Positions 1 through 64,000 of a stretch of DNA of 64,000 nt are shown here, in pieces. The notes under the pieces are model-generated. The model was not told where the DNA came from, ran no database searches, and worked only from the letters and a program-made list of their open reading frames with translations. This stretch comes from Pedobacter sp. PACM 27299. GTDB lineage: Bacteria; Bacteroidota; Bacteroidia; Sphingobacteriales; Sphingobacteriaceae. The stretch lies in assembly GCF_001412655.1 (NCBI RefSeq), contig NZ_CP012996.1, positions 5,332,001 to 5,396,000 of the forward strand, read 5' to 3'. Every line of letters starts with the position of its first letter. Positions within the stretch are counted from its first letter, which is position 1. The position numbers and the translations under genes were made by a program.

Positions 1-42
1 AAAGGGCTCCCTTACGTAATTACAGCAGGATTAAATACATAG

Positions 43-609
43 TCACAACAGGTTGACTTCCATGTGTAAAACCAGGGCCAGCTTTTTTAAGGCGGTCACC
101 AAATGTGCATCTACAGTTTTTACCGAAATATTTAAGAGGCTAGCTGTTTCTTTATAACTGAGACCATCCTCTTTGATCAGTTTAAAAACCATTTTACACT
201 TATCTGGCAGGGATTGCGTGGCTTGTTCCAATCTTTTCTTTAGTTCCCCATTGATGAGCAGTTGTTCCGGATTCAGGGAATCCAGTGCGACTTCTATTTC
301 GATATCATCAATAGAAACCAGCTCATGACGGGAGTGCTTATTCAGTACGTTTAAAGAAAGGTTACGTGCAATGACGAGTGCATATACCTTCACATTCTCC
401 AACTCTGGCAAGTTTTTTATATTTTTCCAGAGGGTAATCATGACGTCACTAGCTACTTCTTCCGATAGTTCTTTAGATTTCAACAAACAATAGCTGAAAC
501 GGTATAAAACAGGAAACAAATATTTAAAAAATTGCTTGTAAGCACTTTCGCTATCATACAAAGCAATGTGACTAATCAGGTTATTTAAGTCGGATGAATG
601 CTTGGACAT
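43..609 (-). CDS. ECF-type RNA polymerase sigma factor
   Basis: A 188-residue protein with the two regions of an ECF sigma-70 factor. Region 2 spans about residues 25-95 (acidic SEEVASDVMITLWKN core) and region 4 about 125-180 (a LPDKCKMVF helix, then a helix-turn-helix with SYKETASLLNISVKTVD). Such proteins direct RNA polymerase to a small regulon, usually under an anti-sigma factor; in Bacteroidota they often pair with FecR and SusC/TonB receptors. A FecR gene would be expected downstream, beyond the left edge of the window, so the partner cannot be checked. The ATG at 609 follows a near-perfect Bacteroidota promoter (631-661), so this start is well supported. The regulon is unknown. Confidence 0.9.
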   Translation of the reverse strand: MSKHSSDLNNLISHIALYDSESAYKQFFKYLFPVLYRFSYCLLKSKELSEEVASDVMITLWKNIKNLPELENVKVYALVIARNLSLNVLNKHSRHELVSIDDIEIEVALDSLNPEQLLINGELKKRLEQATQSLPDKCKMVFKLIKEDGLSYKETASLLNISVKTVDAHLVTALKKLALVLHMEVNLL

Positions 610-630
610 TGTGGTTCGGTTTGATTATTT

Positions 631-661
631 CAAATGTAACAATTTAACAATACCATCCAAA
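631..661 (-). promoter_or_regulatory. Bacteroidota-type promoter of the ECF sigma gene
   Basis: On the minus strand, TTTG (658-661) and TACATTTG (631-638) are separated by 19 bases. This matches the TTTG / TAnnTTTG consensus of the Bacteroidota primary sigma factor. The ATG is 21 bases past the -7 element, giving a short leader. Confidence 0.7.
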
Positions 662-758
662 TCTTTCTATATTTACATAGAATAGAACTTTCTGAGTTTA
701 AAACTGTTACTACTGGCGATCTATAGTGTTATTTGTACATTAACAACCCTATTACTAG

Positions 759-1391
759 ATGTATAAACAAGCGATTTTATTTTATAAAACAAGCTGGCCA
801 GGATTGATACTGGTGATCATTTTCTGTTTATGCTTATTATTTGGCTTCTTCAAAGCTGCGGCTCCAAATCTTTTTTATGAAAAACAAAGTGGAACAATTG
901 ACACCGCGAAGATTGGCATGGGATATTATCAAAATAACCACACGCTTTATTTAAAATTAAAGGAAATGCCGGCTGCTTTAAAACAAGACTATCCGATTTG
1001 GTGGTATGCACCGCACCCTAAAGCCAGCGACTTAAAATCCGGGACACTGCTCAGTTTTTACCGGAAGAAAGGAACAGACCGATTTTATGGAATAAGTACA
1101 GTTCAAAGGACGATTCAGCCCGCTTGGTTTGATATTTTAACCCGTTATTTCAATACCAGAACAACCTTGTTTCTGATGCTCGGTTCGCTGGTACTGGTAT
1201 CCGTATATCATTTCCAGGAGCTGATTAAAAACCGGTATTTATGGTTTCCCTATGCGCTGGGCATCTTCGTACTTTTGATTTTCTGGGGTTATTTAAATGT
1301 GATCATTTTCTTGATTGTGGCTGCTATCGTATTGAAATACATCCTAAAAAAAAGAAAAGACAAATTGAGTACTGAGCCGCTGCCTTTGTAA
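759..1391 (+). CDS. Membrane protein of unknown function
   Basis: I do not recognise this 210-residue protein. It has one N-terminal membrane segment (about 12-34), a polar domain of about 100 residues likely outside the cytoplasm (rich in Tyr and Trp, with an IWWYAPHP stretch near 80), then three hydrophobic segments between about 135 and 195 and a basic tail (KKRKDK). It starts 149 bases from the divergent sigma gene and lies 127 bases upstream of the ABC ATPase on the same strand, so it may belong to that export group. It has no signal-peptidase or lipoprotein motif. The function is not inferred. Confidence 0.7.
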   Translation: MYKQAILFYKTSWPGLILVIIFCLCLLFGFFKAAAPNLFYEKQSGTIDTAKIGMGYYQNNHTLYLKLKEMPAALKQDYPIWWYAPHPKASDLKSGTLLSFYRKKGTDRFYGISTVQRTIQPAWFDILTRYFNTRTTLFLMLGSLVLVSVYHFQELIKNRYLWFPYALGIFVLLIFWGYLNVIIFLIVAAIVLKYILKKRKDKLSTEPLPL

Positions 1392-1518
1392 GATTTCAGG
1401 AGTCTACTCTGCCTCCCCTCTTCATTCCAAATAATTACGTATAGCTACTTATTCCTATTGTAACAAGCACCTGAAAATCAAGTCAAAGTAAGCACATTCT
1501 TCAGAAAATTGCTTGTAT

Positions 1519-2148
1519 ATGTTACACTTTGAAAAGTTTAAGAAGTTTTACCAGGGGCGGCAAATCATTAGCGTTCCAAATCTGACCTTATCTCCAGGAA
1601 TTTACTGGCTGAAAGGCAGCAATGGATCTGGAAAAAGTACACTTCTAAAAGCCGTTGCCGGCCTGCTCTCTTTTGAAGGAGAAATCATCCTTGATCCCCA
1701 AATTGCTTTAAAAAAACAAAGTATTGCTTACCGAAGACTGGTTAATTTTGCAGAGGCTGAACCGATATTTCCCGCATTTTTAACTGGAAAAGAAATGATT
1801 CAATTGTTTAGCACTGCCAAGGGAGGTGTTTTCGGACAAACCGAATACTATCTGGAAAGTATGCAGATGCAGCATTATATGGATCAGCAAATCGGCACTT
1901 ATTCCAGTGGGATGCTGAAGAAGCTTTCCCTGGTTCTGGCTTTTATTGGCAAACCAGCACTGATTTTATTGGACGAACCGCTGATTACAATGGATGCGGA
2001 ATCTTTGGCGGTACTTTATCGATGGATTTTAGAGAAAAATCAGCAGGAAGCCACCAGTTTTCTACTGGCCTCCCATCAGGAACTCGAACATCCTGAATTG
2101 TCCAAGGCATCTGTATTGCAAGTCATGGAAGGTCTAATAAAATTTTAA
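1519..2148 (+). CDS. ABC transporter ATP-binding protein
   Basis: A single nucleotide-binding domain of 209 residues. Walker A is GSNGSGKST at 33-41. The signature is degenerate, reading SSGML around 129-133 instead of LSGGQ. Walker B ends LLDEP with D152/E153, and a His switch lies near ASHQE. The frame opens upstream with TTG at 1513, but the ATG at 1519 is preferred. The membrane protein at 2151 starts 2 bases after this stop, so the two are surely co-transcribed, and the ATPase probably energises that permease. Single-NBD proteins with ABC-2-like partners usually act in export; the substrate cannot be read from sequence. Confidence 0.88.
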   Translation: MLHFEKFKKFYQGRQIISVPNLTLSPGIYWLKGSNGSGKSTLLKAVAGLLSFEGEIILDPQIALKKQSIAYRRLVNFAEAEPIFPAFLTGKEMIQLFSTAKGGVFGQTEYYLESMQMQHYMDQQIGTYSSGMLKKLSLVLAFIGKPALILLDEPLITMDAESLAVLYRWILEKNQQEATSFLLASHQELEHPELSKASVLQVMEGLIKF

Positions 2149-2150
2149 TT

Positions 2151-3263
2151 ATGGCCAATCCTTTAACTCAGGTACTAATTAAAACATTTTCAAGGGGGTT
2201 TTTCCGCTTAAATTCAGGCTTGCTGCTTTTTTTATTTGTAGCAGTTTTCAGCTATTGTTTTTTTATTCTCACTGCTGGCACGATTACTCCAGAAAAAGCA
2301 TTGGTTTTCAACCTTATTTTCATGATTAGCTTTGCAAGCTCCCCCCTGATGATGCTCCTGGTTTTCCTGGTCTGGCTGATCTATACCATCAAAAGCTGGC
2401 AATATGTAGCCGCACAATTATTAACAGATCAGCATCGTTTTCTATTTTACAGCAGCACAGCAATGTCTAAAATCAGGCAGTTTAAAAGCTGGTTTCTGGT
2501 GCAGCTGTATATCTCCATCCCTTTGCTGGTATATGGGGCTTTCAGCATAGTGGTAGGCATAATTTATGGACATTACCTGATCCCTGCTGGGATTGTATGC
2601 TACTTGCTGCTATTGAACCTCATCAGTGCAAGTTTATACCTCCAAATCATCAACCGCTTAAACAGAAATGAAGAAAAGATATTCTGGACTAAGCTGCTGG
2701 GAGGCTGGCGGAAACCATTTTCTTTTTTGTTCTTTTATGAGCTGCTGCATCGAAAAAAGATGGCTTTACTGCTTACAAAAATTCTCAGCTGGGGCATCCT
2801 CACCGGCGTCTTCCTTATTTTTTCAGACCTCAAAAACGACTCTAGGATTGCTGCTATTGCCGTACTTGGCGTTGCTTTGGCACATGCATTTCTATGTTAT
2901 CAGGGCCAGCGTTTTGAAATGATCAACTTAACTTTCACTAAGAATTTCCCTTACTCCAGAACTCAGATTTTTCTTCAAATGCTTTCTTTTTATGCGATAC
3001 TACTGATCCCCGAAGGCATTTGGTGTTTTCTGAAATTTGAGTTGATAACTGCTATAGGGCTTTACCTGATGATGCTCAGTTTTATCTTATTATTCCGGGC
3101 TTTACTCTATCGCTTAGGCCCTCAGATGAACCGCTATCTGCCCTGGATATTCGGCTTATTTTTTATCTTTTTCTGGTGCATCATGTTTCAATGGATCTGG
3201 GTATTGATCCCTGTTCCGCTCTCAATGGCTTACCTGATTTTCTATCACAACTATTATCGGTAA
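2151..3263 (+). CDS. ABC transporter permease-like membrane protein
   Basis: A 370-residue, very hydrophobic protein with roughly ten predicted membrane segments (for example about 21-43, 55-80, 120-165, 205-225, 230-250, 275-320 and 325-365) and short basic loops. No substrate-binding domain or family signature was recognised. It sits 2 bases after the ATPase stop codon, which makes it the likely membrane partner of that ABC system. I infer the permease role from context and topology. It could also be an integral-membrane enzyme that uses the ATPase. Confidence 0.7.
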   Translation: MANPLTQVLIKTFSRGFFRLNSGLLLFLFVAVFSYCFFILTAGTITPEKALVFNLIFMISFASSPLMMLLVFLVWLIYTIKSWQYVAAQLLTDQHRFLFYSSTAMSKIRQFKSWFLVQLYISIPLLVYGAFSIVVGIIYGHYLIPAGIVCYLLLLNLISASLYLQIINRLNRNEEKIFWTKLLGGWRKPFSFLFFYELLHRKKMALLLTKILSWGILTGVFLIFSDLKNDSRIAAIAVLGVALAHAFLCYQGQRFEMINLTFTKNFPYSRTQIFLQMLSFYAILLIPEGIWCFLKFELITAIGLYLMMLSFILLFRALLYRLGPQMNRYLPWIFGLFFIFFWCIMFQWIWVLIPVPLSMAYLIFYHNYYR

Positions 3264-3311
3264 TGTCCATATCATAGAAAATCAACTCATGATGACCACA
3301 CAACTAATTGA

Positions 3312-3343
3312 TTTGGAAGTATTTTGCATTTAATGTAATTTTG
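3312..3343 (+). promoter_or_regulatory. Bacteroidota-type promoter deciding the start of the next gene
   Basis: TTTG (3312-3315) and TAATTTTG (3336-3343) are separated by 20 bases. Transcription would start near 3350, downstream of the TTG codon at 3308 that opens the reading frame. Translation therefore most likely begins at ATG 3383. Confidence 0.6.
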
Positions 3344-3382
3344 TATCCTGCTGAACGGGAAATAAACACAAGCAATACTTAC

Positions 3383-4018
3383 ATGAGGACGAGGAAAGAG
3401 AAAATGCCTGTATTGATACAGGTGATGTATGGTACTGTAATTGCATTGAGCTTTTTCAGACTGGCTTCGGAAATTCCTACCGATTTAAGGCTGGTCAATT
3501 CCACGGCTGAATTCATCCATTTTCTTCAGGGTCCAGCTTTTTTTAGATTTTTATTTTTGGTGCTCACACTCTTTCTGCTTCTGCAAGAATGGGTAATGCA
3601 AGAACAAGTGAGACAATCGAGAATGCAGAGTCCATGGCAATACTTCCCTCAACTTCTGGCTTTATTCTGTGTTTCACAATTATTTATTGCCTTGGAAGGG
3701 CTGCACCTGAAATATTGGTATGCTGCAGCACTCGGTTATACCCTCTGCAATGTCGCCTACTTTTCTTTGTGCAACAGAGAAAAAAACCGGGCTATTAACG
3801 CCGTTCATTATGTCAGGTATTTATTACAGATTTTCCTGCTGGAAATATTTTTCTTTGTTATTCCAAATGATTTCTTCTGGCCATTTTATCTCATTGCTGT
3901 ATTGCTGACGGCTTACTTGCTGCTCTTCTTCGCATGGCTGAGTAAAGTGCTTATCCTATACTTTCAATTACAGGAAAAAAAGGATTCACAAGCCGTACCA
4001 GAGCATTATCCTGTTTAG
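3383..4018 (+). CDS. Polytopic membrane protein of unknown function
   Basis: A 211-residue protein from ATG 3383; a start at ATG 3404 is also possible. The frame extends back to TTG 3308, but a promoter at 3312-3343 lies inside that extension and argues against it. It has about six membrane segments, with charged loops around residues 75-90 (QEQVRQSRMQS) and near 130 (NREKNRAINA). I do not recognise a family. It follows the ABC pair by 119 bases on the same strand but appears to have its own promoter, so it may not be part of the transporter. It ends 9 bases before the convergent gntP-like gene. Confidence 0.6.
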   Translation: MRTRKEKMPVLIQVMYGTVIALSFFRLASEIPTDLRLVNSTAEFIHFLQGPAFFRFLFLVLTLFLLLQEWVMQEQVRQSRMQSPWQYFPQLLALFCVSQLFIALEGLHLKYWYAAALGYTLCNVAYFSLCNREKNRAINAVHYVRYLLQIFLLEIFFFVIPNDFFWPFYLIAVLLTAYLLLFFAWLSKVLILYFQLQEKKDSQAVPEHYPV

Positions 4019-4027
4019 GGTTATTCT

Positions 4028-5341
4028 TTAAATGATTTGATTTAAAATCAGCACCCCAAACAAACCAATTACTGCCACCAATGTTTCCATCACCGACCAG
4101 GAGCGAACTGTTTCTTTAATACTCAGGTTAAAGTACTCCTTAAACATCCAGAATCCCGGGTCATTGACATGGGAAAACATCAAACTTCCTGCACCAATAG
4201 AAAGCACCATCAGTTCTGGATTTACATTAGAATTGACCATTAGTGGTGCTATAATCCCTGCTGCTGTTAATCCTGCTACTGTTGCAGAGCCCAGACATAC
4301 CCGAATGACTGCTGCGATCAGCCAACCTAAAAACAAAGGTTCTATCGACCATCCTGCCAATACGTTTCCAATTTCTACACTCACTCCGCTATCTGAAAGG
4401 ATCTGCTTTAATGCTCCAGAGCCTGCAATAATCAATAAAATCATGGCAATATCTTTAACTGCTTCTCCATAAATCGACATCACCTGTTTCATGCTTTTCC
4501 CCATTTTTATACCCAGTGTAAAAGTCGTTACACAGAGGGTAAGCAGCATTACAATCGAAGGTTCTGCTAAGAATCCGGCGAAGCTGGTTACCGTGCTATC
4601 ATCTTTAAACAGCAAGACACCTACCGTAGTCAGGGCCATTACAATGACCGGTAATAAAGCAGAAATGAAACTGTTCCGGGCTGTCGGCAGCTGATCTTCC
4701 GGTAAATCATCAGATTGAAAAGTTTTCAAAGGAACTGCCACAATCCCCTTTAATGTCCTGGCGTACAATGGCCCTGCAATGACAATGGCGGGAATGGCCA
4801 GTAAAATCCCATAAAGCATCGTCATGCCCATATTGGCATGAAACTGCAGCACCAATGCGGCTGGAGAAGGGTGAGGCGGTAAAAAACCATGGGTAACCGA
4901 TAATGCGGCTAGCATAGGCAGGCCCAGATATACTGCAGGTAATTTATACTTGTACACCACTGAAAATATTAAGGGCACCATCAGTACAAAACCTACATTA
5001 TAGAACAAAGGAATTCCGATAATAAAGCCAGTAGTCATCAAACCCCATTGAATATATTTACGCCCAAAGATCTTCATCATCACCGAAGCAATTTTCTGTG
5101 CTGCGCCACTTGCAGCCACCAGCTTACCCAGCATCGCACCAAATACGATCACCATAATGAGCGAGCCAAGAATGTCTCCTACTCCTTTTTGCAAGGACTT
5201 CGTGATTCCGGACAAGGGAATCCCCAGTAAGACCCCAGCAAGAATGGAGACTAATAAAAATGCGATGAAAGCATTTACTTTGCCCCAGGTGGTCAGTAAA
5301 ACGAGTAATAGTATAGCGCCTACAACGATAAATAAGGTCAT
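4028..5341 (-). CDS. Gluconate:H+ symporter, GntP family
   Basis: A 437-residue polytopic carrier with GntP-family features: a Gly-rich N-terminal half (KGVGDILGSLIMVIVFGAMLG near 55), the conserved HGFLPPHPSP segment near 150, and a late GSATVAGLTAAGI stretch near 355 with a GSLMFSHVNDPGFW motif near 390. Members import gluconate and related sugar acids with protons. The gene lies 12 bases downstream of a GH20 hexosaminidase gene on the same strand, so the two probably share a message. Given the nearby PLP lyase / PfkB kinase / RidA operon, an amino-sugar acid such as D-glucosaminate is a plausible substrate. That is inference; family members differ in substrate. Confidence 0.92.
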   Translation of the reverse strand: MTLFIVVGAILLLVLLTTWGKVNAFIAFLLVSILAGVLLGIPLSGITKSLQKGVGDILGSLIMVIVFGAMLGKLVAASGAAQKIASVMMKIFGRKYIQWGLMTTGFIIGIPLFYNVGFVLMVPLIFSVVYKYKLPAVYLGLPMLAALSVTHGFLPPHPSPAALVLQFHANMGMTMLYGILLAIPAIVIAGPLYARTLKGIVAVPLKTFQSDDLPEDQLPTARNSFISALLPVIVMALTTVGVLLFKDDSTVTSFAGFLAEPSIVMLLTLCVTTFTLGIKMGKSMKQVMSIYGEAVKDIAMILLIIAGSGALKQILSDSGVSVEIGNVLAGWSIEPLFLGWLIAAVIRVCLGSATVAGLTAAGIIAPLMVNSNVNPELMVLSIGAGSLMFSHVNDPGFWMFKEYFNLSIKETVRSWSVMETLVAVIGLFGVLILNQII

Positions 5342-5353
5342 GGATTATGGGAT

Positions 5354-7738
5354 TTATTGGATTATAATTTCATCTGCCATCAGCCAGGCCTTTTCTCCTT
5401 CTCCATAAGATCCTTTCGGAATAGTTCCTACATTTTCTCCGACCACCCGTACATATCGTACTTGCTGAGCAGGAAAACGGGCCTGAACTTTATTGATCCC
5501 ATCTTTTTCAAAATTCTCTCTAGTATATATTTCTTTAAAATTTGTTCCGTCTGCTGACACCAGAAAGCGAAGTCGTGTTGGTGCCCACATCCGCTGCCAA
5601 TGGTAATTTAAAATATTGATTCCAATATTGGATACCGGTGTCAGTTTACCTAGGTCTACCACCGCATCCAGGTCTTTCCCGCTAAAGCCTAACCATTGAC
5701 CGTCATTGAACCTATGGTGTCCTTCCATGCCATTCAACAGCAGGTTTGCCGGAAAAGCATATTTTCCTGCTGGCGGATTTACCAAGGTAATTTTCTTTTG
5801 CGAACCCAGGTGATGCTGGAACTGCTGGTTAAACACCCTTCCTGTCGGCTTTTTCCCCACAAATAACTGCGCATTCAATACCATCGAACGGTTTAATAAA
5901 ATTGGCTGCTGGTACAGTTTGCTGCTGGCTACTGGTTTTGAACCATCAGTAGTGTACCTAATTAATGCCTTAGGTAAAGTAGTTTTTAGCGCAAGCGTTC
6001 CAACCTGTCCCACTTCATTTTTTGATTCTGCAGTAAGCTCATCAAAATAAGGGAAATAGTTCACATTTTTCTTTTTGAGCAAAGCTTCCTGCTGACGTAA
6101 TTTGTTTAAAAACCAAGGATAGTTTTTCCGGCCTCTTTCCGACCAGGCGATTTCCGATACGGCCAATGCACGTGGAAAAACCATATACTCCAAGTGTTTT
6201 TCGTCACTCATATATTCCGTCCATACCGCTGCCTGAATTCCTTTAATGTAACCTGCTTCTTCCGGACTTAGCGCATCAGGAACAGGCTCATAAGCGTAAA
6301 CCTTTGATAATGGAGTATAATTCCCTGCTGCTATTGGTTCATTCTTATTTAAACTCTGGTAATAGTCCAGGTACAATAGATTTTCAGGCGTCATAATGAC
6401 TTCATAACCGGCTTTTGCCGCAGCAATACCACTTTGTTCTCCTCTCCAGTTCATGATTGTGGTACTTTTAGAAATGCCACCTTCCAGTACCTCATCCCAG
6501 CCAATGGCTTTTTTATTTTTACCTGCCAGATAACGCTCTATGCGCTTCATAAAATAACCCTGCAGTTCATGTTCATCTTTAAGACCTTCATCTTTGATGC
6601 GCTTTTGACATTTCGGACAATGCTCCCATTTTAATTTAGGGCATTCATCACCGCCAATATGGATATAGGCATAGGGAAACAGGCTGATCACTTCATCCAA
6701 AACGTCTTCCATGAAAGTGTAAACCTGTTCATTACCGGCGCAAAAGACATCATCAAATACACCCCAAAACTGTGCAGTCTGATAAGGTCCACCGGTACAT
6801 CCCAATTCTGGATAAGCTGTCAGTGCTGCCAGTGCATGCCCTGGCATTTCGATCTCCGGCAATACGTTCACATATTTAGAACCTGCATAAGCCACCACTT
6901 CTTTGACCTGTTCCTGCGTATAATATCCACCATATTTCTTCCCATCAAAAGTATGTGGACTTTCTTTTTTATGGCCGATAATCGTTCCTGATCGCCATGC
7001 GGCAATAGATTGCAGTTTAGGATATTTCTTTATTTCTATACGCCAGCCTTGATCTTCTGTCAGGTGCCAATGAAAAACATTGAATTTATAAAGGGAAAGA
7101 AGATCAATAAACCTTTTCAAGAAATCAACGCTGTATAAATGCCTGCCTACATCCAGGTGCATTCCTCTATAATTAAAACGGGGGTAATCCTTAATTATTC
7201 CCTGAGGCAATGACAATATGTTATTTTCAGAACGAGATAATAATTGCATCAGCGATTGAATGCCATAAAATACACCTGCAGGATCATGTCCAACAATGGC
7301 GATCTTATTGTCCTGAATGGCCAACTGGTAACCACTTTGCTCTTTTACCTTTACCGAATCCAGTTCAAGTATCAGCTGCTGACTTGAAGTTCTACCTTTC
7401 CCAAAACCGATGGTAGCCGCTATCGTATTTTCGGGCTGTGGCTTTAAAGGGAGCCCATAACCAGTATAGGAACGGATCGCTTCATTGAGCAGGGCTGCAT
7501 CCGCGGCTAAAGATTCAGGGTAATAAATAGCGGTTTCCGGATGAATAAATGTCTTCAGGCCTGTACTTTTTGCATAAACTGGTTCGGGAATCACCCGAAA
7601 TAAGGAATCCTGAGCATATAATGCCCTACCTGAAAATAGTAATGCCACCATCAGAATCAGCTTAAAGCTGAGCTTTAAATATCGACCTTTGTTCTTCCGT
7701 TTGTTTCCGAAAATCATACCTGTACATTTGGTTTGCAT
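5354..7738 (-). CDS. Beta-N-acetylhexosaminidase, GH20, with C-terminal F5/8-type domain
   Basis: A secreted exo-enzyme releasing terminal GlcNAc or GalNAc from chitin oligomers or glycans. The order is a signal peptide (hydrophobic run ending LYAQ near 43; a start at ATG 7717 would give a shorter n-region), a GH20b-like N domain (about 45-185), the GH20 barrel (about 185-540) with HWHLTEDQGWRIEI and the catalytic pair D364-E365 in HIGGDE, a small chitobiase C-like domain (about 580-650, IRYTTDGSKP), and a jelly-roll F5/8 or CBM32-like domain to the end. GH20 uses substrate-assisted catalysis with this Asp-Glu pair. The gntP-like gene follows within 12 bases. Divergent from the second GH20 at 7881. 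Confidence 0.93.
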   Translation of the reverse strand: MQTKCTGMIFGNKRKNKGRYLKLSFKLILMVALLFSGRALYAQDSLFRVIPEPVYAKSTGLKTFIHPETAIYYPESLAADAALLNEAIRSYTGYGLPLKPQPENTIAATIGFGKGRTSSQQLILELDSVKVKEQSGYQLAIQDNKIAIVGHDPAGVFYGIQSLMQLLSRSENNILSLPQGIIKDYPRFNYRGMHLDVGRHLYSVDFLKRFIDLLSLYKFNVFHWHLTEDQGWRIEIKKYPKLQSIAAWRSGTIIGHKKESPHTFDGKKYGGYYTQEQVKEVVAYAGSKYVNVLPEIEMPGHALAALTAYPELGCTGGPYQTAQFWGVFDDVFCAGNEQVYTFMEDVLDEVISLFPYAYIHIGGDECPKLKWEHCPKCQKRIKDEGLKDEHELQGYFMKRIERYLAGKNKKAIGWDEVLEGGISKSTTIMNWRGEQSGIAAAKAGYEVIMTPENLLYLDYYQSLNKNEPIAAGNYTPLSKVYAYEPVPDALSPEEAGYIKGIQAAVWTEYMSDEKHLEYMVFPRALAVSEIAWSERGRKNYPWFLNKLRQQEALLKKKNVNYFPYFDELTAESKNEVGQVGTLALKTTLPKALIRYTTDGSKPVASSKLYQQPILLNRSMVLNAQLFVGKKPTGRVFNQQFQHHLGSQKKITLVNPPAGKYAFPANLLLNGMEGHHRFNDGQWLGFSGKDLDAVVDLGKLTPVSNIGINILNYHWQRMWAPTRLRFLVSADGTNFKEIYTRENFEKDGINKVQARFPAQQVRYVRVVGENVGTIPKGSYGEGEKAWLMADEIIIQ

Positions 7739-7880
7739 ATTTTTTGCAACAAAACACGCGTTTCAAACATAAGAATTAAATAATTAAGTTTCTGCTCCTC
7801 AATTAATTTATTCAGAAGAAGTTCCTTGACTTGCAGATTAATGATGTAAATACTATATTAGGCTTATAATCGGTATAAAA

Positions 7881-10517
7881 ATGAGACGACTACTGCCACT
7901 GTTCCCCATGGTTTTATGGGCATTCCTTGCTCCTGCTCAAGCGAAAAAAGACGCATCAGATGCAAAAAACATTGCAATTAATTGGCAAATAATAGAGAAT
8001 AGCCATGCTGGCGCAGGTCAATTCCTATCTGTATTGAATGTTCAAAACAACAGTGAAATTCCTTTAATGAACAAAAACTGGAAGTTATATTTCAATTTTG
8101 CGAGAAGAATCCTAACCAAAACAGTGACTGGGGAAGTAGACATTGTACATGTCAATGGAGACTTGTACTATATTCGTCCAACTGATAAATTCGTCCCTAT
8201 TAGTAATGGAGCTTCCGTAAATATTGAGTTTGCCTCCAGCGATTGGGCAGTAAATTTCACTGATGCTCCGGAAGGCTTTTACCTGATTTATGATCATGAT
8301 CCAAAAAAACCTATTCCTATAAAAAATGTGAAGGCTATTCCTTCTACCAGTCCGGCACAATTTGCCAGAAATAAACAGGATCGTGTGCCTGCGATCACTC
8401 CTGAACTCATCTACGAAGAGAACAAAATCATTACGAACCTACCAGATAAGGACCTTCAAAAGGTATTCCCTACTCCAGTAACCTATGAAAAAAAGAGCGG
8501 CAGTTTTATCCTGGATCAAAGTGTCAAAATAACAGCAGATCCATCATTTAGCGATGAAAGAAATTTCCTAAACGAAAAGATAGGGCTGCTATTGACCTCT
8601 GGAAAAGTAGTCAGTGGTAAAACAATCCATGGTAAAGCTGCAGTTAAAGGGCTTGCGGATAAAAAGATTCTATTAAAACTGGATAAATCAATTGCAAAAG
8701 AAGGTTATATCTTAAACATCAATCAAAATAGCCTGGCGATCAGCGCTGCTGATCCAACAGGAATATTCTATGGCATTCAATCTTTACTCAGCAGCTTTCC
8801 ACCGCAGAAAAGAGGCGTAAAAGTAGCCAGCATTACCATTCAAAATGCGCTGGTTCAAGATCAGCCACGTTTCCCATTCCGGGGATTGATGATCGATGTG
8901 GCGAGAAACTTCCAGACTAAAGAAGAAATCATCAAACTTTTAGACCTGATGGGCATGTATAAACTGAACGTTTTACACTTCCATTTAAATGACGATGAAG
9001 GCTGGAGGCTCGAGATTCAAGGCTTGCCTGAGCTGACCGAAATCGGCTCAAGAAGGGGACATCCTATAGACAGTAATGCAAATTACCTGATTCCATCATT
9101 TGGTTCTGGGCCATTTATGAACAATCCACATGGTACTGGCCATTACAGTATTGCTGATTTCATTGCCATTTTAAAACACGCCAATGCCAGACACATCCGC
9201 GTGATTCCAGAAATCGAAGCTCCAGGACACGCTAGAGCAGCGGTCCGCTCCATGGAGATCCGTTACCACAGATTAATGAAATCAGGTAAGCCAGAAGCCG
9301 CAGCGGAATATCTGTTACAAGACCTTAACGACCCTTCTACCTACCGTTCGGTACAAAATTGGAACGACAATGTGATTGATCCTGCACTTCCTTCCGCCTA
9401 TAATTTTATGGAAAAGGTAACTGATGAGATCATGGCTATGTACAAAGCAGCAAATGCGCCGCTGGAAACTATACATTTTGGTGGCGATGAAGTTCCTGAT
9501 GGTGCATGGGAAGCTTCTCCAACTAGTTTAGCCTTTGTAAAAGCAAATCCGGAATTAAAAGATGTAAACGGTTTATGGGCATATTTTTACACCCGCCTAA
9601 ATGAGATGCTGAAGAAAAAGAAGCTGTATTTATCCGGCTGGGAAGAAGTAGGCATGCAGCCTGTAGTTGCCAGTGGAAAGAAATCTTATGTGATCAATCC
9701 AGGACTAGCCGATAAAAATATCCATTTAAATGTATGGAACAACATCATTGGCTGGGGAGCAGAAGACCTTGCTTATCGCTTGGCAAATGTGGGCTATAAA
9801 GTCATATTGGGTGGTGTGAGTAATTTCTATTTCGATATGGCTTATCAAAAATCATTCGATGAACCTGGTTATTACTGGGGCGAATATGCCGATATCGACA
9901 AGGCTTTTAATTTCATTCCCTTCAATTCTTTCCTAAATTCCAACAAAGACAAATTCGGCAATACCTTAAAAGAAGGTTTTTACGATTCAAAAGAACGTTT
10001 AACTGCTAAAGGAAAGGCGAACATCGTTGGTTTACAAGGATTATTATGGAGTGAGACAATCAAAGGATCGAAAGATCTGGAATATATGATCATGCCCAAA
10101 TTGCTGGGATTAGCAGAAAGAGCCTGGGCTACCGATCCGGAATGGGCAAATGAACCGGATTCTATCAAAAGAAAACAATTGTACAACCGTGCCTGGTCGC
10201 AATTTGTAAATGTAGTTGGCAAAAGAGAGCTGCCAAGAATTGATGCAGCGTTTGAATCGATGAATTACAGGCTCCCTACAGCTGGCGCAGCGGTTAAAGA
10301 TGGCCTGGTACATTTGAACATTCAGTTCCCTGGTTTAACCATCAGATATACAACAGACAATTCAGAACCGACTATAAACAGCACGGTTTATACCAAACCA
10401 ATTCCGGCAAAAGGCTCCATCAGATTCCGTACGTTTGATAGTAAGGGAAGGGGTGGAAAAACAAGTTCGATACATCCAGAAGAGAATTGGACGGCAAGCC
10501 CTAAGCAGCTGCCATAA
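7881..10517 (+). CDS. Beta-N-acetylhexosaminidase, GH20, with N-terminal carbohydrate-binding domain
   Basis: An 878-residue enzyme with a signal peptide (cleavage likely after APAQA near 22). An N-terminal chitobiase-type carbohydrate-binding domain (about 30-165) is followed by a GH20b domain (about 195-325), the GH20 barrel (about 325-780) and a C-terminal Ig-like domain (about 800-865, IRYTTDNSEP). The catalytic Asp-Glu is D536-E537 in HFGGDE. This layout matches bacterial chitobiases, which split chitobiose-type oligomers to GlcNAc. It differs from the other GH20 here, which lacks the N-terminal binding domain and has an F5/8-type tail. The deoR gene follows after 59 bases, probably in the same transcript. 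Confidence 0.93.
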   Translation: MRRLLPLFPMVLWAFLAPAQAKKDASDAKNIAINWQIIENSHAGAGQFLSVLNVQNNSEIPLMNKNWKLYFNFARRILTKTVTGEVDIVHVNGDLYYIRPTDKFVPISNGASVNIEFASSDWAVNFTDAPEGFYLIYDHDPKKPIPIKNVKAIPSTSPAQFARNKQDRVPAITPELIYEENKIITNLPDKDLQKVFPTPVTYEKKSGSFILDQSVKITADPSFSDERNFLNEKIGLLLTSGKVVSGKTIHGKAAVKGLADKKILLKLDKSIAKEGYILNINQNSLAISAADPTGIFYGIQSLLSSFPPQKRGVKVASITIQNALVQDQPRFPFRGLMIDVARNFQTKEEIIKLLDLMGMYKLNVLHFHLNDDEGWRLEIQGLPELTEIGSRRGHPIDSNANYLIPSFGSGPFMNNPHGTGHYSIADFIAILKHANARHIRVIPEIEAPGHARAAVRSMEIRYHRLMKSGKPEAAAEYLLQDLNDPSTYRSVQNWNDNVIDPALPSAYNFMEKVTDEIMAMYKAANAPLETIHFGGDEVPDGAWEASPTSLAFVKANPELKDVNGLWAYFYTRLNEMLKKKKLYLSGWEEVGMQPVVASGKKSYVINPGLADKNIHLNVWNNIIGWGAEDLAYRLANVGYKVILGGVSNFYFDMAYQKSFDEPGYYWGEYADIDKAFNFIPFNSFLNSNKDKFGNTLKEGFYDSKERLTAKGKANIVGLQGLLWSETIKGSKDLEYMIMPKLLGLAERAWATDPEWANEPDSIKRKQLYNRAWSQFVNVVGKRELPRIDAAFESMNYRLPTAGAAVKDGLVHLNIQFPGLTIRYTTDNSEPTINSTVYTKPIPAKGSIRFRTFDSKGRGGKTSSIHPEENWTASPKQLP

Positions 10518-10576
10518 GTACAAAATTTGCCTGTTTTTTATAATTAAGCCGTATTATTGTAATCATATCATTAGTA

Positions 10577-11353
10577 ATGACTACCGACCAACAACCAGCT
10601 CCATTAACAAAAGCACAGCGTAAGCAGCTCATTGTTAAAGAAATTAACATCCATACCCGCGCTACATTTGAACATCTGGCATTGATCGTCAATGTATCTG
10701 AAGATACCATCAGAAGAGATATTAATGAACTGGAAAAAGAAAACCTGGTGATTAAGGTAAAGGGTGGAGCAATGGCTAGTGCTTACCACCATACTTCTGA
10801 GCAAAAAGCTTATTCTCAGGACGATAAAATCACCATCGCTCAAAAACTACTTCCCTTACTGAAAAAAGATATGCTTTTGCTGCTTGGTGGCGGTACTACC
10901 ATCAGGGAATTCATTAAACTCATTCCCGGAAACCTGAGGATCACCATTGTGACCGCCAGTGTTTTATCAGCAGTAGAATTACTGGACAAACCGAATGTGA
11001 GAACAATTATGCTTGGCGGACAAATTTCTACTTATAGCCAAATGTGCTTTAGCGGGGATGTGTTCAATCAACTCTCACACCTTAAAACTGACCTTTGCAT
11101 ATTGGGAACAAATGCATTGGATATTGAAGGTGGTTTTTCCGATTCTGACTGGGATACAGTACAAGTAAAAAAGGCTATGCTGGCTTCTTCTGATAAGGTA
11201 GCGATCGTGTCCATTTCCGAGAAACTGAATTCTACGATGAAGATCAAAATTGCCAACTTATCAGAAGTGGATTATATTGTGACGGAGCTTCCACCAGATG
11301 CCCCATTATTGGATCCTTACAAACGGGCAAACCCGAACCTTACTTTTCTATAA
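10577..11353 (+). CDS. DeoR-family transcriptional regulator
   Basis: A 258-residue regulator with an N-terminal winged helix (about 12-65, containing VSEDTIRRDINELE, the DeoR recognition helix) and a C-terminal sugar-phosphate sensor domain with LLLGGGTTIREF near 95 and a DLCILGTNALD segment near 170. DeoR proteins usually repress sugar catabolic genes and release DNA on binding a phosphorylated intermediate. Neighbours include a sugar-acid permease and a PfkB kinase, so a keto-deoxy sugar-acid phosphate is a reasonable effector guess. Candidate operators are the palindromes at 14037-14069 and 14117-14147. Its stop codon abuts the stop codon of the convergent lyase gene with no intervening base. 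Confidence 0.92.
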   Translation: MTTDQQPAPLTKAQRKQLIVKEINIHTRATFEHLALIVNVSEDTIRRDINELEKENLVIKVKGGAMASAYHHTSEQKAYSQDDKITIAQKLLPLLKKDMLLLLGGGTTIREFIKLIPGNLRITIVTASVLSAVELLDKPNVRTIMLGGQISTYSQMCFSGDVFNQLSHLKTDLCILGTNALDIEGGFSDSDWDTVQVKKAMLASSDKVAIVSISEKLNSTMKIKIANLSEVDYIVTELPPDAPLLDPYKRANPNLTFL

Positions 11354-12460
11354 CTAGATAGAGATCTTTTTATCCCTGGCCTTGATGCTCCAGCTCTTTT
11401 CAATCTGTTGATTATTGACCACCTGTGCTTCTTCATATAATGCACAGGAAGGACAAACATGATATGGGAGACCGTAAATCCGGTCTCCAACTTTATATAT
11501 CGTTGGTCCAACATGTTTCAAAGTCAGGTGTTCTTCGGAATGCCCTATTGGTATCAGATCTGGATTCCATGGAAAAACCACCCGCTTCTCTATTGGATTT
11601 TCAGAAGAAACAGACTTATATCCTAAATCTACACATAAAAGCCCCGGTGTCGGTAAAGAGATCACACTGCAGACCAATACCGCTGCAGGTTTAAACGCCA
11701 ATTCCGGCAATAACCTGGTATAATTCTCATCCCAGAACACAAAGGTTCCCGGACTACACTCCAGCCTTTCTATCCTGGCATAATAAGAAAATGTATTGGA
11801 ACCACCGGCTACGATTTTTAAATCGCTAAAACCCTGCCTGATCAGCTCATCCGCATCTGCAAGCACTTTATCCATCGCTGGTTTGGCACGAGCTGCACGG
11901 ATCGCCGGATCAGGATCATGGATATGACCATCATATACATGTAAGCCCATAAACTTCAAACCACTGATTTCATTCAAAGCATTTACAAAGGCAAGCACAT
12001 CTTCTGAAGCAGGAAAGCCTGTTCTATTCATGCCCGTATTCAGATCCAGATATACTTTTACTTCCTGACCTTTTGCTGCAGCTCCAATCTCCCGCGCCGT
12101 ATCCAGGTTATCTACCAAACAGGAAAACGAACATTCAGGGAAAGCGGCAATCAGCGCCATCAGTCTATGAATCTTAAAGCCCACCGGCTGATAGGCAATC
12201 ATCACATCTGTCATCCCATTTAAAGCAGCAAGTTCTGCTTCTGCAATGGTTGCACATTTGATTTTATATAGGCCATAGCTGGCAAAAATCTGGAGTACCT
12301 CCCCCATTTTATGGGTCTTAATGTGTGGCCTGAATCTGGATACATCACCAGAAAGCAAATCGATTGCCATTTCAATATTCTGCTTAATGCGGTCTTCGTA
12401 CACCACAAATAAAGGGGTATCATATTGATCCAGATTAGAGATCTTCTGCCAGTTTTCCAT
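11354..12460 (-). CDS. PLP fold-III D-hydroxyamino-acid lyase (D-serine dehydratase / D-threonine aldolase family)
   Basis: A 368-residue protein with an alanine-racemase-type N-terminal barrel: the PHIKTHK motif places the likely PLP lysine at K48. The C-terminal metal site reads H334-V-C336, in YHVCPSC. From family knowledge, His-x-Cys is typical of zinc D-serine dehydratases, while D-threonine aldolases carry His-x-Asp, so a dehydratase reaction (alpha-amino, beta-hydroxy acid to keto acid plus ammonia) is favoured. It follows a PfkB kinase by 24 bases and RidA, which clears imine products of PLP dehydratases. D-glucosaminate is an attractive substrate because the product would be 2-keto-3-deoxygluconate, but this is untested. 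Confidence 0.85.
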   Translation of the reverse strand: MENWQKISNLDQYDTPLFVVYEDRIKQNIEMAIDLLSGDVSRFRPHIKTHKMGEVLQIFASYGLYKIKCATIAEAELAALNGMTDVMIAYQPVGFKIHRLMALIAAFPECSFSCLVDNLDTAREIGAAAKGQEVKVYLDLNTGMNRTGFPASEDVLAFVNALNEISGLKFMGLHVYDGHIHDPDPAIRAARAKPAMDKVLADADELIRQGFSDLKIVAGGSNTFSYYARIERLECSPGTFVFWDENYTRLLPELAFKPAAVLVCSVISLPTPGLLCVDLGYKSVSSENPIEKRVVFPWNPDLIPIGHSEEHLTLKHVGPTIYKVGDRIYGLPYHVCPSCALYEEAQVVNNQQIEKSWSIKARDKKISI

Positions 12461-12484
12461 ATTTCAGTATTTAATTACAAGGTT

Positions 12485-13507
12485 TTACCTATTGATTTTA
12501 GTGGAGATTCCACTTTGTATAAATGATTCAATTTCGGACTTGCTGATCAGTGCCCAGTCGCCATGTACACTTTGTTTCATAACGCCGCAGGCTGTTGCCC
12601 AATTGATCATTTTTTCAGGGCTAAAACCTGAAGAAAGGCCATAAAGGAGTCCTGCAGTAAAAGCATCCCCTGTTCCAATCTGATCGGTCACCAATGGAAG
12701 GGTATGAATGGTAGAATAATAAAACTTTCCTTCATGAGCTAAACCCGCAAAATAAACATGATTTAGTCCCTCCACTACTCTAAAGCTCATGGCAAAGGTT
12801 TGAAGCAAAGGCATTTTATCTTTAAGCAGGGCAAAGCAATGTTCAAATCTGTCGGTTAATGGTAGATTTTCCTCTGCTTTAATACCGAAATAAATGGCCA
12901 CACTGTCCAGATCTGCAACTGCCACCTTGCAGTAAGCGAGTAATTCCGGCATCACTTCTTTTGCTTCCTGCCCGTAGTTCCATAGTTTTCTACGGTAGTT
13001 GAAATCGGCAGAGATGGTGATTCCTTTTTCATGCGCCAGGTTGATTCCTTCGCTGCAGACTGCTGCTGCACTAGCAGATAAGGCAGCTGCGATCCCCGAC
13101 CAGTGGAACAATGTGGTATCCACAAGCTGTTTTTCCCAGTCGATCATTCCCGGTTTAAGCTGAGAAAAAGAAGAACCCGAACGGTCATAAATGACTTGAG
13201 TTGGGCGGATATGGTTACCGTTCTCCACATAATAAGTGCCGATACGCTCTCCACCTTTAGCTATTCCGCTGGTATTTACACCATATTTTCGCAGCTCAGC
13301 AATTGCCATTTCTGCCAAATCGTTATCAGGGAGCCTGCTCAGCATCCGGCTGTCCAGACCTAACCTCGCCAATAGCACCGCAACATTAGCTTCTGCACCG
13401 GCAACATAGATATTTAAAGCAGCAGACTGGATCAATCGCAAACCCATCTGCGTATTGAAACGCAATAAGATTTCACCAAAACAGGTAATACAAGGAGTCA
13501 AATTCAT
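12485..13507 (-). CDS. PfkB-family carbohydrate kinase, 2-keto-3-deoxygluconate kinase-like
   Basis: A 340-residue ribokinase-fold enzyme. The N terminus has GEILLRFNT and AGAEANVAVLLARLG, typical of 2-keto-3-deoxygluconate kinases (KdgK). The C-terminal PfkB signature reads QIGTGDAFTAGL, with catalytic base D281 and the anion hole just before it. The expected reaction phosphorylates a keto-deoxy sugar acid with ATP. It lies between ridA (15 bases upstream) and the PLP lyase (24 bases downstream), so one operon is clear. If the lyase makes KDG, this kinase would give KDPG. A KDPG aldolase was not seen in the window. Other PfkB substrates such as fructose remain possible. Confidence 0.85.
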   Translation of the reverse strand: MNLTPCITCFGEILLRFNTQMGLRLIQSAALNIYVAGAEANVAVLLARLGLDSRMLSRLPDNDLAEMAIAELRKYGVNTSGIAKGGERIGTYYVENGNHIRPTQVIYDRSGSSFSQLKPGMIDWEKQLVDTTLFHWSGIAAALSASAAAVCSEGINLAHEKGITISADFNYRRKLWNYGQEAKEVMPELLAYCKVAVADLDSVAIYFGIKAEENLPLTDRFEHCFALLKDKMPLLQTFAMSFRVVEGLNHVYFAGLAHEGKFYYSTIHTLPLVTDQIGTGDAFTAGLLYGLSSGFSPEKMINWATACGVMKQSVHGDWALISKSEIESFIQSGISTKINR

Positions 13508-13522
13508 GGGGACTAAATTAGC

Positions 13523-13990
13523 TTAAACCAATTCAAATAGGCCTTCTACCTCTACGGGGATACGTCCGGGAAGAGAACCCATTCCTACTGCACTTCTTAC
13601 ACCGATCCCATTTTCATGACCCCAAACTGATTCAAACAACTCACTGCAGCCATTGATCACGTAAGGATGACTTTCGAAATCGGAAGTACAGCCTACCATT
13701 CCCAATACTTTGATCACACGTTTTATCGAATTAAGGCTTCCGAAATTGGCTACAATAGTAGAAAGTATGGTCAGTCCTACCTGACGGGCGGCCAGTTTCC
13801 CCTGGTCTTTGTCCATATCATCGCCAATACGGCCAATAATCAGACTACCATCCGTTTGAACGGGACCATGACCAGAGAGGTATAAATATTTACCGTCGAT
13901 CAGGTAAGGTTTATAGATCCCCAACGGCTTTGGGGCAGGTGGTAAGGTTAAACCTAAGTTCAAAAAGCGGTCTTGCGCAGTTATATTCAT
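13523..13990 (-). CDS. RidA/YjgF-family protein
   Basis: A 155-residue protein of the RidA superfamily (LYLSGHGPVQTDGS near 30; IGVRSAVGMGSLPGRIPVEVEG near the end). This longer branch of the family often sits with amino-acid or amino-sugar catabolic genes. RidA proteins hydrolyse reactive enamine/imine products of PLP-dependent dehydratases to keto acids, so placement in one operon with a PLP dehydratase-like enzyme fits. The family arginine expected in the active site falls in the VRSAVG segment. First gene of the ridA / kinase / lyase operon, with a TATATTTG -7 element at 14020-14027 and a palindrome just upstream. Confidence 0.88.
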   Translation of the reverse strand: MNITAQDRFLNLGLTLPPAPKPLGIYKPYLIDGKYLYLSGHGPVQTDGSLIIGRIGDDMDKDQGKLAARQVGLTILSTIVANFGSLNSIKRVIKVLGMVGCTSDFESHPYVINGCSELFESVWGHENGIGVRSAVGMGSLPGRIPVEVEGLFELV

Positions 13991-14019
13991 GAGAAATTGA
14001 TTAGGATATACTAATTTAT

Positions 14020-14027
14020 CAAATATA
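14020..14027 (-). promoter_or_regulatory. Candidate -7 element of the ridA operon
   Basis: Minus-strand TATATTTG matches TAnnTTTG and lies 29 bases before the ridA ATG. No clean TTG is seen at the -33 position; that region is covered by the palindrome at 14037-14069, consistent with a regulated promoter. Confidence 0.45.
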
Positions 14028-14036
14028 TCAATCCCA

Positions 14037-14069
14037 CGCTAATTTGCGTAAAATTTGCACAAATAAGCG
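14037..14069. promoter_or_regulatory. Operator-like palindrome 1 upstream of ridA
   Basis: A 33-bp near-palindrome with 13 of 16 arm positions complementary. Each arm reads CGCT-n-ATTTG-n-G-n-AAA towards the centre at 14053. It overlaps the expected -33 region of the ridA promoter, the position of a repressor site. The DeoR regulator at 10577 is the nearest candidate binder. Confidence 0.5.
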
Positions 14070-14116
14070 GATTATTTTTAAAAACTTCATAAAAACCCCC
14101 TTAAAACCAATAAATT

Positions 14117-14147
14117 CGCTATCCTGCAAAATATTTGCAAAATAGCG
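14117..14147. promoter_or_regulatory. Operator-like palindrome 2 upstream of ridA
   Basis: A 31-bp near-palindrome with 12 of 15 arm positions complementary (arms CGCTAT-nn-TGCAAA), centred at 14132, 79 bp from palindrome 1. The arms share CGCT-A...TG-CAAA with palindrome 1, and both sites are followed by GATT. This suggests two sites for one dimeric regulator, perhaps with looping. Confidence 0.5.
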
Positions 14148-14218
14148 GATTTTAATTCAGATGGTTATTTTTACAAGCCTAGTTTTCTAAAATGAGACCA
14201 TTAGCCTGCGTAAACCGG

Positions 14219-15040
14219 TTAAACTGGAATGGAAAACAAAGGAATTTCAAGTCCTGAAGCCATTACCCTAGTTTTACTTCTATGCACCAATGAGGCCCAG
14301 AAGCCGTATTTATTAGGGATCATGATCAACAGATCTGCATTAAATGCTTTAATCTCTTTTTCAATCTCTTTGATCACCGCATTAGACTTCACGTTTTTAT
14401 AGTAATAACTCACCCCAGCGAGGCCACTTCCAATTGCATCCTTTTCAGGCAATAAAGCATTTTCAGATTGCAATTCTTCAATTGCGCCATTCACATGGAA
14501 AACTTCTACCTCTGCATTCAGGCTAATTGCCAATTCCTGAATCCGTTTTAAGATTTTTTCTGGCACACCACGAAGTACATCACAGGCAAATAAGATTCTT
14601 TTCAATCCTTCAAATTTAGCACCGATAGGAACGGCAATGACTGGAAATTTCAATTGTTTAATGGCAGCAGTGGTGGTATTTCCAATCAGATCTTGTTCCA
14701 GCGTTTTCGACCCCATCCCAAGAATGAGCAGATCTGCCTCATACTTTTTGATTAAATCATGAAGCTCATCGCCTACAAAGGAGAATCTGGTTTCAAAACC
14801 AACCGTGATCCCATAGGTTTTTGCAATGTCCAGCGCACGTTCCTGTAAACGGTTGTTGTTATCATCAATTAATTTCTGGACGCTCGATGCGGGTAAAATA
14901 GTATTTGAAGCATGATGAGGAAGGGCATAAGAATTGAATAAAATCAGTCTTGCCTGACCATGTTTTGCAGCGGCGGCAGCGTAGGCTACTGCATTCTCTG
15001 CGACATCGGAAAAATCTGTTGCGACAATGATTGTGATCAT
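14219..15040 (-). CDS. Universal stress protein with two UspA domains
   Basis: A 273-residue cytoplasmic protein made of two UspA domains, about 1-145 and 150-273. Domain 1 starts ITIIVATDFSDVAENAVAYA and holds an ATP-binding-type GMGSKTLEQDLIGNTT loop near 110-127. Domain 2 begins KRILFACDV and ends with a degenerate loop lacking the full Gly-rich motif, so only the first domain is likely to bind ATP. Tandem Usp proteins are common in Bacteroidota and respond to starvation or redox stress. The gene appears monocistronic; about 180 bases separate it from ridA downstream. Confidence 0.92.
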   Translation of the reverse strand: MITIIVATDFSDVAENAVAYAAAAAKHGQARLILFNSYALPHHASNTILPASSVQKLIDDNNNRLQERALDIAKTYGITVGFETRFSFVGDELHDLIKKYEADLLILGMGSKTLEQDLIGNTTTAAIKQLKFPVIAVPIGAKFEGLKRILFACDVLRGVPEKILKRIQELAISLNAEVEVFHVNGAIEELQSENALLPEKDAIGSGLAGVSYYYKNVKSNAVIKEIEKEIKAFNADLLIMIPNKYGFWASLVHRSKTRVMASGLEIPLFSIPV

Positions 15041-15300
15041 AAGAATAAATAAATAGGTTATCCGTAAATTAACTAATAGTTTCTGCGATAAGCCATACCA
15101 AGTGCTTTTTAGAAATTAATTTGACAATAAACAAACCGTCCAGTTAATTTACTATGACAAACCAGATGTTTTGGCTAAAAGCCCGATATTTGAGTCCGTT
15201 CTAAACCAATACCATGGGGAATGCAGTTTTTGATGCTGATCAACATTGGCTGAGATTTTGCCCTTAGGACGCTAAGCATTCCCATTTTACTAAAACCCGA

Positions 15301-15927
15301 ATGACACAAATATTAGACTTAAATACCTGGGCAAGAAAAGACCATTTCCATTTTTTCAGCCAATTTGAAGAACCATTTTTTGGCGTGACCATAAACATAG
15401 ACTGTACCATTGCCTACACGACGGCTAAGGCAAAAGGCATTTCCTTTTTCTTACATTACCTGCATAAAGCACTACAGGCAGCAAATCAGATTCCTTGTTT
15501 CCGATACCGTATTGTAGAGGATCAAGTCTGGGTATTCGATCAGGTCGATGTGTCTGCTACCATTGGCAGAGCAGATGGCACCTTTGGTTTCTCTTATATG
15601 GAATATGCAGCGGATTTTTCCGAGTTCAAAATCATCGCTGAAAAAGAAATTGAAACGGTAAGCAATAGCACCTCTCTCTTCCCTGCCCGTTCAGGAGATT
15701 GTGTAATTCATTTCTCCGCATTGCCATGGATTGATTTCACGTCCATGTCGCATGCCAGAAGTTTTACTTTTGCAGACAGCAGTCCGAAGATTTCCATTGG
15801 TAAAATGACTGAATCCGAAGGTAAAAGAACCATGCCAGTATCGATTCACGTACACCATGCGTTAATGGATGGCTACCACTTAGGACAATTTATCGAACGC
15901 TTTCAGGAACTGCTAAACGAATCCTAA
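15301..15927 (+). CDS. Chloramphenicol acetyltransferase-like acyltransferase
   Basis: A 208-residue CAT-fold protein. The C-terminal catalytic motif VHHALMDG places the base at H186 and the structural Asp at D190, as in type A chloramphenicol acetyltransferases (HHxxxDG). The N-terminal region (DLNTWARKDHFHFF) also fits. The length is slightly below the 213-220 residues usual for CatA. Real CAT enzymes acetylate chloramphenicol with acetyl-CoA, but environmental Bacteroidota carry many family members of unknown substrate, so resistance is not assumed. A Crp-like regulator starts 5 bases after its stop and a DMT exporter follows, so the three may form a unit. Confidence 0.8.
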   Translation: MTQILDLNTWARKDHFHFFSQFEEPFFGVTINIDCTIAYTTAKAKGISFFLHYLHKALQAANQIPCFRYRIVEDQVWVFDQVDVSATIGRADGTFGFSYMEYAADFSEFKIIAEKEIETVSNSTSLFPARSGDCVIHFSALPWIDFTSMSHARSFTFADSSPKISIGKMTESEGKRTMPVSIHVHHALMDGYHLGQFIERFQELLNES

Positions 15928-15932
15928 AGCTC

Positions 15933-16502
15933 ATGGAAGAATTCTGGAAATACATCAACCGCTATGCGACGATTTCAACTGCTGCTCAGGAAGCCTGGCA
16001 GGAATTGCTAAAAGAACAGAAACTGGCCAGGCATGAACATCTACTGCTGGAAGGAGCGATTCCTAGAAGAGTTCATTTTATAAAAAAAGGACTGCTTTCC
16101 TATTTCTATACCGATAAAGACGGTGCGATGGTGATCAAGAAATTCTTCCCCGAACAAACGCTGGTGGCCTCCACCAGCGCCATGCTCTTAAAGCAACCCA
16201 GCAAATTTACCATCCAGGCCTTAGAAGAAACAGAAATTATCAGCTATCCTTTTGAACAGTTTTCCCGGCTAACAGCGCAATTTCCGGACATCGCCAGATT
16301 TTATATTCATTACCTGGAACAGCATTGGGTCATTGAAAAAGAAATCGGGGAAATCAGTTTGAAACATGAAACTGCCGGACAACGGTATGCGGAATTCAAA
16401 CAAAACCACCCGCAATTGTTGCAGCGCTTAAAACTGCACCACATTGCTTCCTACCTTGGAATTACCCCGACACAGCTCAGCAGAATCAGAGCTGAATTGT
16501 AA
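15933..16502 (+). CDS. Crp/Fnr-family cyclic-nucleotide-binding-fold regulator
   Basis: A 189-residue protein with a cNMP-binding-like beta barrel (about 25-115, with IPRRVHFIKKGLLSYFYTDKDG) and a C-terminal helix-turn-helix (about 150-189, HHIASYLGITPTQLSRIRAEL). This is the short Bacteroidota Crp subtype. The barrel lacks the canonical RxA(S/T) phosphate-binding cassette, so cAMP binding is doubtful. It starts 5 bases after the CAT-like gene and precedes a DMT exporter by 69 bases. In Bacteroidota, regulators of this kind frequently sit beside the small-molecule enzyme or exporter they control. Confidence 0.87.
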   Translation: MEEFWKYINRYATISTAAQEAWQELLKEQKLARHEHLLLEGAIPRRVHFIKKGLLSYFYTDKDGAMVIKKFFPEQTLVASTSAMLLKQPSKFTIQALEETEIISYPFEQFSRLTAQFPDIARFYIHYLEQHWVIEKEIGEISLKHETAGQRYAEFKQNHPQLLQRLKLHHIASYLGITPTQLSRIRAEL

Positions 16503-16571
16503 AAGCCTCAACCTATGTAAAGACTTTCTCTCTGAAAAAGCGCTTTCTTTGCAACAATAATTAGCTATTCG

Positions 16572-17498
16572 ATGAGCACATCGCCTCATCACAATCCTAT
16601 ACTGATGAAAAACAATTTAATAAAAGGAAGTATTCTGGTGGCATTAGGTTCAGCAAGCTACGGCATGTTGGCCACATTTGTTAAAATGGCCTATAAAGAA
16701 GGTTATTCTACAGCAGAAGTTACCCTTTCTCAATTTGCGATAGGCGTGATCAGTTTATTGCTCATCAGTATGTTTAGCAAAAAACCAGCAGCAACCACTG
16801 TTCCGGTATCCAACTGGAAAAGCTTATTGAAACTAATGGTTGCCGGAACAGCAATGGGCCTTACAAGCACCTTCTACTACCTTTCGGTTCAATACATTCC
16901 GGTGAGTGTAGGAATTGTACTGCTGATGCAAACCGTATGGATGGGTGTGGTCTTGGAAATGATCCTGCATAAAAAACGTCCCGGAAACCGTAAAATCATT
17001 GCCGTACTGATCATTATCACTGGAACGATATTGGCGACTAATCTGCTTCAATCGTCGGTAACACTAGATTGGCGCGGTATCGGTTTTGGAATGTTAGCCG
17101 CATTATCTTACACCATTACCGTGTATGCTTCCAATGGCATCGCCCTGCATTTACCAGTAGTTAGAAGAAGTTTATACCTGGTTCTCGGCGGACTGATTAT
17201 TATCATGCTCATTTTCCACTCCTCTTTAAACATGAATTTCTCTTTTGACATCTTTTGGAAGTGGGGAATTGTCCTTTCACTTTTCGGAACCATTCTACCT
17301 CCTTTACTTTTTACCATGGGAATGCCGCTTACCGGAGTTGGACTGGGGACTATTATCGCAGCAGTGGAAATACCTGTCTCGGTAGCCATGGCACATTTTA
17401 TCTTAAAAGAACCGGTTAGTCTGACGCAGCTGGGGGGAATCATTTTGATCCTTGCTGCAGTCGTGCTGATGAATATAGAAAAACCAAAGGGGGCTTAG
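16572..17498 (+). CDS. EamA/DMT-family transporter
   Basis: A 308-residue membrane protein with ten predicted helices in two EamA repeats (about 12-150 and 165-303). Repeat 1 contains SASYGMLATFVKMAYKEG. The end of repeat 2 reads VEIPVSVAMAHFILKEPVS, the family hallmark. EamA proteins usually export metabolites or amino acids. Translation may begin at ATG 16572 or at ATG 16605, where the membrane part begins directly. The stop codon sits within a terminator hairpin (17486-17507). The neighbouring Crp-like regulator and acyltransferase suggest a shared small-molecule resistance or efflux role, unproven. Confidence 0.88.
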   Translation: MSTSPHHNPILMKNNLIKGSILVALGSASYGMLATFVKMAYKEGYSTAEVTLSQFAIGVISLLLISMFSKKPAATTVPVSNWKSLLKLMVAGTAMGLTSTFYYLSVQYIPVSVGIVLLMQTVWMGVVLEMILHKKRPGNRKIIAVLIIITGTILATNLLQSSVTLDWRGIGFGMLAALSYTITVYASNGIALHLPVVRRSLYLVLGGLIIIMLIFHSSLNMNFSFDIFWKWGIVLSLFGTILPPLLFTMGMPLTGVGLGTIIAAVEIPVSVAMAHFILKEPVSLTQLGGIILILAAVVLMNIEKPKGA

Positions 17499-17507
17499 CC
17501 CCCTTTT
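17486..17507. terminator. Intrinsic terminator overlapping the EamA stop codon
   Basis: GGGGGC (17489-17494) pairs with GCCCCC (17498-17503) around a 3-base loop that includes part of the TAG stop. A-rich and T-rich flanks could serve both converging genes. Confidence 0.75.
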
Positions 17508-17518
17508 AATTTTTACTG

Positions 17519-18280
17519 CTATCTATCTTTTTTAATTTCGTCAAGGCGCGTTTTCTGTTCCTTAATTCTATTTTCCAGGCGAGCCTGTTTGTCTGCATCT
17601 TCCGAATGGTCGGCCGGAGATTGACTGATCCATTCCTCATATTGTTTTTCCTGCTGTGCAGTATGCGTTCTTAATTTATCCTCCAGTGCCGCTCTTTTTG
17701 CTTTTAAATTCGTCAGGGTAGTTTCCCAATCAGCTTTTTCAGTTTCAACCACTTCTTTCAGTTTGTTTTCTGCGGCTTTGATATCGGAGTTCAATTTATC
17801 CAGCTCTGTTTTTGCTGGCACAAAAACTTTCTCATCCAGATTAAAGCGTTTCAAATCAATACTCAACGGACCGAGCAAAGCATCTACTGGTGTTTCCCAA
17901 TTCTCCCATACGTGAGCGATTAAAACAGATTTACCATCCGGAATATTCGCAGAAATCTGGTCCAGATAATCTGATACGCCTTCTGCTTTTAATGTTTCCC
18001 CGGCAGAACCCGCAATCATTCCACCTGCCAGGCCAACAATAAATCCCAATGGGCCTGCCAACAACCCAATTAGACCACCAATTACGCCACCGGTTAAGGT
18101 GCCATTACCCAAAGATTCATTCTTAGCTGACCGGATATTTACTTTTCCATCTTCATCACGTGTTAATATATAGGTCTCACCAACTGAGATGTCGTTTGTC
18201 AGGTTAAGTTCCTGCAACGCTTTTAAACCTTTGAATGCCTCTACTTCAGTGTTGAATAAGGCCTGAATCATTTTTTCCAT
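17519..18280 (-). CDS. DUF1269-type protein with glycine-zipper segment and coiled-coil tail
   Basis: A 253-residue protein. The N-terminal half looks like DUF1269: a small alpha-beta start (EAFKGLKALQELN) and a Gly-rich hydrophobic hairpin at about 85-115 (GGVIGGLIGLLAGPLGFIVG), which may insert in or touch a membrane. From about 155 to the end the protein is a highly charged, heptad-rich coiled coil (KTELDKLNSDIKAAENKL; KQARLENRIKEQKTRLDEI). Such proteins are often stress-induced in soil bacteria, but no activity is known. A small Lys-rich protein and a DUF5808 protein follow on the opposite strand. Confidence 0.75.
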   Translation of the reverse strand: MEKMIQALFNTEVEAFKGLKALQELNLTNDISVGETYILTRDEDGKVNIRSAKNESLGNGTLTGGVIGGLIGLLAGPLGFIVGLAGGMIAGSAGETLKAEGVSDYLDQISANIPDGKSVLIAHVWENWETPVDALLGPLSIDLKRFNLDEKVFVPAKTELDKLNSDIKAAENKLKEVVETEKADWETTLTNLKAKRAALEDKLRTHTAQQEKQYEEWISQSPADHSEDADKQARLENRIKEQKTRLDEIKKDR

Positions 18281-18441
18281 GGAAATGTTTTTTGTTCTTA
18301 ATTACGTGATATAACTACAAATCAATGGATATTTTGTTTTAATCGCCAAGCTGTAATTGTGATTATTCTGGGAAGCCCCATTTAAACCAAAATATTCTTC
18401 AATTGTTTATCTGTTTATACTTGAAACTAAAAGAAATCACC

Positions 18442-18600
18442 ATGAAAAATTCAAAAGACAGCATTAAGGGCAATCCAAAAACCAAAACTCAGGAAAAAGA
18501 AATGGCAGATGCCGGTAAAAAAGCCAAAGGAGCAGAACCAGGGAATGAAACTTCTGCCAAAGATGCGAAAAAGGTACCTATAAAAAAAAGCAAGGCTTAG
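18442..18600 (+). CDS. Small Lys-rich, probably disordered protein
   Basis: A 52-residue protein from ATG 18442 (the frame extends to TTG 18403, but ATG is preferred). It is composed largely of Lys, Ala, Glu, Asp and Gly, with no hydrophobic core and a KKVPIKKSKA tail. It resembles the small hydrophilic proteins that accumulate under desiccation or salt in Bacteroidota, or nucleic-acid-binding peptides, but I recognise no family. It lies beside a stress-type DUF1269 gene on the opposite strand. The ORF is short but coding is plausible because the start and stop are clean and codon use fits the neighbours. Confidence 0.5.
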   Translation: MKNSKDSIKGNPKTKTQEKEMADAGKKAKGAEPGNETSAKDAKKVPIKKSKA

Positions 18601-18733
18601 TTTGCCTTGAAAACAGATGAAAAAACAGGAAAAAAAAGCCGCAAAAAAAACTGCAATTATTTTTTAACAGTGTTTTATAAATTGACTGAAAATCATATAT
18701 TTATACAAACCAAACTTAAAAAACAAGCTCAAA

Positions 18734-18931
18734 ATGGACTTAGACCCTGTAGACAACATTGTTAATTACAAGATGGGATTCATCTATTGGAACCCAAGAG
18801 ATTCCAGGCTTTTCGTGCCTAAGCGCGAAAGATCCATGGGATATACCTTAAACTTTGCGCATAAAATGAATATCCTCATTTTACTGACTATTAGTGTCAT
18901 GTTCATCTATACCCTTCTTTACCTTCCATAG
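18734..18931 (+). CDS. DUF5808-type small membrane protein
   Basis: A 65-residue protein. Residues 11-42 carry the DUF5808 pattern (YKMGFIYWNPRDSRLFVPKR then GYTLNFAHK), seen in Bacteroidota and Firmicutes next to membrane helices. One membrane segment runs from about 45 to 62. The function of this family is unknown. It is separated from the upstream Lys-rich gene by 133 bases of A-rich DNA and lies convergent to the XRE-cupin gene with 44 bases between. Confidence comes from the recognisable motif. Confidence 0.72.
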   Translation: MDLDPVDNIVNYKMGFIYWNPRDSRLFVPKRERSMGYTLNFAHKMNILILLTISVMFIYTLLYLP

Positions 18932-18975
18932 TAATTAGCCAGGGAAGGTAAAGAAGGTAATGGTGTGGCGTATTG

Positions 18976-19557
18976 TTATGACTTTACTTCTTCAAAGAAG
19001 TATAGGATTAGCATAATTGCTTTATCTGTGCCTGTATTTTTTGGGGTATGTGCCAAGCGACCGTCGAAAAGTAAAGAATCACCTGCAGACAACTCTATTT
19101 CCTGGTCTTCAAAATGGTATTTCACATTTCCTGCCAGGATATATTTGTATTCGAAAGCTTCCGTAGTCACCATTGGCCGGGAGGCATTGGGTTCCAATTC
19201 CAGCAACACAATATCTACGGTAGCATTCTTTATAGACTTGGTCAGGATGCGCTTGTATAAAAAGCCTAAAGCCTGCTCCTTTTCAAAGGACTCATATTCC
19301 GATTTTCTTTTGACAACTACCGGAGCTTTATTTGCACTGTCGGAGATATCTTTAAAAAACTGGTTTAGATCCACATCCAACGACTTGATAATGTCTATCA
19401 AGACCATCAAAGAAGGAACGGTACGGTTATTTTCAATTTGAGAGATCAAACCTTTGCTCACCCCTGCACGATCTGCCAATTCCTGAACGGTAATGCCTCT
19501 TTCTTTTCTTATTTCTTTTATCCGGTAACTGATCTTCAGGATTACATCCTCTTCCAT
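18976..19557 (-). CDS. XRE-cupin transcriptional regulator
   Basis: A 193-residue regulator: a Cro/C1-type helix-turn-helix at about 10-65 (RKERGITVQELADRAGVSKG) and a C-terminal cupin at about 115-185 (EYKYILAGNVKYHFEDQE and LLFDGRLAHTPKN). XRE-cupin proteins, of which PuuR is the model, sense small ligands such as amino acids or polyamines and control adjacent transport and catabolism genes. The gene follows the APC permease by 58 bases on the same strand, which suggests autoregulation of a two-gene unit. The ligand is not deducible. Confidence 0.9.
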   Translation of the reverse strand: MEEDVILKISYRIKEIRKERGITVQELADRAGVSKGLISQIENNRTVPSLMVLIDIIKSLDVDLNQFFKDISDSANKAPVVVKRKSEYESFEKEQALGFLYKRILTKSIKNATVDIVLLELEPNASRPMVTTEAFEYKYILAGNVKYHFEDQEIELSAGDSLLFDGRLAHTPKNTGTDKAIMLILYFFEEVKS

Positions 19558-19615
19558 AGTACATTTTATTGTCCAAAAATAATCAAATTATCGCCGCAGC
19601 AATACTAGATATCTT

Positions 19616-21079
19616 TTAATTTACAGGATCACCTGTTATCTCTTTTTGTTTTGTGAGGTAATAGACTGGAATCCCTGCCAGCATAATTACGACACCCCAT
19701 CCGCAGGTACTCATTTTGGTAATTAATAAGGACACACAAAAGACTGTGGCAAAGATGATGTATAACATCGGCAGTACCGGATAACCAAAGGCACGATATG
19801 GGCGTTCTGCATTGGGCATCTTTCTTCTTAAAATAAAAATACCCAGAATGGTCAGGATATAAAAAATCATCACAATGATCATCACAAAATCCAGCAATGC
19901 GCCGTACTTTCCAGTCAGGCATAGAGCTGATGCCCAGAAACACTGGATCCATAGGGCCCAGGCGGGTACGCTTGCTTTATTCAGTGTAGCCGCCTTTTTG
20001 AAGAAAAGACCATCCTTCGCCATCGTGTAATAAACCCGTGCTCCTGCCATAATCAGCCCGTTGTTACAGGCGAAAGTAGAGATCATAATCATCAATGCGA
20101 TGATAATGGTTCCGGCATTTCCAAAGATATGCTGGGCAGCAACAACCGCTACCCGATCCGATTTTGCGGTGGCAATGTCATTCATGGGAATCACGGCCAC
20201 GTACATCAGGTTGGCCAGCACATAAATCACGCTGACAATAAAAGTACCCAGAAACAAGCTGAGTCCAACATTACGTTCCGGTCTTTTAATTTCTCCGGCA
20301 ATAAAAGTTACTCCATTCCAGGCATCACTGGAAAACAGGGAACCCACTAAAGAGGCGGAAATGGCTGCAAAAAGAACGGAACCACCAATCGTCATCCAGG
20401 AACCTGTTTCTACATTCATTGATTTTAGGCTCCAGGCATCTGCCCAGTTGGCATTCCATATTTCTGCCTTCGCTCCCAGTGTAAAACCAAAGACGATTAA
20501 GCCAAAAAGTGATAATATTTTAATGATGGTTAGAAAAGTCTGCAAGGTTTTGCTGTCTTTTACCCCACGGCTATTCAGATAAGTTAGAAAAACGATAGTT
20601 ACTATAGAAACCAGCTGTGCAGCACTTAGGGAAAAGTACTCTGGCACTCCAGCTGCGGTAGTCCCTGTTTGAAGCTGCCAAAGAATATTGGTTTCACTAA
20701 AAGGTTCGTATAAATAGGCGGCAAATTTGGAAAAGGCGACCCCTACAGCGGCGATGGTTCCTGTTTGTATGACTGCAAAAAAACTCCATCCATATAGAAA
20801 GGCGATCAGTTTATTATAAGCTTCTTTCAGGTAAACATATTGTCCGCCTGCTTTAGGAAACATGGCACTCAACTCTCCATAACTCACTGCAGCGATCACA
20901 GTGACCAATCCGGTAAGCAGCCAGATCACAATCAGCCAGCCTGCCGAGCCTACTTGTCTGGCGATATCCGCACTGACGATAAAAATACCAGAACCGATCA
21001 TGGATCCTACGACCAGCATGGTACCATCTAATAATCCAAGTTCTCTTTTGAAAGAGCCATCTTGACTGTCTTTTTCCAT
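19616..21079 (-). CDS. APC-family amino-acid permease
   Basis: A 487-residue carrier with twelve predicted membrane helices. Helix 1 has the family glycine pattern VVGSMIGSGIFIVSADIA. The FPKAGGQYVYLKEAY segment near 75 is a strong amino-acid/polyamine/organocation signature. Helix 8 to 10 residues (YYTMAKDGLFFKKAATLNKASVPAWALW) match the LAT/SLC7 branch. It would take up or exchange amino acids across the inner membrane. The gene is followed by its likely XRE-cupin regulator. The other APC genes here (23907, 51487) belong to a different CAT-like branch with YAEFASM and GWDLVLEYA. Confidence 0.92.
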   Translation of the reverse strand: MEKDSQDGSFKRELGLLDGTMLVVGSMIGSGIFIVSADIARQVGSAGWLIVIWLLTGLVTVIAAVSYGELSAMFPKAGGQYVYLKEAYNKLIAFLYGWSFFAVIQTGTIAAVGVAFSKFAAYLYEPFSETNILWQLQTGTTAAGVPEYFSLSAAQLVSIVTIVFLTYLNSRGVKDSKTLQTFLTIIKILSLFGLIVFGFTLGAKAEIWNANWADAWSLKSMNVETGSWMTIGGSVLFAAISASLVGSLFSSDAWNGVTFIAGEIKRPERNVGLSLFLGTFIVSVIYVLANLMYVAVIPMNDIATAKSDRVAVVAAQHIFGNAGTIIIALMIMISTFACNNGLIMAGARVYYTMAKDGLFFKKAATLNKASVPAWALWIQCFWASALCLTGKYGALLDFVMIIVMIFYILTILGIFILRRKMPNAERPYRAFGYPVLPMLYIIFATVFCVSLLITKMSTCGWGVVIMLAGIPVYYLTKQKEITGDPVN

Positions 21080-21472
21080 TTAGTTTGTTTTTAATGAGGG
21101 ATTCTCTTTTACCGAATAGCTGGTTGGGTTATTCAAAAAATTCCTCTTTGTTGGTTGTTGGTTTTCAAAATGCAAGCCGCTTCCTAATGGAAGTAATTGT
21201 GGTTCAATTTGATGCTTTCATTTTGTTTGGTTAGTTTGTGCTAATATATTTAAAAAAATTAAAACCACTGACCTGTAAAGGCATTCCTAATATTAAATTA
21301 TTTTTTCTAAAAAAAACCTTAGCAATCAGTTCATTAAAAATTTGCTTTTTACAAGAACACTGTTAATTTTACGTAGCACTTATCTGAGCTGTGAACGCGC
21401 TACTCCGAACTACCCCAAGGAGTAAATCTATACCCAGTAAACTAAAATCAACCAAATAAACTTAAACTAAGT
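21080..21472. other. 393-base intergenic region with the hppA promoter and leader
   Basis: AT-rich DNA between the divergent APC permease and hppA. The only clear element is the promoter at 21341-21371. The predicted leader (about 95 bases) contains a weak stem, ACTCC pairing with GGAGT near 21400-21421. No ORF, repeat or riboswitch was recognised. Confidence 0.5.
21341..21371 (+). promoter_or_regulatory. Candidate promoter of hppA
   Basis: TTTG (21341-21344), 19 bases, then TAATTTTA (21364-21371), one base off the TAnnTTTG consensus. The predicted start is near 21378, which leaves a leader of about 95 bases before ATG 21473. Confidence 0.5.
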
Positions 21473-23773
21473 ATGGAGTTCTTACAAAAAAATCTAATTT
21501 ATTTTATCCCTTTACTGGGTTTAATTGGCATTATCGTCATGGCGATAAAAAGCGCCTGGGTCAACAAGCAAGATGCTGGAGATGCGAAAATGCAGGAACT
21601 TGCGGGTTATATCGCTGATGGTGCCATGGCTTTTTTGAAAGCAGAATGGAGAGTGCTCAGCATCTTCGTGGTATTTACGGCAGCATTGCTTGCTTATTCC
21701 GGGAATGTACATGAAGTAAATGGCGTAGCACTACACTCCAGCTGGATCATTGCCATTGCCTTTATCATTGGGGCTGTGTTTTCTGCAACGGCAGGATATA
21801 TCGGTATGAAAGCTGCCACTAAAGCTAACGTACGCACCACACAAGCTGCCAGAACCAGTTTATCGAAAGCTTTAAAAGTATCTTTTACCGGCGGAACAGT
21901 AATGGGTTTAGGTGTTGCCGGATTGGCGATACTGGGTTTAGGCGGATTATTTATAGTTTTCCTGAAGGTCTTTAATGTAATCGAAGCCAATAGTACGGAA
22001 ATGAGAACTGCGATAGAAGTACTTACAGGCTTCTCTTTAGGGGCAGAGTCTATCGCTTTATTTGCTCGTGTTGGTGGTGGTATTTATACCAAGGCTGCAG
22101 ATGTAGGTGCTGATTTAGTAGGTAAAGTAGAAGCAGGAATTCCAGAAGATGATGTGCGTAATCCTGCTACCATTGCCGATAACGTTGGCGATAACGTCGG
22201 AGACGTTGCCGGTATGGGTGCCGATTTGTTCGGTTCTTATGTAGCCACGATCCTGGCCACCATGGTATTGGGACAAGAAATTATAGTAGAGAAATTAAAT
22301 GGTGTGGCTATAGATCAGCTGAATGGCTTTTCTCCGGTACTACTGCCCATGGTGATCTGCGGACTAGGGATTTTATTTTCCATAGTAGGCACCTGGTTTG
22401 TCCGTATTAAAGGTGAAGATTCCAATGTGCAGACCGCTTTGAACCTGGGCAACTGGAGTTCTATTGTCCTCACTGCAATTGCCTGTTATTTCATTGTGAT
22501 GTTTATGCTGCCTCCTCATTTACACCTTCGTGGCGTAGATTTTACGAATCTGGATGTTTATTACGCCATTTTAGTAGGTCTTGTAGTGGGTACGCTCATG
22601 AGCATCATTACCGAATATTATACCGCAATGGGTAAAGGCCCGGTCAATTCCATTATACAGCAATCAGGAACCGGTCATGCCACCAATATCATTGGCGGAT
22701 TGTCTGTAGGGATGAAATCTACTGTTGCTCCTATTTTAGTGCTGGCAGGCGGAATTATTTTCTCTTATTCTTTTGCTGGTTTATATGGTGTAGCGATTGC
22801 TGCTGCCGGTATGATGGCCACGACTGCTATGCAGCTTGCCATTGATGCTTTCGGCCCAATTGCAGACAATGCAGGGGGTATTGCAGAGATGAGTCAGCTT
22901 CCACCGGAGGTGCGCGAACGTACTGATAACCTGGATGCCGTAGGAAACACCACCGCGGCCACAGGTAAGGGTTTTGCTATTGCTTCTGCTGCATTAACCT
23001 CATTGGCCTTATTTGCTGCCTTTGTAGGCGTTGCTGGTATTGATGCGATCGACATTTACAAAGCGCCTGTACTGGCCGGATTATTTGTTGGCGCGATGAT
23101 TCCTTTCATCTTTTCGGCCCTGTGTATCGCCGCAGTAGGTAAAGCCGCGATGGATATGGTGCAGGAAGTCCGCCGTCAATTCAGAGAAATTCCTGGAATC
23201 ATGGAATACAAAGCCAAACCAGAATATGAAAAATGTGTCGCCATTTCTACCAAAGCTTCCATCCGTGAGATGATGCTGCCTGGTGCCATTGCCTTATTGA
23301 CACCGATCATTGTTGGTTTCGGATTAAAAAACGTGTTTCCTGCGGTAAGCTCTGCTGAAATATTAGGAGGTCTGCTGGCTGGAGTCACTGTTTCCGGTGT
23401 CTTAATGGGTATTTTCCAAAGTAATGCAGGTGGTGCATGGGACAATGCAAAAAAGTCATTCGAAAAAGGAGTGAAAATTAACGGGGAGCTATTCTATAAA
23501 GGATCTGAGCCTCATAAAGCTTCAGTCACTGGTGATACGGTAGGAGATCCTTTCAAGGATACCTCTGGTCCTTCCATGAATATTTTAATCAAATTAATGT
23601 CGATTGTATCCTTAGTAATTGCCCCTTACATTGCTGTGAGCGTAGTTCCTGAAATGAAATTAAGTCAGGAGATTAGAAAAGAAATCCGGGTGATGAAAAC
23701 CATAGATGCCAATGGAATTGAGAAAATTGACACCTTAAAGAACCTGCTGGACACCATCAGTGTCAAACGATAA
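21473..23773 (+). CDS. hppA: Membrane-bound K+-dependent-type pyrophosphatase
   Basis: A 766-residue ion-pumping pyrophosphatase with about 16 helices. The core substrate site [39 protein letters not shown] region lies around 215-250. [12 protein letters not shown] near 490-502 carries Ala at 495 where K+-independent enzymes have Lys, and Gly at 498, so the K+-dependent class is predicted. Pyrophosphate hydrolysis drives H+ or Na+ out of the cytoplasm; which ion is used cannot be settled by eye. C-terminal motif [17 protein letters not shown] near 690 completes the active site. A terminator follows (23792-23820). Confidence 0.96.
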
Positions 23774-23791
23774 TCTTATGATGTTACTAAT

Positions 23792-23824
23792 AAAAGGGAT
23801 TTTGAATAAAAATCCCTTTTATTT
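23792..23824 (+). terminator. Intrinsic terminator after hppA
   Basis: AAAAGGGATTTT (23792-23803) pairs with AAAATCCCTTTT (23809-23820), a 12-bp perfect stem with a 5-base loop, followed by ATTTTT. Confidence 0.8.
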
Positions 23825-23906
23825 TTAAACATCTTTATTTAGGTTTGACAATCAGATTACAAATCAAAAACACCACTATAAACAACCTTTTACTAAACTT
23901 TAAACT

Positions 23907-25607
23907 ATGAACTTTAGAAAGTCGATCGACTTACTTACAAAAGAAGCTTCCGAAACCGGAGAAGGGGCACTGAAGAGAACCCTGGGCCCGGTAAATCTGG
24001 TCGCTTTGGGTATTGGGGCTATTATCGGTGCTGGATTATTTTCCATTACCGGTTCAGCAGCAGCCAATAACGCCGGCCCGGCGATTACCATTTCCTTCGT
24101 TATTGCAGCAATAGGCTGTGGGTTTGCAGGATTATGTTACGCAGAATTTGCTTCCATGATCCCTGTTGCAGGAAGTGCATATACTTATTCTTATGCCACC
24201 ATGGGCGAATTAGTAGCCTGGATCATTGGCTGGGATTTGGTATTGGAATATGCGGTCGGTGCGGCTACAGTTTCTATCAGCTGGAGTCGATACCTGGTCA
24301 AGTTTCTCGAATATTACGACCTTCACCTGCCCGCACAGGTAGTGATGTCGCCATTTGATACTGCTACCCTTGCCGACGGAACCATCGTTAACGGTATGTT
24401 TAACCTTCCTGCCGTATTCATCATCGTATTGATGTCATTAGTATTGATCAGAGGCACTAAAGAATCAGCGATCATCAACGGTGTGATTGTAGCGGTTAAA
24501 GTAGTGATCGTATTCATCTTTATCTTCTTAGGATGGAAATACATCAATGCAGACAATTATTCTCCATATTTTATCCCTGCCGACAAGCCAGGTCATGCCA
24601 GTTTCTTTGAAAACGGATGGGGTGGTGTGATTAGAGCAGCGGGTATTGTATTCTTTGCTTATATTGGTTTTGATGCAGTATCTACTGCGGCTCAGGAAGC
24701 TAAAAACCCGAAGAAAGATATGCCAATTGGTATCCTCGTTTCGCTATTCATCTGTACTGTTCTTTATATCTTATTTGCACACGTTATGACAGGTGTTGCC
24801 AACTACGACCTATTCAAAGGTCAGGATGGTATCGCACCGGTTGCGGTTGCAATTGACAATATGGGTGTTAAAAATGCGGCAGGAATCGTTACTCCGGCAT
24901 ATCCGTGGTTAAATAAAGCAATTATCCTGGCGATTCTTGGCGGTTACGCTTCAGTGATCCTGGTGATGTTATTGGGTCAGTCCAGGGTATTCTTCTCGAT
25001 GAGTAAAGATGGTTTATTGCCTTCAGTATTCTCTAAAGTTCACCCTAAGTTCAGCACACCTGCAAAAAGTAATATCCTTTTCATGGTATTTGTCAGTTTA
25101 TTTGCAGCTTTTGTTCCGGCAAGAGTAGTAGGTGAAATGACCAGTATTGGTACCTTATTCGCCTTTATTCTAGTATGTATCGGTATCATTATCCTAAGAA
25201 AACGCATGCCTGATCTTCCAAGAGCATTTAAAGTACCAATGGTACCGCTGATCCCGATCTTAGGAGTAGTGGTATGTTTAGGAATGATGGTATTCCTTCC
25301 GTTAGATACCTGGGTTCGTTTATTGGTATGGATGATTATCGGTGTAAACGTGTATTTGTTCTATGGGATCAAAAACAGTTTATTATCTGACAACAATCCG
25401 GTTACCTTAGCCAGAAGTAATAAAGTAGTTTCTTATATCGGCTTAGCCCTTGCGGTATTGCTGATTATTGTGGCCATCATTCACCACCATACCACCAATG
25501 GTACAGATACTGGATTATATTATTTCTCTCTGGTATTTGCCGTAGTACATTTATTCATTTACATATACCGTGCGGCCACGTCTAAAAACGTGAAAGCTAA
25601 AGTATAA
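23907..25607 (+). CDS. APC-family amino-acid permease, cationic amino-acid transporter-like
   Basis: A 566-residue permease with about 14 helices. Helix 1 is VALGIGAIIGAGLFSITGSAA. The CAT-type YAEFASMIPVAGSAYTYSYATMGELVAWIIGWDLVLEYAVG block lies around 85-125 (given here in parts: YAEFASM; GSAYTYSYATMGE; GWDLVLEYAVG). FAYIGFDAVSTAAQEAKNP near 255 is also typical. Bacterial members such as YfnA carry neutral or branched-chain amino acids despite the name. A -7 element TAGGTTTG lies at 23840-23847, leaving a leader of about 55 bases. Similar in type to the permease at 51487, suggesting paralogy. A terminator follows. Confidence 0.93.
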   Translation: MNFRKSIDLLTKEASETGEGALKRTLGPVNLVALGIGAIIGAGLFSITGSAAANNAGPAITISFVIAAIGCGFAGLCYAEFASMIPVAGSAYTYSYATMGELVAWIIGWDLVLEYAVGAATVSISWSRYLVKFLEYYDLHLPAQVVMSPFDTATLADGTIVNGMFNLPAVFIIVLMSLVLIRGTKESAIINGVIVAVKVVIVFIFIFLGWKYINADNYSPYFIPADKPGHASFFENGWGGVIRAAGIVFFAYIGFDAVSTAAQEAKNPKKDMPIGILVSLFICTVLYILFAHVMTGVANYDLFKGQDGIAPVAVAIDNMGVKNAAGIVTPAYPWLNKAIILAILGGYASVILVMLLGQSRVFFSMSKDGLLPSVFSKVHPKFSTPAKSNILFMVFVSLFAAFVPARVVGEMTSIGTLFAFILVCIGIIILRKRMPDLPRAFKVPMVPLIPILGVVVCLGMMVFLPLDTWVRLLVWMIIGVNVYLFYGIKNSLLSDNNPVTLARSNKVVSYIGLALAVLLIIVAIIHHHTTNGTDTGLYYFSLVFAVVHLFIYIYRAATSKNVKAKV

Positions 25608-25643
25608 GCCTTTCTTTTGCTAAAGGAGCGCCTCTTTTAAACA

Positions 25644-25684
25644 AAAAAGGCCTGAGTTCTTTCCATAGAATTCAGGCCTTTTTG
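25644..25684 (+). terminator. Intrinsic terminator after the APC permease
   Basis: An A-run then GGCCTGA (25649-25655) pairs with TTCAGGCC (25671-25678), extended by A/T pairs, then TTTTTG. It separates the permease from marC. Confidence 0.8.
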
Positions 25685-25719
25685 TTTTCCGCTTGTCACC
25701 TTCTTATTACAAAATAATA

Positions 25720-25727
25720 TACCTTTG
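25720..25727 (+). promoter_or_regulatory. -7 element of marC
   Basis: TACCTTTG matches TAnnTTTG. The start would be near 25734, about 13 bases before ATG 25747 and downstream of the alternative TTG at 25693, so the ATG is the true start. The -33 TTG (25693-25695) is 24 bases away, a little long. Confidence 0.5.
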
Positions 25728-25746
25728 CAACATAAATACAGCTGCT

Positions 25747-26313
25747 ATGGAATTTAATTTCAGTCAAATCCTCTCTTGCTCAATGATCATGTTCGCGATT
25801 ATTGATATTCTGGGTGCCATCCCGGTGGTGATCGAACTAAGAAAAAAAGCCGGTCATATACAATCTGAAAAAGCAACTATTGTAGCTACAGCATTGATGA
25901 TTATCTTTCTTTTTGCGGGAGAAACATTATTAAAAGTAATCGGCCTGGATGTAGAATCCTTTGCGATTGCAGGTTCATTTGTGATCTTTGTGATTGCAAT
26001 GGAAATGGTACTTGGACTGACCATCTTCAACGAAGATGTGCCAGAAACCGTGTCGATTGTACCCCTTGCCTTCCCTTTAATTGCAGGAGCCGGAACCATG
26101 ACTACGTTATTATCCTTAAAGACAGAATATGCCACGCAAAACATTATTGCCGGTATCCTGATCAACATGATGTTTGTTTATTTTGTATTGAAAAACACCA
26201 ATCGTTTAGAGCGTTTACTTGGTAAAGCCGGCTTGAACGTATTGAGAAAGGCATTCGGAGTGATCTTACTGGCCATTGCCATTAAGCTATTCAGAAACAA
26301 TACGGGCTTATAA
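25747..26313 (+). CDS. MarC-family membrane protein
   Basis: A 188-residue protein with six membrane segments of the MarC/UPF0056 type (FAIIDILGAIPVVIEL near 15; the conserved PLAFPLIAGAGTMTTLL near 100). Despite the name, MarC is not established as a multidrug pump, and its function is unknown. The reading frame begins at TTG 25693, but the -7 element at 25720 implies the ATG at 25747. Flanked by terminators on both sides, so it is monocistronic. Confidence 0.92.
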   Translation: MEFNFSQILSCSMIMFAIIDILGAIPVVIELRKKAGHIQSEKATIVATALMIIFLFAGETLLKVIGLDVESFAIAGSFVIFVIAMEMVLGLTIFNEDVPETVSIVPLAFPLIAGAGTMTTLLSLKTEYATQNIIAGILINMMFVYFVLKNTNRLERLLGKAGLNVLRKAFGVILLAIAIKLFRNNTGL

Positions 26314-26334
26314 TCCGCCAATTTCTATATAAAA

Positions 26335-26369
26335 AATGGCCTCAGAATTTCAATAATTCTGAGGCCATT
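26335..26369. terminator. Bidirectional terminator between marC and the RNA methyltransferase
   Basis: A perfect 15-bp stem, AATGGCCTCAGAATT (26335-26349) with its complement (26355-26369), and a 5-base loop. A-rich DNA on the left and T-rich DNA on the right suit both converging genes. Confidence 0.85.
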
Positions 26370-26466
26370 CTATTTTAGATCAACCTGATTATTTTTCTGA
26401 ACATTCGCAGTTCTTTAAAACTCAGGATTAACTTTCTTATTGCTTCCCGGATTTCTACTTCCAGAA

Positions 26467-27636
26467 CTAAGCTTCTGTTTTAATCAATCGGGCTACAAAC
26501 ATGGTATCCGCCGCATCTTTATACCCTTTAACTACTTCCATTTTCTCCAGTTTCAGCGGAAGCATTTCTTCCAGAAAGCGGACTACTTCTTCATTTTCCT
26601 GTTTAAAAACTGAGCAGGTAATGTAAATCAATGGTTTTCCTACCTTCAGGTATTTGACCACATTGCTTGCGATCCCTTTCTGTAAACGGTTATACATGGT
26701 GATTTTATGGGCATCAAAGTAGTACAGCATTTCCGGTGTACGTCCCCAGGTACCCGATCCTGAACAAGGGGCATCGAGTACAATGCCATCAAACACATAA
26801 TCATGCAAGTCCTGATCGTTATTTTGCAGCAGGTCTAATACTTTCTTTTGATACTTCTTAATCCCTGCTTCATGAAAACGATCATCGAGGTTGTTTAAGC
26901 TTGTTTCTCTCACATCACTTACCACGAGCTGAACGCTAGGTTCTAAATCGTGCAGCAGCAAGGATTTGCCCCCTGAGGCGGCACAACAATCCCACCAGCG
27001 GTCATAAGCTTTAGGTTCAAAGAACAAACCTGTCTTTTGAGAAGACAGATCCTGCACCTGGTAAAACTTCTGATTGGGGAATATATTTTCGAGTTTTGTC
27101 CCATTTGGCAGGGCCAATGTGGTTTCGCTCAGTTCTTTTACCGGCACTTCATGCGCCTGTAAATCGGATAGTAAAGCTTTCAGATGTCCTTTGGTGATCC
27201 TTAAAAACAAATCAGGCTGTGTAAAGAAAGATTCAAAGAAATCCCCTTGTTCCACCTCCGCACTTAGATTCTGGTGGAAAGAAAAAACATCCTCCAGGTT
27301 AAAAGCTGGAAATACCGACTGGATCAGCGCCAGCTTAGCTTTAAGCGGCAATTCAATTTGATCAGCAAATTCAGACAAATAGGTATCTACGACTAAACTA
27401 TGGGTATGATTACATAAAAAATCGGCAATTGCCAGACGCTGCACCTGGGGTTCTTTCATCAGGGCTTTTCCTAATCTGAAAAAACTATAGATATAACGGC
27501 TGGACCATCTTCTGTCTGAAGAGCCCATTTTTTTATTCTGTTTGAAATAGAGGTGTAAAAACCGATGTAAAGGCAGCAGCCCATCGTAGCTTTTAAAAAT
27601 CTGCTCAAATGCCCGGATCTGGTGTTCTATTCTCAT
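26467..27636 (-). CDS. RsmB/NOP-family RNA (cytosine-5) methyltransferase
   Basis: A 389-residue S-adenosylmethionine enzyme. The two catalytic cysteines are visible: one in LDAPCSGSGTWGR and one at C341 in TCSVFKQEN, the release and nucleophile cysteines of the NOL1/NOP2/Sun family. The SAM site includes CAASGGKSLLL near 220. The N-terminal 150 residues only loosely resemble the NusB-like domain of RsmB, so which RNA base it methylates (16S C967 or another) is unknown. Its ATG overlaps the upstream lipoprotein stop by four bases, so the two are translationally coupled and part of the guaA message. Confidence 0.88.
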   Translation of the reverse strand: MRIEHQIRAFEQIFKSYDGLLPLHRFLHLYFKQNKKMGSSDRRWSSRYIYSFFRLGKALMKEPQVQRLAIADFLCNHTHSLVVDTYLSEFADQIELPLKAKLALIQSVFPAFNLEDVFSFHQNLSAEVEQGDFFESFFTQPDLFLRITKGHLKALLSDLQAHEVPVKELSETTLALPNGTKLENIFPNQKFYQVQDLSSQKTGLFFEPKAYDRWWDCCAASGGKSLLLHDLEPSVQLVVSDVRETSLNNLDDRFHEAGIKKYQKKVLDLLQNNDQDLHDYVFDGIVLDAPCSGSGTWGRTPEMLYYFDAHKITMYNRLQKGIASNVVKYLKVGKPLIYITCSVFKQENEEVVRFLEEMLPLKLEKMEVVKGYKDAADTMFVARLIKTEA

Positions 27637-28862
27637 TCTACAACGTTTATGGCAAAATTCTTATAGCGTAAAAGCATTAAACTGGTATTGATATAACCCA
27701 GTTTTTCATCATGACGAAAGTCGAAGGAATTGTGTAAGCCTTCATACTTTTCTTTGGTCAGGTACTTCAAATAATTGGCACCATGCTCAGCAAATAATTT
27801 ACCGAAATAAAACCCGATATCAAAGCCTTTAAAAGAATATTCAGAAGGCTCAAACTTGAAAGCTTCTCTATATTTTTTAACGAACTGAACCGTTGCTGCG
27901 CTTCGGTAATTGACATGGTATGAAGCCGTGATACTGGTATTTAAAGCCTGTAATTTATCGACATTATAATTCTGTTTGATCCAGTCCGGGTGACCGAATA
28001 AGTTCAAATCATACCCTTTATTCTTTATTTTAACTAGTCTATCTAGGGTAGGAACCACAAATTTACGATCGGATGAAGTAACAATGACTACATATTGCTT
28101 ACCCTTTTGCATCTTGGTTTCCATACTAAATACCGAGGGATACTCCTGTACCAGAAAGACCTTTTTACTGGCTTTAAAATATTCGCGTAATGGTCCTCCC
28201 AGCACTTCATCGCTGCTTGTTTTTGGATTGATCAACACCACTATCGTGTTTTCCGGCGCATAATTTTTAGCTACATAATTCACAATTTTGGCGGCATGAA
28301 GGTCAATATTATTGACCACCGAAATCAGATTGGGATTGTTAAACTCTTCCGGATGAGTAGCTGCCAATGGAGAGATGACCGGAATATTTCTGGCAATAGA
28401 ATAAGGCATCAGGTGCTTAATTCCCTGAGGAAATACCGGACCAACTACGAGATTTGTATACGTTAAAGTCCCTTTATTAATCAGCGCATCGATCTGCGCA
28501 TTAGAGTCACGGGTATCAAAGACATTCACTTTGAAGTTTAATCCCAAACTTGCTGCTGAGTCTATTCCCATTTTGAAACCCTGGTAAAAGTCGATGGCCA
28601 TTGCCGATTTATCGACCTCGGCTTTGGTGGCCGTTCTCAGGTTAATTTCATTTAGGCGGAATGGGATCAGTAAGGAAATATTAGCCTGTGTAAACCGCTC
28701 TACAGGTTTTTCTACTTCTTTAACTTTGCCCTGGCCTTCTGGGGTTTTATTTGCAGGCTTTCTTATTTTCGGCGAACAGGCCGAAAATAAGAAAGCAATA
28801 CAAATGATCAGCCAATACTTATTCCCACTCAATTGTAGCGGGTGGTTTTGAACTGATATCAT
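27633..28862 (-). CDS. Type I periplasmic-binding-fold lipoprotein
   Basis: A 409-residue lipoprotein. The hydrophobic start ends in a lipobox (FSACS, Cys near 30). The rest resembles Leu/Ile/Val-binding proteins of the type I periplasmic fold ([11 protein letters not shown] near 60; [30 protein letters not shown] around 135). No ABC ATPase or permease is nearby, so it is unlikely to be a normal uptake receptor. Folds of this kind also serve as envelope sensors or cell-wall activators such as LpoA, a possibility and no more. The ORF begins 44 bases inside guaA; TTG at codon 11 is an alternative start. Confidence 0.72.
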
Positions 28863-30351
28863 ATACTACGCGGTTTATTCCTTTTACTTTGTTAATAATT
28901 TCATTAGAAATTTTGGCGAGTACGTTATACGGTAAATGACACCAATCGGCAGTCATACCATCTACAGATTCCACTGCACGAAGGCAGATGGCATTTTCGT
29001 AGGTACGTTCATCACCCATTACGCCTACAGACTGTACTGGAAGGAAGATTGCTCCTGCTTGCCATACTTTATCATACAGACCTGCTTCTTTTAAGTTATT
29101 GATATAAATCGCATCTGCTTCCTGAAGAATAGCTACCTTCTCTGGAGTCACCTCACCAAGAATTCTAATGGCTAGTCCCGGTCCAGGGAAAGGATGACGG
29201 CCAATAATGAAATGCTCTAAACCTAATGAAGTACCGACTCTTCTTACTTCATCTTTAAATAAAGTTTTCAAAGGCTCTACTACTTTCAGTTTCATAAAGT
29301 CAGGCAATCCGCCTACGTTATGGTGAGATTTAATCGTTGCTGAAGGGCCTCCATTTACAGAGATTGACTCGATTACGTCTGGGTAGATTGTACCTTGTGC
29401 CAGCCATTTTACATCTTCTACCAGGTGTGCTTCTGTATCGAATACTTCGATAAATACACGTCCGATTGCTTTACGCTTCAACTCAGGATCAGTTACACCA
29501 GCCAGTTGGCTTAGGAAACGATCTTTAGCATCCACCCCTTTTATGTTTAAACCAAGGTGTTTGTATTGTTCTAATACACTTTCGTATTCGTCTTTACGAA
29601 GTAATCCGTTGTCGACAAAAATACAGTGTAAATTGGTACCGATTGCTTTGTGTAATAATACAGCAGCAACACTAGAGTCTACCCCACCTGAAAGGCCAAG
29701 TACTACTTTATCGTCACCAATAGTTTCTTTTAAATCTGCAATGATCGTTTCTACAAAAGCTTCGGAAGTCCATTCCTGATGACATCCACAGATATCTACT
29801 AAAAAGTTTTCCAGCAATTGCTTTCCGTCCGTGCTGTGTGTCACTTCCGGGTGGAACTGAATCGCATACGTTTCGCTATCTTTAATCTGGTAAGCCGCAA
29901 CTTTTACGCTGTCAGTACTTGCAATCAGTTCAAAGTTTTCAGGGATCTTTGTGATGGTATCTCCATGAGACATCCACACTTGAGAATCCAGGTTGATGTT
30001 TTTAAATAATTTATTTCCGCTAGCAACGAAATTCAGGTTAGCCCTGCCGTATTCACGAGTTGATGAAGCCTGAACTTCACCACCAAGCTGCTGCGCCATA
30101 TATTGCGCACCATAACAAACGCCCAATACTGGGAATTTAAGGTGGAATTTAGTCAGGTCAATCTGTGGAGCATCTGCTTGACGCACCGAGAACGGACTTC
30201 CTGAAAATATAATACCTTTTACGTCTGATGTGATTTCAGGAATATTGTTGAAGGGATGAATTTCGCAATACACATTTAGTTCGCGTACCCTGCGGGCAAT
30301 TAGCTGCGTGTATTGGGAACCAAAATCGAGAATAATGATTTTTTCTAGCAT
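28819..30351 (-). CDS. guaA: GMP synthase (glutamine-hydrolysing)
   Basis: A 510-residue enzyme converting XMP, ATP and glutamine to GMP. The N-terminal class I glutaminase (about 1-190) has nucleophile C79 in [11 protein letters not shown] and the HPEVTHS Glu/His pair near 168. The ATP-pyrophosphatase P-loop [14 protein letters not shown] lies near 220. The C-terminal dimer domain ends KPPATIEWE, which is typical. The start at ATG 30351 is preferred to TTG 30357, which falls within the -7 element. The promoter is consensus and places the transcript start at or inside the ATG, so the message may be leaderless. Its end overlaps the lipoprotein ORF. Confidence 0.97.
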
Positions 30352-30354
30352 GGC

Positions 30355-30385
30355 CAAAGTTAAGAAAACTTACCTGCTGGTACAA
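30355..30385 (-). promoter_or_regulatory. Consensus promoter of guaA, probably leaderless
   Basis: Minus-strand TTG (30383-30385), 20 bases, then TAACTTTG (30355-30362). Only 3 bases separate it from the ATG at 30351, so a start about 5 bases after the element would fall on the start codon. Confidence 0.6.
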
Positions 30386-30394
30386 GACAGAATG

Positions 30395-30859
30395 TCAATT
30401 AACCTCGATTTGATACTTATTTACCTCCACACCGAATCTTCGCAGAAAATCTACACCTTCATCACTGGGTAATCCTTTGTATTCAGCATAAGAATCGAGG
30501 TATAAAACCTTCCTGATTCCGGAAGATAAAATTAACCTCGCACAGGCAATACAAGGGGAAAGTGTGGTGTATAAGGTGGCGCCTTCAATCTTAGAACCAT
30601 TCTTTGAAGCATATAAAATGGCATTCTCTTCTGCATGCAGGGCTAGAGAGCAGCTGCCGCGGGAATCCCTGTCGCAGCCTGTTTCCGGCCATTCTTCATC
30701 ACAGTTGTGTGTTTCTGGCGGTGGTCCGTTATAACCGATAGAAATGATCCTGGTATCTTTTGTAAGTACTGCACCTACATGTGCCCTTACACAATGGGAA
30801 CGTGCAGCAAGATCCACTGCCAGATTCATATAAATATGATCGAAACTCTTTTTACTCAT
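30395..30859 (-). CDS. dCMP deaminase-family protein
   Basis: A 154-residue deaminase from ATG 30859 (the frame extends to TTG 30895, inside a terminator, so it is rejected). Catalytic zinc ligands are H75 with E77 (HAEENAI) and C103 and C106 (SPCIACA). Extra cysteines C53, C62 and C70 fit the second zinc site of the ComEB / T4 type. The reaction converts dCMP to dUMP, supplying dTTP synthesis. It starts just after a terminator that belongs to the upstream transporter, and precedes guaA by about 43 bases. No strong promoter was seen between the terminator and this ATG. Confidence 0.9.
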   Translation of the reverse strand: MSKKSFDHIYMNLAVDLAARSHCVRAHVGAVLTKDTRIISIGYNGPPPETHNCDEEWPETGCDRDSRGSCSLALHAEENAILYASKNGSKIEGATLYTTLSPCIACARLILSSGIRKVLYLDSYAEYKGLPSDEGVDFLRRFGVEVNKYQIEVN

Positions 30860-30868
30860 ATTAGGTAT

Positions 30869-30906
30869 AAATAAAAAAGCTTCCCATCGAATCAATGGGA
30901 AGCTTT
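30869..30906 (-). terminator. Intrinsic terminator between the FucP-type transporter and dCMP deaminase
   Basis: A 12-bp stem, AAAGCTTCCCAT (30876-30887) with its complement (30895-30906), loop 7 bases, U-run on the minus strand (30869-30878). It ends only about 10 bases before ATG 30859. Confidence 0.8.
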
Positions 30907-30920
30907 GCTGTTAAATATAA

Positions 30921-32528
30921 TTAGTGACCTCCTTCGGCCTCAATATTTTCTACATTAATGCCCTGACTTTTCAGTACAGCACTTACTCTCCAGGCAAAGA
31001 AGATCAGGTAAGCAAACCCGATTGCCGGAACAATATAAGAACTGTGGATACCAATGGTATCAGCAAGTTCACCTTGAATTGGCGGAATAATCGCACCACC
31101 CAAAATCATCATGATTAAGAATGAAGACCCCTGACTGGTGTATTTGTTCAGTCCGGTGATCGACAATGCGAAGATAGAAGGCCACATGATCGAGCAGCAC
31201 AATCCACCACTTACGAAAGCAAAGATCGCGATATGACCAGTAGTTAATAAACCGATCAGCATAGAAATCGCACCTAAAGTACCGAAGATCGCCAATGTTT
31301 TGGCTGGTTTCTCCTGTCCAAGGTAAAAAGCAACAATCATTACTGCGATACAAATGCCATATACATATAAGTTACCTACATCAGTTCCTGTAAAGTGGTT
31401 CACTACTAAGATCACCCCAAAAGCAACGAAAGGAACGATTACCGTCAGGATATTTCTCATCGTTTTAGACATTTTAAAGGCCGAGATTGCACCTGTCCAA
31501 CGTCCGATCATCATACTTCCCCAGTATAAGGAGATGTATTGTTTGATCTCAGATTCTGCTAAACCACCAAATTCTTTTAAGTTCAACAAGGCACCAAGGT
31601 TACTTTGAATGGTTACCTCTGTACCTACATACATGAAGATTGCCAGCATGCCCAATACCAATTGCGGGTATTGCATTGCGCCCCATTTTTCAGGATTGTC
31701 TTTCTTAACGGTGTAAGCGAACAGCAAGGCACCAAGAATGATGGCCAGTGAAGAGTATACAAATACTGAAGCAGAGATACCGGTAGCATTCGCTAAAGGA
31801 CCTGCAGCAGCTACCATTAAGAAACCAAGGATCATCACTACTAGCGGACCGTTAGGTTTAGGACTGGCCTCTACTTTCTCATTACTGGTTACTTCTGGCA
31901 ATTTAGACAGCGCGAAGAAGATCGCCACTGCGATGAATAGACCTGCAAGAATCAGGTACAGGTTATTGATAGAACTAATTTCTACTGCTTTCGGAACAGC
32001 ATCATTTGCGGTACCGAATAAAACCACACTCACGATCACTGGTCCCATTAAACCACCAAGGTTATTGATACCACCGGCAAGGTTTAAACGGTGAGTTCCA
32101 CTTTCAGGTGCACCTAAAGCCACGACAAAAGGGTTAGCTGCAGTTTGCTGAAGGGAGAATCCCAGGGCAATCACGAAAAATGTGAATAAGATAAAGATAA
32201 AAGATCCGGAATGAACAGCAGGGATCATGATCAATGCGCCTACTGCAGAGATCACTAAACCGGCGATAATTCCCTTCTTGTAACCGATTTTATTTAAAAT
32301 ATCTACTTTACTGGCTTGAGAAGCGAAGTACAGCAACAGTGATCCAATAAAGTATCCGCCGTAAAATGTGAAGTCAATAAGCTGAGACTCAAACTGAGTT
32401 AGATTAAAGTGCGCTTTACAGAATGGTATAAAAATACCATTTGAAGCAGCAACAAAGCCCCAGAAAAAGAACACAGTAATAATTGTGTACAAAGCGGTGC
32501 CGTAATTTTTTTTTGATTGTTGTTCCAT
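30921..32528 (-). CDS. FucP-type sugar:H+ MFS transporter
   Basis: A 535-residue major-facilitator transporter, longer than the usual 410-440 because of an extended middle loop and extra hydrophobic segments (about 240-300). It has about 14 hydrophobic segments. Helix 1 has [22 protein letters not shown] and helix 2 [17 protein letters not shown], the pattern of FucP/Glu[15 protein letters not shown] and [15 protein letters not shown] lie near 125-155. Sugar specificity is unclear; fucose, glucose and galactose are typical. A second, frameshifted family member is at 61673-62955. A terminator follows directly. Confidence 0.9.
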
Positions 32529-32726
32529 ATAACCGTATTAACTTATTTTGGTGCGCTAAACATAAATAAAAAAAACTGTTTGCTAAAGTGTAATGTTTAC
32601 ACAGTGATAAATCGTATTACTGTTTTTAGGGAAAGATCGCCGGGGTACGATGGGAGATCTATTAAAATAATAAGGGTGATTTTATTCTTAAAATCGCATA
32701 TTAGCATAATTTTAGAAGTTAGGTGA

Positions 32727-33353
32727 ATGTTTGAAGCAATATTACAGGGGGTAGGTGCAGGTATATTATTTTCGTTTTTAACGGGGCCTGTGTTCTTTTC
32801 CATGATTAAAACGAGCATTGAGAAAGGCTTCAAAGCTGGGTTTTCTCTTGCGGTAGGTGTGATTTTTAGTGACATTATCTTTATCACCCTGACCATTTTC
32901 AGTGCACAATTTGTAGATTATAAGTCGGAGTATTTTCAATATATAGGCATCGTTGGAGGCCTCTTTTTATTTGGTATTGGTTTGTATTACCTATTTAACA
33001 AGGTAAAAGTAAGTTATGATGTGGGAGAGATTGCGAAGATTAAGAAACGCGGTTACATCCTTAAAGGCTTTTTAATGTGCCTCTTATCTCCTACTACCTT
33101 GATGTTCTGGATTATGGTAGGCGGCATCATCTCGGTGCAGCTGCACTTAACCATGGCAGAAAAAGTAGTGTTCTTTATTGTGGCTATGGCTACACAGCTG
33201 ACCGTAGATGGCCTAAAGACTTATTATGCGGCTAAGCTGAGGTACCGCATCAAAGAGAAGACTATACAGAACCTGAACAGGGTTGCCGGCGCGGTGATCA
33301 TCATCTTTGCCATCCGCTTATTTATTGAAGTCTTCCTGAAACATTTTAAATAA
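32727..33353 (+). CDS. LysE-family translocator
   Basis: A 208-residue membrane protein with about six helices. The opening FEAILQGVGAGILFSFLTGPVFFSMIKTSIEKG and SLAVGVIFSDIIFITL are the LysE/RhtB layout (quoted in parts: GAGILFSFLTGPVFF and SLAVGVIFSD). The family exports amino acids such as lysine, threonine or homoserine lactones; the substrate is not predictable here. A TAATTTTA element at 32708-32715 may be its -7 box. It converges on the PurF-like gene with a shared terminator at 33359-33388. Confidence 0.88.
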   Translation: MFEAILQGVGAGILFSFLTGPVFFSMIKTSIEKGFKAGFSLAVGVIFSDIIFITLTIFSAQFVDYKSEYFQYIGIVGGLFLFGIGLYYLFNKVKVSYDVGEIAKIKKRGYILKGFLMCLLSPTTLMFWIMVGGIISVQLHLTMAEKVVFFIVAMATQLTVDGLKTYYAAKLRYRIKEKTIQNLNRVAGAVIIIFAIRLFIEVFLKHFK

Positions 33354-33358
33354 AAAAA

Positions 33359-33388
33359 ATCCCCGTCAGGCTTAAACCAGACGGGGAT
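33359..33388. terminator. Shared terminator between LysE and the PurF-like gene
   Basis: ATCCCCGTC (33359-33367) pairs with GACGGGGAT (33380-33388). On the minus strand it is followed by a run of eight T, so it mainly stops transcription from the PurF-like gene. Confidence 0.8.
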
Positions 33389-33411
33389 GTATATTTTATT
33401 AAAGTGTCGTA

Positions 33412-35313
33412 TTAATAAGCTCTTTGATTGTTTCCTTCTTTCCAGTTTACGAAAGCTTTAATCACAACTTTGTTACCACCAGGTGTTGGGTAGTTTCCTG
33501 AGAAATACCAGTCGCCAGTGTGATTAGGACAAGCCACGTGTAAATTGTCCAAAGTCTGATAGATCACTTCTACTTCTGCATTGATGTTTTCAGGAGTGAT
33601 AATTTTCGTGATTTGTGCAGAGATCTCTTCTTGAGTAAAAGGTCTGTAAATGTCTTTCACATGGTTTACAATCTCTTCTTTTGGCAGCAGCAATGAAGCT
33701 TTACATTTCTGATAAACTTCTTCGATGATGTGTTCCATACCACGTGCTTTCAACAACTGAATAGCCGCTTCAAAAGCAACGAACTGTCCCATTTTAGACA
33801 TATCGATACCATAGCAATCCGGGTAACGGATTTGCGGAGCAGAGGAAACAATAATGATTTTCTTAGGATGCAACCTGTCGATGATCTTAATGATACTTTG
33901 TTTCAGCGTAGTTCCACGAACGATCGAATCATCAATGGCCACTAAAGTATCCGTACCATTCTTGATCACTCCATAAGTAGTGTCATAAACATGGGCAACC
34001 ATATCACTTCTATCGGCATCCTGAGTGATGAATGTTCTTAGTTTCACATCCTTAATCGCCAGTTTTTCCACTCTTGGACTCATGGATAGCAATTCATTCA
34101 GTTCTTCATCGTTCAGTTGTTCTTTACGATTCAGTAAAGTATCTTTTTGTACGCCTCTGATATAACCATGTAAGCCTTCTACCATTCCGTAGAAAGAAAC
34201 TTCAGCTGTATTAGGGATAAAAGAGAATACCGTATTTTTTAGGTCTGCACTTACTGCTTTCAGAATCTGATCACATAACAATGCGCCTAAATGTTTTCTT
34301 TCTTTATAGATTTCTGCATCAGAACCTCTCGAAAAGTAAATGCGCTCAAATGAACATGCTCTTTTTTCCTGAGGCTCTCTAAAAATTTCCTCTGTTACTT
34401 TACCGTTTTTCTTAACGATCAAAGCATGTCCAGGTTGAATTTCTTTTACATCTTTAAATGGAATATTGAAAGCAGTTTGAATGGCTGGTCTTTCAGAAGC
34501 AGCGACTACAATTTCATCATCTGCATAATAGAATGCCGGACGAATTCCTGAAGGGTCACGTAAGATAAAAGCATCACCATTACCCACGATACCAGAGATC
34601 GCATAGCCACCATCCCAGTTCTTTGCAGAACGGCGTAAGATTTTAGCGATATCTAAACCTTCAGAGATCTTGTGTGTAATTTCAACGTTATCTAATCCTT
34701 CTTTTTTATAAGCATCAAAAAGCTCCTGATTCTCATCGTCCAGAAAATGACCGATTTTTTCAAGTACAGTTACTGTATCCGCTTTTTCTTTCGGGTGCTG
34801 TCCAAGCTCATATAATTGCTCTAATAACTCTTCCACATTCGTCATGTTGAAGTTACCAGCAATCACTAGATTACGGGTCATCCAGTTGTTTTGACGTAGG
34901 AAAGGGTGACAGTTTTCAATACTATTCTGACCATGGGTACCGTATCTAAGGTGACCTAGTAGAACTTCTCCAATAAAACTAACATTAGTTTTCAACCATT
35001 CTGCATCTTGCATCAGCTCTGGCGTTTCATTCTGAATGTCTACAAATTTACTTTGTACATATCCAAAAATATCCGCAACAGCATTTTGAGCCATAGACCG
35101 GTACCTGCTGATGTAGCGGTGACCTGGTTTAACATCAAGTTTAATGGTTGCAATACCGGCGCCATCTTGTCCACGGTTGTGTTGCTTTTCCATTAAAAGG
35201 TAAAGCTTATTAAGGCCATAAAGGGTGGTACCGTATTTTTCCTGGTAGTATGAGAGAGGTTTTAAAAGGCGGATAAAGGCAATACCGCATTCGTGCTTGA
35301 TCGAGTCGCTCAT
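33412..35313 (-). CDS. PurF-like amidophosphoribosyltransferase, extended form
   Basis: A 633-residue class II amidotransferase. The N-terminal Ntn-hydrolase domain keeps the nucleophile Cys at residue 9 (HECGIAF). The C-terminal phosphoribosyltransferase domain has the PRPP loop VAIDDSIVRGTTL near 455. PurF is usually about 500 residues, so this form has roughly 130 extra, including a C-terminal TGDWYFSGNYPTPGG segment. Glutamine PRPP amidotransferase starts purine synthesis, but this longer version may be a paralogue of uncertain role. ATG 35313 is preferred; TTG 35334 lies inside the -7 box TAAATTTG (35332-35339). Confidence 0.82.
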   Translation of the reverse strand: MSDSIKHECGIAFIRLLKPLSYYQEKYGTTLYGLNKLYLLMEKQHNRGQDGAGIATIKLDVKPGHRYISRYRSMAQNAVADIFGYVQSKFVDIQNETPELMQDAEWLKTNVSFIGEVLLGHLRYGTHGQNSIENCHPFLRQNNWMTRNLVIAGNFNMTNVEELLEQLYELGQHPKEKADTVTVLEKIGHFLDDENQELFDAYKKEGLDNVEITHKISEGLDIAKILRRSAKNWDGGYAISGIVGNGDAFILRDPSGIRPAFYYADDEIVVAASERPAIQTAFNIPFKDVKEIQPGHALIVKKNGKVTEEIFREPQEKRACSFERIYFSRGSDAEIYKERKHLGALLCDQILKAVSADLKNTVFSFIPNTAEVSFYGMVEGLHGYIRGVQKDTLLNRKEQLNDEELNELLSMSPRVEKLAIKDVKLRTFITQDADRSDMVAHVYDTTYGVIKNGTDTLVAIDDSIVRGTTLKQSIIKIIDRLHPKKIIIVSSAPQIRYPDCYGIDMSKMGQFVAFEAAIQLLKARGMEHIIEEVYQKCKASLLLPKEEIVNHVKDIYRPFTQEEISAQITKIITPENINAEVEVIYQTLDNLHVACPNHTGDWYFSGNYPTPGGNKVVIKAFVNWKEGNNQRAY

Positions 35314-35331
35314 TGTGTGTGATTTGAGCCG

Positions 35332-35339
35332 CAAATTTA
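35332..35339 (-). promoter_or_regulatory. -7 element of the PurF-like gene
   Basis: Minus-strand TAAATTTG fits TAnnTTTG and lies 18 bases upstream of ATG 35313. No TTG was found at the -33 position. Confidence 0.4.
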
Positions 35340-35456
35340 CCGTTAATAATTCTCAGAACCTAGAAAGAAATACAATCTTTCATTAAGATTATAATCACTT
35401 AATCAAATACCGTTTAAAGCGTTTAGCAAGTAAAATAACGAGATCAGCACCCACAA

Positions 35457-35484
35457 AGAAACCGCTCTGGAAGGAGCGGTTTCT
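35457..35484 (-). terminator. Intrinsic terminator after the GIN-domain gene
   Basis: AGAAACCGCTC (35457-35467) pairs with GAGCGGTTTCT (35474-35484), loop of 6, then TTTGTG on the minus strand. Weak U-run. Confidence 0.6.
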
Positions 35485-35544
35485 GGTATATATCGACAGA
35501 TCTTTTAAATGGATCTGATTATTTTTAAGGTTGATCTGGTCATT

Positions 35545-36084
35545 TTAAAGTTTAGCGATGACGAAATCGTTCAGGTTCAACTTAGAGACATCGTTTTTAA
35601 CCAATGCGTGTTCTTTAGAAGAACCGCTCAATTTCAAGTCTGAATAACCGCTGATGTCGGTATAAAGACTGCTAACTTTTGCATTTACATCTGCTTTGGC
35701 TTCGTCTTTTAAGAAGATCTGAAGAACCGCTAAATCAAAGTTACCACGGGTTTTAACGGTTGCAGTATTTGCGGCATCAATTCTCTGCAGGTCTTTTACA
35801 TATACATAGATCGTGCTGTTGTCCGTAGAGTTGATGTGTAAGGTATATCCTTTTTGAACTACGCTTGTTCCGTTTTCAGCTAAAGCATCATAGCTGCTGA
35901 TGTCCTCTCTGTTTCCTTGTACCAGAACTACTTTGGCGTTGCCGGTTACCACTACTTTATTGAATTTTACCGGAGCAGCGATGCTCAGTGGTGTTTTCTC
36001 CTTTGCGAATGTTGTGAATGCTGAAGAGGTTAAAACGATAGCAGTTAGAGAAGTTGCGATTAGAGTTTTGATGGCAGTTTTCAT
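35545..36084 (-). CDS. Secreted GIN-domain (DUF2807) protein
   Basis: A 179-residue protein from ATG 36084 with a signal peptide (KTLIATSLTAIVLTSSAF then TTFAKE). The mature part is a short DUF2807 or GIN beta-helix, seen as alternating VVVTGNAKVVLVQG, YTLHINSTDNSTIYVYV, RIDAANTATVKTRG and SDLKLSGSS turns. GIN domains occur in Bacteroidota surface proteins and are often regulated by LytTR systems. The protein is shorter than many family members (about 220-250), with fewer turns. Its upstream region carries a striking palindrome and CGAC repeats (36197-36248). The longer ORF start at 36144 is unlikely. Confidence 0.82.
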   Translation of the reverse strand: MKTAIKTLIATSLTAIVLTSSAFTTFAKEKTPLSIAAPVKFNKVVVTGNAKVVLVQGNREDISSYDALAENGTSVVQKGYTLHINSTDNSTIYVYVKDLQRIDAANTATVKTRGNFDLAVLQIFLKDEAKADVNAKVSSLYTDISGYSDLKLSGSSKEHALVKNDVSKLNLNDFVIAKL

Positions 36085-36196
36085 ATCTTTTAATTTTTTA
36101 AGTTTTAAATTTTTAAGGTTGTTTTGTAGATAAGACGTAGCCAAATGAGAAACGTTTCAGCGATTTTCTGCGCTTTAGACCATGGGAGTGTACCTC

Positions 36197-36248
36197 TCGA
36201 CGAAATGCCAGAACTTCTCGACCAATCGACGAAAATATTTTCGTCGAT
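36197..36248. promoter_or_regulatory. TCGAC repeats and a perfect 24-bp palindrome upstream of the GIN gene
   Basis: A perfect palindrome occupies 36225-36248 with arms ATCGACGAAAAT. Two further copies, TCGACGAAAT (36197-36206) and TCGACCAAT (36218-36226), lie in the same direction, 21 bp apart start to start. LytTR regulators bind direct repeats spaced about 21-22 bp, so this is a plausible operator. It lies 113 bp upstream of the gene start and beyond the murI terminator. Confidence 0.6.
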
Positions 36249-36310
36249 CCGCTGATAAACCATCCCCCGAAATAGAATCAGGAATTGATTCAGAAAAAGC
36301 GGCTAAAGAA

Positions 36311-36335
36311 AAAGGCGGTCTCAACGACCGCCTTT
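36311..36335 (-). terminator. Intrinsic terminator after murI
   Basis: AAAGGCGGTC (36311-36320) pairs with GACCGCCTTT (36326-36335) around a 5-base loop. On the minus strand TTTTTCTTT follows. Confidence 0.8.
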
Positions 36336-36368
36336 AACAGGTAATACCTTAGATATACAGAAAATGTG

Positions 36369-37199
36369 TTAGATTTTGAGGTGCATCTGATCTGACTCTA
36401 CCTCTTCTCCGAAGAAAATCGACGCATGCTGATCAAAAGTCCCGCGATCTCCGGAAGTAAAAAACCTGCGGCTTCCTTGCTGGCTGATCTGCTCCGCAAT
36501 TTCCGGATGGTTCTGCAAATACAATTCCAGGCTGTTCGCTACAATATCCGCCTGGCCCAGCAGTTCAATACCTGCTGGTAAAATGGCCTGAAGTTTAGGA
36601 ATCAGCAAAGGATAATGTGTGCAGGCCAAAAGAATGCAATCAATAGCTGCATCTTTCTCCAGCAGCTGATCCAGGTATTTTTGGACAAAGTAATCTGCTC
36701 CGCGATGAATGTGCTCATTGTTCTCGATCAACGGAACCCACATCGGACAAGCCTGCTGTGCCACTTCAATATCAGGATAAAACTTATTGATCTCCATTGG
36801 ATAAGAAAGGGAATTCACAGTACCGCGCGTACCCATTACGCCAATCTTTCTATGCTGGGTATACTGACCTACCACTTCAGCGGTTGGCCTGATCACCCCC
36901 AGCACCCGATGGTTTGGATACTTGAACGGCAGCACCTTTTGCTGAATGCTGCGCAGCGCCTTTGCAGAAGCCGTATTACAGGCAAGGATCACCAATGGGC
37001 ACCCTTGAGCAAACAGCCATTCTACGCATTCTAAAGTGTACTGATAAACCGTTTCAAAAGAATGGTCTCCATAGGGAGCGCGGGCATTGTCGCCCAAATA
37101 AATATAATTGTATTGCGGCAATTGTTTGGCGATAGATTTAAACACCGTTAAACCACCGTAGCCAGAATCAAAAACGCCTATAGATTGTCCAATATTCAT
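36369..37199 (-). CDS. murI: Glutamate racemase
   Basis: A 276-residue cofactor-independent racemase that makes D-glutamate for peptidoglycan. The two catalytic cysteines are C74 (LACNTASA) and C193 (LACTHYPLL), with the substrate-binding GVFDSGYGGLTV near 8-19. It follows two OmpH genes and is separated from them by a terminator ending 11 bases before its ATG, so its expression probably depends on read-through. This gene order is conserved in related Bacteroidota. Confidence 0.96.
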   Translation of the reverse strand: MNIGQSIGVFDSGYGGLTVFKSIAKQLPQYNYIYLGDNARAPYGDHSFETVYQYTLECVEWLFAQGCPLVILACNTASAKALRSIQQKVLPFKYPNHRVLGVIRPTAEVVGQYTQHRKIGVMGTRGTVNSLSYPMEINKFYPDIEVAQQACPMWVPLIENNEHIHRGADYFVQKYLDQLLEKDAAIDCILLACTHYPLLIPKLQAILPAGIELLGQADIVANSLELYLQNHPEIAEQISQQGSRRFFTSGDRGTFDQHASIFFGEEVESDQMHLKI

Positions 37200-37202
37200 G
37201 GT

Positions 37203-37240
37203 AAAAAAAAGCGGGATGGAGTTTGATCACTCCATCCCGC
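37203..37240 (-). terminator. Terminator-like hairpin between ompH and murI
   Basis: GCGGGATGGAG (37211-37221) pairs with CTCCATCCCGC (37230-37240), loop 8. The minus-strand U-run of eight bases (37203-37210) ends 3 bases from the murI ATG. An 11-bp GC-rich stem makes it one of the strongest in the window. Confidence 0.85.
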
Positions 37241-37262
37241 AATTTATATATTTTAATTCTAA

Positions 37263-37817
37263 TTATTTCTTTGGAGCTGCAGTTGCAGTGATACCCAATT
37301 TAGCTTTAACAGCAGCAGTGATATCATCACCACCATCCCAATAAACTAATGCCTGGTTAGCAGTATCGAATACGTAAGCAAAACCTTTTTCTTTAGAAAC
37401 AGCTTTGATTGCTGCATCAGCTTTTACCTGAATAGGGTTAAACAATTCTGCATTTTTAGCTTCCATTTCTTGCTGTGCTTTAGCTCTTGCATCTTCGATA
37501 CGTTTCTGAAGATCTTGTAATTCAGCACCCATTGTCTGTAATTCTTTACCAACAGTTTCTTTGTTGGCTTCACTCAATGTTTTCTGTTTTGCTTCAGCAG
37601 CTGAAAGTTTACCTTGATATTCAGTAATCATTTTCTCTACATCAGCTTGTTTAGTTTTACCAAACGCCTCTAATTTAGTTCTGGCATCTTTAACTTCTGG
37701 CATAGCTTCAATGATCAATGCCGAGTTCAAGTGTGCTAATTTTTGTTGTGCATTTGCTACGTTAGCAGTAAACAATAACCCCGCTGCGATAAAAAATGCG
37801 TTAATTGACTTTCTCAT
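37263..37817 (-). CDS. OmpH/Skp-family periplasmic chaperone
   Basis: A 184-residue secreted protein: a signal peptide ending NVANAQQ near 24, then an OmpH domain with a long coiled coil (about 45-125; AEAKQKTLSEANKETVG and MEAKNAELFNPIQVKA). Skp-like trimers hold unfolded outer-membrane proteins on the way to BamA. It follows a second ompH gene and precedes murI. Two adjacent copies beside bamA are normal in Bacteroidota. The C-terminal Ala-rich tail (ITATAAPKK) is not part of the Skp core. Confidence 0.9.
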   Translation of the reverse strand: MRKSINAFFIAAGLLFTANVANAQQKLAHLNSALIIEAMPEVKDARTKLEAFGKTKQADVEKMITEYQGKLSAAEAKQKTLSEANKETVGKELQTMGAELQDLQKRIEDARAKAQQEMEAKNAELFNPIQVKADAAIKAVSKEKGFAYVFDTANQALVYWDGGDDITAAVKAKLGITATAAPKK

Positions 37818-37871
37818 TTCTATTTGTCTTAATAAATTGTTTTTACTTGTTTATCTATTTGTGTTGTTAAC

Positions 37872-38402
37872 TTACTTAAGGATCGTACCAGGTTTAAAAC
37901 CCAGCAATCTGATTACATCGTTGCTGACATCGTAGTTGCTGCTGGCATAAATCATCATGGTTGCTTCACTGCTTTTATCAAAGATGAAGTCCAGTTGTTT
38001 GCCTTTTGCAACTTCTGTAATGGTCTTGGTTACTTTGTCCTGAATAGGACCTAATAACTTCGTGCGTTTTTGAAAAAGTTCTCCGTCCGGACCGAAGATT
38101 CTACGTTGAAAATCTTTCGCCTCTTTCTCTTTTTCAATGATGTCATTTTCTCTTCTCTTACGCATATCCGCAGTAAGTAATACCTGATCTGCCTGATAAG
38201 CTTTGTACATTTTGTCGATCTCTACAAAGTTTTGATCCACTTGTCCTTGCCATTGCTGTGAAGCTACATTCAACTCATTCAGTGAAGACTTATACTCTGG
38301 AAGGTGCTTTAAAATGTATTCTGTATCTACATAAGCAAACTTCTGTGCAAAAGCTCCCATGCAGGTAAAGCTTAAGAAGCATATTAAAAGGTATTTTTTC
38401 AT
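37872..38402 (-). CDS. OmpH/Skp-family periplasmic chaperone, second copy
   Basis: A 176-residue OmpH protein with signal peptide (MKKYLLICFLSFTCMGAFAQ). The mature start KFAYVDTEYILKHLPEYKS and the central coiled coil (NDIIEKEKEAKDFQRRIFG near 110) match the family. It lies 25 bases after the bamA stop and 54 bases before the other ompH, so the chaperones are made together with BamA. Confidence 0.92.
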   Translation of the reverse strand: MKKYLLICFLSFTCMGAFAQKFAYVDTEYILKHLPEYKSSLNELNVASQQWQGQVDQNFVEIDKMYKAYQADQVLLTADMRKRRENDIIEKEKEAKDFQRRIFGPDGELFQKRTKLLGPIQDKVTKTITEVAKGKQLDFIFDKSSEATMMIYASSNYDVSNDVIRLLGFKPGTILK

Positions 38403-38427
38403 AGCCTATTTTTTATTATTCCAAACG

Positions 38428-40977
38428 TTAATTAAATCCACCCATCTGTTGAGCAATACTAAAGGTAAAGGATTGCTTTCCTCCGTTTTCAATTCCAGGA
38501 ATTTTATCGAAAGGAATACCATAATCAATACCCAACAATCCAAATATCGGTAAAAATATCTTCGCACCAAAACCTGCAGAGCGCCTAATGTTAAAAGGAT
38601 TGAAATCACCGAACTTGTTCCAGGTATTACCACCCTCAGCAAAAGCCACAAGGAAGGCAGTAGCAGACGAACTTGCAATTACAGGATATCTGATTTCCAT
38701 AACATACTTAGCAAAGATCGGGCTACCTGACTGCTGCGCGATGGCTACGTTTGCACCATTAGGAATGACCGCAGAGTTCGCATAACCACGCATAGCGATC
38801 AGCTCTGATCCTTGTAGGAAGTCGAAACCTTGCATACCATCACCACCCAGTTTGAAACGCTCGAAGGCTGGATCTCCAACTTCTTTATTGTATGATCCTA
38901 AGAAACCAAACTGTGCCTGTGCTTTCACTACGAATTTACCTGCCAGTTTATGGAACCATTGAGATTCAAATTTCCATTTGTGGTACTCTGTGAATTTATA
39001 GAATTCTTTATCAGAAGCAGTTTTATAGTTCAACTTGTTCAGCAACGAGTATGGAGGTGTTGCCTGAATTGTAAATTTGAAATATGAACCACCTTGAGGG
39101 AAGATAGGATGATCACGTGAATCCCTGCTCAGCTCTTGTGCTAAGCTGATGTTATAAGCAGTACCGGTACTGAATTTATAACCACCATAATTGTTCAGGA
39201 TATATTGCTGGAAACTCAAGGCATGGCTCAACTGGAAATAATTGTCTGGCCATTTTAACATTCTACCCAAACTTACAGTTACCCCATTCAATCTGATTCT
39301 TTGCTGCTGACCTAGTGGATCATCCACTTTACGTCCGTTAGACTGTAGGGAAGTAAATGCACTTACACCAAAACTCACTGGTTTTTTACCACCTAACCAT
39401 GGCTCAGAGAAAGAGAAACTGTAAGACTGGTAGTATTTACCATTCGTTTGCCCACGTAAACTTAATTTCTGACCATCACCTTTTGGTAAAGGTTTGTAAG
39501 CACTTGGATTGAAAAGATTTCTTAAGGAGAAGTTATTGAAGGTAAGTCCTAGGGTACCGATGATGTTACCACCACCAAAACCACCAGACAGCTCAATCTG
39601 ATCAGAAGGTTTTTCTTCCACTGTATATTCAATATCTACGGTTCCATCAGCCGGATTTGGCTTAGGTGTAGGTACGGTTTTAGACTCATCAAAGTTACCC
39701 AATTGGCCGATGTCACGAACCGTACGGATCAATAGATCTTTAGAGAACTTATCACCTGGTTTGGTACGTACAGTACGTAATACTACTCTATCGTTAGTGA
39801 TCGTATTTCCTCTCACTGTGATACGGTTGTTGGTATATTGAGGACCTTCATATATACGGATTTCCATATCAATGGTGTCGCCTTTAATTTTTGTCTGAAT
39901 GGGGTCAACGTTAAAAGTTAAGTATCCATCATTCAGATATAAACTGGAAACGTCATCACTATTTGGACTACCTCTTAGTTTCCGTTCTAATTTTTCCTCA
40001 CTGAATACCTCTCCTTTTTCGATGCCTAAAATACGCTCCAGGTCTTTTCCGGAATACTTTGCATTTCCTACCCAGGAGATGTCTCCGAAATAGTATTTAG
40101 GACCTTCAAATAAGTCGATCTTAATTCCGATAGATTTATCGTTGTAACGGTAAATACTGTCTTTTAGAATCACCGCATCACGGTAACCTCTGTCCTGAAT
40201 TTTAGCAATCAGTGTTTTCTTATCCTCGTCGTATTTTTCTTTATTGAATTTACCTGATCCGAAGACTTTATAGAAAGCCTGTTGTTTTGTTTTCTTTAAG
40301 AACTTACGCAGTTTCGCATCCGAAAAAACTTCATTTCCTGTAAAATTGATCTCATGAACTTTTACCTTACGGCCTTTGTCTACGATCACTTCCAAAATCA
40401 CATGGTTCTCCTGATTTGGATCTGGTTTAGTCTTATAATTTACCGTAGTAAAGAAATAACCTTTCTCTAACAAGTACTTTTTAATGGTACTGGTGGTTGA
40501 ATTGTATAAGTTTTCGTTGATAATAGATTTCGTAGACTTCGCATTCAGTTTCTCCAGGATGTCTGTTTTCTGAGATTTACTCACACCTTGAATATCAAAA
40601 GAGGAAAGGCGCGGACGCTCTACCACTTCAATATCAAAGTAAACTGAATCACCGTCGATCTTAGCAATGTCTAATTTTACATCATCAAATAATCCTTGTT
40701 CCCAAAGGATTTTAATTGCGTTTGCTGTTGCTTCACCAGGAAGTACAATGCGTTCCCCTTTAATTAATTTTGAAAGGGTAATGATCACGTCTTTATCTAG
40801 AAATTTCGTTCCAGTCAGGGTTACATCTGCGATAGTGTATTCCTTGGGGTTAAAATAATCCAGATCCAGACCATTAACTTTTAATGTAGGAGTTGCAGGA
40901 TTGGACTGAGGACGGATCTGTGCCATTGTTGGTAAACCAATCAATAACAATAGTATGAGTTGATATATTCTTTTCAT
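38428..40977 (-). CDS. bamA: Outer-membrane assembly protein BamA
   Basis: An 849-residue Omp85 protein. A signal peptide (ending PTMAQ near 19) is followed by five POTRA-type repeats (about 45-455), for example LTGTKFLDKDVIITLSKLI, and a C-terminal beta-barrel (about 490-849). Omp85 motifs include the GGFGGGNIIGTLGL strand start and a RGYANSAVI segment near 745. The protein inserts outer-membrane beta-barrels. The final residue is Asn after GGF, so the usual C-terminal aromatic sits one position in. Located between uppS and the two OmpH chaperones, the classic envelope operon. Confidence 0.96.
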   Translation of the reverse strand: MKRIYQLILLLLIGLPTMAQIRPQSNPATPTLKVNGLDLDYFNPKEYTIADVTLTGTKFLDKDVIITLSKLIKGERIVLPGEATANAIKILWEQGLFDDVKLDIAKIDGDSVYFDIEVVERPRLSSFDIQGVSKSQKTDILEKLNAKSTKSIINENLYNSTTSTIKKYLLEKGYFFTTVNYKTKPDPNQENHVILEVIVDKGRKVKVHEINFTGNEVFSDAKLRKFLKKTKQQAFYKVFGSGKFNKEKYDEDKKTLIAKIQDRGYRDAVILKDSIYRYNDKSIGIKIDLFEGPKYYFGDISWVGNAKYSGKDLERILGIEKGEVFSEEKLERKLRGSPNSDDVSSLYLNDGYLTFNVDPIQTKIKGDTIDMEIRIYEGPQYTNNRITVRGNTITNDRVVLRTVRTKPGDKFSKDLLIRTVRDIGQLGNFDESKTVPTPKPNPADGTVDIEYTVEEKPSDQIELSGGFGGGNIIGTLGLTFNNFSLRNLFNPSAYKPLPKGDGQKLSLRGQTNGKYYQSYSFSFSEPWLGGKKPVSFGVSAFTSLQSNGRKVDDPLGQQQRIRLNGVTVSLGRMLKWPDNYFQLSHALSFQQYILNNYGGYKFSTGTAYNISLAQELSRDSRDHPIFPQGGSYFKFTIQATPPYSLLNKLNYKTASDKEFYKFTEYHKWKFESQWFHKLAGKFVVKAQAQFGFLGSYNKEVGDPAFERFKLGGDGMQGFDFLQGSELIAMRGYANSAVIPNGANVAIAQQSGSPIFAKYVMEIRYPVIASSSATAFLVAFAEGGNTWNKFGDFNPFNIRRSAGFGAKIFLPIFGLLGIDYGIPFDKIPGIENGGKQSFTFSIAQQMGGFN

Positions 40978-41040
40978 TTACAATCTAAAAATCGATGCTA
41001 AGTTAATTTAAACACATGTTAAAAAGTGTTAAAAGTAAAA

Positions 41041-41781
41041 TTAGTTCAGTTGTTCACTAATTTTACCGAAGCGGCGTTCGCGTTTTTGGTAGTCTACAAT
41101 GGCTTCAAAAAGGTCTTCCCTTCTGAAGTCTGGCCAAAGCTTATCGGTAAAATACAGTTCAGTATAAGCCATTTGCCAAAGCAGAAAATTACTCACCCGA
41201 TGTTCTCCACTGGTTCTGATCATCAGTTCCGGATCAGGAATATCGGTGGTAGTGAGCTGGGCAGAAAACAGTTCTTCATTGATGGCATCGATTTCAATCT
41301 CCTGATCTTTAACTTTTTGAGCTATTTTTTTAGCAGCTTCAAGGATTTCCCATTTCGCGCTGTAACTCAAGGCAAGAGTAAGGGTACAACGGGTATTTTT
41401 CGCCGTATTGTCCATCGCACTTTTCAAGTCATCGATACACTTTTGAGGAAGTGAGGCAATATCGCCGATGGCATTTAACCGGATGTTATTTTTGTTGAGT
41501 GTAGCGGTTTCCTGATTAATGGTAGAGATCAGTAATTCCATTAAAGCATTTACTTCTTCAATAGGTCTATTCCAGTTTTCAGTAGAAAAAGCATATACAG
41601 TCAGGTGTTTAATGCCGATATCGGCACAGCCTTCCACAATATCTTTCACAGAGAGTACTCCACTTTCATGGCCGAAATGCCTGAATTTGCCTTGATTTTT
41701 TGCCCATCTCCCGTTTCCATCCATGATGATAGCGATGTGTTCAGGCAGGCGTGTAACGTCAATTTGTTCTTTAAATCCCAT
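41041..41781 (-). CDS. uppS: Isoprenyl transferase (undecaprenyl diphosphate synthase)
   Basis: A 246-residue cis-prenyltransferase. The catalytic Asp is D21 in IIMDGNGRWAKNQG. The C-terminal PDPELMIRTSGEHRVSNFLLW carries the RxSGExRxSNF box for isopentenyl-PP binding (quoted in parts: LMIRTSGEHRVSNF). It makes the C55 lipid carrier for peptidoglycan and O-antigen. It lies 63 bases upstream of bamA and 18 bases after the DUF6089 gene, within one operon of envelope genes. Confidence 0.96.
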   Translation of the reverse strand: MGFKEQIDVTRLPEHIAIIMDGNGRWAKNQGKFRHFGHESGVLSVKDIVEGCADIGIKHLTVYAFSTENWNRPIEEVNALMELLISTINQETATLNKNNIRLNAIGDIASLPQKCIDDLKSAMDNTAKNTRCTLTLALSYSAKWEILEAAKKIAQKVKDQEIEIDAINEELFSAQLTTTDIPDPELMIRTSGEHRVSNFLLWQMAYTELYFTDKLWPDFRREDLFEAIVDYQKRERRFGKISEQLN

Positions 41782-41799
41782 TTATGATTGCAAATATGC

Positions 41800-42621
41800 T
41801 TAAAATGTATAACATTTTTGGGACACAAAGGTATAAGATATGCCAATACCTACAAACATATAAGTATCTCTTTTTCTTAAGTCTCCTCTTTGGGTCCCGT
41901 AAAGATTAGCTCCTGATCCTGAAGGGTCTGCAAGATGCTGACCAATTCTTAAAAGTTCAGGAGTATTCAATACCTCCAGATTAGGGGCAGCATACCTGCC
42001 GCTCACATCATCCAGGTAATCTGTATAAGCCGTCCGGTAGCCGATTTGGGAGAATAATCCCCAATTATCTTTCAGTCTTACCTTAAAGCCAACACCATAA
42101 GGCACTGTTAATGCCACATTCTTATAAGCTTCTTTTTGTCCTTCAGTGCGATAAAAGCGCAGCTGATATTCACTGACTTCCGTATCCGGGGCAACCTGGT
42201 ATTTCCCGATCGGATTGAACCAAACCCCTCCTATTCCGGCAAATATATAAGGTGTAAAATTTTTAGTCCCCCCACCTGCAAAATATTCAAAGAAATTGAA
42301 ATCTACCTGCAGACTGATTTCATTTAAAGCGGTTTTAAAATTAAGCCCTCTTTTCTGGAATTGCTCATTATCGGAATGCAAGTCGTTTTCTTTGATTTTG
42401 CCGTAGCTGTAATGCAGGCCCAAAGTCCAGTAAGGATCAAAATTCACCTTCACATTTGCACCTGCCGAAAGGCCGCTTATTTTCAGCGGCTTTGACTGGT
42501 TCAGATCGCCCATATATCCTGCCCCTCCAGCGATCAATCCAAATTCCAGGTTCTGGGCAAAGGCAGGAGATCCGATGAAAATCAAGGCAAAAAAACAGAA
42601 AATCTGAGTTCTGTACGGCAT
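41800..42621 (-). CDS. DUF6089-type outer-membrane beta-barrel protein
   Basis: A 273-residue protein with a signal peptide (LIFIGSPAFAQ end) and an OMP-like barrel. LEFGLIAGGAGYMGDLNQSK opens the barrel and FEYFAGGGTKNFTPYIFAGIG lies near 118-138, as in the DUF6089 family found almost always between nadK and uppS in Bacteroidota. Its role in the envelope is unknown. It starts one base from the nadK stop. Confidence 0.88.
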   Translation of the reverse strand: MPYRTQIFCFFALIFIGSPAFAQNLEFGLIAGGAGYMGDLNQSKPLKISGLSAGANVKVNFDPYWTLGLHYSYGKIKENDLHSDNEQFQKRGLNFKTALNEISLQVDFNFFEYFAGGGTKNFTPYIFAGIGGVWFNPIGKYQVAPDTEVSEYQLRFYRTEGQKEAYKNVALTVPYGVGFKVRLKDNWGLFSQIGYRTAYTDYLDDVSGRYAAPNLEVLNTPELLRIGQHLADPSGSGANLYGTQRGDLRKRDTYMFVGIGISYTFVSQKCYTF

Positions 42622-42622
42622 T

Positions 42623-43504
42623 TTAATAATTTCGGGTATCGATTCCCCAAAGTAGTTTATTTCTCAATGTCTTCAAATAACTTTCCTCATTTAATCTGAT
42701 CAGATTGACATGAAAAGCTGCTTTATTCAGGGTCAGTTTCACCGACCTGTCTACGGTAGCAGTTCTGGAATCACAGGAAACCAAGAACTTCGCACTTCTA
42801 GCCTCTACTTCGAAAGTAAGCTTTACATCATCAGGGATGATCACTGGCCTTACATTCAGGTTATGAGGAGCAATTGGCGTAATGACAAAATTTTGTGAAC
42901 TTGGGTAAATGATCGGTCCGCCGCAACTCAAAGAATAGGCAGTTGAACCTGTAGGTGTGGCAATGATCAAGCCATCTGCCCAGTAAGAATTGACAAATTC
43001 GTCATTCATGTAGGCATGAATGATCATCATCGCCGACTTATCTCTTCTATGGATTGTGATGTCATTTAAGGCGAAATTCTCTTCTCCAAAAAGGTCTAAT
43101 TTAGAATCCAGATTGATCAGCGTTCTTTTATCCAGCGCATATGCTTTCTGGCGTAAAGCTTCCATTGCAACGCGGATTTCATCTTTGTTGATACTGGCTA
43201 AAAAACCTAACCTGCCGAAGTTAATCCCGATTACTGGAATTCCAGAATCACGGATTAAAGATAGCGTATCCAGCAAAGTTCCGTCGCCTCCAAGGCTGAT
43301 CAGCACATCAGTCTGATTCACCAGTTCGCTATGGTGACTAAAAGCGACAATACCATCTGGCAGCTTTATTTTATCTCTGATAAAGTCTAAATACTCTTTG
43401 TAAACAAGAATGGGCTTCTTAAATTCCCCCAACACATTGAATACTTCCTGTACGTATGGTAGAACACTATTATTGAACTCTCTACCGTATATTGCAGTTC
43501 TCAT
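42623..43504 (-). CDS. nadK: NAD kinase
   Basis: A 293-residue NAD kinase. The GGDGTLL motif places the catalytic Asp at D74, and the conserved TPTGSTAYSLSCGGPI segment is near 180. It phosphorylates NAD to NADP. It sits 9 bases after the CBS-domain gene and 1 base before DUF6089, so it is in the same operon. Confidence 0.97.
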   Translation of the reverse strand: MRTAIYGREFNNSVLPYVQEVFNVLGEFKKPILVYKEYLDFIRDKIKLPDGIVAFSHHSELVNQTDVLISLGGDGTLLDTLSLIRDSGIPVIGINFGRLGFLASINKDEIRVAMEALRQKAYALDKRTLINLDSKLDLFGEENFALNDITIHRRDKSAMMIIHAYMNDEFVNSYWADGLIIATPTGSTAYSLSCGGPIIYPSSQNFVITPIAPHNLNVRPVIIPDDVKLTFEVEARSAKFLVSCDSRTATVDRSVKLTLNKAAFHVNLIRLNEESYLKTLRNKLLWGIDTRNY

Positions 43505-43513
43505 TTATGGGGT

Positions 43514-44176
43514 TTATACGTTTAAATAATTCATGAATGAATTATATCTGTCTTCGGTACCATTGTCTGAAATGGTGCTGTTAAACACAGCTTTTACCTG
43601 GTAATTATACCGCTCAAAAGAGGCGATAATTCCCGACAACTCAGTTTTATTGATCTTTAATGTCACCTCTAATCTTGTAGAATCGGGAAAAGATTGCACA
43701 TAAGAAGAAAGGATCTGCGCATTGTCTGCTTCTACAATTTGTGCCATGTGGGAAAGGGAGTTATTGCGGTTGCTGATTTCCAGCACTATAATCCCCCCCG
43801 GCTCTTTAACCGCATAAATATCAGCGGTATAATCCAGCAGATTGTTTATGGAAATGAGCCCCAGATAGTTCTTTTTATAGTCCAGTACTGGAATTACCGA
43901 TAAATGCAGTTGGTGAAAAAGCCTGATGATGTCATAGATATGCGCATCTTCATATACAAAAGGGTTTAAAATGGATAAAGGCAAACTTCCGATTGCCTGA
44001 GTATGGTCCCTAATTTCTATCAGCTCTTCCTCTGCCAGCAATCCCAAAAACTGAGTCTCATTGACAATGGGCAAGTGGTATAGCTTGAACTCAGTCATCC
44101 GATCCAAAGCTTTCTGAACCGAATCAGAAGTCTTTAGCGGAGGAATTGAATTAGATATGAGTTCAGCTGCAAACAT
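43514..44176 (-). CDS. CBS-domain protein
   Basis: A 220-residue cytoplasmic protein with two CBS repeats (about 8-62 and 75-130; LYHLPIVNETQFLGLLAEEEL and LHLSVIPVLDYKKNYLGLIS). The C-terminal 85 residues (IIVLEISNRNNSLSHMAQIVE) look like an ACT-type regulatory domain. CBS pairs bind adenosyl nucleotides, so the protein may sense energy state. It sits in the nadK operon, directly after the hydrolase gene; the conserved position suggests a role tied to envelope or NAD metabolism, not shown. Confidence 0.87.
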   Translation of the reverse strand: MFAAELISNSIPPLKTSDSVQKALDRMTEFKLYHLPIVNETQFLGLLAEEELIEIRDHTQAIGSLPLSILNPFVYEDAHIYDIIRLFHQLHLSVIPVLDYKKNYLGLISINNLLDYTADIYAVKEPGGIIVLEISNRNNSLSHMAQIVEADNAQILSSYVQSFPDSTRLEVTLKINKTELSGIIASFERYNYQVKAVFNSTISDNGTEDRYNSFMNYLNV

Positions 44177-44180
44177 TATT

Positions 44181-44945
44181 TTATTTTAATAATACTCTAT
44201 TCAAAAACTTCTCCAAATATTCATTGAAGATTTCCGGACGCTCCATCATCGGTGCATGTCCGCATTTGTCTACCCAGTTTAACTCTGAATTTGGCAATAG
44301 TTCATGGAATTCTTCTGCCACTTCCGGAGGAGTAATTTTATCCTGCTTTCCCCAAATTAAGGAAACTGGAATTGTAATTCTTGACAGTTCCTTCGACATA
44401 TTATGGCGGATGGCAGATTTTGCCAGGGCCAGAATTCTGATCACTCTAGAACGGTCGTTCACACTTTTATAAACTTCATCTACCAATTCGTCAGTTGCCG
44501 TAGCAGGATCATAAAAGGTAAATTGTACTTTTTCTTTAATATAATCGCGGTTTTCTCTTTTTGGGAAAGAACCACCAAATGCATTTTCATATAAGCCAGA
44601 GCTTCCGGTCAATACCAGTGCTTTTACGTTTTCCTGGTGCGCAGCAGTAAAGACTAATCCAATATGCCCGCCCAATGAATTTCCAATTAAAACAACCTGA
44701 TTTAACTTCTTATATTTTAAAAATTTGTGAATATATTTTGATAAACTTTTTACACCTAAAGTAAGGATAGGTAGTTCATAAATTGGCAGAATGGGTACGA
44801 TAACGTGATAATTTTGCTTAAAGTGATCGATTGCCGGTTCCCAATTGCTCAACTCTCCCATTAAACCATGAAGTAATACCAGGGGTTCTCCTTTTCCAGC
44901 CTCAATATATTTAAACCCGTCTTCGTCTATTACTTCGTATTTCAT
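44181..44945 (-). CDS. Alpha/beta hydrolase
   Basis: A 254-residue alpha/beta hydrolase with a complete triad: S90 in IGNSLGGHIG, D202 in WGKQDK and H230 in CGHAPM. The oxyanion loop HGLMGELSNW is at 26-35. The fold resembles esterases and C-C bond hydrolases. The substrate is unknown. It is the first gene of the CBS / nadK / uppS / bamA operon, with the CBS gene only 4 bases after its stop. Confidence 0.9.
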   Translation of the reverse strand: MKYEVIDEDGFKYIEAGKGEPLVLLHGLMGELSNWEPAIDHFKQNYHVIVPILPIYELPILTLGVKSLSKYIHKFLKYKKLNQVVLIGNSLGGHIGLVFTAAHQENVKALVLTGSSGLYENAFGGSFPKRENRDYIKEKVQFTFYDPATATDELVDEVYKSVNDRSRVIRILALAKSAIRHNMSKELSRITIPVSLIWGKQDKITPPEVAEEFHELLPNSELNWVDKCGHAPMMERPEIFNEYLEKFLNRVLLK

Positions 44946-45057
44946 ATTTTGTGTTAATAAGGTAATGCTACTAAGTTAGTGCAGTATATTTAAATTAAAT
45001 GTAATTTAAGACATTAATTTTCGAAAAAAGTTTAAACACATAAAATTCAAGCATAAT

Positions 45058-45504
45058 CTATGCCAATTGCGTTTTAACGATTTCAGCGATCAATTTACCA
45101 TCTGCTTTACCCGCTAATTCTTTGTTGGCCAAGCCGATAACTTTACCCATTTCTTTCACCGAAGTTGCACCTGCATCTTTAATGATTTGAGCGATAATGC
45201 TTTCTATTTCTGCCTGCTCTAATTGCTTAGGTAAGAACTTGCTAATTACTTCAATCTCTTCTTCTTCAATAATACTCAAATCTTCACGACCTTGTGTTTT
45301 GTAGATATCAGCAGATTCTTTGCGTTGTTTTACTAGTTTTTGAAGGATTTTAGCTTCTGCTTCTGCTGTCAATTCCTCTGCAGATCCTTTTTCGGTTCTT
45401 GCTAGTAATAATGCTGCTTTAATTGCTCTTAATCCTCGTAATGCAGCCTGATCTTTAGCCAGCATCGCTTTTTTAATTTCCTGATCTATAGTAGTTGATA
45501 TCAT
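45058..45504 (-). CDS. GatB/YqeY-domain protein
   Basis: A 148-residue helical protein of the YqeY family (IKKAMLAKDQAALRGLRAIKAALLLA; ISKFLPKQLEQAEIESI; MGKVIGLANKELAGKADGK). It matches the C-terminal domain of the glutamyl-tRNA amidotransferase GatB, which suggests tRNA contact, but the role of free YqeY is not established. The SDR gene ends 18 bases upstream. Confidence 0.93.
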   Translation of the reverse strand: MISTTIDQEIKKAMLAKDQAALRGLRAIKAALLLARTEKGSAEELTAEAEAKILQKLVKQRKESADIYKTQGREDLSIIEEEEIEVISKFLPKQLEQAEIESIIAQIIKDAGATSVKEMGKVIGLANKELAGKADGKLIAEIVKTQLA

Positions 45505-45522
45505 ATCTTTTGAATTGAAATT

Positions 45523-46278
45523 TTAATCTCTTTTAATGATGGTACCCGTTGCTTGTGCAGTTGGCATAATCAGCATGTCGTTGATATTGACATGCGCCGG
45601 TCTGCTCACTGCAAACCAAATTGCTTCCGCAATATCATTGGCCACTAAAGGCTCTAATCCATCGTATACTTTTTTAGCGCGGCCTTCATCTCCTTTAAAA
45701 CGAACTTTAGAGAACTCCGTTTCTACCATTCCAGGATTGATGGCTGTTACCTTAATTCCATGGGGCAGCAAATCAATGCGCATCCCTTTATTCAGTGCAT
45801 CTACTGCATGTTTTGTGGCACAATATACGTTTCCATTTGGATATACCTCTTGTCCGGCAATTGAACCAATATTGATAATGTGTCCCGATTTTCGGGCAAT
45901 CATCCAGTTAGACACTATTTTAGTGACATAAAGCAAGCCTTTTACATTGGTATCGATCATGGTGTCCCAATCAGAAATGTTACCTTTATCGATTGGATCA
46001 AGTCCCTGACTTAAGCCTGCATTATTAATCAAGACATCTACCTCTTTCCATACCGCCGGCAAAGTTTCCAATACATAAGAAAGATCGTCATGAATTCTGA
46101 CATCTGCGACCAAAGTTTTGGTCTCAATTGCATATTTCTCTTCCAAACGTCTGGCCGCTTCTTTTAACAATTCTTCTCTTCGGGCAACCAGGATCAAATG
46201 ATAACCTTGTGCAGCGAATAACTCCGCACATGCAGCGCCGATTCCTGAAGTTGCTCCTGTAATTAATGCAGTTTTCAT
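45523..46278 (-). CDS. Short-chain dehydrogenase/reductase
   Basis: A 251-residue classical SDR. The Rossmann Gly motif is TGATSGIGAAC at 7-17, NNAG lies near 85, the active Ser is S139, and the YxxxK pair is Y152 and K156. PGMVETEF near 186 completes the set. It is like YdfG-type NADP-dependent 3-hydroxy acid dehydrogenases, but the substrate is not certain. It is upstream of the YqeY gene. Confidence 0.9.
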   Translation of the reverse strand: MKTALITGATSGIGAACAELFAAQGYHLILVARREELLKEAARRLEEKYAIETKTLVADVRIHDDLSYVLETLPAVWKEVDVLINNAGLSQGLDPIDKGNISDWDTMIDTNVKGLLYVTKIVSNWMIARKSGHIINIGSIAGQEVYPNGNVYCATKHAVDALNKGMRIDLLPHGIKVTAINPGMVETEFSKVRFKGDEGRAKKVYDGLEPLVANDIAEAIWFAVSRPAHVNINDMLIMPTAQATGTIIKRD

Positions 46279-46447
46279 TGTTCTATTGTTTCTTTAATGC
46301 TAATTGTTAAAAAAATGTTTCTCGTTTTTTATATCGGTTATTGCTTTTCAATACGGATATTCTTTTTGGCAGGCTTTGTTTCTTAGTACCGATATTATGC
46401 GGTCAAGCAGCTAATGGTATGAACAAAACTAAAAAAAATCTGACAAA

Positions 46448-47206
46448 TCACTCAAAAAACAAACTGAAGGTTACATGGCGCAGCATCAGCTTATCGATTG
46501 GATTGGAAAACACGTGTGGTGCTTCCCTTTTCATAACATTATCAAGAGAATAAGATAGTTTTAGTTCCGGAGACATTTTGAAGTATTCAAAATACAAGTC
46601 CATTCCTAAACCTGCTTCATAAGAAAGAAAACTTCTTTTGTTATTCAGGAACATCTCCATCGGATCAGTCACCTTGGTATTGTCGCTCTTTTTCTTGGAA
46701 GAAATGTCCGCAGAATATTTAATGCCTCCAATCATGTAAGCTCGGAAATTGTTCCTTCTGTTCGACTTAATTTTCAGTCCTAAAGGAAATTCCACCAAAG
46801 TAGACTGCACCTTTTTCTCTACTTCTAAAAACTCTTGTCCGGGGCTGATTGGTATATTTTCAAAGCGATAGGTCAAAACCCGATCGTTAAAGACCAGCAC
46901 GGGTGTTAAGCGGAGATCCACATTTTCCAGTACTTTTTGATTGACCACAAAGCCAATTCCAAATCCAGGAGAAGGCTTTGCCGCTATAGAGCTCAATCCT
47001 CTGGGCACATAGCCCGGCAAATCGCTGATATATCCCGGACTTTCCTTCCAATCTGCTTTCTTTAATACTTTATACTCCGAAGAGAGGTATTGAAAAGTAA
47101 ATCCAAAGTGAAGATCAGTATCATCTATTCCTCCGCCCCAATTCTGCGCTTTTCCTGTAGAAACGATCAGCATCAAGAGAGAAAAAAAGAATAGTTTTAT
47201 TTTCAT
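46448..47206 (-). CDS. porT: PorT-family beta-barrel protein, type IX secretion
   Basis: A 252-residue outer-membrane protein with a signal peptide (ending GKAQ near 21). The HFGFTFQYLSSEYKV opening and the FFE C-terminus fit PorT/SprT. PorT is required for type IX secretion and gliding in Bacteroidota. It is 62 bases downstream of ubiE, the position conserved across the phylum. The window also encodes one possible substrate, the protein at 56478 with a type A sorting tail. Confidence 0.88.
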   Translation of the reverse strand: MKIKLFFFSLLMLIVSTGKAQNWGGGIDDTDLHFGFTFQYLSSEYKVLKKADWKESPGYISDLPGYVPRGLSSIAAKPSPGFGIGFVVNQKVLENVDLRLTPVLVFNDRVLTYRFENIPISPGQEFLEVEKKVQSTLVEFPLGLKIKSNRRNNFRAYMIGGIKYSADISSKKKSDNTKVTDPMEMFLNNKRSFLSYEAGLGMDLYFEYFKMSPELKLSYSLDNVMKREAPHVFSNPIDKLMLRHVTFSLFFE

Positions 47207-47268
47207 TCTGGGTTCTTTGATTGGAATATCGTGATTTTCTGCTGCAGAATGTAGTTTTTCCTACAGAA

Positions 47269-48000
47269 TTATTTTACTCCGGTATAAATTGCACACACGC
47301 CGAATGTCAGCCTGTTGTCCTTCGCTTCTTTGAAACCAACTTTAGTCATCATTTGATTAAAAGCATCTCCATCCGGGAATGCTGCAACTGATTCCGGTAA
47401 ATAAGTATAGGCTTTGTTATCTTTTGAAAAGATCTTTCCAAGCGTCGGCGTGATGTGGTTAAAGTAAAAGTTATACCCTTGTTTAATCGGGAATTTTCTT
47501 GGTTTTGAAAATTCAAGGATCACAATTTTACCACCTGGTTTCAATACCCGGTACATATCTGCCAATCCCTTTTCTAAATTTTCATAATTTCTTACCCCAA
47601 ATGCTACGGTAACCGCATCAAAATGATTGTCGTCAAAATGTAAACCTTCAGAATCGCCCATTTGTACAGAGAAAATACTGCCCAAATTGCGCTCTTTTAT
47701 CTTTTTTCTGGCCACTTCCAGCATTCCATCAGAAATATCTACCCCAATTACTTTCTCCGGTTTCAGAATTTTTATCGCTTCAAAAGCAAAATCTCCGGTC
47801 CCCGTTGCGACGTCAAGAATCAAGCGCGGCTGTAATGCTTTTAGCTCAGCAATCGCCTTTTTACGCCATAGAATGTCAATTCCGAGCGACATAAAGTGAT
47901 TTAAAAAATCATAAGTTTCAGATATGTTATCAAACATAGAGGCTACTTGTTCCTTTTTAGTAGCGGTTGCAGACTGGTATGGTGTAATCTTTTCGTTCAT
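47269..48000 (-). CDS. ubiE: Demethylmenaquinone / C-methyltransferase UbiE family
   Basis: A 243-residue methyltransferase from ATG 48000. UbiE motifs are present: NISETYDFLNHFMSLGID near the N terminus, LDVATGTGDFAFEAIK for SAM binding, and FGVRNYENLEKGLADMYRVLKPGG. In Bacteroidota the physiological product is menaquinone. The ORF extends to TTG 48012, but this lies inside the -7 box TATCTTTG (48010-48017), so the ATG is chosen. Confidence 0.95.
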   Translation of the reverse strand: MNEKITPYQSATATKKEQVASMFDNISETYDFLNHFMSLGIDILWRKKAIAELKALQPRLILDVATGTGDFAFEAIKILKPEKVIGVDISDGMLEVARKKIKERNLGSIFSVQMGDSEGLHFDDNHFDAVTVAFGVRNYENLEKGLADMYRVLKPGGKIVILEFSKPRKFPIKQGYNFYFNHITPTLGKIFSKDNKAYTYLPESVAAFPDGDAFNQMMTKVGFKEAKDNRLTFGVCAIYTGVK

Positions 48001-48009
48001 GGTATGCTG

Positions 48010-48048
48010 CAAAGATAAGTATTGTTGAAAACTAATTTTCTACCTTTG
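48010..48048. promoter_or_regulatory. Divergent promoters of ubiE and engB
   Basis: Minus-strand TATCTTTG (48010-48017) serves ubiE; plus-strand TACCTTTG (48041-48048) serves engB, with a TTG 16 bases upstream (48022-48024). The two -7 boxes are 23 bp apart in a 52-bp intergenic region. The engB ATG begins 4 bases after its -7 box, so the message is probably leaderless. Confidence 0.55.
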
Positions 48049-48052
48049 TCAA

Positions 48053-48679
48053 ATGATTATAAAATCAGCAACATTTATTTGTAGTAATACAAAGGTTTCA
48101 GCTTTGCCTGTGGCCAATATGCCCGAATACGCATTTATCGGACGTTCCAACGTAGGGAAGTCTTCATTGATCAATATGCTGGTGAATCAGCATGGTTTAG
48201 CAAAAACGTCCCAAAAGCCGGGTAAAACCCAGCTAATTAACCATTTTCTCATCAACGAAAAATGGTATATTGTAGATTTACCAGGGTATGGTTATGCCAA
48301 AGTTTCGAAGAACAGCAGAGAGAGCTGGGAGAAATTTATCCGTTACTACATCACCAGAAGAGAAAGTCTACAATGCGTTTTCGTATTGATAGACAGCAGA
48401 TTAGAACCTCAAAAAATCGATCTTGAGTTTTGCTGCTGGATGGGCGAAATCCAAATTCCTTTCGTACTGGCTTTCACTAAGGCAGATAAACAATCGGCAA
48501 CGAAAACGGATAAAAACATTGCCGCTTTTAAGAAAGCATTGGGTGGATGGTTTGAAGAAATCCCTCCATGTTTTGTCACTTCTGCGGAGAAACAACAAGG
48601 CAGAGAAGAGATCCTGGACTTTATTGAACAGACAAATCTTGACTTCGCCATGCCAATTTTAACCCCTCAGGAAGACTAA
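48053..48679 (+). CDS. engB: Ribosome biogenesis GTPase YihA/YsxC
   Basis: A 208-residue TrmE-Era-type GTPase. G1 is GRSNVGKSS at 30-38, G3 is DLPGYG, G4 is TKAD, and G5 falls around TSAEK. EngB acts in late assembly of the 50S ribosomal subunit and is usually essential. The gene is divergent from ubiE, and its start codon is almost contiguous with the -7 box. The UbiA-type gene follows by 15 bases. Confidence 0.96.
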   Translation: MIIKSATFICSNTKVSALPVANMPEYAFIGRSNVGKSSLINMLVNQHGLAKTSQKPGKTQLINHFLINEKWYIVDLPGYGYAKVSKNSRESWEKFIRYYITRRESLQCVFVLIDSRLEPQKIDLEFCCWMGEIQIPFVLAFTKADKQSATKTDKNIAAFKKALGGWFEEIPPCFVTSAEKQQGREEILDFIEQTNLDFAMPILTPQED

Positions 48680-48694
48680 ACAGGTATTGCGGAT

Positions 48695-49564
48695 ATGAAA
48701 AAATATTTTTCACTGGTACTGTTTGCCCACTCCGTTTTTGCATTACCCTTTGCAATGATTGGATTCTTTTTAGGTGTAACAACGACTACCAGTCCTTTTA
48801 AATGGACTTTATTGGTGATGGTATTGCTGTGTATGGTCTTTGCCCGCAATGCGGCAATGGCTTTTAACAGATACCTGGACAGAAATATCGATGCCAAAAA
48901 CCCACGTACGCAAATGCGTGATATTCCGGCAGGAAGGGTCTCCGCTAATGAAGCGCTGATTTTTGTGATCGTCAACTGTATCTTATTCATGGTGACGACC
49001 ATTTTTATCAATCCGCTTTGCTTTTACCTTTCCCCGATAGCGCTGTTTGTGGTGTTATTTTATAGCTATACCAAAAGATTCACTGCGCTTTGTCACATGG
49101 TACTCGGTTTAGGGCTTGCCCTGGCCCCTATTGGTGCTTACATCGCCGTTACCGGACAGTTTGCCGTCATTCCAGTACTTTATTCTTTCGCAGTGCTCTT
49201 CTGGGTAAGTGGTTTCGACATCATTTATGCCTTGCAGGACGAAGATTTTGACCGCGATGAAAAACTCCATTCCATTCCCGCAGCATTGGGAATTAAAAAT
49301 GCCTTGAAGCTTTCAGAAGTACTTCATGTATTTTCAGCATTGTGTGTCATTGTTCCCATTATTCTGGCACCGGATAATTTTAGCTGGTTCTATTACCTGG
49401 GTGTTGCCTTTTTCTGCTCGATGCTGATTTATCAGCACCTGCTGGTGAAGCCAAACGACATTAGCAAAGTAGACAGGGCCTTTATGACCACCAATGGTTT
49501 TGCCTCTGTAATTTTTGCCGCCTGCTTCCTTTTAGACACCTTAATGAGGACACTGTTCTATTAA
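48695..49564 (+). CDS. UbiA-family prenyltransferase
   Basis: A 289-residue membrane enzyme with about eight helices. Its two Asp-rich motifs are NRYLDRNIDAKNPRT (about 58-72, coordinating Mg with diphosphate) and DEDFDRDEKLHS near 186. The first resembles 4-hydroxybenzoate polyprenyltransferase. These bacteria normally make menaquinone, so the prenyl acceptor is uncertain. It is 15 bases downstream of engB and closed by a terminator. Confidence 0.88.
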   Translation: MKKYFSLVLFAHSVFALPFAMIGFFLGVTTTTSPFKWTLLVMVLLCMVFARNAAMAFNRYLDRNIDAKNPRTQMRDIPAGRVSANEALIFVIVNCILFMVTTIFINPLCFYLSPIALFVVLFYSYTKRFTALCHMVLGLGLALAPIGAYIAVTGQFAVIPVLYSFAVLFWVSGFDIIYALQDEDFDRDEKLHSIPAALGIKNALKLSEVLHVFSALCVIVPIILAPDNFSWFYYLGVAFFCSMLIYQHLLVKPNDISKVDRAFMTTNGFASVIFAACFLLDTLMRTLFY

Positions 49565-49594
49565 CCAGCAGCTATTGCGGTCAGCATATTTTAG

Positions 49595-49635
49595 AAAGCC
49601 TTTTTCAAGCCCTGCTCGAAAAAGGCTTTTTACAT
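49595..49635 (+). terminator. Intrinsic terminator after the UbiA-type gene
   Basis: AAAGCCTTTTTC (49595-49606) pairs with GAAAAAGGCTTT (49618-49629) and is followed by TTT; perfect 12-bp stem, loop 11. Confidence 0.8.
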
Positions 49636-49714
49636 TAAGCCGCATTTTAATTGGCAGATTTATCAGCCTCTGCCCCGCGTTCATTATATTTGCCATAGTA
49701 ATTTAAAAAAAGCT

Positions 49715-51430
49715 ATGATCAATCTTAATATACCGGTAAAGCAAAGGGCTTATATCCCACAACAATTGGAAATGAAATGGGATAATTTATCCCCAATTTT
49801 ACAAGAATTGCTGGAGCGTCCAATTGCTGATGTTCAAGAACTTGAAAAATGGCTTAAAGACAAAAGTGAGCTGGAAGCGGCCTTAGAGGAAGATTTTGCC
49901 TGGAGATACATCCGCATGAGCTGTGATACGGCAAATGAAAAGCTAGTGGAAGATTTTCAATATTTTGCTACGGAAATTGAGCCAAAGATCTCCCCTATTG
50001 CCAATCAATTAAATCAAAAATTCAACGACAGCCCCTTTATTGACGAGCTGGATCAGGAAAAATATTTCGTTTACATCAGAGCGATCAGAAAAGCAATTGA
50101 AATCTATCGCGAGGAAAATGTGGAACTGCTGACTAAGCTACAAGTGGCTCAGCAGCGCTACCAAGGCATTACCGGCGCGATGAGTGTAGAAATTAATGGC
50201 CAGGAATACACGCTTGAACAAGCTTCAAACTTCATTAAAGATACAGACAGAGCGGTTAGGCAACAAGCCTGGGAAACCATTCAGCAGCGTCGTTTGGTAG
50301 ACAAAGACGATTTAAACATCCTCTTTGATGAACTGCTGGTGATGCGTCATCAGGTAGCCTTAAATGCGGGTTTTGAAAACTACAGGGATTATATGTTCCA
50401 GGCCTTGGGCAGATTTGATTATACGCCACAGGATTGTTATCATTTCCATGAAGCTATTGAAAAGCAGGTCGTGCCTATTCTGAAAGAACAAGCGCAAAAA
50501 CGTGCGGATGCTTTAGGATTAACTACCCTAAAACCCTGGGATATGGAAGTGAGCACCACTGGTAAAGCCGCTTTAAAACCTTTCAAAAATGGGGAAGAGC
50601 TGATTGATAAAAGCATCGAATGTTTCCATGCCATTGATCCTAAGTTAGGTCAAATGCTGACTACGATGAAAGCAAATAACCTGTTTGATGTAGAAAGCAG
50701 AAAAGGAAAAGCACCTGGAGGATACAACTATCCGCTGGCAGAAACTGGTGCCCCATTTATTTTCATGAACTCCGCAGGTTCCCTAAGAGACCTGACTACG
50801 ATGGTTCATGAGGGCGGCCATGCGATCCATACCTTTATGACTGCAAACCTGGAGCTGAACGACTTTAAACATTGTCCATCTGAAGTAGCAGAATTGGCTT
50901 CCATGAGTATGGAATTAATTTCTATGGATTACTGGGATGTTTATTTCGATAAGGAAGAAGATTTATTACGCGCTAAAAAAGAACAGCTGGCAGATGTACT
51001 GAAAACCCTTCCATGGGTAGCGGTGATCGATCAGTTCCAGCATTGGATCTATACCAATCCTGGTCATAATGCAGCCGACAGAGAAGAAACTTTCAAACAG
51101 ATTTATACACGATTTGGTGCTGGATTTGCAAATTGGGAAGGTCAGGAGGCTGAATTTGGCAACCTATGGCAGAAACAATTACACTTATTTGAGGTTCCTT
51201 TTTATTACATAGAATATGCGATTGCGCAATTGGGCGCCATTGCGATCTGGAAAAATTACAAGGAAAATCCACAAAAAGCATTGGAGCAATACCTTGCTGC
51301 ATTATCCCTGGGTTATACCAAACCAATCAATGAAATTTATGAAACAGCAGGCATTAAATTCGATTTCAGTCTGAGTTATATTGAGGAACTGGCTTCCTTC
51401 GTAAAGGACGAATTACAGAAATTAGGTTAA
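49715..51430 (+). CDS. M3-family oligoendopeptidase
   Basis: A 571-residue zinc metallopeptidase. The active site is H365-E366-x-x-H369 in VHEGGHAIH, with the third zinc ligand expected at the Glu about 27 residues on (ELASMSMELIS region). The length and helical composition fit oligoendopeptidase F. It degrades short peptides in the cytoplasm; no signal peptide is seen. A -7 box TATATTTG lies at 49685-49692. The gene stands alone between terminators. Confidence 0.94.
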   Translation: MINLNIPVKQRAYIPQQLEMKWDNLSPILQELLERPIADVQELEKWLKDKSELEAALEEDFAWRYIRMSCDTANEKLVEDFQYFATEIEPKISPIANQLNQKFNDSPFIDELDQEKYFVYIRAIRKAIEIYREENVELLTKLQVAQQRYQGITGAMSVEINGQEYTLEQASNFIKDTDRAVRQQAWETIQQRRLVDKDDLNILFDELLVMRHQVALNAGFENYRDYMFQALGRFDYTPQDCYHFHEAIEKQVVPILKEQAQKRADALGLTTLKPWDMEVSTTGKAALKPFKNGEELIDKSIECFHAIDPKLGQMLTTMKANNLFDVESRKGKAPGGYNYPLAETGAPFIFMNSAGSLRDLTTMVHEGGHAIHTFMTANLELNDFKHCPSEVAELASMSMELISMDYWDVYFDKEEDLLRAKKEQLADVLKTLPWVAVIDQFQHWIYTNPGHNAADREETFKQIYTRFGAGFANWEGQEAEFGNLWQKQLHLFEVPFYYIEYAIAQLGAIAIWKNYKENPQKALEQYLAALSLGYTKPINEIYETAGIKFDFSLSYIEELASFVKDELQKLG

Positions 51431-51486
51431 TTGTTTAGAAGTAATTTATAAGTTTGAATAATACAAACTAAACTAACCAGCATTCA

Positions 51487-53442
51487 ATGTTTGAAAAACT
51501 CTTCAGAAAGAAGTCCATATCCAAGATATTAGAAGATGCCGCAAAGGGCCATGGAGAACATGGGGATTCCCTGCAAAAGACCTTAGGCGTAAGAGACCTG
51601 ACCGCTTTTGGAATTGCGGCCATTATTGGCGCAGGTATCTTCAGTACCATTGGAAAAGCAAGTGCGGATGGAGGTCCGGCAGTGATATTCCTGTTTATCT
51701 TTACCGCCATTGCCTGTAGTTTTGCCGCCTTCGCTTATGCTGAATTTGCGTCAATGGTACCTGTTTCAGGCAGCGCTTATACCTATTCTTATGTCGCCTT
51801 TGGCGAATTAGTAGCCTGGATCATTGGCTGGTCGCTGATTATGGAATACTCCATCGGGAACATCACCGTAGCCATTTCCTGGTCCGACTACTTTACGGGA
51901 CTCCTCTCCTCCATCAACATACCCGCATTGGGCATCAAAGGGATACATGTGCCTGATTGGGCCACCATGGATTACCTTTCTGCCTATAATGGTCATAAAC
52001 ATGCGGAAGCATTAGTCAATGCCGGGAAGGATTTCGCTAACCTGGATGAAGCGACTAAACTGGCCAATAATGCCTGGATTACCGCACCAAAAATTGGTGA
52101 CTTCCACATCGTAGCCGACATTCCAGCACTAGGGATTATCATCTTGATTACCTGGCTGATTTACAGAGGAATGAAGGAATCCAGAAATGCAAGTAATGCT
52201 ATGGTAGTGGTTAAACTGGCTGTGATTTTACTGGTATTGTCAGTAGGTATTTTCTATGTAGATACGGCAAACTGGGATCCTTTCGCGCCAAATGGGGTAT
52301 CGGGAGTACTTAAAGGGGTATCGGCAGTATTCTTTGCCTATATAGGTTTTGATGCCATTTCTACTACTGCAGAAGAATGTAAAAACCCGCAGCGCGATCT
52401 GCCCAGGGGGATGATGTGGGCGATTATCATCTGTACCATTTTATACGTAGCCATTGCTTTAGTGCTGACCGGGATTGTAAATTACAGCCTTTTAGCTGTT
52501 GGTGATCCATTGGCCTTCGTATTTGACCACATCAACCTGAAGCTAATGAGCGGAATTATCGCCGTGAGTGCAGTGTTTGCTATGGCCAGTGTGTTATTGG
52601 TATTCCAAATGGGACAGCCTAGAATCTGGATGAGCATGAGCCGTGATGGTTTATTGCCAAAATCATTTTCTAAGATTCATCCGGTCTATAAAACACCTTC
52701 TTTCGCAACGATTGTGGTGGGTTTTGTAGTGGCCATCCCTTCCTTATTTATGAACCTGACGATCGTTACCGATCTTTGCTCTATAGGAACCTTATTTGCA
52801 TTTGTACTGGTTTGTGCGGGTGTGTTGGTGCTTCAAAATAAACCAAATATTCAGCGAGGGAAGTTTAAAACACCTTATGTGAACTCTAAATACATTATCC
52901 CTTTTGCATTGATTGCTGCTTTAATTTTCGGTTTTACCACTTATAAGCAAGAAATGAATGCCTTTGTTTTCAATACTCCAAAGATTGTTGCACCAGTTCA
53001 TTTCATTACTTCACTAAACGGGAAAGAACTGGAATCCGTGAAAGAGGAAATTAAAAATGGTCCGATAAAAGTTGCCCCAGGACAAACATTAGATGCTGCA
53101 GGTTACCTGGCTGAGCTTTCCGAAATACAATACCAACAGTTTGTGGATCAATCCGCAGTAAGCATAGAGAAGAAATACGAAGAAGGATGGTCCTTATTTA
53201 AGCATAAAATCCCCATGTGGATTTTCTTTATGATTTGCCTAGTGATCACTTATTTCTGTATCACAAAAAACTTATCATTGATTCCTGTTTTAGGCTTAAT
53301 GAGCTGTTTATATATGATGTGTGAGCTTGGAATTTCCAACTGGATCGGCTTCGGCATCTGGCTGGCCATCGGACTGGTAGTCTACTTCCTTTATGGTTAC
53401 AGACATAGTAAATTAGGTAAAGAAAGCAGCGCGATCTCCTAA
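51487..53442 (+). CDS. APC-family amino-acid permease with large C-terminal loop
   Basis: A 651-residue transporter of the CAT-like branch, related in pattern to the gene at 23907: IAAIIGAGIFSTIGKAS, YAEFASMVPVSGSAYTYSY and AYIGFDAISTTAEECKNPQ. It is about 85 residues longer, with a hydrophilic insert at about 495-575 that includes QTLDAAGYLAELSEIQYQQF, between two membrane spans. The insert might be a sensor or lid domain, but no family is recognised. Twelve or more helices. A -7 element TAAGTTTG lies at 51449-51456. A terminator follows at 53466. Confidence 0.9.
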   Translation: MFEKLFRKKSISKILEDAAKGHGEHGDSLQKTLGVRDLTAFGIAAIIGAGIFSTIGKASADGGPAVIFLFIFTAIACSFAAFAYAEFASMVPVSGSAYTYSYVAFGELVAWIIGWSLIMEYSIGNITVAISWSDYFTGLLSSINIPALGIKGIHVPDWATMDYLSAYNGHKHAEALVNAGKDFANLDEATKLANNAWITAPKIGDFHIVADIPALGIIILITWLIYRGMKESRNASNAMVVVKLAVILLVLSVGIFYVDTANWDPFAPNGVSGVLKGVSAVFFAYIGFDAISTTAEECKNPQRDLPRGMMWAIIICTILYVAIALVLTGIVNYSLLAVGDPLAFVFDHINLKLMSGIIAVSAVFAMASVLLVFQMGQPRIWMSMSRDGLLPKSFSKIHPVYKTPSFATIVVGFVVAIPSLFMNLTIVTDLCSIGTLFAFVLVCAGVLVLQNKPNIQRGKFKTPYVNSKYIIPFALIAALIFGFTTYKQEMNAFVFNTPKIVAPVHFITSLNGKELESVKEEIKNGPIKVAPGQTLDAAGYLAELSEIQYQQFVDQSAVSIEKKYEEGWSLFKHKIPMWIFFMICLVITYFCITKNLSLIPVLGLMSCLYMMCELGISNWIGFGIWLAIGLVVYFLYGYRHSKLGKESSAIS

Positions 53443-53465
53443 TTCGGCTGATCAATTTATCATAT

Positions 53466-53493
53466 AGGGTGTCTTTTCAGACACCCTTTTTTT
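53466..53493 (+). terminator. Intrinsic terminator after the APC permease
   Basis: AGGGTGTC (53466-53473) pairs with GACACCCT (53480-53487), loop 6, then seven T. Confidence 0.85.
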
Positions 53494-53583
53494 GTTCTGG
53501 AATTTACACTCTTAACCATATATTAACCAATGATTAACCCTGGAAATCTCCTATTTCAACTCATAATTTTACCTGCACTACTA

Positions 53584-53667
53584 TTGCTCTTGTTTTGCTG
53601 TTGTTTTGCCAGAGCAACAGCATTGGAACAGAAAAGCAAAACAAGAGCAAAACAAGAGCAAAACAGA
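53584..53667. repeat. Inverted repeat built from an 11-bp unit
   Basis: TTGCTCTTGTTTTGCT (53584-53599) is the exact reverse complement of the 16 bases at 53635-53650. The right side has three tandem 11-bp units AGCAAAACAAG (53635-53645, 53646-53656, third with changes 53657-53667); the left has one exact inverted unit at 53589-53599 and a degenerate one after it. A nested 7-bp stem (GCTGTTG with CAACAGC) lies inside. Confidence 0.75.
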
Positions 53668-53796
53668 TAGCGAAGTCATCCTTTGTTTTATACGCCATTT
53701 TAAGGAGTCATTTAAAGAAAATCAGGTAGAAATCCAGCCAAAAAAAAGACATCTTGAAAAACTCAAAGTTCAGTGCAAGCCTTTATACCAAAAAAC

Positions 53797-53820
53797 ATCA
53801 GGAAATAAATATTTCCTGAT
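53797..53820. repeat. Perfect 11-bp palindrome
   Basis: ATCAGGAAATA (53797-53807) and its complement (53810-53820) are separated by 2 bases. T-rich DNA follows, so it could terminate plus-strand transcription. It may equally be a protein-binding site. Confidence 0.55.
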
Positions 53821-53973
53821 TAATTTATTTATTTCTTCATCAACGGGTGTATAAAAATTTGATTTTGCCCCCCACTTATGACTTGTTATCTCATAAATCC
53901 ATCTTTTAGAAAATAATTACCTATCTTAGATATGGTATTTATACCCGTTAAATTGCCCTCCTATAATTATCCC

Positions 53974-54025
53974 TATAGTTGTTCGGTCAGAAGACCAACA
54001 CTAAAGGCTCCTCCCCGGAGCCTTT
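53974..54025 (+). ncRNA. Possible short RNA ending in an intrinsic terminator
   Basis: A GGTC-agaa-GACC stem (53985-53996) extends by TGTT with AACA to 53980-54000. It is followed by a GC-rich terminator, AAAGGCTCC (54003-54011) with GGAGCCTTT (54017-54025), and TTTATTT. No gene lies upstream for this terminator. TTG (53953-53955) and TATAGTTG (53974-53981), 18 bases apart, resemble a promoter but would start transcription inside the first stem, so the 5' end is unclear. Confidence 0.35.
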
Positions 54026-54120
54026 TTTATTTAACAGGATTTCCATTTTTTATTGCCTATACTTTATAATTCACCTTAAAAAACCGCGATTTTTCCTTTT
54101 ATGATGACCATGGCTGGCCG

Positions 54121-54258
54121 ATGAATGGTATCGAAATTTATCATTGCCGTTTCTATGACCTGCATGGCGACAGTCCGCATTTAGCTCCAATTCATCGAGT
54201 ATGGAAATGCTTTCTTTTTCTTAAGATAATTCCAATGAACCATTTTAATGAAATTTGA
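54121..54258 (+). CDS. Possible 45-residue ORF or gene remnant
   Basis: ATG 54121 to TGA 54256-54258, reading MNGIEIYHCRFYDLHGDS and onward. The in-frame codons before the ATG (FYDDHGWP) also read like protein, back to a TAA, so this may be a decayed fragment. The frame is not recognised and has no visible promoter. Confidence 0.2.
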   Translation: MNGIEIYHCRFYDLHGDSPHLAPIHRVWKCFLFLKIIPMNHFNEI

Positions 54259-54276
54259 GAAAGCTTTTAAGTGAAA

Positions 54277-54308
54277 AAGGCTGTTCAAAAATGAATATGA
54301 ACAGCCTT
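54277..54308 (-). terminator. Intrinsic terminator after kup
   Basis: AAGGCTGTTCA (54277-54287) pairs with TGAACAGCCTT (54298-54308). On the minus strand TTTTTCAC follows. Confidence 0.75.
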
Positions 54309-54328
54309 CAAACAAGAACATGAATGTT

Positions 54329-56281
54329 TTACACGGGTAATCTTGTCAATTCAATATCGTCTGGTGTGACAAAGATCAAAGGAACCTTCTCTACATCTAC
54401 ATAACTGGAATCCAGCCCGAAACTTCTTTCCTCAGAAAGACTGAAGCGTTTCAGGATGAAGTAATAATCCATTACACTGCGCTCATAGAAGCTCAGTTTA
54501 GAGAATTTCGATAAGTGTTTTTCTAACAGTACAAACCTGAAATCTCCTGCAATTTTATGTTTATTTAAAGAGGTGTACTGACTGGTAATGTCTACTTCAC
54601 CATTTTTCACCAGGTCTTCGATTACTTTTCTATACAGCAGGTTTACACTCTGCTCTACTCTGAAACCCAATTTAAAATCGATACGGATCAGTTTTCCTGG
54701 GATCAGGAACTCTACCTTATATTCTCTTGTATAGGGTTCATCCACCACATCTACGTGCACCAACCAATAAATATCGGCACGTTTTGGTTCTTTTTGAATG
54801 ATCGAATAAATGATTTTCGATTCGATTTCTGTTTTAAAGTTGGCACTGGTTAAATACACCAACTGCGAAGAATATTTAGGTACAGACTCATCAACACTCA
54901 GCTCAGAAATGATCTGGAAGTAATCTTCAATCTCTACATATTTAACAAATCTATTTTTGATTTTTCTAGCTACATACCAGCTCCACATCACAGTAAACAG
55001 GGCAGAACCGATCAATACGGTCATCCAGCCACCGTGGAAGAACTTGGCAAGGTTACCTACCAGGAAGGTCGATTCTAATACGCCATAAATCACTAAGAAA
55101 ATCACAATCACGTAGACTGGTACCTTTTTACGTTTCATATAGGCCGCTACAAGGATCGTTGTAGATAAGAAAGTTAAATTGATCGCAAGGCCATAGGCCC
55201 CCTCCATTGCACCTGATTTCTTAAAGATCAGCACGATAGCCACACAACCCAGCCATAGTAACCAGTTGATAGAAGGCACATAGATTTGACCCTTTTGATT
55301 ACTTGGATAATTGATCCTGACTTTCGGCCAAAGGTTTAATCTTACGGCCTCAGAGATCAAGGTAAAGGAACCAGTAATCATCGCCTGACTGGCAATCACC
55401 GCTGCTAAAGTAGCCAGCGCTACCATAAATAACAGATATGCAGGAGGTACAATTTCAAAGAAAGGGTTTAATTCTACTTCGTAATGAGGTCTGTGTAATA
55501 CCCACACTCCTTGTCCGAGGTAGTTTAAAATCAGCATGATTTTCACGAATACCCAACTCACCCTAATGTTATTTTTTCCACAATGTCCCATATCCGAATA
55601 CAGCGCTTCTGCTCCGGTAGTACACAGGAATACACCACCTAAAATAAGTAAGGCGGCAGGATTATGGATCAACAATACCACAGCATAATAAGGATTCAAA
55701 GCCTTTAGGATCGTAAAATCCTGTACAACAAATAACAATCCTAAGATCCCTAACGCACTAAACCACAAGAACATGACTGGCCCAAACAGCTTTCCAACCA
55801 GGTTGGTTCCAAATTGCTGAATGATAAAGAGCCCAGTAATGATGGCAATAACGATTGGGATAACCGGTACATCCGGGAATTTCAGCTGTAAGCCCTCAAT
55901 CGCGGTTGTTACCGTAATACTGGGGGTGATAATTCCGTCTGCAAGCATGGCACATCCACCAATAACGGCAGGTATGACCAGCCATTTGGCATTCTTCCTG
56001 ACCAGGGAATAGAGTGAAAATATCCCTCCTTCTCCTTTGTTATCGGCTTTAAGGGTGATGACAACGTATTTAATCGTCGTTTGCAGAGTCAGCGTCCAGA
56101 TGATACAGGAAATCGCACCAAGTACCAACTCCGGGGTCACCGCTTGCCCTGCTCCTTTAACTGCTGTGAAAATTGCTTTTAGGGTATAGAGTGGTGAGGT
56201 TCCAATGTCTCCATATACAATACCTAAACTTATGAGTAACCCTCCGGCACTGAGCGCATTTAAATTTTTCTGATTCGACAC
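54329..56281 (-). CDS. kup: KUP-family potassium transporter
   Basis: A 650-residue K+ uptake protein of the KUP/HAK/KT family. Signature GIVYGDIGTSPLYTLK is at 20-35. Twelve helices reach about residue 450, followed by a cytoplasmic domain of about 200 residues that ends VTPDDIELTRLPV. KUP carriers are thought to be K+:H+ symporters. The gene is alone, with a terminator at 54277-54308. Its promoter may be TTG-N19-TAATTTTA upstream, one base off consensus. Confidence 0.95.
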   Translation of the reverse strand: MSNQKNLNALSAGGLLISLGIVYGDIGTSPLYTLKAIFTAVKGAGQAVTPELVLGAISCIIWTLTLQTTIKYVVITLKADNKGEGGIFSLYSLVRKNAKWLVIPAVIGGCAMLADGIITPSITVTTAIEGLQLKFPDVPVIPIVIAIITGLFIIQQFGTNLVGKLFGPVMFLWFSALGILGLLFVVQDFTILKALNPYYAVVLLIHNPAALLILGGVFLCTTGAEALYSDMGHCGKNNIRVSWVFVKIMLILNYLGQGVWVLHRPHYEVELNPFFEIVPPAYLLFMVALATLAAVIASQAMITGSFTLISEAVRLNLWPKVRINYPSNQKGQIYVPSINWLLWLGCVAIVLIFKKSGAMEGAYGLAINLTFLSTTILVAAYMKRKKVPVYVIVIFLVIYGVLESTFLVGNLAKFFHGGWMTVLIGSALFTVMWSWYVARKIKNRFVKYVEIEDYFQIISELSVDESVPKYSSQLVYLTSANFKTEIESKIIYSIIQKEPKRADIYWLVHVDVVDEPYTREYKVEFLIPGKLIRIDFKLGFRVEQSVNLLYRKVIEDLVKNGEVDITSQYTSLNKHKIAGDFRFVLLEKHLSKFSKLSFYERSVMDYYFILKRFSLSEERSFGLDSSYVDVEKVPLIFVTPDDIELTRLPV

Positions 56282-56432
56282 CTTGTTCTAATTATGCGGT
56301 AAAATTACAGTAAATAAACAAATTTACAATCCCCTAAAATTTTAGCAGACTAATTATGGTTGAAAATATAAACAAGACAGAACGCCATAAGTTGTTAAAT
56401 ATTGTTAAATATTAAATTAGCGAACAAAATCA

Positions 56433-56464
56433 TTGATTATTTTGTTTTTTTATTTATATTTTTG
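56433..56464 (+). promoter_or_regulatory. Bacteroidota promoter of the sorting-tail gene
   Basis: TTG (56433-56435), 21 bases, then TATTTTTG (56457-56464). The start would be near 56471, 7 bases before ATG 56478. The longer ORF beginning at TTG 56433 is therefore not the coding start. Confidence 0.6.
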
Positions 56465-56477
56465 GAACTATCCAAGC

Positions 56478-56993
56478 ATGAATATAAAACTACAAATTAA
56501 GCTGCTCTTGAAGATTTCTTGCATTTTATGCCTGAGTGTTTTCTGTGGCCTAAATGTTTTAGCACAGCGACAGGACAGTACCATCTCAAATGTAAGGGCA
56601 AAGAAAATCTACAAGACTCCGCAAATCAAAGCCAATGTCCCTACGTATAAACCTAAATCAGCTTTCGGTTATATTCCCTATAATGAGGTATTGTCGAGTG
56701 CAAAGGGAAATACAACCATTAAAGCCGATAAAATCCTGACGGTGTTAAAAGTATATCCAAATCCGGTAACTGATCAGATCAACCTGATTTTGAAATTGGA
56801 CAGGGAGTCCAACTTTTCAGTTAAAATCATGGATTTGTTAGGAAACGAGGTGGTGACCCTTGCAAATGAACGCATTAATCCAGGTGAGCAGACAAAAAGC
56901 TACACCATTCCCAACCGCTTAAACAGTGGAATCTATTTCCTGAAGATCATTTCTGGGTCTGAAACCATAGTAAAACGTATTTCCGTTTTATAA
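56478..56993 (+). CDS. Secreted protein with type IX secretion type A sorting domain
   Basis: A 171-residue protein. A signal peptide (LLLKISCILCLSVFCGLNVLAQ) is followed by a low-complexity stretch of about 60 residues and a C-terminal T9SS type A domain (about 90-171): VYPNPVTDQINLIL, FSVKIMDLLGNEVV and NSGIYFLKIISGSETIVKRI. The passenger is very short, with no recognised catalytic domain. The tail should target the protein to the type IX secretion system, to which PorT (46448) belongs. The FAH gene starts 89 bases downstream. Confidence 0.88.
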   Translation: MNIKLQIKLLLKISCILCLSVFCGLNVLAQRQDSTISNVRAKKIYKTPQIKANVPTYKPKSAFGYIPYNEVLSSAKGNTTIKADKILTVLKVYPNPVTDQINLILKLDRESNFSVKIMDLLGNEVVTLANERINPGEQTKSYTIPNRLNSGIYFLKIISGSETIVKRISVL

Positions 56994-57082
56994 TTCCCCC
57001 TATTCTTTAGTATTTTTGGGGAGGAAGAAACTTTCAGGACCGAATCTTGTTAGTTCCATAATTATTAATCCCAAATCTGAAG

Positions 57083-57694
57083 ATGAAGATCATTGCCATT
57101 GGCCGCAACTATGCTGCGCATGCCAAAGAATTAAACAACCCTATCCCAGGAACACCGGTTATATTTCTAAAGCCGGATACAGCTGCCTTAAGAGAAAACA
57201 AGCCTTTTTACATTCCTGAATTTTCTTCCGACATACATTATGAGCTGGAAGTAGTTTTGAAAATCTGCAGAGAAGGAAAACATATCGCTGAAAAATTTGC
57301 AGGTAATTATTTTGAAGAAGTTGGGCTGGGAATTGACTTTACCGCAAGGGACATTCAGACCCGTCATAAAGAAAAAGGTTTACCATGGGAACTAGCGAAA
57401 GCATTTGACCATAGTGCAGCAGTGAGCGCTTTTGTGCCAAAAGGACAGCTGAGCGATTTGCACCAGCTTCCATTTGAACTTCAGATCAATGGAGAACCGC
57501 GTCAGAAAGGAAACACAAAAGACATGATCTTCTCTTTTGAATACCTGATCTCTTTTATATCTCAATATTTCACCTTAAAAAAAGGAGACCTGATTTTTAC
57601 AGGCACACCAGAAGGCGTTGGACAAGTACATGAGGGTGATAAATTAGAAGCTTGGATGGATGGCCATCAGTTGTTAAATTTTGATATAAAATAA
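57083..57694 (+). CDS. Fumarylacetoacetate hydrolase-family protein
   Basis: A 203-residue FAH-fold enzyme. The metal-binding pattern includes the ELEVVLKIC stretch and GLGIDFTARDIQTRHK. The C-terminal DLIFTGTPEGVGQVHEGDKLEA motif is characteristic. Small members often act as acylpyruvate or oxaloacetate hydrolases, but the substrate cannot be fixed. A -7 box TATTTTTG lies at 57011-57018. It runs into the M23 gene after 5 bases. Confidence 0.9.
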   Translation: MKIIAIGRNYAAHAKELNNPIPGTPVIFLKPDTAALRENKPFYIPEFSSDIHYELEVVLKICREGKHIAEKFAGNYFEEVGLGIDFTARDIQTRHKEKGLPWELAKAFDHSAAVSAFVPKGQLSDLHQLPFELQINGEPRQKGNTKDMIFSFEYLISFISQYFTLKKGDLIFTGTPEGVGQVHEGDKLEAWMDGHQLLNFDIK

Positions 57695-57699
57695 TTTTC

Positions 57700-59421
57700 A
57701 TGATAAAAGCGAAATTGTTATTGCTGAGCCTGCTGTTTTTTAGTTTTGCAGCAAATGCCCAACAAGTTTTTAGTACCCAGAAATATCCATTGGTAGATTT
57801 CAGGTCACCACTGGATATTGTTCCTCCGGCACTGGCTGGTTCTTTTGGAGAGCTCCGCCCTAATCATTTTCATTCAGGAATGGATTTTCGCACCAATCAG
57901 CGGGAGGGTTATCCGGTATATGCCATCGCCGATGGCTACGTTTCGCGTCTAAGGGTTCAGAACAGTGGTTTCGGACTAGCAATTTACCTGACCCACCCTA
58001 ATGGATATACATCGGTTTATGGCCATTTATCGCGTTTTAATTCTAAAATTGCGCAACAGGTGAAAAGCTTACAGTATCAAAAAAAATCTTATGAGCTAGA
58101 TACCTTCCCTTCAAACCTACTGTTGCCTGTCCGCAAGGGGGATATTATTGCTTATACAGGTAATACCGGAAGCTCTGGTGGTCCTCATTTACACTTTGAA
58201 ATTAGAGATACCAAGACAGAAGCGATCATTAACCCACAATTATTTGGCTTCGAAATCCCTGACAATATTCCTCCGGTAATTTATGCGATGTACGTTTACC
58301 GCTTAAACCATTTACCTTTTAATGAACTGACACCAAAGCAGTATTTTCAGGTAGTGGGTGGTTCCGGAAATTACGCCTTGAATCAGGTGAACACGATTCA
58401 TTTAGACGGAGAGGTTGGATTTGGAGTGATCAGTACCGACAAACACAATGGTGCTTCGGGTACCAATGGCGTATATTCTATTGAATTGGAGCTGGATGGT
58501 AAAATTGTTTTCACTTCTGCGATGGAACGTTTCAAATTTGAAAACAGCAAAGCAATCAATTCCCACATTGACTATCCTACATTTATAAATACGAAGAAAA
58601 GTATTCAAAAGAGTTTTGTAGATCCTGGTAATCCATTAGGTATATATAGCAATCTTGTGAATAATGGCAGAATAGAGTTTAATGATGGCAAATTGCATCA
58701 GTTAAAATACATCATCACTGATGGGAAAGGAAATAAAAGCGTGCTGCAGTTCAAGGTGCAATCGGATCCGAAAGCGGTAATTAAAACACCAGAACAAGCT
58801 GCTGGTATTCCTTACGCTTATGGCAATATAAACGAATTTAACAATTCAGAAGTAAAAGTGATCTTTCCTAAAGGTACTTTGTATAATGACCTGAACTTCC
58901 AGTATAAAGCTTTTCCTAGGCCTGCAGGAAATGCTTTTTCTGCAGCACATCAGATTCATAACAGCTTGACACCACTTCACCTGGGTTTTGAGCTTTGGAT
59001 TAAAGCCGACAGCAGTTTGTCGAAGTATAAAGAAAAAGCATTGATCGTTAATTCTGGTGGGGGTGCTCAAGGCGGCAGTTTCGACAATGGTTATGTGAAA
59101 GCCACACCAAGGAACTTTGGCCGTTTCCACATTGCAATAGATACCATTCCTCCTAGCCTGACGCCTTTAAATATCAGCGATGGTAAGAATATGGCAGGAA
59201 TTAGTAAGATGTCATTCAAATTAAGAGATAACCTTTCCGGCTTGAAAAGCTTTAATGGCTATGTAGACGGCAAATGGATTTTGATGGAATTTGACGCTAA
59301 AACTGCCAGTTTATGGCATACTTTTGATGGCAGTATTGCGCCGGGGAAACATACCCTGGAAGTGATTGTGAGCGACATGAAAGGCAACAATAGAAATTAT
59401 TCAATTACATTTTATAAATAG
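57700..59421 (+). CDS. M23-family metallopeptidase
   Basis: A 573-residue secreted protein with signal peptide (LLFFSFAANAQ). The LytM zinc site is H58 and D62 (HFHSGMDFR) with H163 and H165 (GPHLHFEI). The large C-terminal part (about 190-573) is beta-rich and may be a substrate or wall-binding region. M23 enzymes cut peptidoglycan cross-bridges or act as amidase activators; with this motif set catalysis is possible. The gene lies between FAH and bcp with gaps of 5 and 1 bases, an unusual functional mix. Confidence 0.9.
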   Translation: MIKAKLLLLSLLFFSFAANAQQVFSTQKYPLVDFRSPLDIVPPALAGSFGELRPNHFHSGMDFRTNQREGYPVYAIADGYVSRLRVQNSGFGLAIYLTHPNGYTSVYGHLSRFNSKIAQQVKSLQYQKKSYELDTFPSNLLLPVRKGDIIAYTGNTGSSGGPHLHFEIRDTKTEAIINPQLFGFEIPDNIPPVIYAMYVYRLNHLPFNELTPKQYFQVVGGSGNYALNQVNTIHLDGEVGFGVISTDKHNGASGTNGVYSIELELDGKIVFTSAMERFKFENSKAINSHIDYPTFINTKKSIQKSFVDPGNPLGIYSNLVNNGRIEFNDGKLHQLKYIITDGKGNKSVLQFKVQSDPKAVIKTPEQAAGIPYAYGNINEFNNSEVKVIFPKGTLYNDLNFQYKAFPRPAGNAFSAAHQIHNSLTPLHLGFELWIKADSSLSKYKEKALIVNSGGGAQGGSFDNGYVKATPRNFGRFHIAIDTIPPSLTPLNISDGKNMAGISKMSFKLRDNLSGLKSFNGYVDGKWILMEFDAKTASLWHTFDGSIAPGKHTLEVIVSDMKGNNRNYSITFYK

Positions 59422-59422
59422 T

Positions 59423-59890
59423 ATGATGACTGAATTAACAGCAGGTCAGGCAGCGCCTGATTTTACCGCAACAGATCAGGATGGAAATCCGATTTCCCTG
59501 AACCAGTTCAAAGGAAAAAAAGTGGTACTTTACTTCTATCCAAAAGACAATACTCCGGGTTGCACTGCGGAGGCATGTGATTTCAGAGACAATTACCAGG
59601 GCTTAATAGCGAAGGGTATTGTGGTATTGGGAGTAAGTATCGATTCTGAGCAATCTCACCAGAAATTTGCCAGCAAATACGAACTTCCTTTTACCTTAAT
59701 TGCTGATCCTGACAAAAAGATCGTGGAGGCTTATGGGGTTTGGGGCGAGAAGAATATGTATGGTAAAAAGTATATGGGCACCAATAGAAAAACTTTCCTG
59801 ATTGATGAAAATGGCGTCATTACACACATCATAGCGAAAGTGGATACAAAGAATGCAACAGCTCAGGTATTGGAATTATTAAACGCATAA
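59423..59890 (+). CDS. bcp: Thioredoxin-dependent thiol peroxidase (BCP family)
   Basis: A 155-residue peroxiredoxin. The peroxidatic Cys is C47 and the resolving Cys C52 (PGCTAEACDF), spaced five apart as in atypical BCP. It reduces peroxides with thioredoxin. ATG at 59423 or 59426. It overlaps no gene but begins one base after the M23 stop, so it is the last gene of that operon. Confidence 0.95.
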   Translation: MMTELTAGQAAPDFTATDQDGNPISLNQFKGKKVVLYFYPKDNTPGCTAEACDFRDNYQGLIAKGIVVLGVSIDSEQSHQKFASKYELPFTLIADPDKKIVEAYGVWGEKNMYGKKYMGTNRKTFLIDENGVITHIIAKVDTKNATAQVLELLNA

Positions 59891-59905
59891 CTCAGGCTAG
59901 AAAAG

Positions 59906-61420
59906 TCAGATTTGGGATTTCTGATCGGAAACGACCCTGGATCTGGCTTTTTCTATGATGATTTCTATCTTTTGATACAATTCTGCAGCATAAAAAGGCT
60001 TGGAAATGTAATCATTCATTCCGATACTAACACATTTTTCCAGCTCACCTTTGATGGTATGGGCTGTCATGGCCACTATAGGGATCTCGCCTTTATCACC
60101 GGCCATCTTTCTAATGATTCGCGTAGTTTCATAACCGTCCAGTTCCGGCATCTGCAAATCCATCAGGATAATATCAAATGATTGCTTTTCATAAGCTTCC
60201 AATGCGATGCGGCCATTGCCAGCCAGGGTAATTTCATAGCCCTGATTTTCGAGTACTTTAGTAACCAGTAACTGATTGATCGGATTGTCCTCCACAATCA
60301 ATACTTTAATACCTTTCCCATTCTGAAGGATGGGCTGATGAAGTCTGGATCTTCGGTTATTTATGGTTTGTGTTTTGAGTTCTTCCGATACTTTCTCGAA
60401 ATTCATGGTAAAGTAGAAATCTGAGCCACGGCCAACTACGCTATCCATCGCCACAGCCCCACCCTGTAACTCCACCAAGCGTTTTACAATACTCAGTCCA
60501 AGTCCTGTTCCTGCATATCTTCTGGAGGTATCATTGGTTACCTGTTCAAAGAAATCAAACACTTTCTGCTGTTTATTCATTGGGATCCCTATTCCAGTAT
60601 CGTGCAGCTGGAATCCAATAGAGATGGTATCTTCTTCCTCATATACTGCTCTTAAAGAGATTTTCACTTCACCTTTTTCCGTGAATTTGATGGCATTTGA
60701 AGTGAGGTTTAATAGGATTTGTCCCAGACGAAGGGCATCACCGCTCAGGACTTCCGGCAAGGTATCAGGAATCTCGTAGCTAAAGTTCAGGTTTTTACAT
60801 TTTGCACTATGTTCCATCATTCTATAGATAGAATGTACGGTGTCTTTTAATGTGAATGGAAGGTTTTGAAAATTGATGTCTCCGGATTCCAATCTGGAAA
60901 AGTCAAGGATGTCATTGAGGATGGCCATAAGCTGATCGGCCGATTTGATGATCATCTGAAGAGATTGATGGTGATCTTCGTCCACTAGAGATTCCTCTAA
61001 TAACTGTGCGAAGCCCATAATTCCATTCATAGGAGTACGGATTTCGTGGCTAATATTGACCAGAAATATTTGTTTTGCTTTTTCAGAAGCTTCCCTGATT
61101 TCCTGTTCTTTAATCAGTTCCAGGCCCATTCCATTTAATTCCTTGTCTTTTTGAGCTAATGCCTGATGAAGCTGCCCTGTTGCTGGCATTTGCAGTTTGC
61201 TTTTGAGTACGCTTTTAAACTGCTGGATCAGGCCATAACAGGCGATTAGGACTGCAATGCCAGAGGCGATCGAAAACCAGATACGGACTTGCTGGTTGTT
61301 CGCAGAGAGAACTATCCAGTAACTGAGTACCATACAAAGCACGATAAAGGACACTAAAAGATATATTGTTCTTAAACCACGAACACTATCCTCCCCCCTT
61401 CTAAAGGTAGAAATTGCCAT
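59906..61420 (-). CDS. Hybrid sensor histidine kinase with receiver domain
   Basis: A 504-residue membrane kinase from ATG 61420 (the GTG at 61426 is less likely). Two membrane segments (about 20-65) precede a short linker with no PAS. HisKA carries the phospho-His H125 (NISHEIRTPMNG). The HATPase has the N box (NLTSNAIKF), G1 (DTGIGIP) and G2 (GTGLGLSIV). The C-terminal receiver has the phospho-acceptor D421 (ILMDLQMPELDG) and the YISKPF Lys. With almost no periplasmic part, it likely senses membrane or internal state. No separate HPt or response regulator is nearby. Converges on bcp with 15 bases between. Confidence 0.93.
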   Translation of the reverse strand: MAISTFRRGEDSVRGLRTIYLLVSFIVLCMVLSYWIVLSANNQQVRIWFSIASGIAVLIACYGLIQQFKSVLKSKLQMPATGQLHQALAQKDKELNGMGLELIKEQEIREASEKAKQIFLVNISHEIRTPMNGIMGFAQLLEESLVDEDHHQSLQMIIKSADQLMAILNDILDFSRLESGDINFQNLPFTLKDTVHSIYRMMEHSAKCKNLNFSYEIPDTLPEVLSGDALRLGQILLNLTSNAIKFTEKGEVKISLRAVYEEEDTISIGFQLHDTGIGIPMNKQQKVFDFFEQVTNDTSRRYAGTGLGLSIVKRLVELQGGAVAMDSVVGRGSDFYFTMNFEKVSEELKTQTINNRRSRLHQPILQNGKGIKVLIVEDNPINQLLVTKVLENQGYEITLAGNGRIALEAYEKQSFDIILMDLQMPELDGYETTRIIRKMAGDKGEIPIVAMTAHTIKGELEKCVSIGMNDYISKPFYAAELYQKIEIIIEKARSRVVSDQKSQI

Positions 61421-61612
61421 ACACACACATTAAAGTTAAGCCCCCCAGGCAAACAATAAGGACAAAAATACAGTTTTATGTGAGATTAAAACTTCAGATC
61501 CGGCGTTCATTTTGTTCAGTATTAAGGAGATAAGCACAGATTTCAAAACTTATTTGGGTATCCGGACTTTCTCATGTAAAGCTTTGTTTTTCAGAAATCC
61601 TGCTGCATAAAA

Positions 61613-61640
61613 AAAGGGAGAAACTTTGGCTTCTCCCTTT
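61613..61640 (-). terminator. Intrinsic terminator after the FucP-type pseudogene
   Basis: AAAGGGAGAA (61613-61622) pairs with TTCTCCCTTT (61631-61640), loop 8. On the minus strand seven T follow. Confidence 0.8.
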
Positions 61641-61672
61641 CTATAGCTAAGGTTGTTTACGGCCTATTTATA

Positions 61673-62955
61673 TTATCCTTTAGTACGAACTTTATGTCCG
61701 GCTACAGCAAAATACCAGATGTATAAGTAACAAGGCAGCACACTTACAAAGAATGCCAATTGGAAGTCCATGTGTAAATAGTCTTTCAGGTAACCGTAAA
61801 TCAATGGCCAAACCGCACCACCTGCAATACCCATCACCATAATCGCTGATCCTGTTTTAGTGAATTTACCAAGTCCTTTGATGCCTAGAGGGAAGATTGC
61901 TGGCCACATTAATGAATTCGCCAGTCCTAATAAACCTACGAAAATCACGGAAGTATAACCATGCGTTAAATATGCTGCACCTACAAAAATCACCCCTAAA
62001 ATCGCACAGATTTTTAAGGCAAACTGCTGGGTAATGTATTTAGGGATCACAATAATACCAACCACATAACCAACCAGCATACTCGCTAAAGTAAGGGTGG
62101 TAAAGTATTTGGTAATATCGGCACTAATGCCTAATGATTTTCCATATACGCCGATGATATCGCCCGCCATTACTTCTGCCGCTACATAAACGAAAATACA
62201 GAATGCACCAAGGAAAAGGTGCGGGAATTGGAAGATGGAAGTTTTTGTAACTTTAACTTCTCCATCAATTACTTCATCTTCTTTATCTACGTCAACTTCC
62301 GGCAGGTTTGAATATTTAATAAATATGGCAAAAAGTGTGAACACAATCGCCAATACAATATAAGGTGTATGAACACGTCCTAAAACTTCTTGTAATAATA
62401 GTTCACGTTCTGCAGCTGTAGTGGCAATGTCAGCGATTTTACTTTCAATTGCACTTGCATTTTTCAGGAAAATAGTACCCATTACAATTGGCACAATCAC
62501 ACCGGCAAATTTATTGCATAGTCCCATGATACTCATGCGTTTTGCTGCACTTTCTATTGGGCCAATGATGCTGATGTAAGGATTAGAAGCGGTTTGCAAT
62601 AGTGAAAGGGCTGCTCCCTGGATGAAGATACCTGTTAAGAACAAACCAAAACTCCTGCTGTCTGCCGCAGGGATAAAAATTAAAGATCCGAACGCCAAAA
62701 TCAGTAAGCCTATAATAATTCCGTTTTTAAATCCCAATTTTTTAAGATCCACGAAGAAGGAAGGGATAGAAAGAAGTAAGCGATATAGGATGCGAAGGTG
62801 ACCAAGAAGGCTTCAAAATCTGTTTTAAGTCCGCAAGCTATTTTCAGAAAGGGAATTAAGGTACTATTGGCCCAGGTTACAAAGCCAAAAATGAAGAATA
62901 AAGCCCCAATGGTTACAATGGGCGAAATGACTGATTTTTGTGTTTGGTTTGTCAT
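61673..62955 (-). pseudogene. FucP-type sugar MFS transporter, frameshifted
   Basis: Two frames together encode a FucP-type transporter of about 427 residues. The first (ATG 62955) gives residues 1 to about 70, including FFIFGFVTWANSTLIPFL, then ends early at 62710. The second continues in another frame as KKLGFKNGIIIGLLILAFG to 61673. The break is at a run of six T (62738-62743; A on the coding strand). A seventh base would restore LPSSWILKKLGFKNG. A sequencing or assembly error, a recent mutation, or a slipping tract are all possible; error is most likely. A related intact gene is at 30921. Confidence 0.85.
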
Positions 62956-63174
62956 GATTTAGTTTGTGTGGTTTTAAATATCAATTTTTTGAAGTTTGGT
63001 TAGTATTTTTATCAAAATCGAACATAAAAGTTCCTAAAAATATAGAATTCTCTGGAATAACAAGCTTATATTGATAAATCGATAGAAAAATAAAATAAAA
63101 AGCAGTCAATAGTTGTATTTTATGCCTTTCTACTGAACTTTAGCTTAACATGTTACGTCCAAAGTATTTTTAAT

Positions 63175-63182
63175 TACATTTG
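63175..63182 (+). promoter_or_regulatory. -7 element of the transketolase gene
   Basis: TACATTTG matches TAnnTTTG, 25 bases before ATG 63208. The -33 region (TGTT near 63151) is weak. Confidence 0.5.
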
Positions 63183-63207
63183 TCATATTAATCAACAACC
63201 CCAATTA

Positions 63208-64000
63208 ATGAAACATACAATCAATGAATTAGAAGATATCGCTTCTCAAGTAAGAAGAGATATTGTTAGAATGGTGCACGGTTGCCAATCAGGCCACCCC
63301 GGAGGATCATTAGGATGTGCAGACTTTATGACTGCATTGTATTTTGATGTGATGAACCACACTACTGATTTTAAAATGGATGGAATAGGAGAAGATATAT
63401 TTTTCCTTTCTAACGGACATATTTCACCGGTTTTCTATAGTGCGCTGGCTAGATCAGGCTATTTTGAAGTTAGTGAGCTGGCTACATTCAGAAAATTAAA
63501 TTCAAGATTACAGGGACATCCAACTACACATGAGCACCTTCCAGGTATCAGAATTGCTTCCGGATCTTTAGGTCAGGGCATGTCTGTAGCGATTGGGGCT
63601 GCACAAGCGAAGAAATTAAACAAAGACCATTCCACAGTTTATGTGTTATTAGGAGATGGAGAATTACAGGAAGGCCAAAATTGGGAAGCCATCATGTATG
63701 CACCATTCAATAAGGTTGACAATTTGATTGCTTCTATTGATTATAATGGACAGCAGATTGATGGTCCTACTGAAAAAGTACTTTCTTTAGAGAGTTTACA
63801 GGCTAAATTCGAAGCTTTCGGATGGCATGTAATCACCTCTAATGGTAACGATATGGCTGATATTGTGAAAGCTTTACACTATGCTAAATCTTTAACTGGT
63901 AAAGGCAAACCTATTTTAAACTTAATGAGTACTATCATGGGTAATGGTGTAGATTTCATGATGGGATCACACAAATGGCATGGTATTGCTCCAAATGACG
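63208..64000 (+). CDS. Transketolase, N-terminal subunit (partial at window end)
   Basis: 264 codons from ATG 63208, open at the end of the window. It contains the thiamine-diphosphate domain of transketolase: GCQSGHPGGSLGCADFM near 27, SGSLGQGMSVAIGAA near 117 and the ThDP motif GDGELQEGQNWEA around 150 with the metal-binding Asn near SIDYNGQQ. Split transketolases of about 280 residues are usual in Bacteroidota, and the sequence fits the split type; the C-terminal partner gene is expected next. It interconverts pentose and triose phosphates. Confidence 0.9.
   Translation, partial: MKHTINELEDIASQVRRDIVRMVHGCQSGHPGGSLGCADFMTALYFDVMNHTTDFKMDGIGEDIFFLSNGHISPVFYSALARSGYFEVSELATFRKLNSRLQGHPTTHEHLPGIRIASGSLGQGMSVAIGAAQAKKLNKDHSTVYVLLGDGELQEGQNWEAIMYAPFNKVDNLIASIDYNGQQIDGPTEKVLSLESLQAKFEAFGWHVITSNGNDMADIVKALHYAKSLTGKGKPILNLMSTIMGNGVDFMMGSHKWHGIAPND

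Follow-up and report, generated by a model that had tools for sequence, protein, structure and literature searches.

A route for the use of LPMO-oxidised chitin was described in 2022 for the ong cluster of Pseudoalteromonas prydzensis ACAM 620 (PMC9537276). According to the available part of that report, a GH20 enzyme (OngA), a fold-III PLP deaminase (OngC), a RidA protein and KdgK act on GlcNAc1A, as established by genetics and enzymology; the PLP enzyme, RidA and the KDG kinase come after the GH20 enzyme and a deacetylase. OngC converts GlcN1A to KDG and NH3 and also accepts D-serine and D-threonine, and the RidA protein (OngD) is essential. ChiUL of Flavobacterium johnsoniae (PMC5127042) has SusCD-type pairs and GH20 for chito-oligosaccharides, as does the system analysed here, but its route is hydrolytic, with NagK, NagA and NagB, and the available part of the source names no lyase, RidA or KDG kinase. 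Among the matches listed in the open-access literature, oxidised chitin use was found in Gammaproteobacteria with their own LPMOs and in one betaproteobacterium, and no Bacteroidota pathway for oxidised chitin sugars was found. In another glucosaminate route, as partly described, the carbon also reaches KDPG, as we propose below. There, phosphorylation comes first and a different PLP enzyme is used.

We analyzed a window of 64,000 nt from Pedobacter sp. PACM 27299 (GCF_001412655.1, NZ_CP012996.1, positions 5,332,001-5,396,000, forward strand), in which the locus under study spans positions 4028..13990. We consider it reasonably probable that the window carries one of two loci that together form a regulon for growth on an N-acetylated amino sugar's aldonic acid, with N-acetyl-D-glucosaminate (GlcNAc1A) from C1-oxidised chitin fragments as the most likely one. 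The genes are as follows.

4028..5341, minus strand: GntP-family permease (PF02447, 473 bits; TIGR00791, 486.6 bits against a cut-off of 292.75)
5354..7738, minus strand: GH20 beta-hexosaminidase a, GH20a (PF00728, 407 bits)
7881..10517, plus strand: GH20 beta-hexosaminidase b, GH20b (PF00728, 285 bits; PF03173; PF03174)
10577..11353, plus strand: DeoR-family regulator (PF08220, PF00455)
11354..12460, minus strand: fold-III PLP lyase (PF01168 and PF14031)
12485..13507, minus strand: PfkB kinase of the 2-keto-3-deoxygluconate (KDG) kinase group (2afb match; NF041633)
13523..13990, minus strand: RidA/YjgF-family protein, RidA1 (PF14588, 42.3 bits)

Open reading frames and profile matches confirmed all seven genes, in the families assigned by the original prediction. 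RidA1, the kinase and the lyase follow one another on the same strand, separated by 15 and 24 bp; GH20a and GntP also share a strand (12 bp gap), as do GH20b and DeoR (59 bp gap). GH20b has a chitobiase architecture, with CHB_HEX, GH20 and CHB_HEX_C profile matches. The N-terminus of GH20a looked signal-like by eye.

For comparison, we used the loci of the best 80 of 587 confirmed lyase relatives, a set biased toward close relatives because only the best 80 were kept. Together with the window these made 81 sources; four (L046, L091, L092 and L097) were dropped since no lyase was called in them, leaving 77. Genes were scored as present within a stretch of up to 10 kb on each side, which contig ends shorten in some loci (L051), and the ORF caller missed some genes, such as the M19 gene of L129. 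Pedobacter sp. N36a has the window layout too, and P. caeni has it minus the first RidA; judged from this recurrence and from Flavobacterium, the gene neighbourhood exceeds chance. RidA1 is proposed to be the enamine/imine hydrolase acting after the lyase, and the motif R-[STA]-A-[VI]-G was kept in all 62 RidA relatives compared from the best 80 loci.

Alignment to solved relatives showed that the His-x-Cys metal site of the lyase, as originally predicted, is real and of the dehydratase type: D-serine dehydratase 3anu also has H-x-C, whereas D-threonine aldolases and BhcC have H-x-D at the same position. All 77 lyases compared from the best 80 of 587 relatives carry H-x-C, and none has the H-x-D site of D-threonine aldolases. 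The predicted model (pLDDT 90.7) matched D-threonine aldolases, BhcC, and D-serine and D-threo-3-hydroxyaspartate dehydratases with TM scores of 0.79-0.88. With 4v15, 6qkb, 3anu and 3wqc, which represent these enzymes, the lyase has a common fold and, by family, PLP chemistry; its metal site is like that of the dehydratases among them, but identity in fold alignments is 22-26% and its gene context is that of sugar acids. Against our main reading, the dehydratases are more distant from the lyase, by whole sequence and by fold, than D-threonine aldolases and BhcC are. We propose that the lyase is a D-glucosaminate ammonia-lyase working like OngC.

The best solved relative of the kinase is the KDG kinase 2afb (206.7 bits, E 4.5e-60); the NF041633 match, at 314 bits, is under the cut-off of 700. 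Within the best 80 of 587 relatives, Flavobacterium has the kinase, KDPG aldolase and lyase in one cluster, and KDPG aldolase was present in 19 of 22 kinase-bearing loci versus 0 of 55 others. In the genome of PACM 27299, a KDPG aldolase and, beside it, a second KdgK belong to a UxaC/altronate-dehydratase locus. The Flavobacterium clusters and the ong precedent, as far as it is described (PMC9537276), support the predicted core chain from D-glucosaminate through KDG to KDPG with RidA, but not its novelty as a combination, since it coincides with the second and third steps of ong catabolism.

The two GH20 genes had been offered as the source of the amino sugar. Both are present, but GH20 enzymes release N-acetylated sugars, so a deacetylase would be needed, and the window has neither a deacetylase nor an outer-membrane importer. 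We found a SusC-SusD-RidA2-M19 operon (G000:C1:4929634-4935932) elsewhere in this genome, at a distance of about 400 kb. Its M19 protein (PF01244, 154.5 bits) is 75-80% identical to 20 M19s of Flavobacterium clusters and 56-74% to 36 others from the best 80 lyase relatives. Residues H7, D9, E137, H201, H222, R233 and D302 are invariant in 24 relatives; we take them to be the metal ligands and an Arg expected to bind carboxylate. An orthologue (L022) has the renal-dipeptidase fold, and the binuclear metal residues and family fold of M19 membrane dipeptidases are both present. M19 lies elsewhere in the genome in all three Pedobacter genomes with a kinase-type locus, and inside the kinase-lyase cluster in Flavobacterium (best 80 of 587 relatives). 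As in a PUL, SusC-SusD goes with glycoside hydrolases: SusCD at the second locus and GH20 in the window have a common operator, and in Flavobacterium they lie in one cluster (same best 80). The second-locus SusCD and M19 are likely candidates for the importer and the deacetylase, apparently under a switch common with the window, and this 'membrane dipeptidase' is a putative GlcNAc1A deacetylase.

The putative operator, TGCA-(A/T)7-TGCA, was first spotted by eye in the promoters of the window and the second locus. It has five exact sites in the genome: two upstream of SusC, two at window promoters and one within a coding frame. The window elements are as follows.

7734..7748, strand unassigned: exact operator TGCATATTTTTTGCA, where the GH20a-GntP and GH20b-DeoR units diverge
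14020..14027, minus strand: candidate -7 box TATATTTG of Bacteroidota type for the RidA1-kinase-lyase operon, at 32 bp from the proximal operator
14045..14059, minus strand: proximal operator TGCAAATTTTACGCA, with one mismatch
14125..14139, strand unassigned: exact distal operator TGCAAAATATTTGCA, upstream of RidA1

We took TAnnTTTG as the -7 box consensus of Bacteroidota. The operator lies 32-34 bp from TATATTTG in nine promoters measured, including 5 of 17 Flavobacterium SusC promoters; this spacing is absent at the GH20a/GH20b operator. Because that operator covers the first ATG of GH20a, the true start is probably downstream. P. caeni has two operators at its SusC operon and an exact site ahead of its kinase, spaced as the proximal operator is in the window. 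When 5120 palindromic patterns were tried, only TGCA-7-TGCA, in both spacer variants, matched all three own promoters. It matched 30 of 37 Flavobacterium promoter stretches; of the seven without an exact site, L032 and L035 have one outside the stretch taken. The single background match was the site of L112, a locus included in the background because of that site. An exact site occurred in 20 of 22 kinase-bearing sources versus 1 of 55 others in the best 80 of 587 relatives (in L040, which has no kinase, it lies 9 kb from the lyase), and DeoR in 21 of 22 kinase-bearing loci versus 4 of 55. Other genus genomes hold 0-15 exact copies each, so that only operator placement is informative. The DeoR protein is proposed to be the repressor that binds these sites.

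A check named beforehand, co-occurrence in relatives, gave a divided answer. A strong kinase match was found only in the window's own genome among 36 genus genomes; 14 others gave a lyase match with E <= 1e-60 and 41-44% identity, none with its best kinase match nearby. Thirteen of these lyases adjoin GntP, RidA and M19, and the remaining one (L002) has none of the three within its 1.5 kb flanks. In Flavobacterium, by contrast, kinase, lyase, GH20 and DeoR occur together in 18 of 20 loci, 17 with SusC, and GH20 accompanies 21 of 22 kinase loci versus 6 of 55 others (best 80 of 587 relatives). P. caeni repeats the two-locus split, with an operon that begins at the kinase and a RidA2 kept at the second locus; the N36a second locus is without SusC, SusD and part of RidA2. 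Many Bacteroidota have a GntP-RidA-D-TA-M19 operon (L003-L015, L017, L058 and others) with GntP (about 64% identical to the window protein in L017), RidA (72-77% in L003-L017), lyase (41-45%) and M19 homologous to ours; they differ in that neither a kinase, an aldolase nor an exact operator was present in the stretches examined, and in most of them no DeoR or GH20.

At the family level, the window matches ong in its two GH20 genes for OngA, in its fold-III PLP enzyme with a dehydratase-type metal site for OngC, and in its clustered KDG kinase and RidA. TonB-dependent outer-membrane uptake, a regulator and the proposed step order after uptake are also alike, as far as ong is described. Four features defining ong are lacking, and we reject membership. 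The 11 genes of both loci include no OngB-like D-aminoacylase-type GlcNAc1A deacetylase, M19 being present instead (PF07969 matches lie outside both loci, the best in a 581 aa frame); GntP replaces the SSS-family transporter OngIT; DeoR replaces the MurR/RpiR repressor OngR; and the genome has no PF03067 match for an AA10 LPMO. The Pedobacter system also differs in its SusCD pair, its two loci and its Bacteroidota host, ong being gammaproteobacterial. No gammaproteobacterial lyase locus was found among the best 80 of 587 relatives, nor was there an ong cluster in the seven regions examined among the 489 matching plasmid records. One E. coli plasmid match was a different cluster (M20, RidA, MFS). 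We conclude that the system works like ong without being a member of it, since the transporter, deacetylase and regulator families differ.

Against our main reading, just one of the 36 genomes with a lyase that were searched (L060 left out) gave an LPMO match. We rejected an own LPMO as the acid source and, given no TIGR03074 match in the genome, also own-cell formation of glucosaminate by a membrane PQQ glucose dehydrogenase; other organisms, or some further route, would therefore have to supply the acid. The cluster appears to belong to a soil bacterium's equipment for feeding on the acidic amino sugar that oxidative cutting of chitin leaves.

Gene families, the second locus, shared operators and conservation across species are direct results of this analysis. 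The order and chemistry of the steps are known for a like pathway elsewhere; we infer every substrate, the cellular locations, deacetylation by M19 and binding by DeoR. SusC-SusD would take up fragments, which the two GH20 enzymes would trim in the periplasm, freeing the acid. GntP, the proposed inner-membrane importer of (N-acetyl-)D-glucosaminate, would bring it into the cytoplasm, where M19 would remove acetate from N-acetyl-D-glucosaminate. The lyase would convert D-glucosaminate to KDG and ammonia, with RidA1/RidA2 hydrolysing the enamine/imine, and the PfkB kinase would make KDPG. KDPG aldolase, clustered in Flavobacterium and presumably borrowed from the uronate-type locus in Pedobacter, would yield pyruvate and glyceraldehyde 3-phosphate. 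DeoR would repress four transcription units through the operators.

Catabolism of D-serine, D-threonine or D-amino-acid dipeptides seems unlikely for this locus. M19 would then be a true L-Xaa-D-Xaa dipeptidase, the lyase would dehydrate the D-amino acid, RidA would clear the imine, GntP would be a DsdX-like importer, and the kinase would belong to another route. A solved M19 relative carries an L-Leu-D-Ala mimic, two distant lyase relatives adjoin amino-acid ABC transporters, and GntP scores 222 bits against the DsdX model, under the cut-off of 618. The kinase is absent from 55 of 77 lyase sources, 36 of them with M19 (best 80 of 587 relatives), so the common kinase-free set of four genes may have a different D-amino acid as its substrate. 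The KDG kinase, the KDPG aldolase in the same clusters, GH20, SusCD and the shared operator are left unexplained. The original prediction had named D-serine or D-threonine as the simpler alternative; it stays alive because OngC, in the account available, accepts both (PMC9537276).

It is similarly improbable that free, already deacetylated D-glucosaminate is the substrate, with M19 and SusCD co-regulated for another job. Every step from D-glucosaminate to KDPG would be in the window alone, and other bacteria use free glucosaminate; against this stand the operator on the M19 operon, the N-acetylated GH20 products, and the placement of M19 in the Flavobacterium clusters and the three kinase-type Pedobacter genomes. 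We give an equally small chance to another acetamido-aldonic acid, of galactosamine or mannosamine type, or to an oxidised host or plant glycan end. GH20 enzymes also act on GalNAc ends, and a GH29 fucosidase is part of the clusters in Arcicella and Flectobacillus. The KDG kinase relative, the chitobiase architecture of GH20b and the GH18 matches in the own genome, two of them strong, argue for chitin, although they do not fix stereochemistry. Since kinase, KDPG aldolase, GH20 and SusCD have a cluster or operator in common, we rejected simple D-serine/D-threonine catabolism as a complete account; we retain it as a rival, chiefly for operons without the kinase.

Returning to the oxidised-chitin reading, we tentatively suggest, as somewhat short of an even chance, that a conserved Bacteroidota M19 subfamily is a GlcNAc1A deacetylase independent of OngB, that GntP-RidA-lyase-M19 operons throughout the phylum are a widespread means of scavenging chitin oxidised by others, in bacteria mostly without LPMOs, and that the kinase-free ones feed the general KDG pool. 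A Bacteroidota version of oxidised chitin use, some of whose parts are unrelated to those of ong, would imply more than one assembly of the pathway and would assign a function to numerous genes currently labelled 'D-TA family enzyme' or 'membrane dipeptidase'. It would also point to cross-feeding, with other microbes opening the chitin.

All seven window genes named in the original prediction were found intact and correctly assigned. By strand and spacing they form three units: RidA1-kinase-lyase and GH20a-GntP on the minus strand, and GH20b-DeoR on the plus strand. The genome is a single 6.15 Mb contig (G000), and Pedobacter species were the closest named relatives among the matches listed. 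The kinase groups with KDG kinases (2afb, E 4.5e-60). A fold-III PLP enzyme, the lyase most closely resembles D-threonine aldolase and BhcC in overall sequence and predicted fold. Its metal site is H-x-C, not H-x-D, and this signature was conserved in 77 of 77 lyases compared; D-serine dehydratase has it by alignment, as does D-threo-3-hydroxyaspartate dehydratase, judged from entries whose titles name the mutants H351A and C353A. Because the site is dehydratase-like, we infer that the lyase should catalyze elimination rather than split C-C bonds.

Jiang et al. (2022) established the use of N-acetyl-D-glucosaminate (GlcNAc1A) in Pseudoalteromonas by transcriptomics, gene deletion, and enzymology. 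According to the available text (PMC9537276), the enzymes of this oxidised-chitin (ong) cluster are GH20 OngA, deacetylase OngB, fold-III PLP deaminase OngC, KdgK, and the RidA protein OngD, which is essential but of unknown role; OngC converts D-glucosaminate to KDG and NH3, and also accepts D-Ser and D-Thr. The lyase-kinase chain originally proposed, from D-glucosaminate via KDG to KDPG, equals catabolic steps 2 and 3 of ong as set out there, and hence had already been described. In that text, the full pathway is found in Gammaproteobacteria and a single Achromobacter. No Bacteroidota case appears in the available text of the OngB follow-up (PMC12017989) or of PMC11653859, PMC10535946, and PMC12343721, and no Bacteroidota oxidised-chitin pathway was found in the open-access literature searched.

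Co-occurrence in relatives, which the original prediction had proposed as a check, was borne out in part; within the genus, the initial result counted against the prediction. The lyase was detected at E <= 1e-60 in 15 of 36 Pedobacter-genus genomes searched. Lyases of the 14 other genomes are 41-44% identical to that of the window, and 13 adjoin GntP, RidA, and an M19 enzyme, with flanks lacking the kinase (flanks of the fourteenth, L002, showed the lyase alone); in these genomes the top-scoring kinase match is located away from the lyase. In a scan of one genome per species (84,980 species), however, 77 sources (from the window plus best 80 of 587 loci) had a lyase call, and in 22 of them a KDG kinase was near the lyase: three Pedobacter sources (window, N36a, and P. 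caeni), 18 of 20 from Flavobacterium, and the MAG L051. These 22 sources contained GH20 (21), DeoR (21), KDPG aldolase (19), M19 (19), and SusC (17), versus 6, 4, 0, 36, and 5, respectively, in the 55 kinase-free sources of the same set, counts that are inflated by near-copies. In a phylogeny of 86 lyases, 4 changes sufficed for the kinase label, versus 19.6 in shuffles, and the three Pedobacter kinase-type rows formed one supported group. Kinase-free Flavobacterium loci L027 and L028 nest within kinase-bearing loci and retain DeoR and GH20.

The kinase-free GntP-RidA-D-TA lyase-M19 operon is widespread in Bacteroidota (L003-L015, L017, L058, and others). A Parabacteroides plasmid carries GntP, RidA, lyase, and M19, a Hymenobacter plasmid carries RidA-lyase-M19, and the latter arrangement also occurs in a Verrucomicrobia MAG (L083). 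In Arcicella/Flectobacillus clusters, a GH29 alpha-L-fucosidase directly precedes RidA, near SusCD and GH20 (L043:7818-9179, L065:7837-9195), which hints at fucosylated amino-sugar oligosaccharides. On a Haladaptatus plasmid (L132:6959-9764), a related lyase adjoins a gene annotated as D-aminoacylase and a sodium:solute symporter is close by, an arrangement partly like ong.

Of the 18 Flavobacterium kinase loci (best 80 of 587), 17 have the order SusC-SusD-GntP-RidA-kinase-KDPG aldolase-lyase-M19, then DeoR and GH20; the remaining one, L039, is without the Sus pair. Using a Flavobacterium-cluster M19 as query, we found a 78% match in the Pedobacter sp. PACM 27299 genome about 400 kb from the window, in a SusC-SusD-RidA2-M19 operon (L105, G000:C1:4929634-4935932). 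Within the locus-gene set, the best matches of its four genes were Flavobacterium-cluster genes (64, 61, 85, and 80% identity, respectively). A strong M19 (E below 1e-170) was present in 14 of 36 genus genomes, every one with a lyase, and was absent from all 21 lyase-free ones; G022 has the lyase and no M19. Since lyase and M19 are adjacent in 13 of 14 cases, the informative ones are G000, N36a, and P. caeni, in which the genes lie apart. P. caeni carries the same SusC-SusD-RidA2-M19 operon, and because its window-type operon opens with the kinase, no RidA other than RidA2 was seen at either of its loci. The N36a second locus (L127:5508-7250) keeps M19 and two operators, and at that locus SusC and SusD are missing, as is the central part of RidA2. 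Chitinophaga L129 has SusC-SusD-GH20-GntP-RidA-M19, separate from its lyase.

The promoters of the window, the second locus, and the Flavobacterium clusters share the motif TGCA-(A/T)7-TGCA, which has five exact copies in G000:

Exact operator copies in G000
two copies: upstream of SusC
one copy: between GH20a and GH20b
one copy: upstream of RidA1
one copy: in a coding frame of what we take, naming genes by eye, to be a thiamin-biosynthesis cluster

Two exact operators fall in the window versus 0.02 expected. Other genus genomes contain 0 to 15, so the copy number is ordinary and placement alone is informative. The motif was first spotted by eye; among 5120 patterns tried as a control for motif choice (256 half-sites x 10 spacings x 2 spacer types), only the TGCA half-site at 7-nt spacing matched 3 of 3 own promoters. 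Among 37 Flavobacterium promoter stretches it matched 30; the A/T-spacer form matched once in 100.8 kb of own background, at the known coding-frame site. Within the stretches covered (up to 10 kb to each side) for the window plus best 80 of 587 loci, the exact operator was present in 20 of 22 kinase sources (absent from L039 and L051) and in 1 of 55 kinase-free sources (L040, 9 kb from the lyase). The distance from the proximal operator to a TATATTTG box downstream of it is 32-34 bp at RidA1 (where the operator has one mismatch), the G000 SusC, SusC and the kinase of P. caeni, and the five Flavobacterium SusC promoters measured; this spacing was not seen for the operator between the GH20 genes. 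A repressor bound at the proximal operator would cover the -33 region, and DeoR is the natural candidate binder. At window positions 7734-7748 the operator overlaps the opening codons of the GH20a ORF as called, which makes a Met further downstream the probable true start. In N36a (L020:8310-8365), the operator upstream of RidA sits inside a much longer inverted repeat.

Onto this observed gene set, arrangement, shared operators, and conservation, the ong precedent would place a route from GH20 through deacetylation and PLP deamination to KDG kinase. GntP and M19 are the proposed importer and deacetylase of the acid, respectively. The bond split by M19 enzymes joins an acyl group to a D-amino acid whose carboxylate is free, a geometry that is also that of GlcNAc1A, and a solved relative contains an L-Leu-D-Ala mimic. 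Members of this M19 subfamily differ little from one another (mean column identity 72% over 24 sequences) and share only 16-23% identity with the solved dipeptidases at ranks 1-20. KDPG aldolase would be supplied by the gene adjoining a second KdgK in a uronate-type locus (L106, G000:C1:3492000-3511999) with UxaC, altronate dehydratase, KdgA, MFS, and a DeoR regulator, which holds the only PF01081 aldolase match in the genome. The reading is weakest on the substrate, including its stereochemistry, on what M19 does, and on the large number of kinase-free relatives. The system works like ong, but its deacetylase, inner-membrane transporter, and regulator come from other families; we therefore do not file it as an ong member.

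In the available text of a 2016 F. johnsoniae paper, no LPMO was known in Bacteroidetes at that time (PMC5127042); a later table, as available, lists one in Aquimarina (PMC10535946). We found no LPMO match in G000, and one among 36 lyase-bearing genomes searched, an LPMO_10 match in a 527 aa frame of Flavobacterium sp. KMS (genome of L034), which might run an oxidative pathway without outside help. GH18 matches are present in G000. These bacteria would thus depend on ends that others have oxidised.
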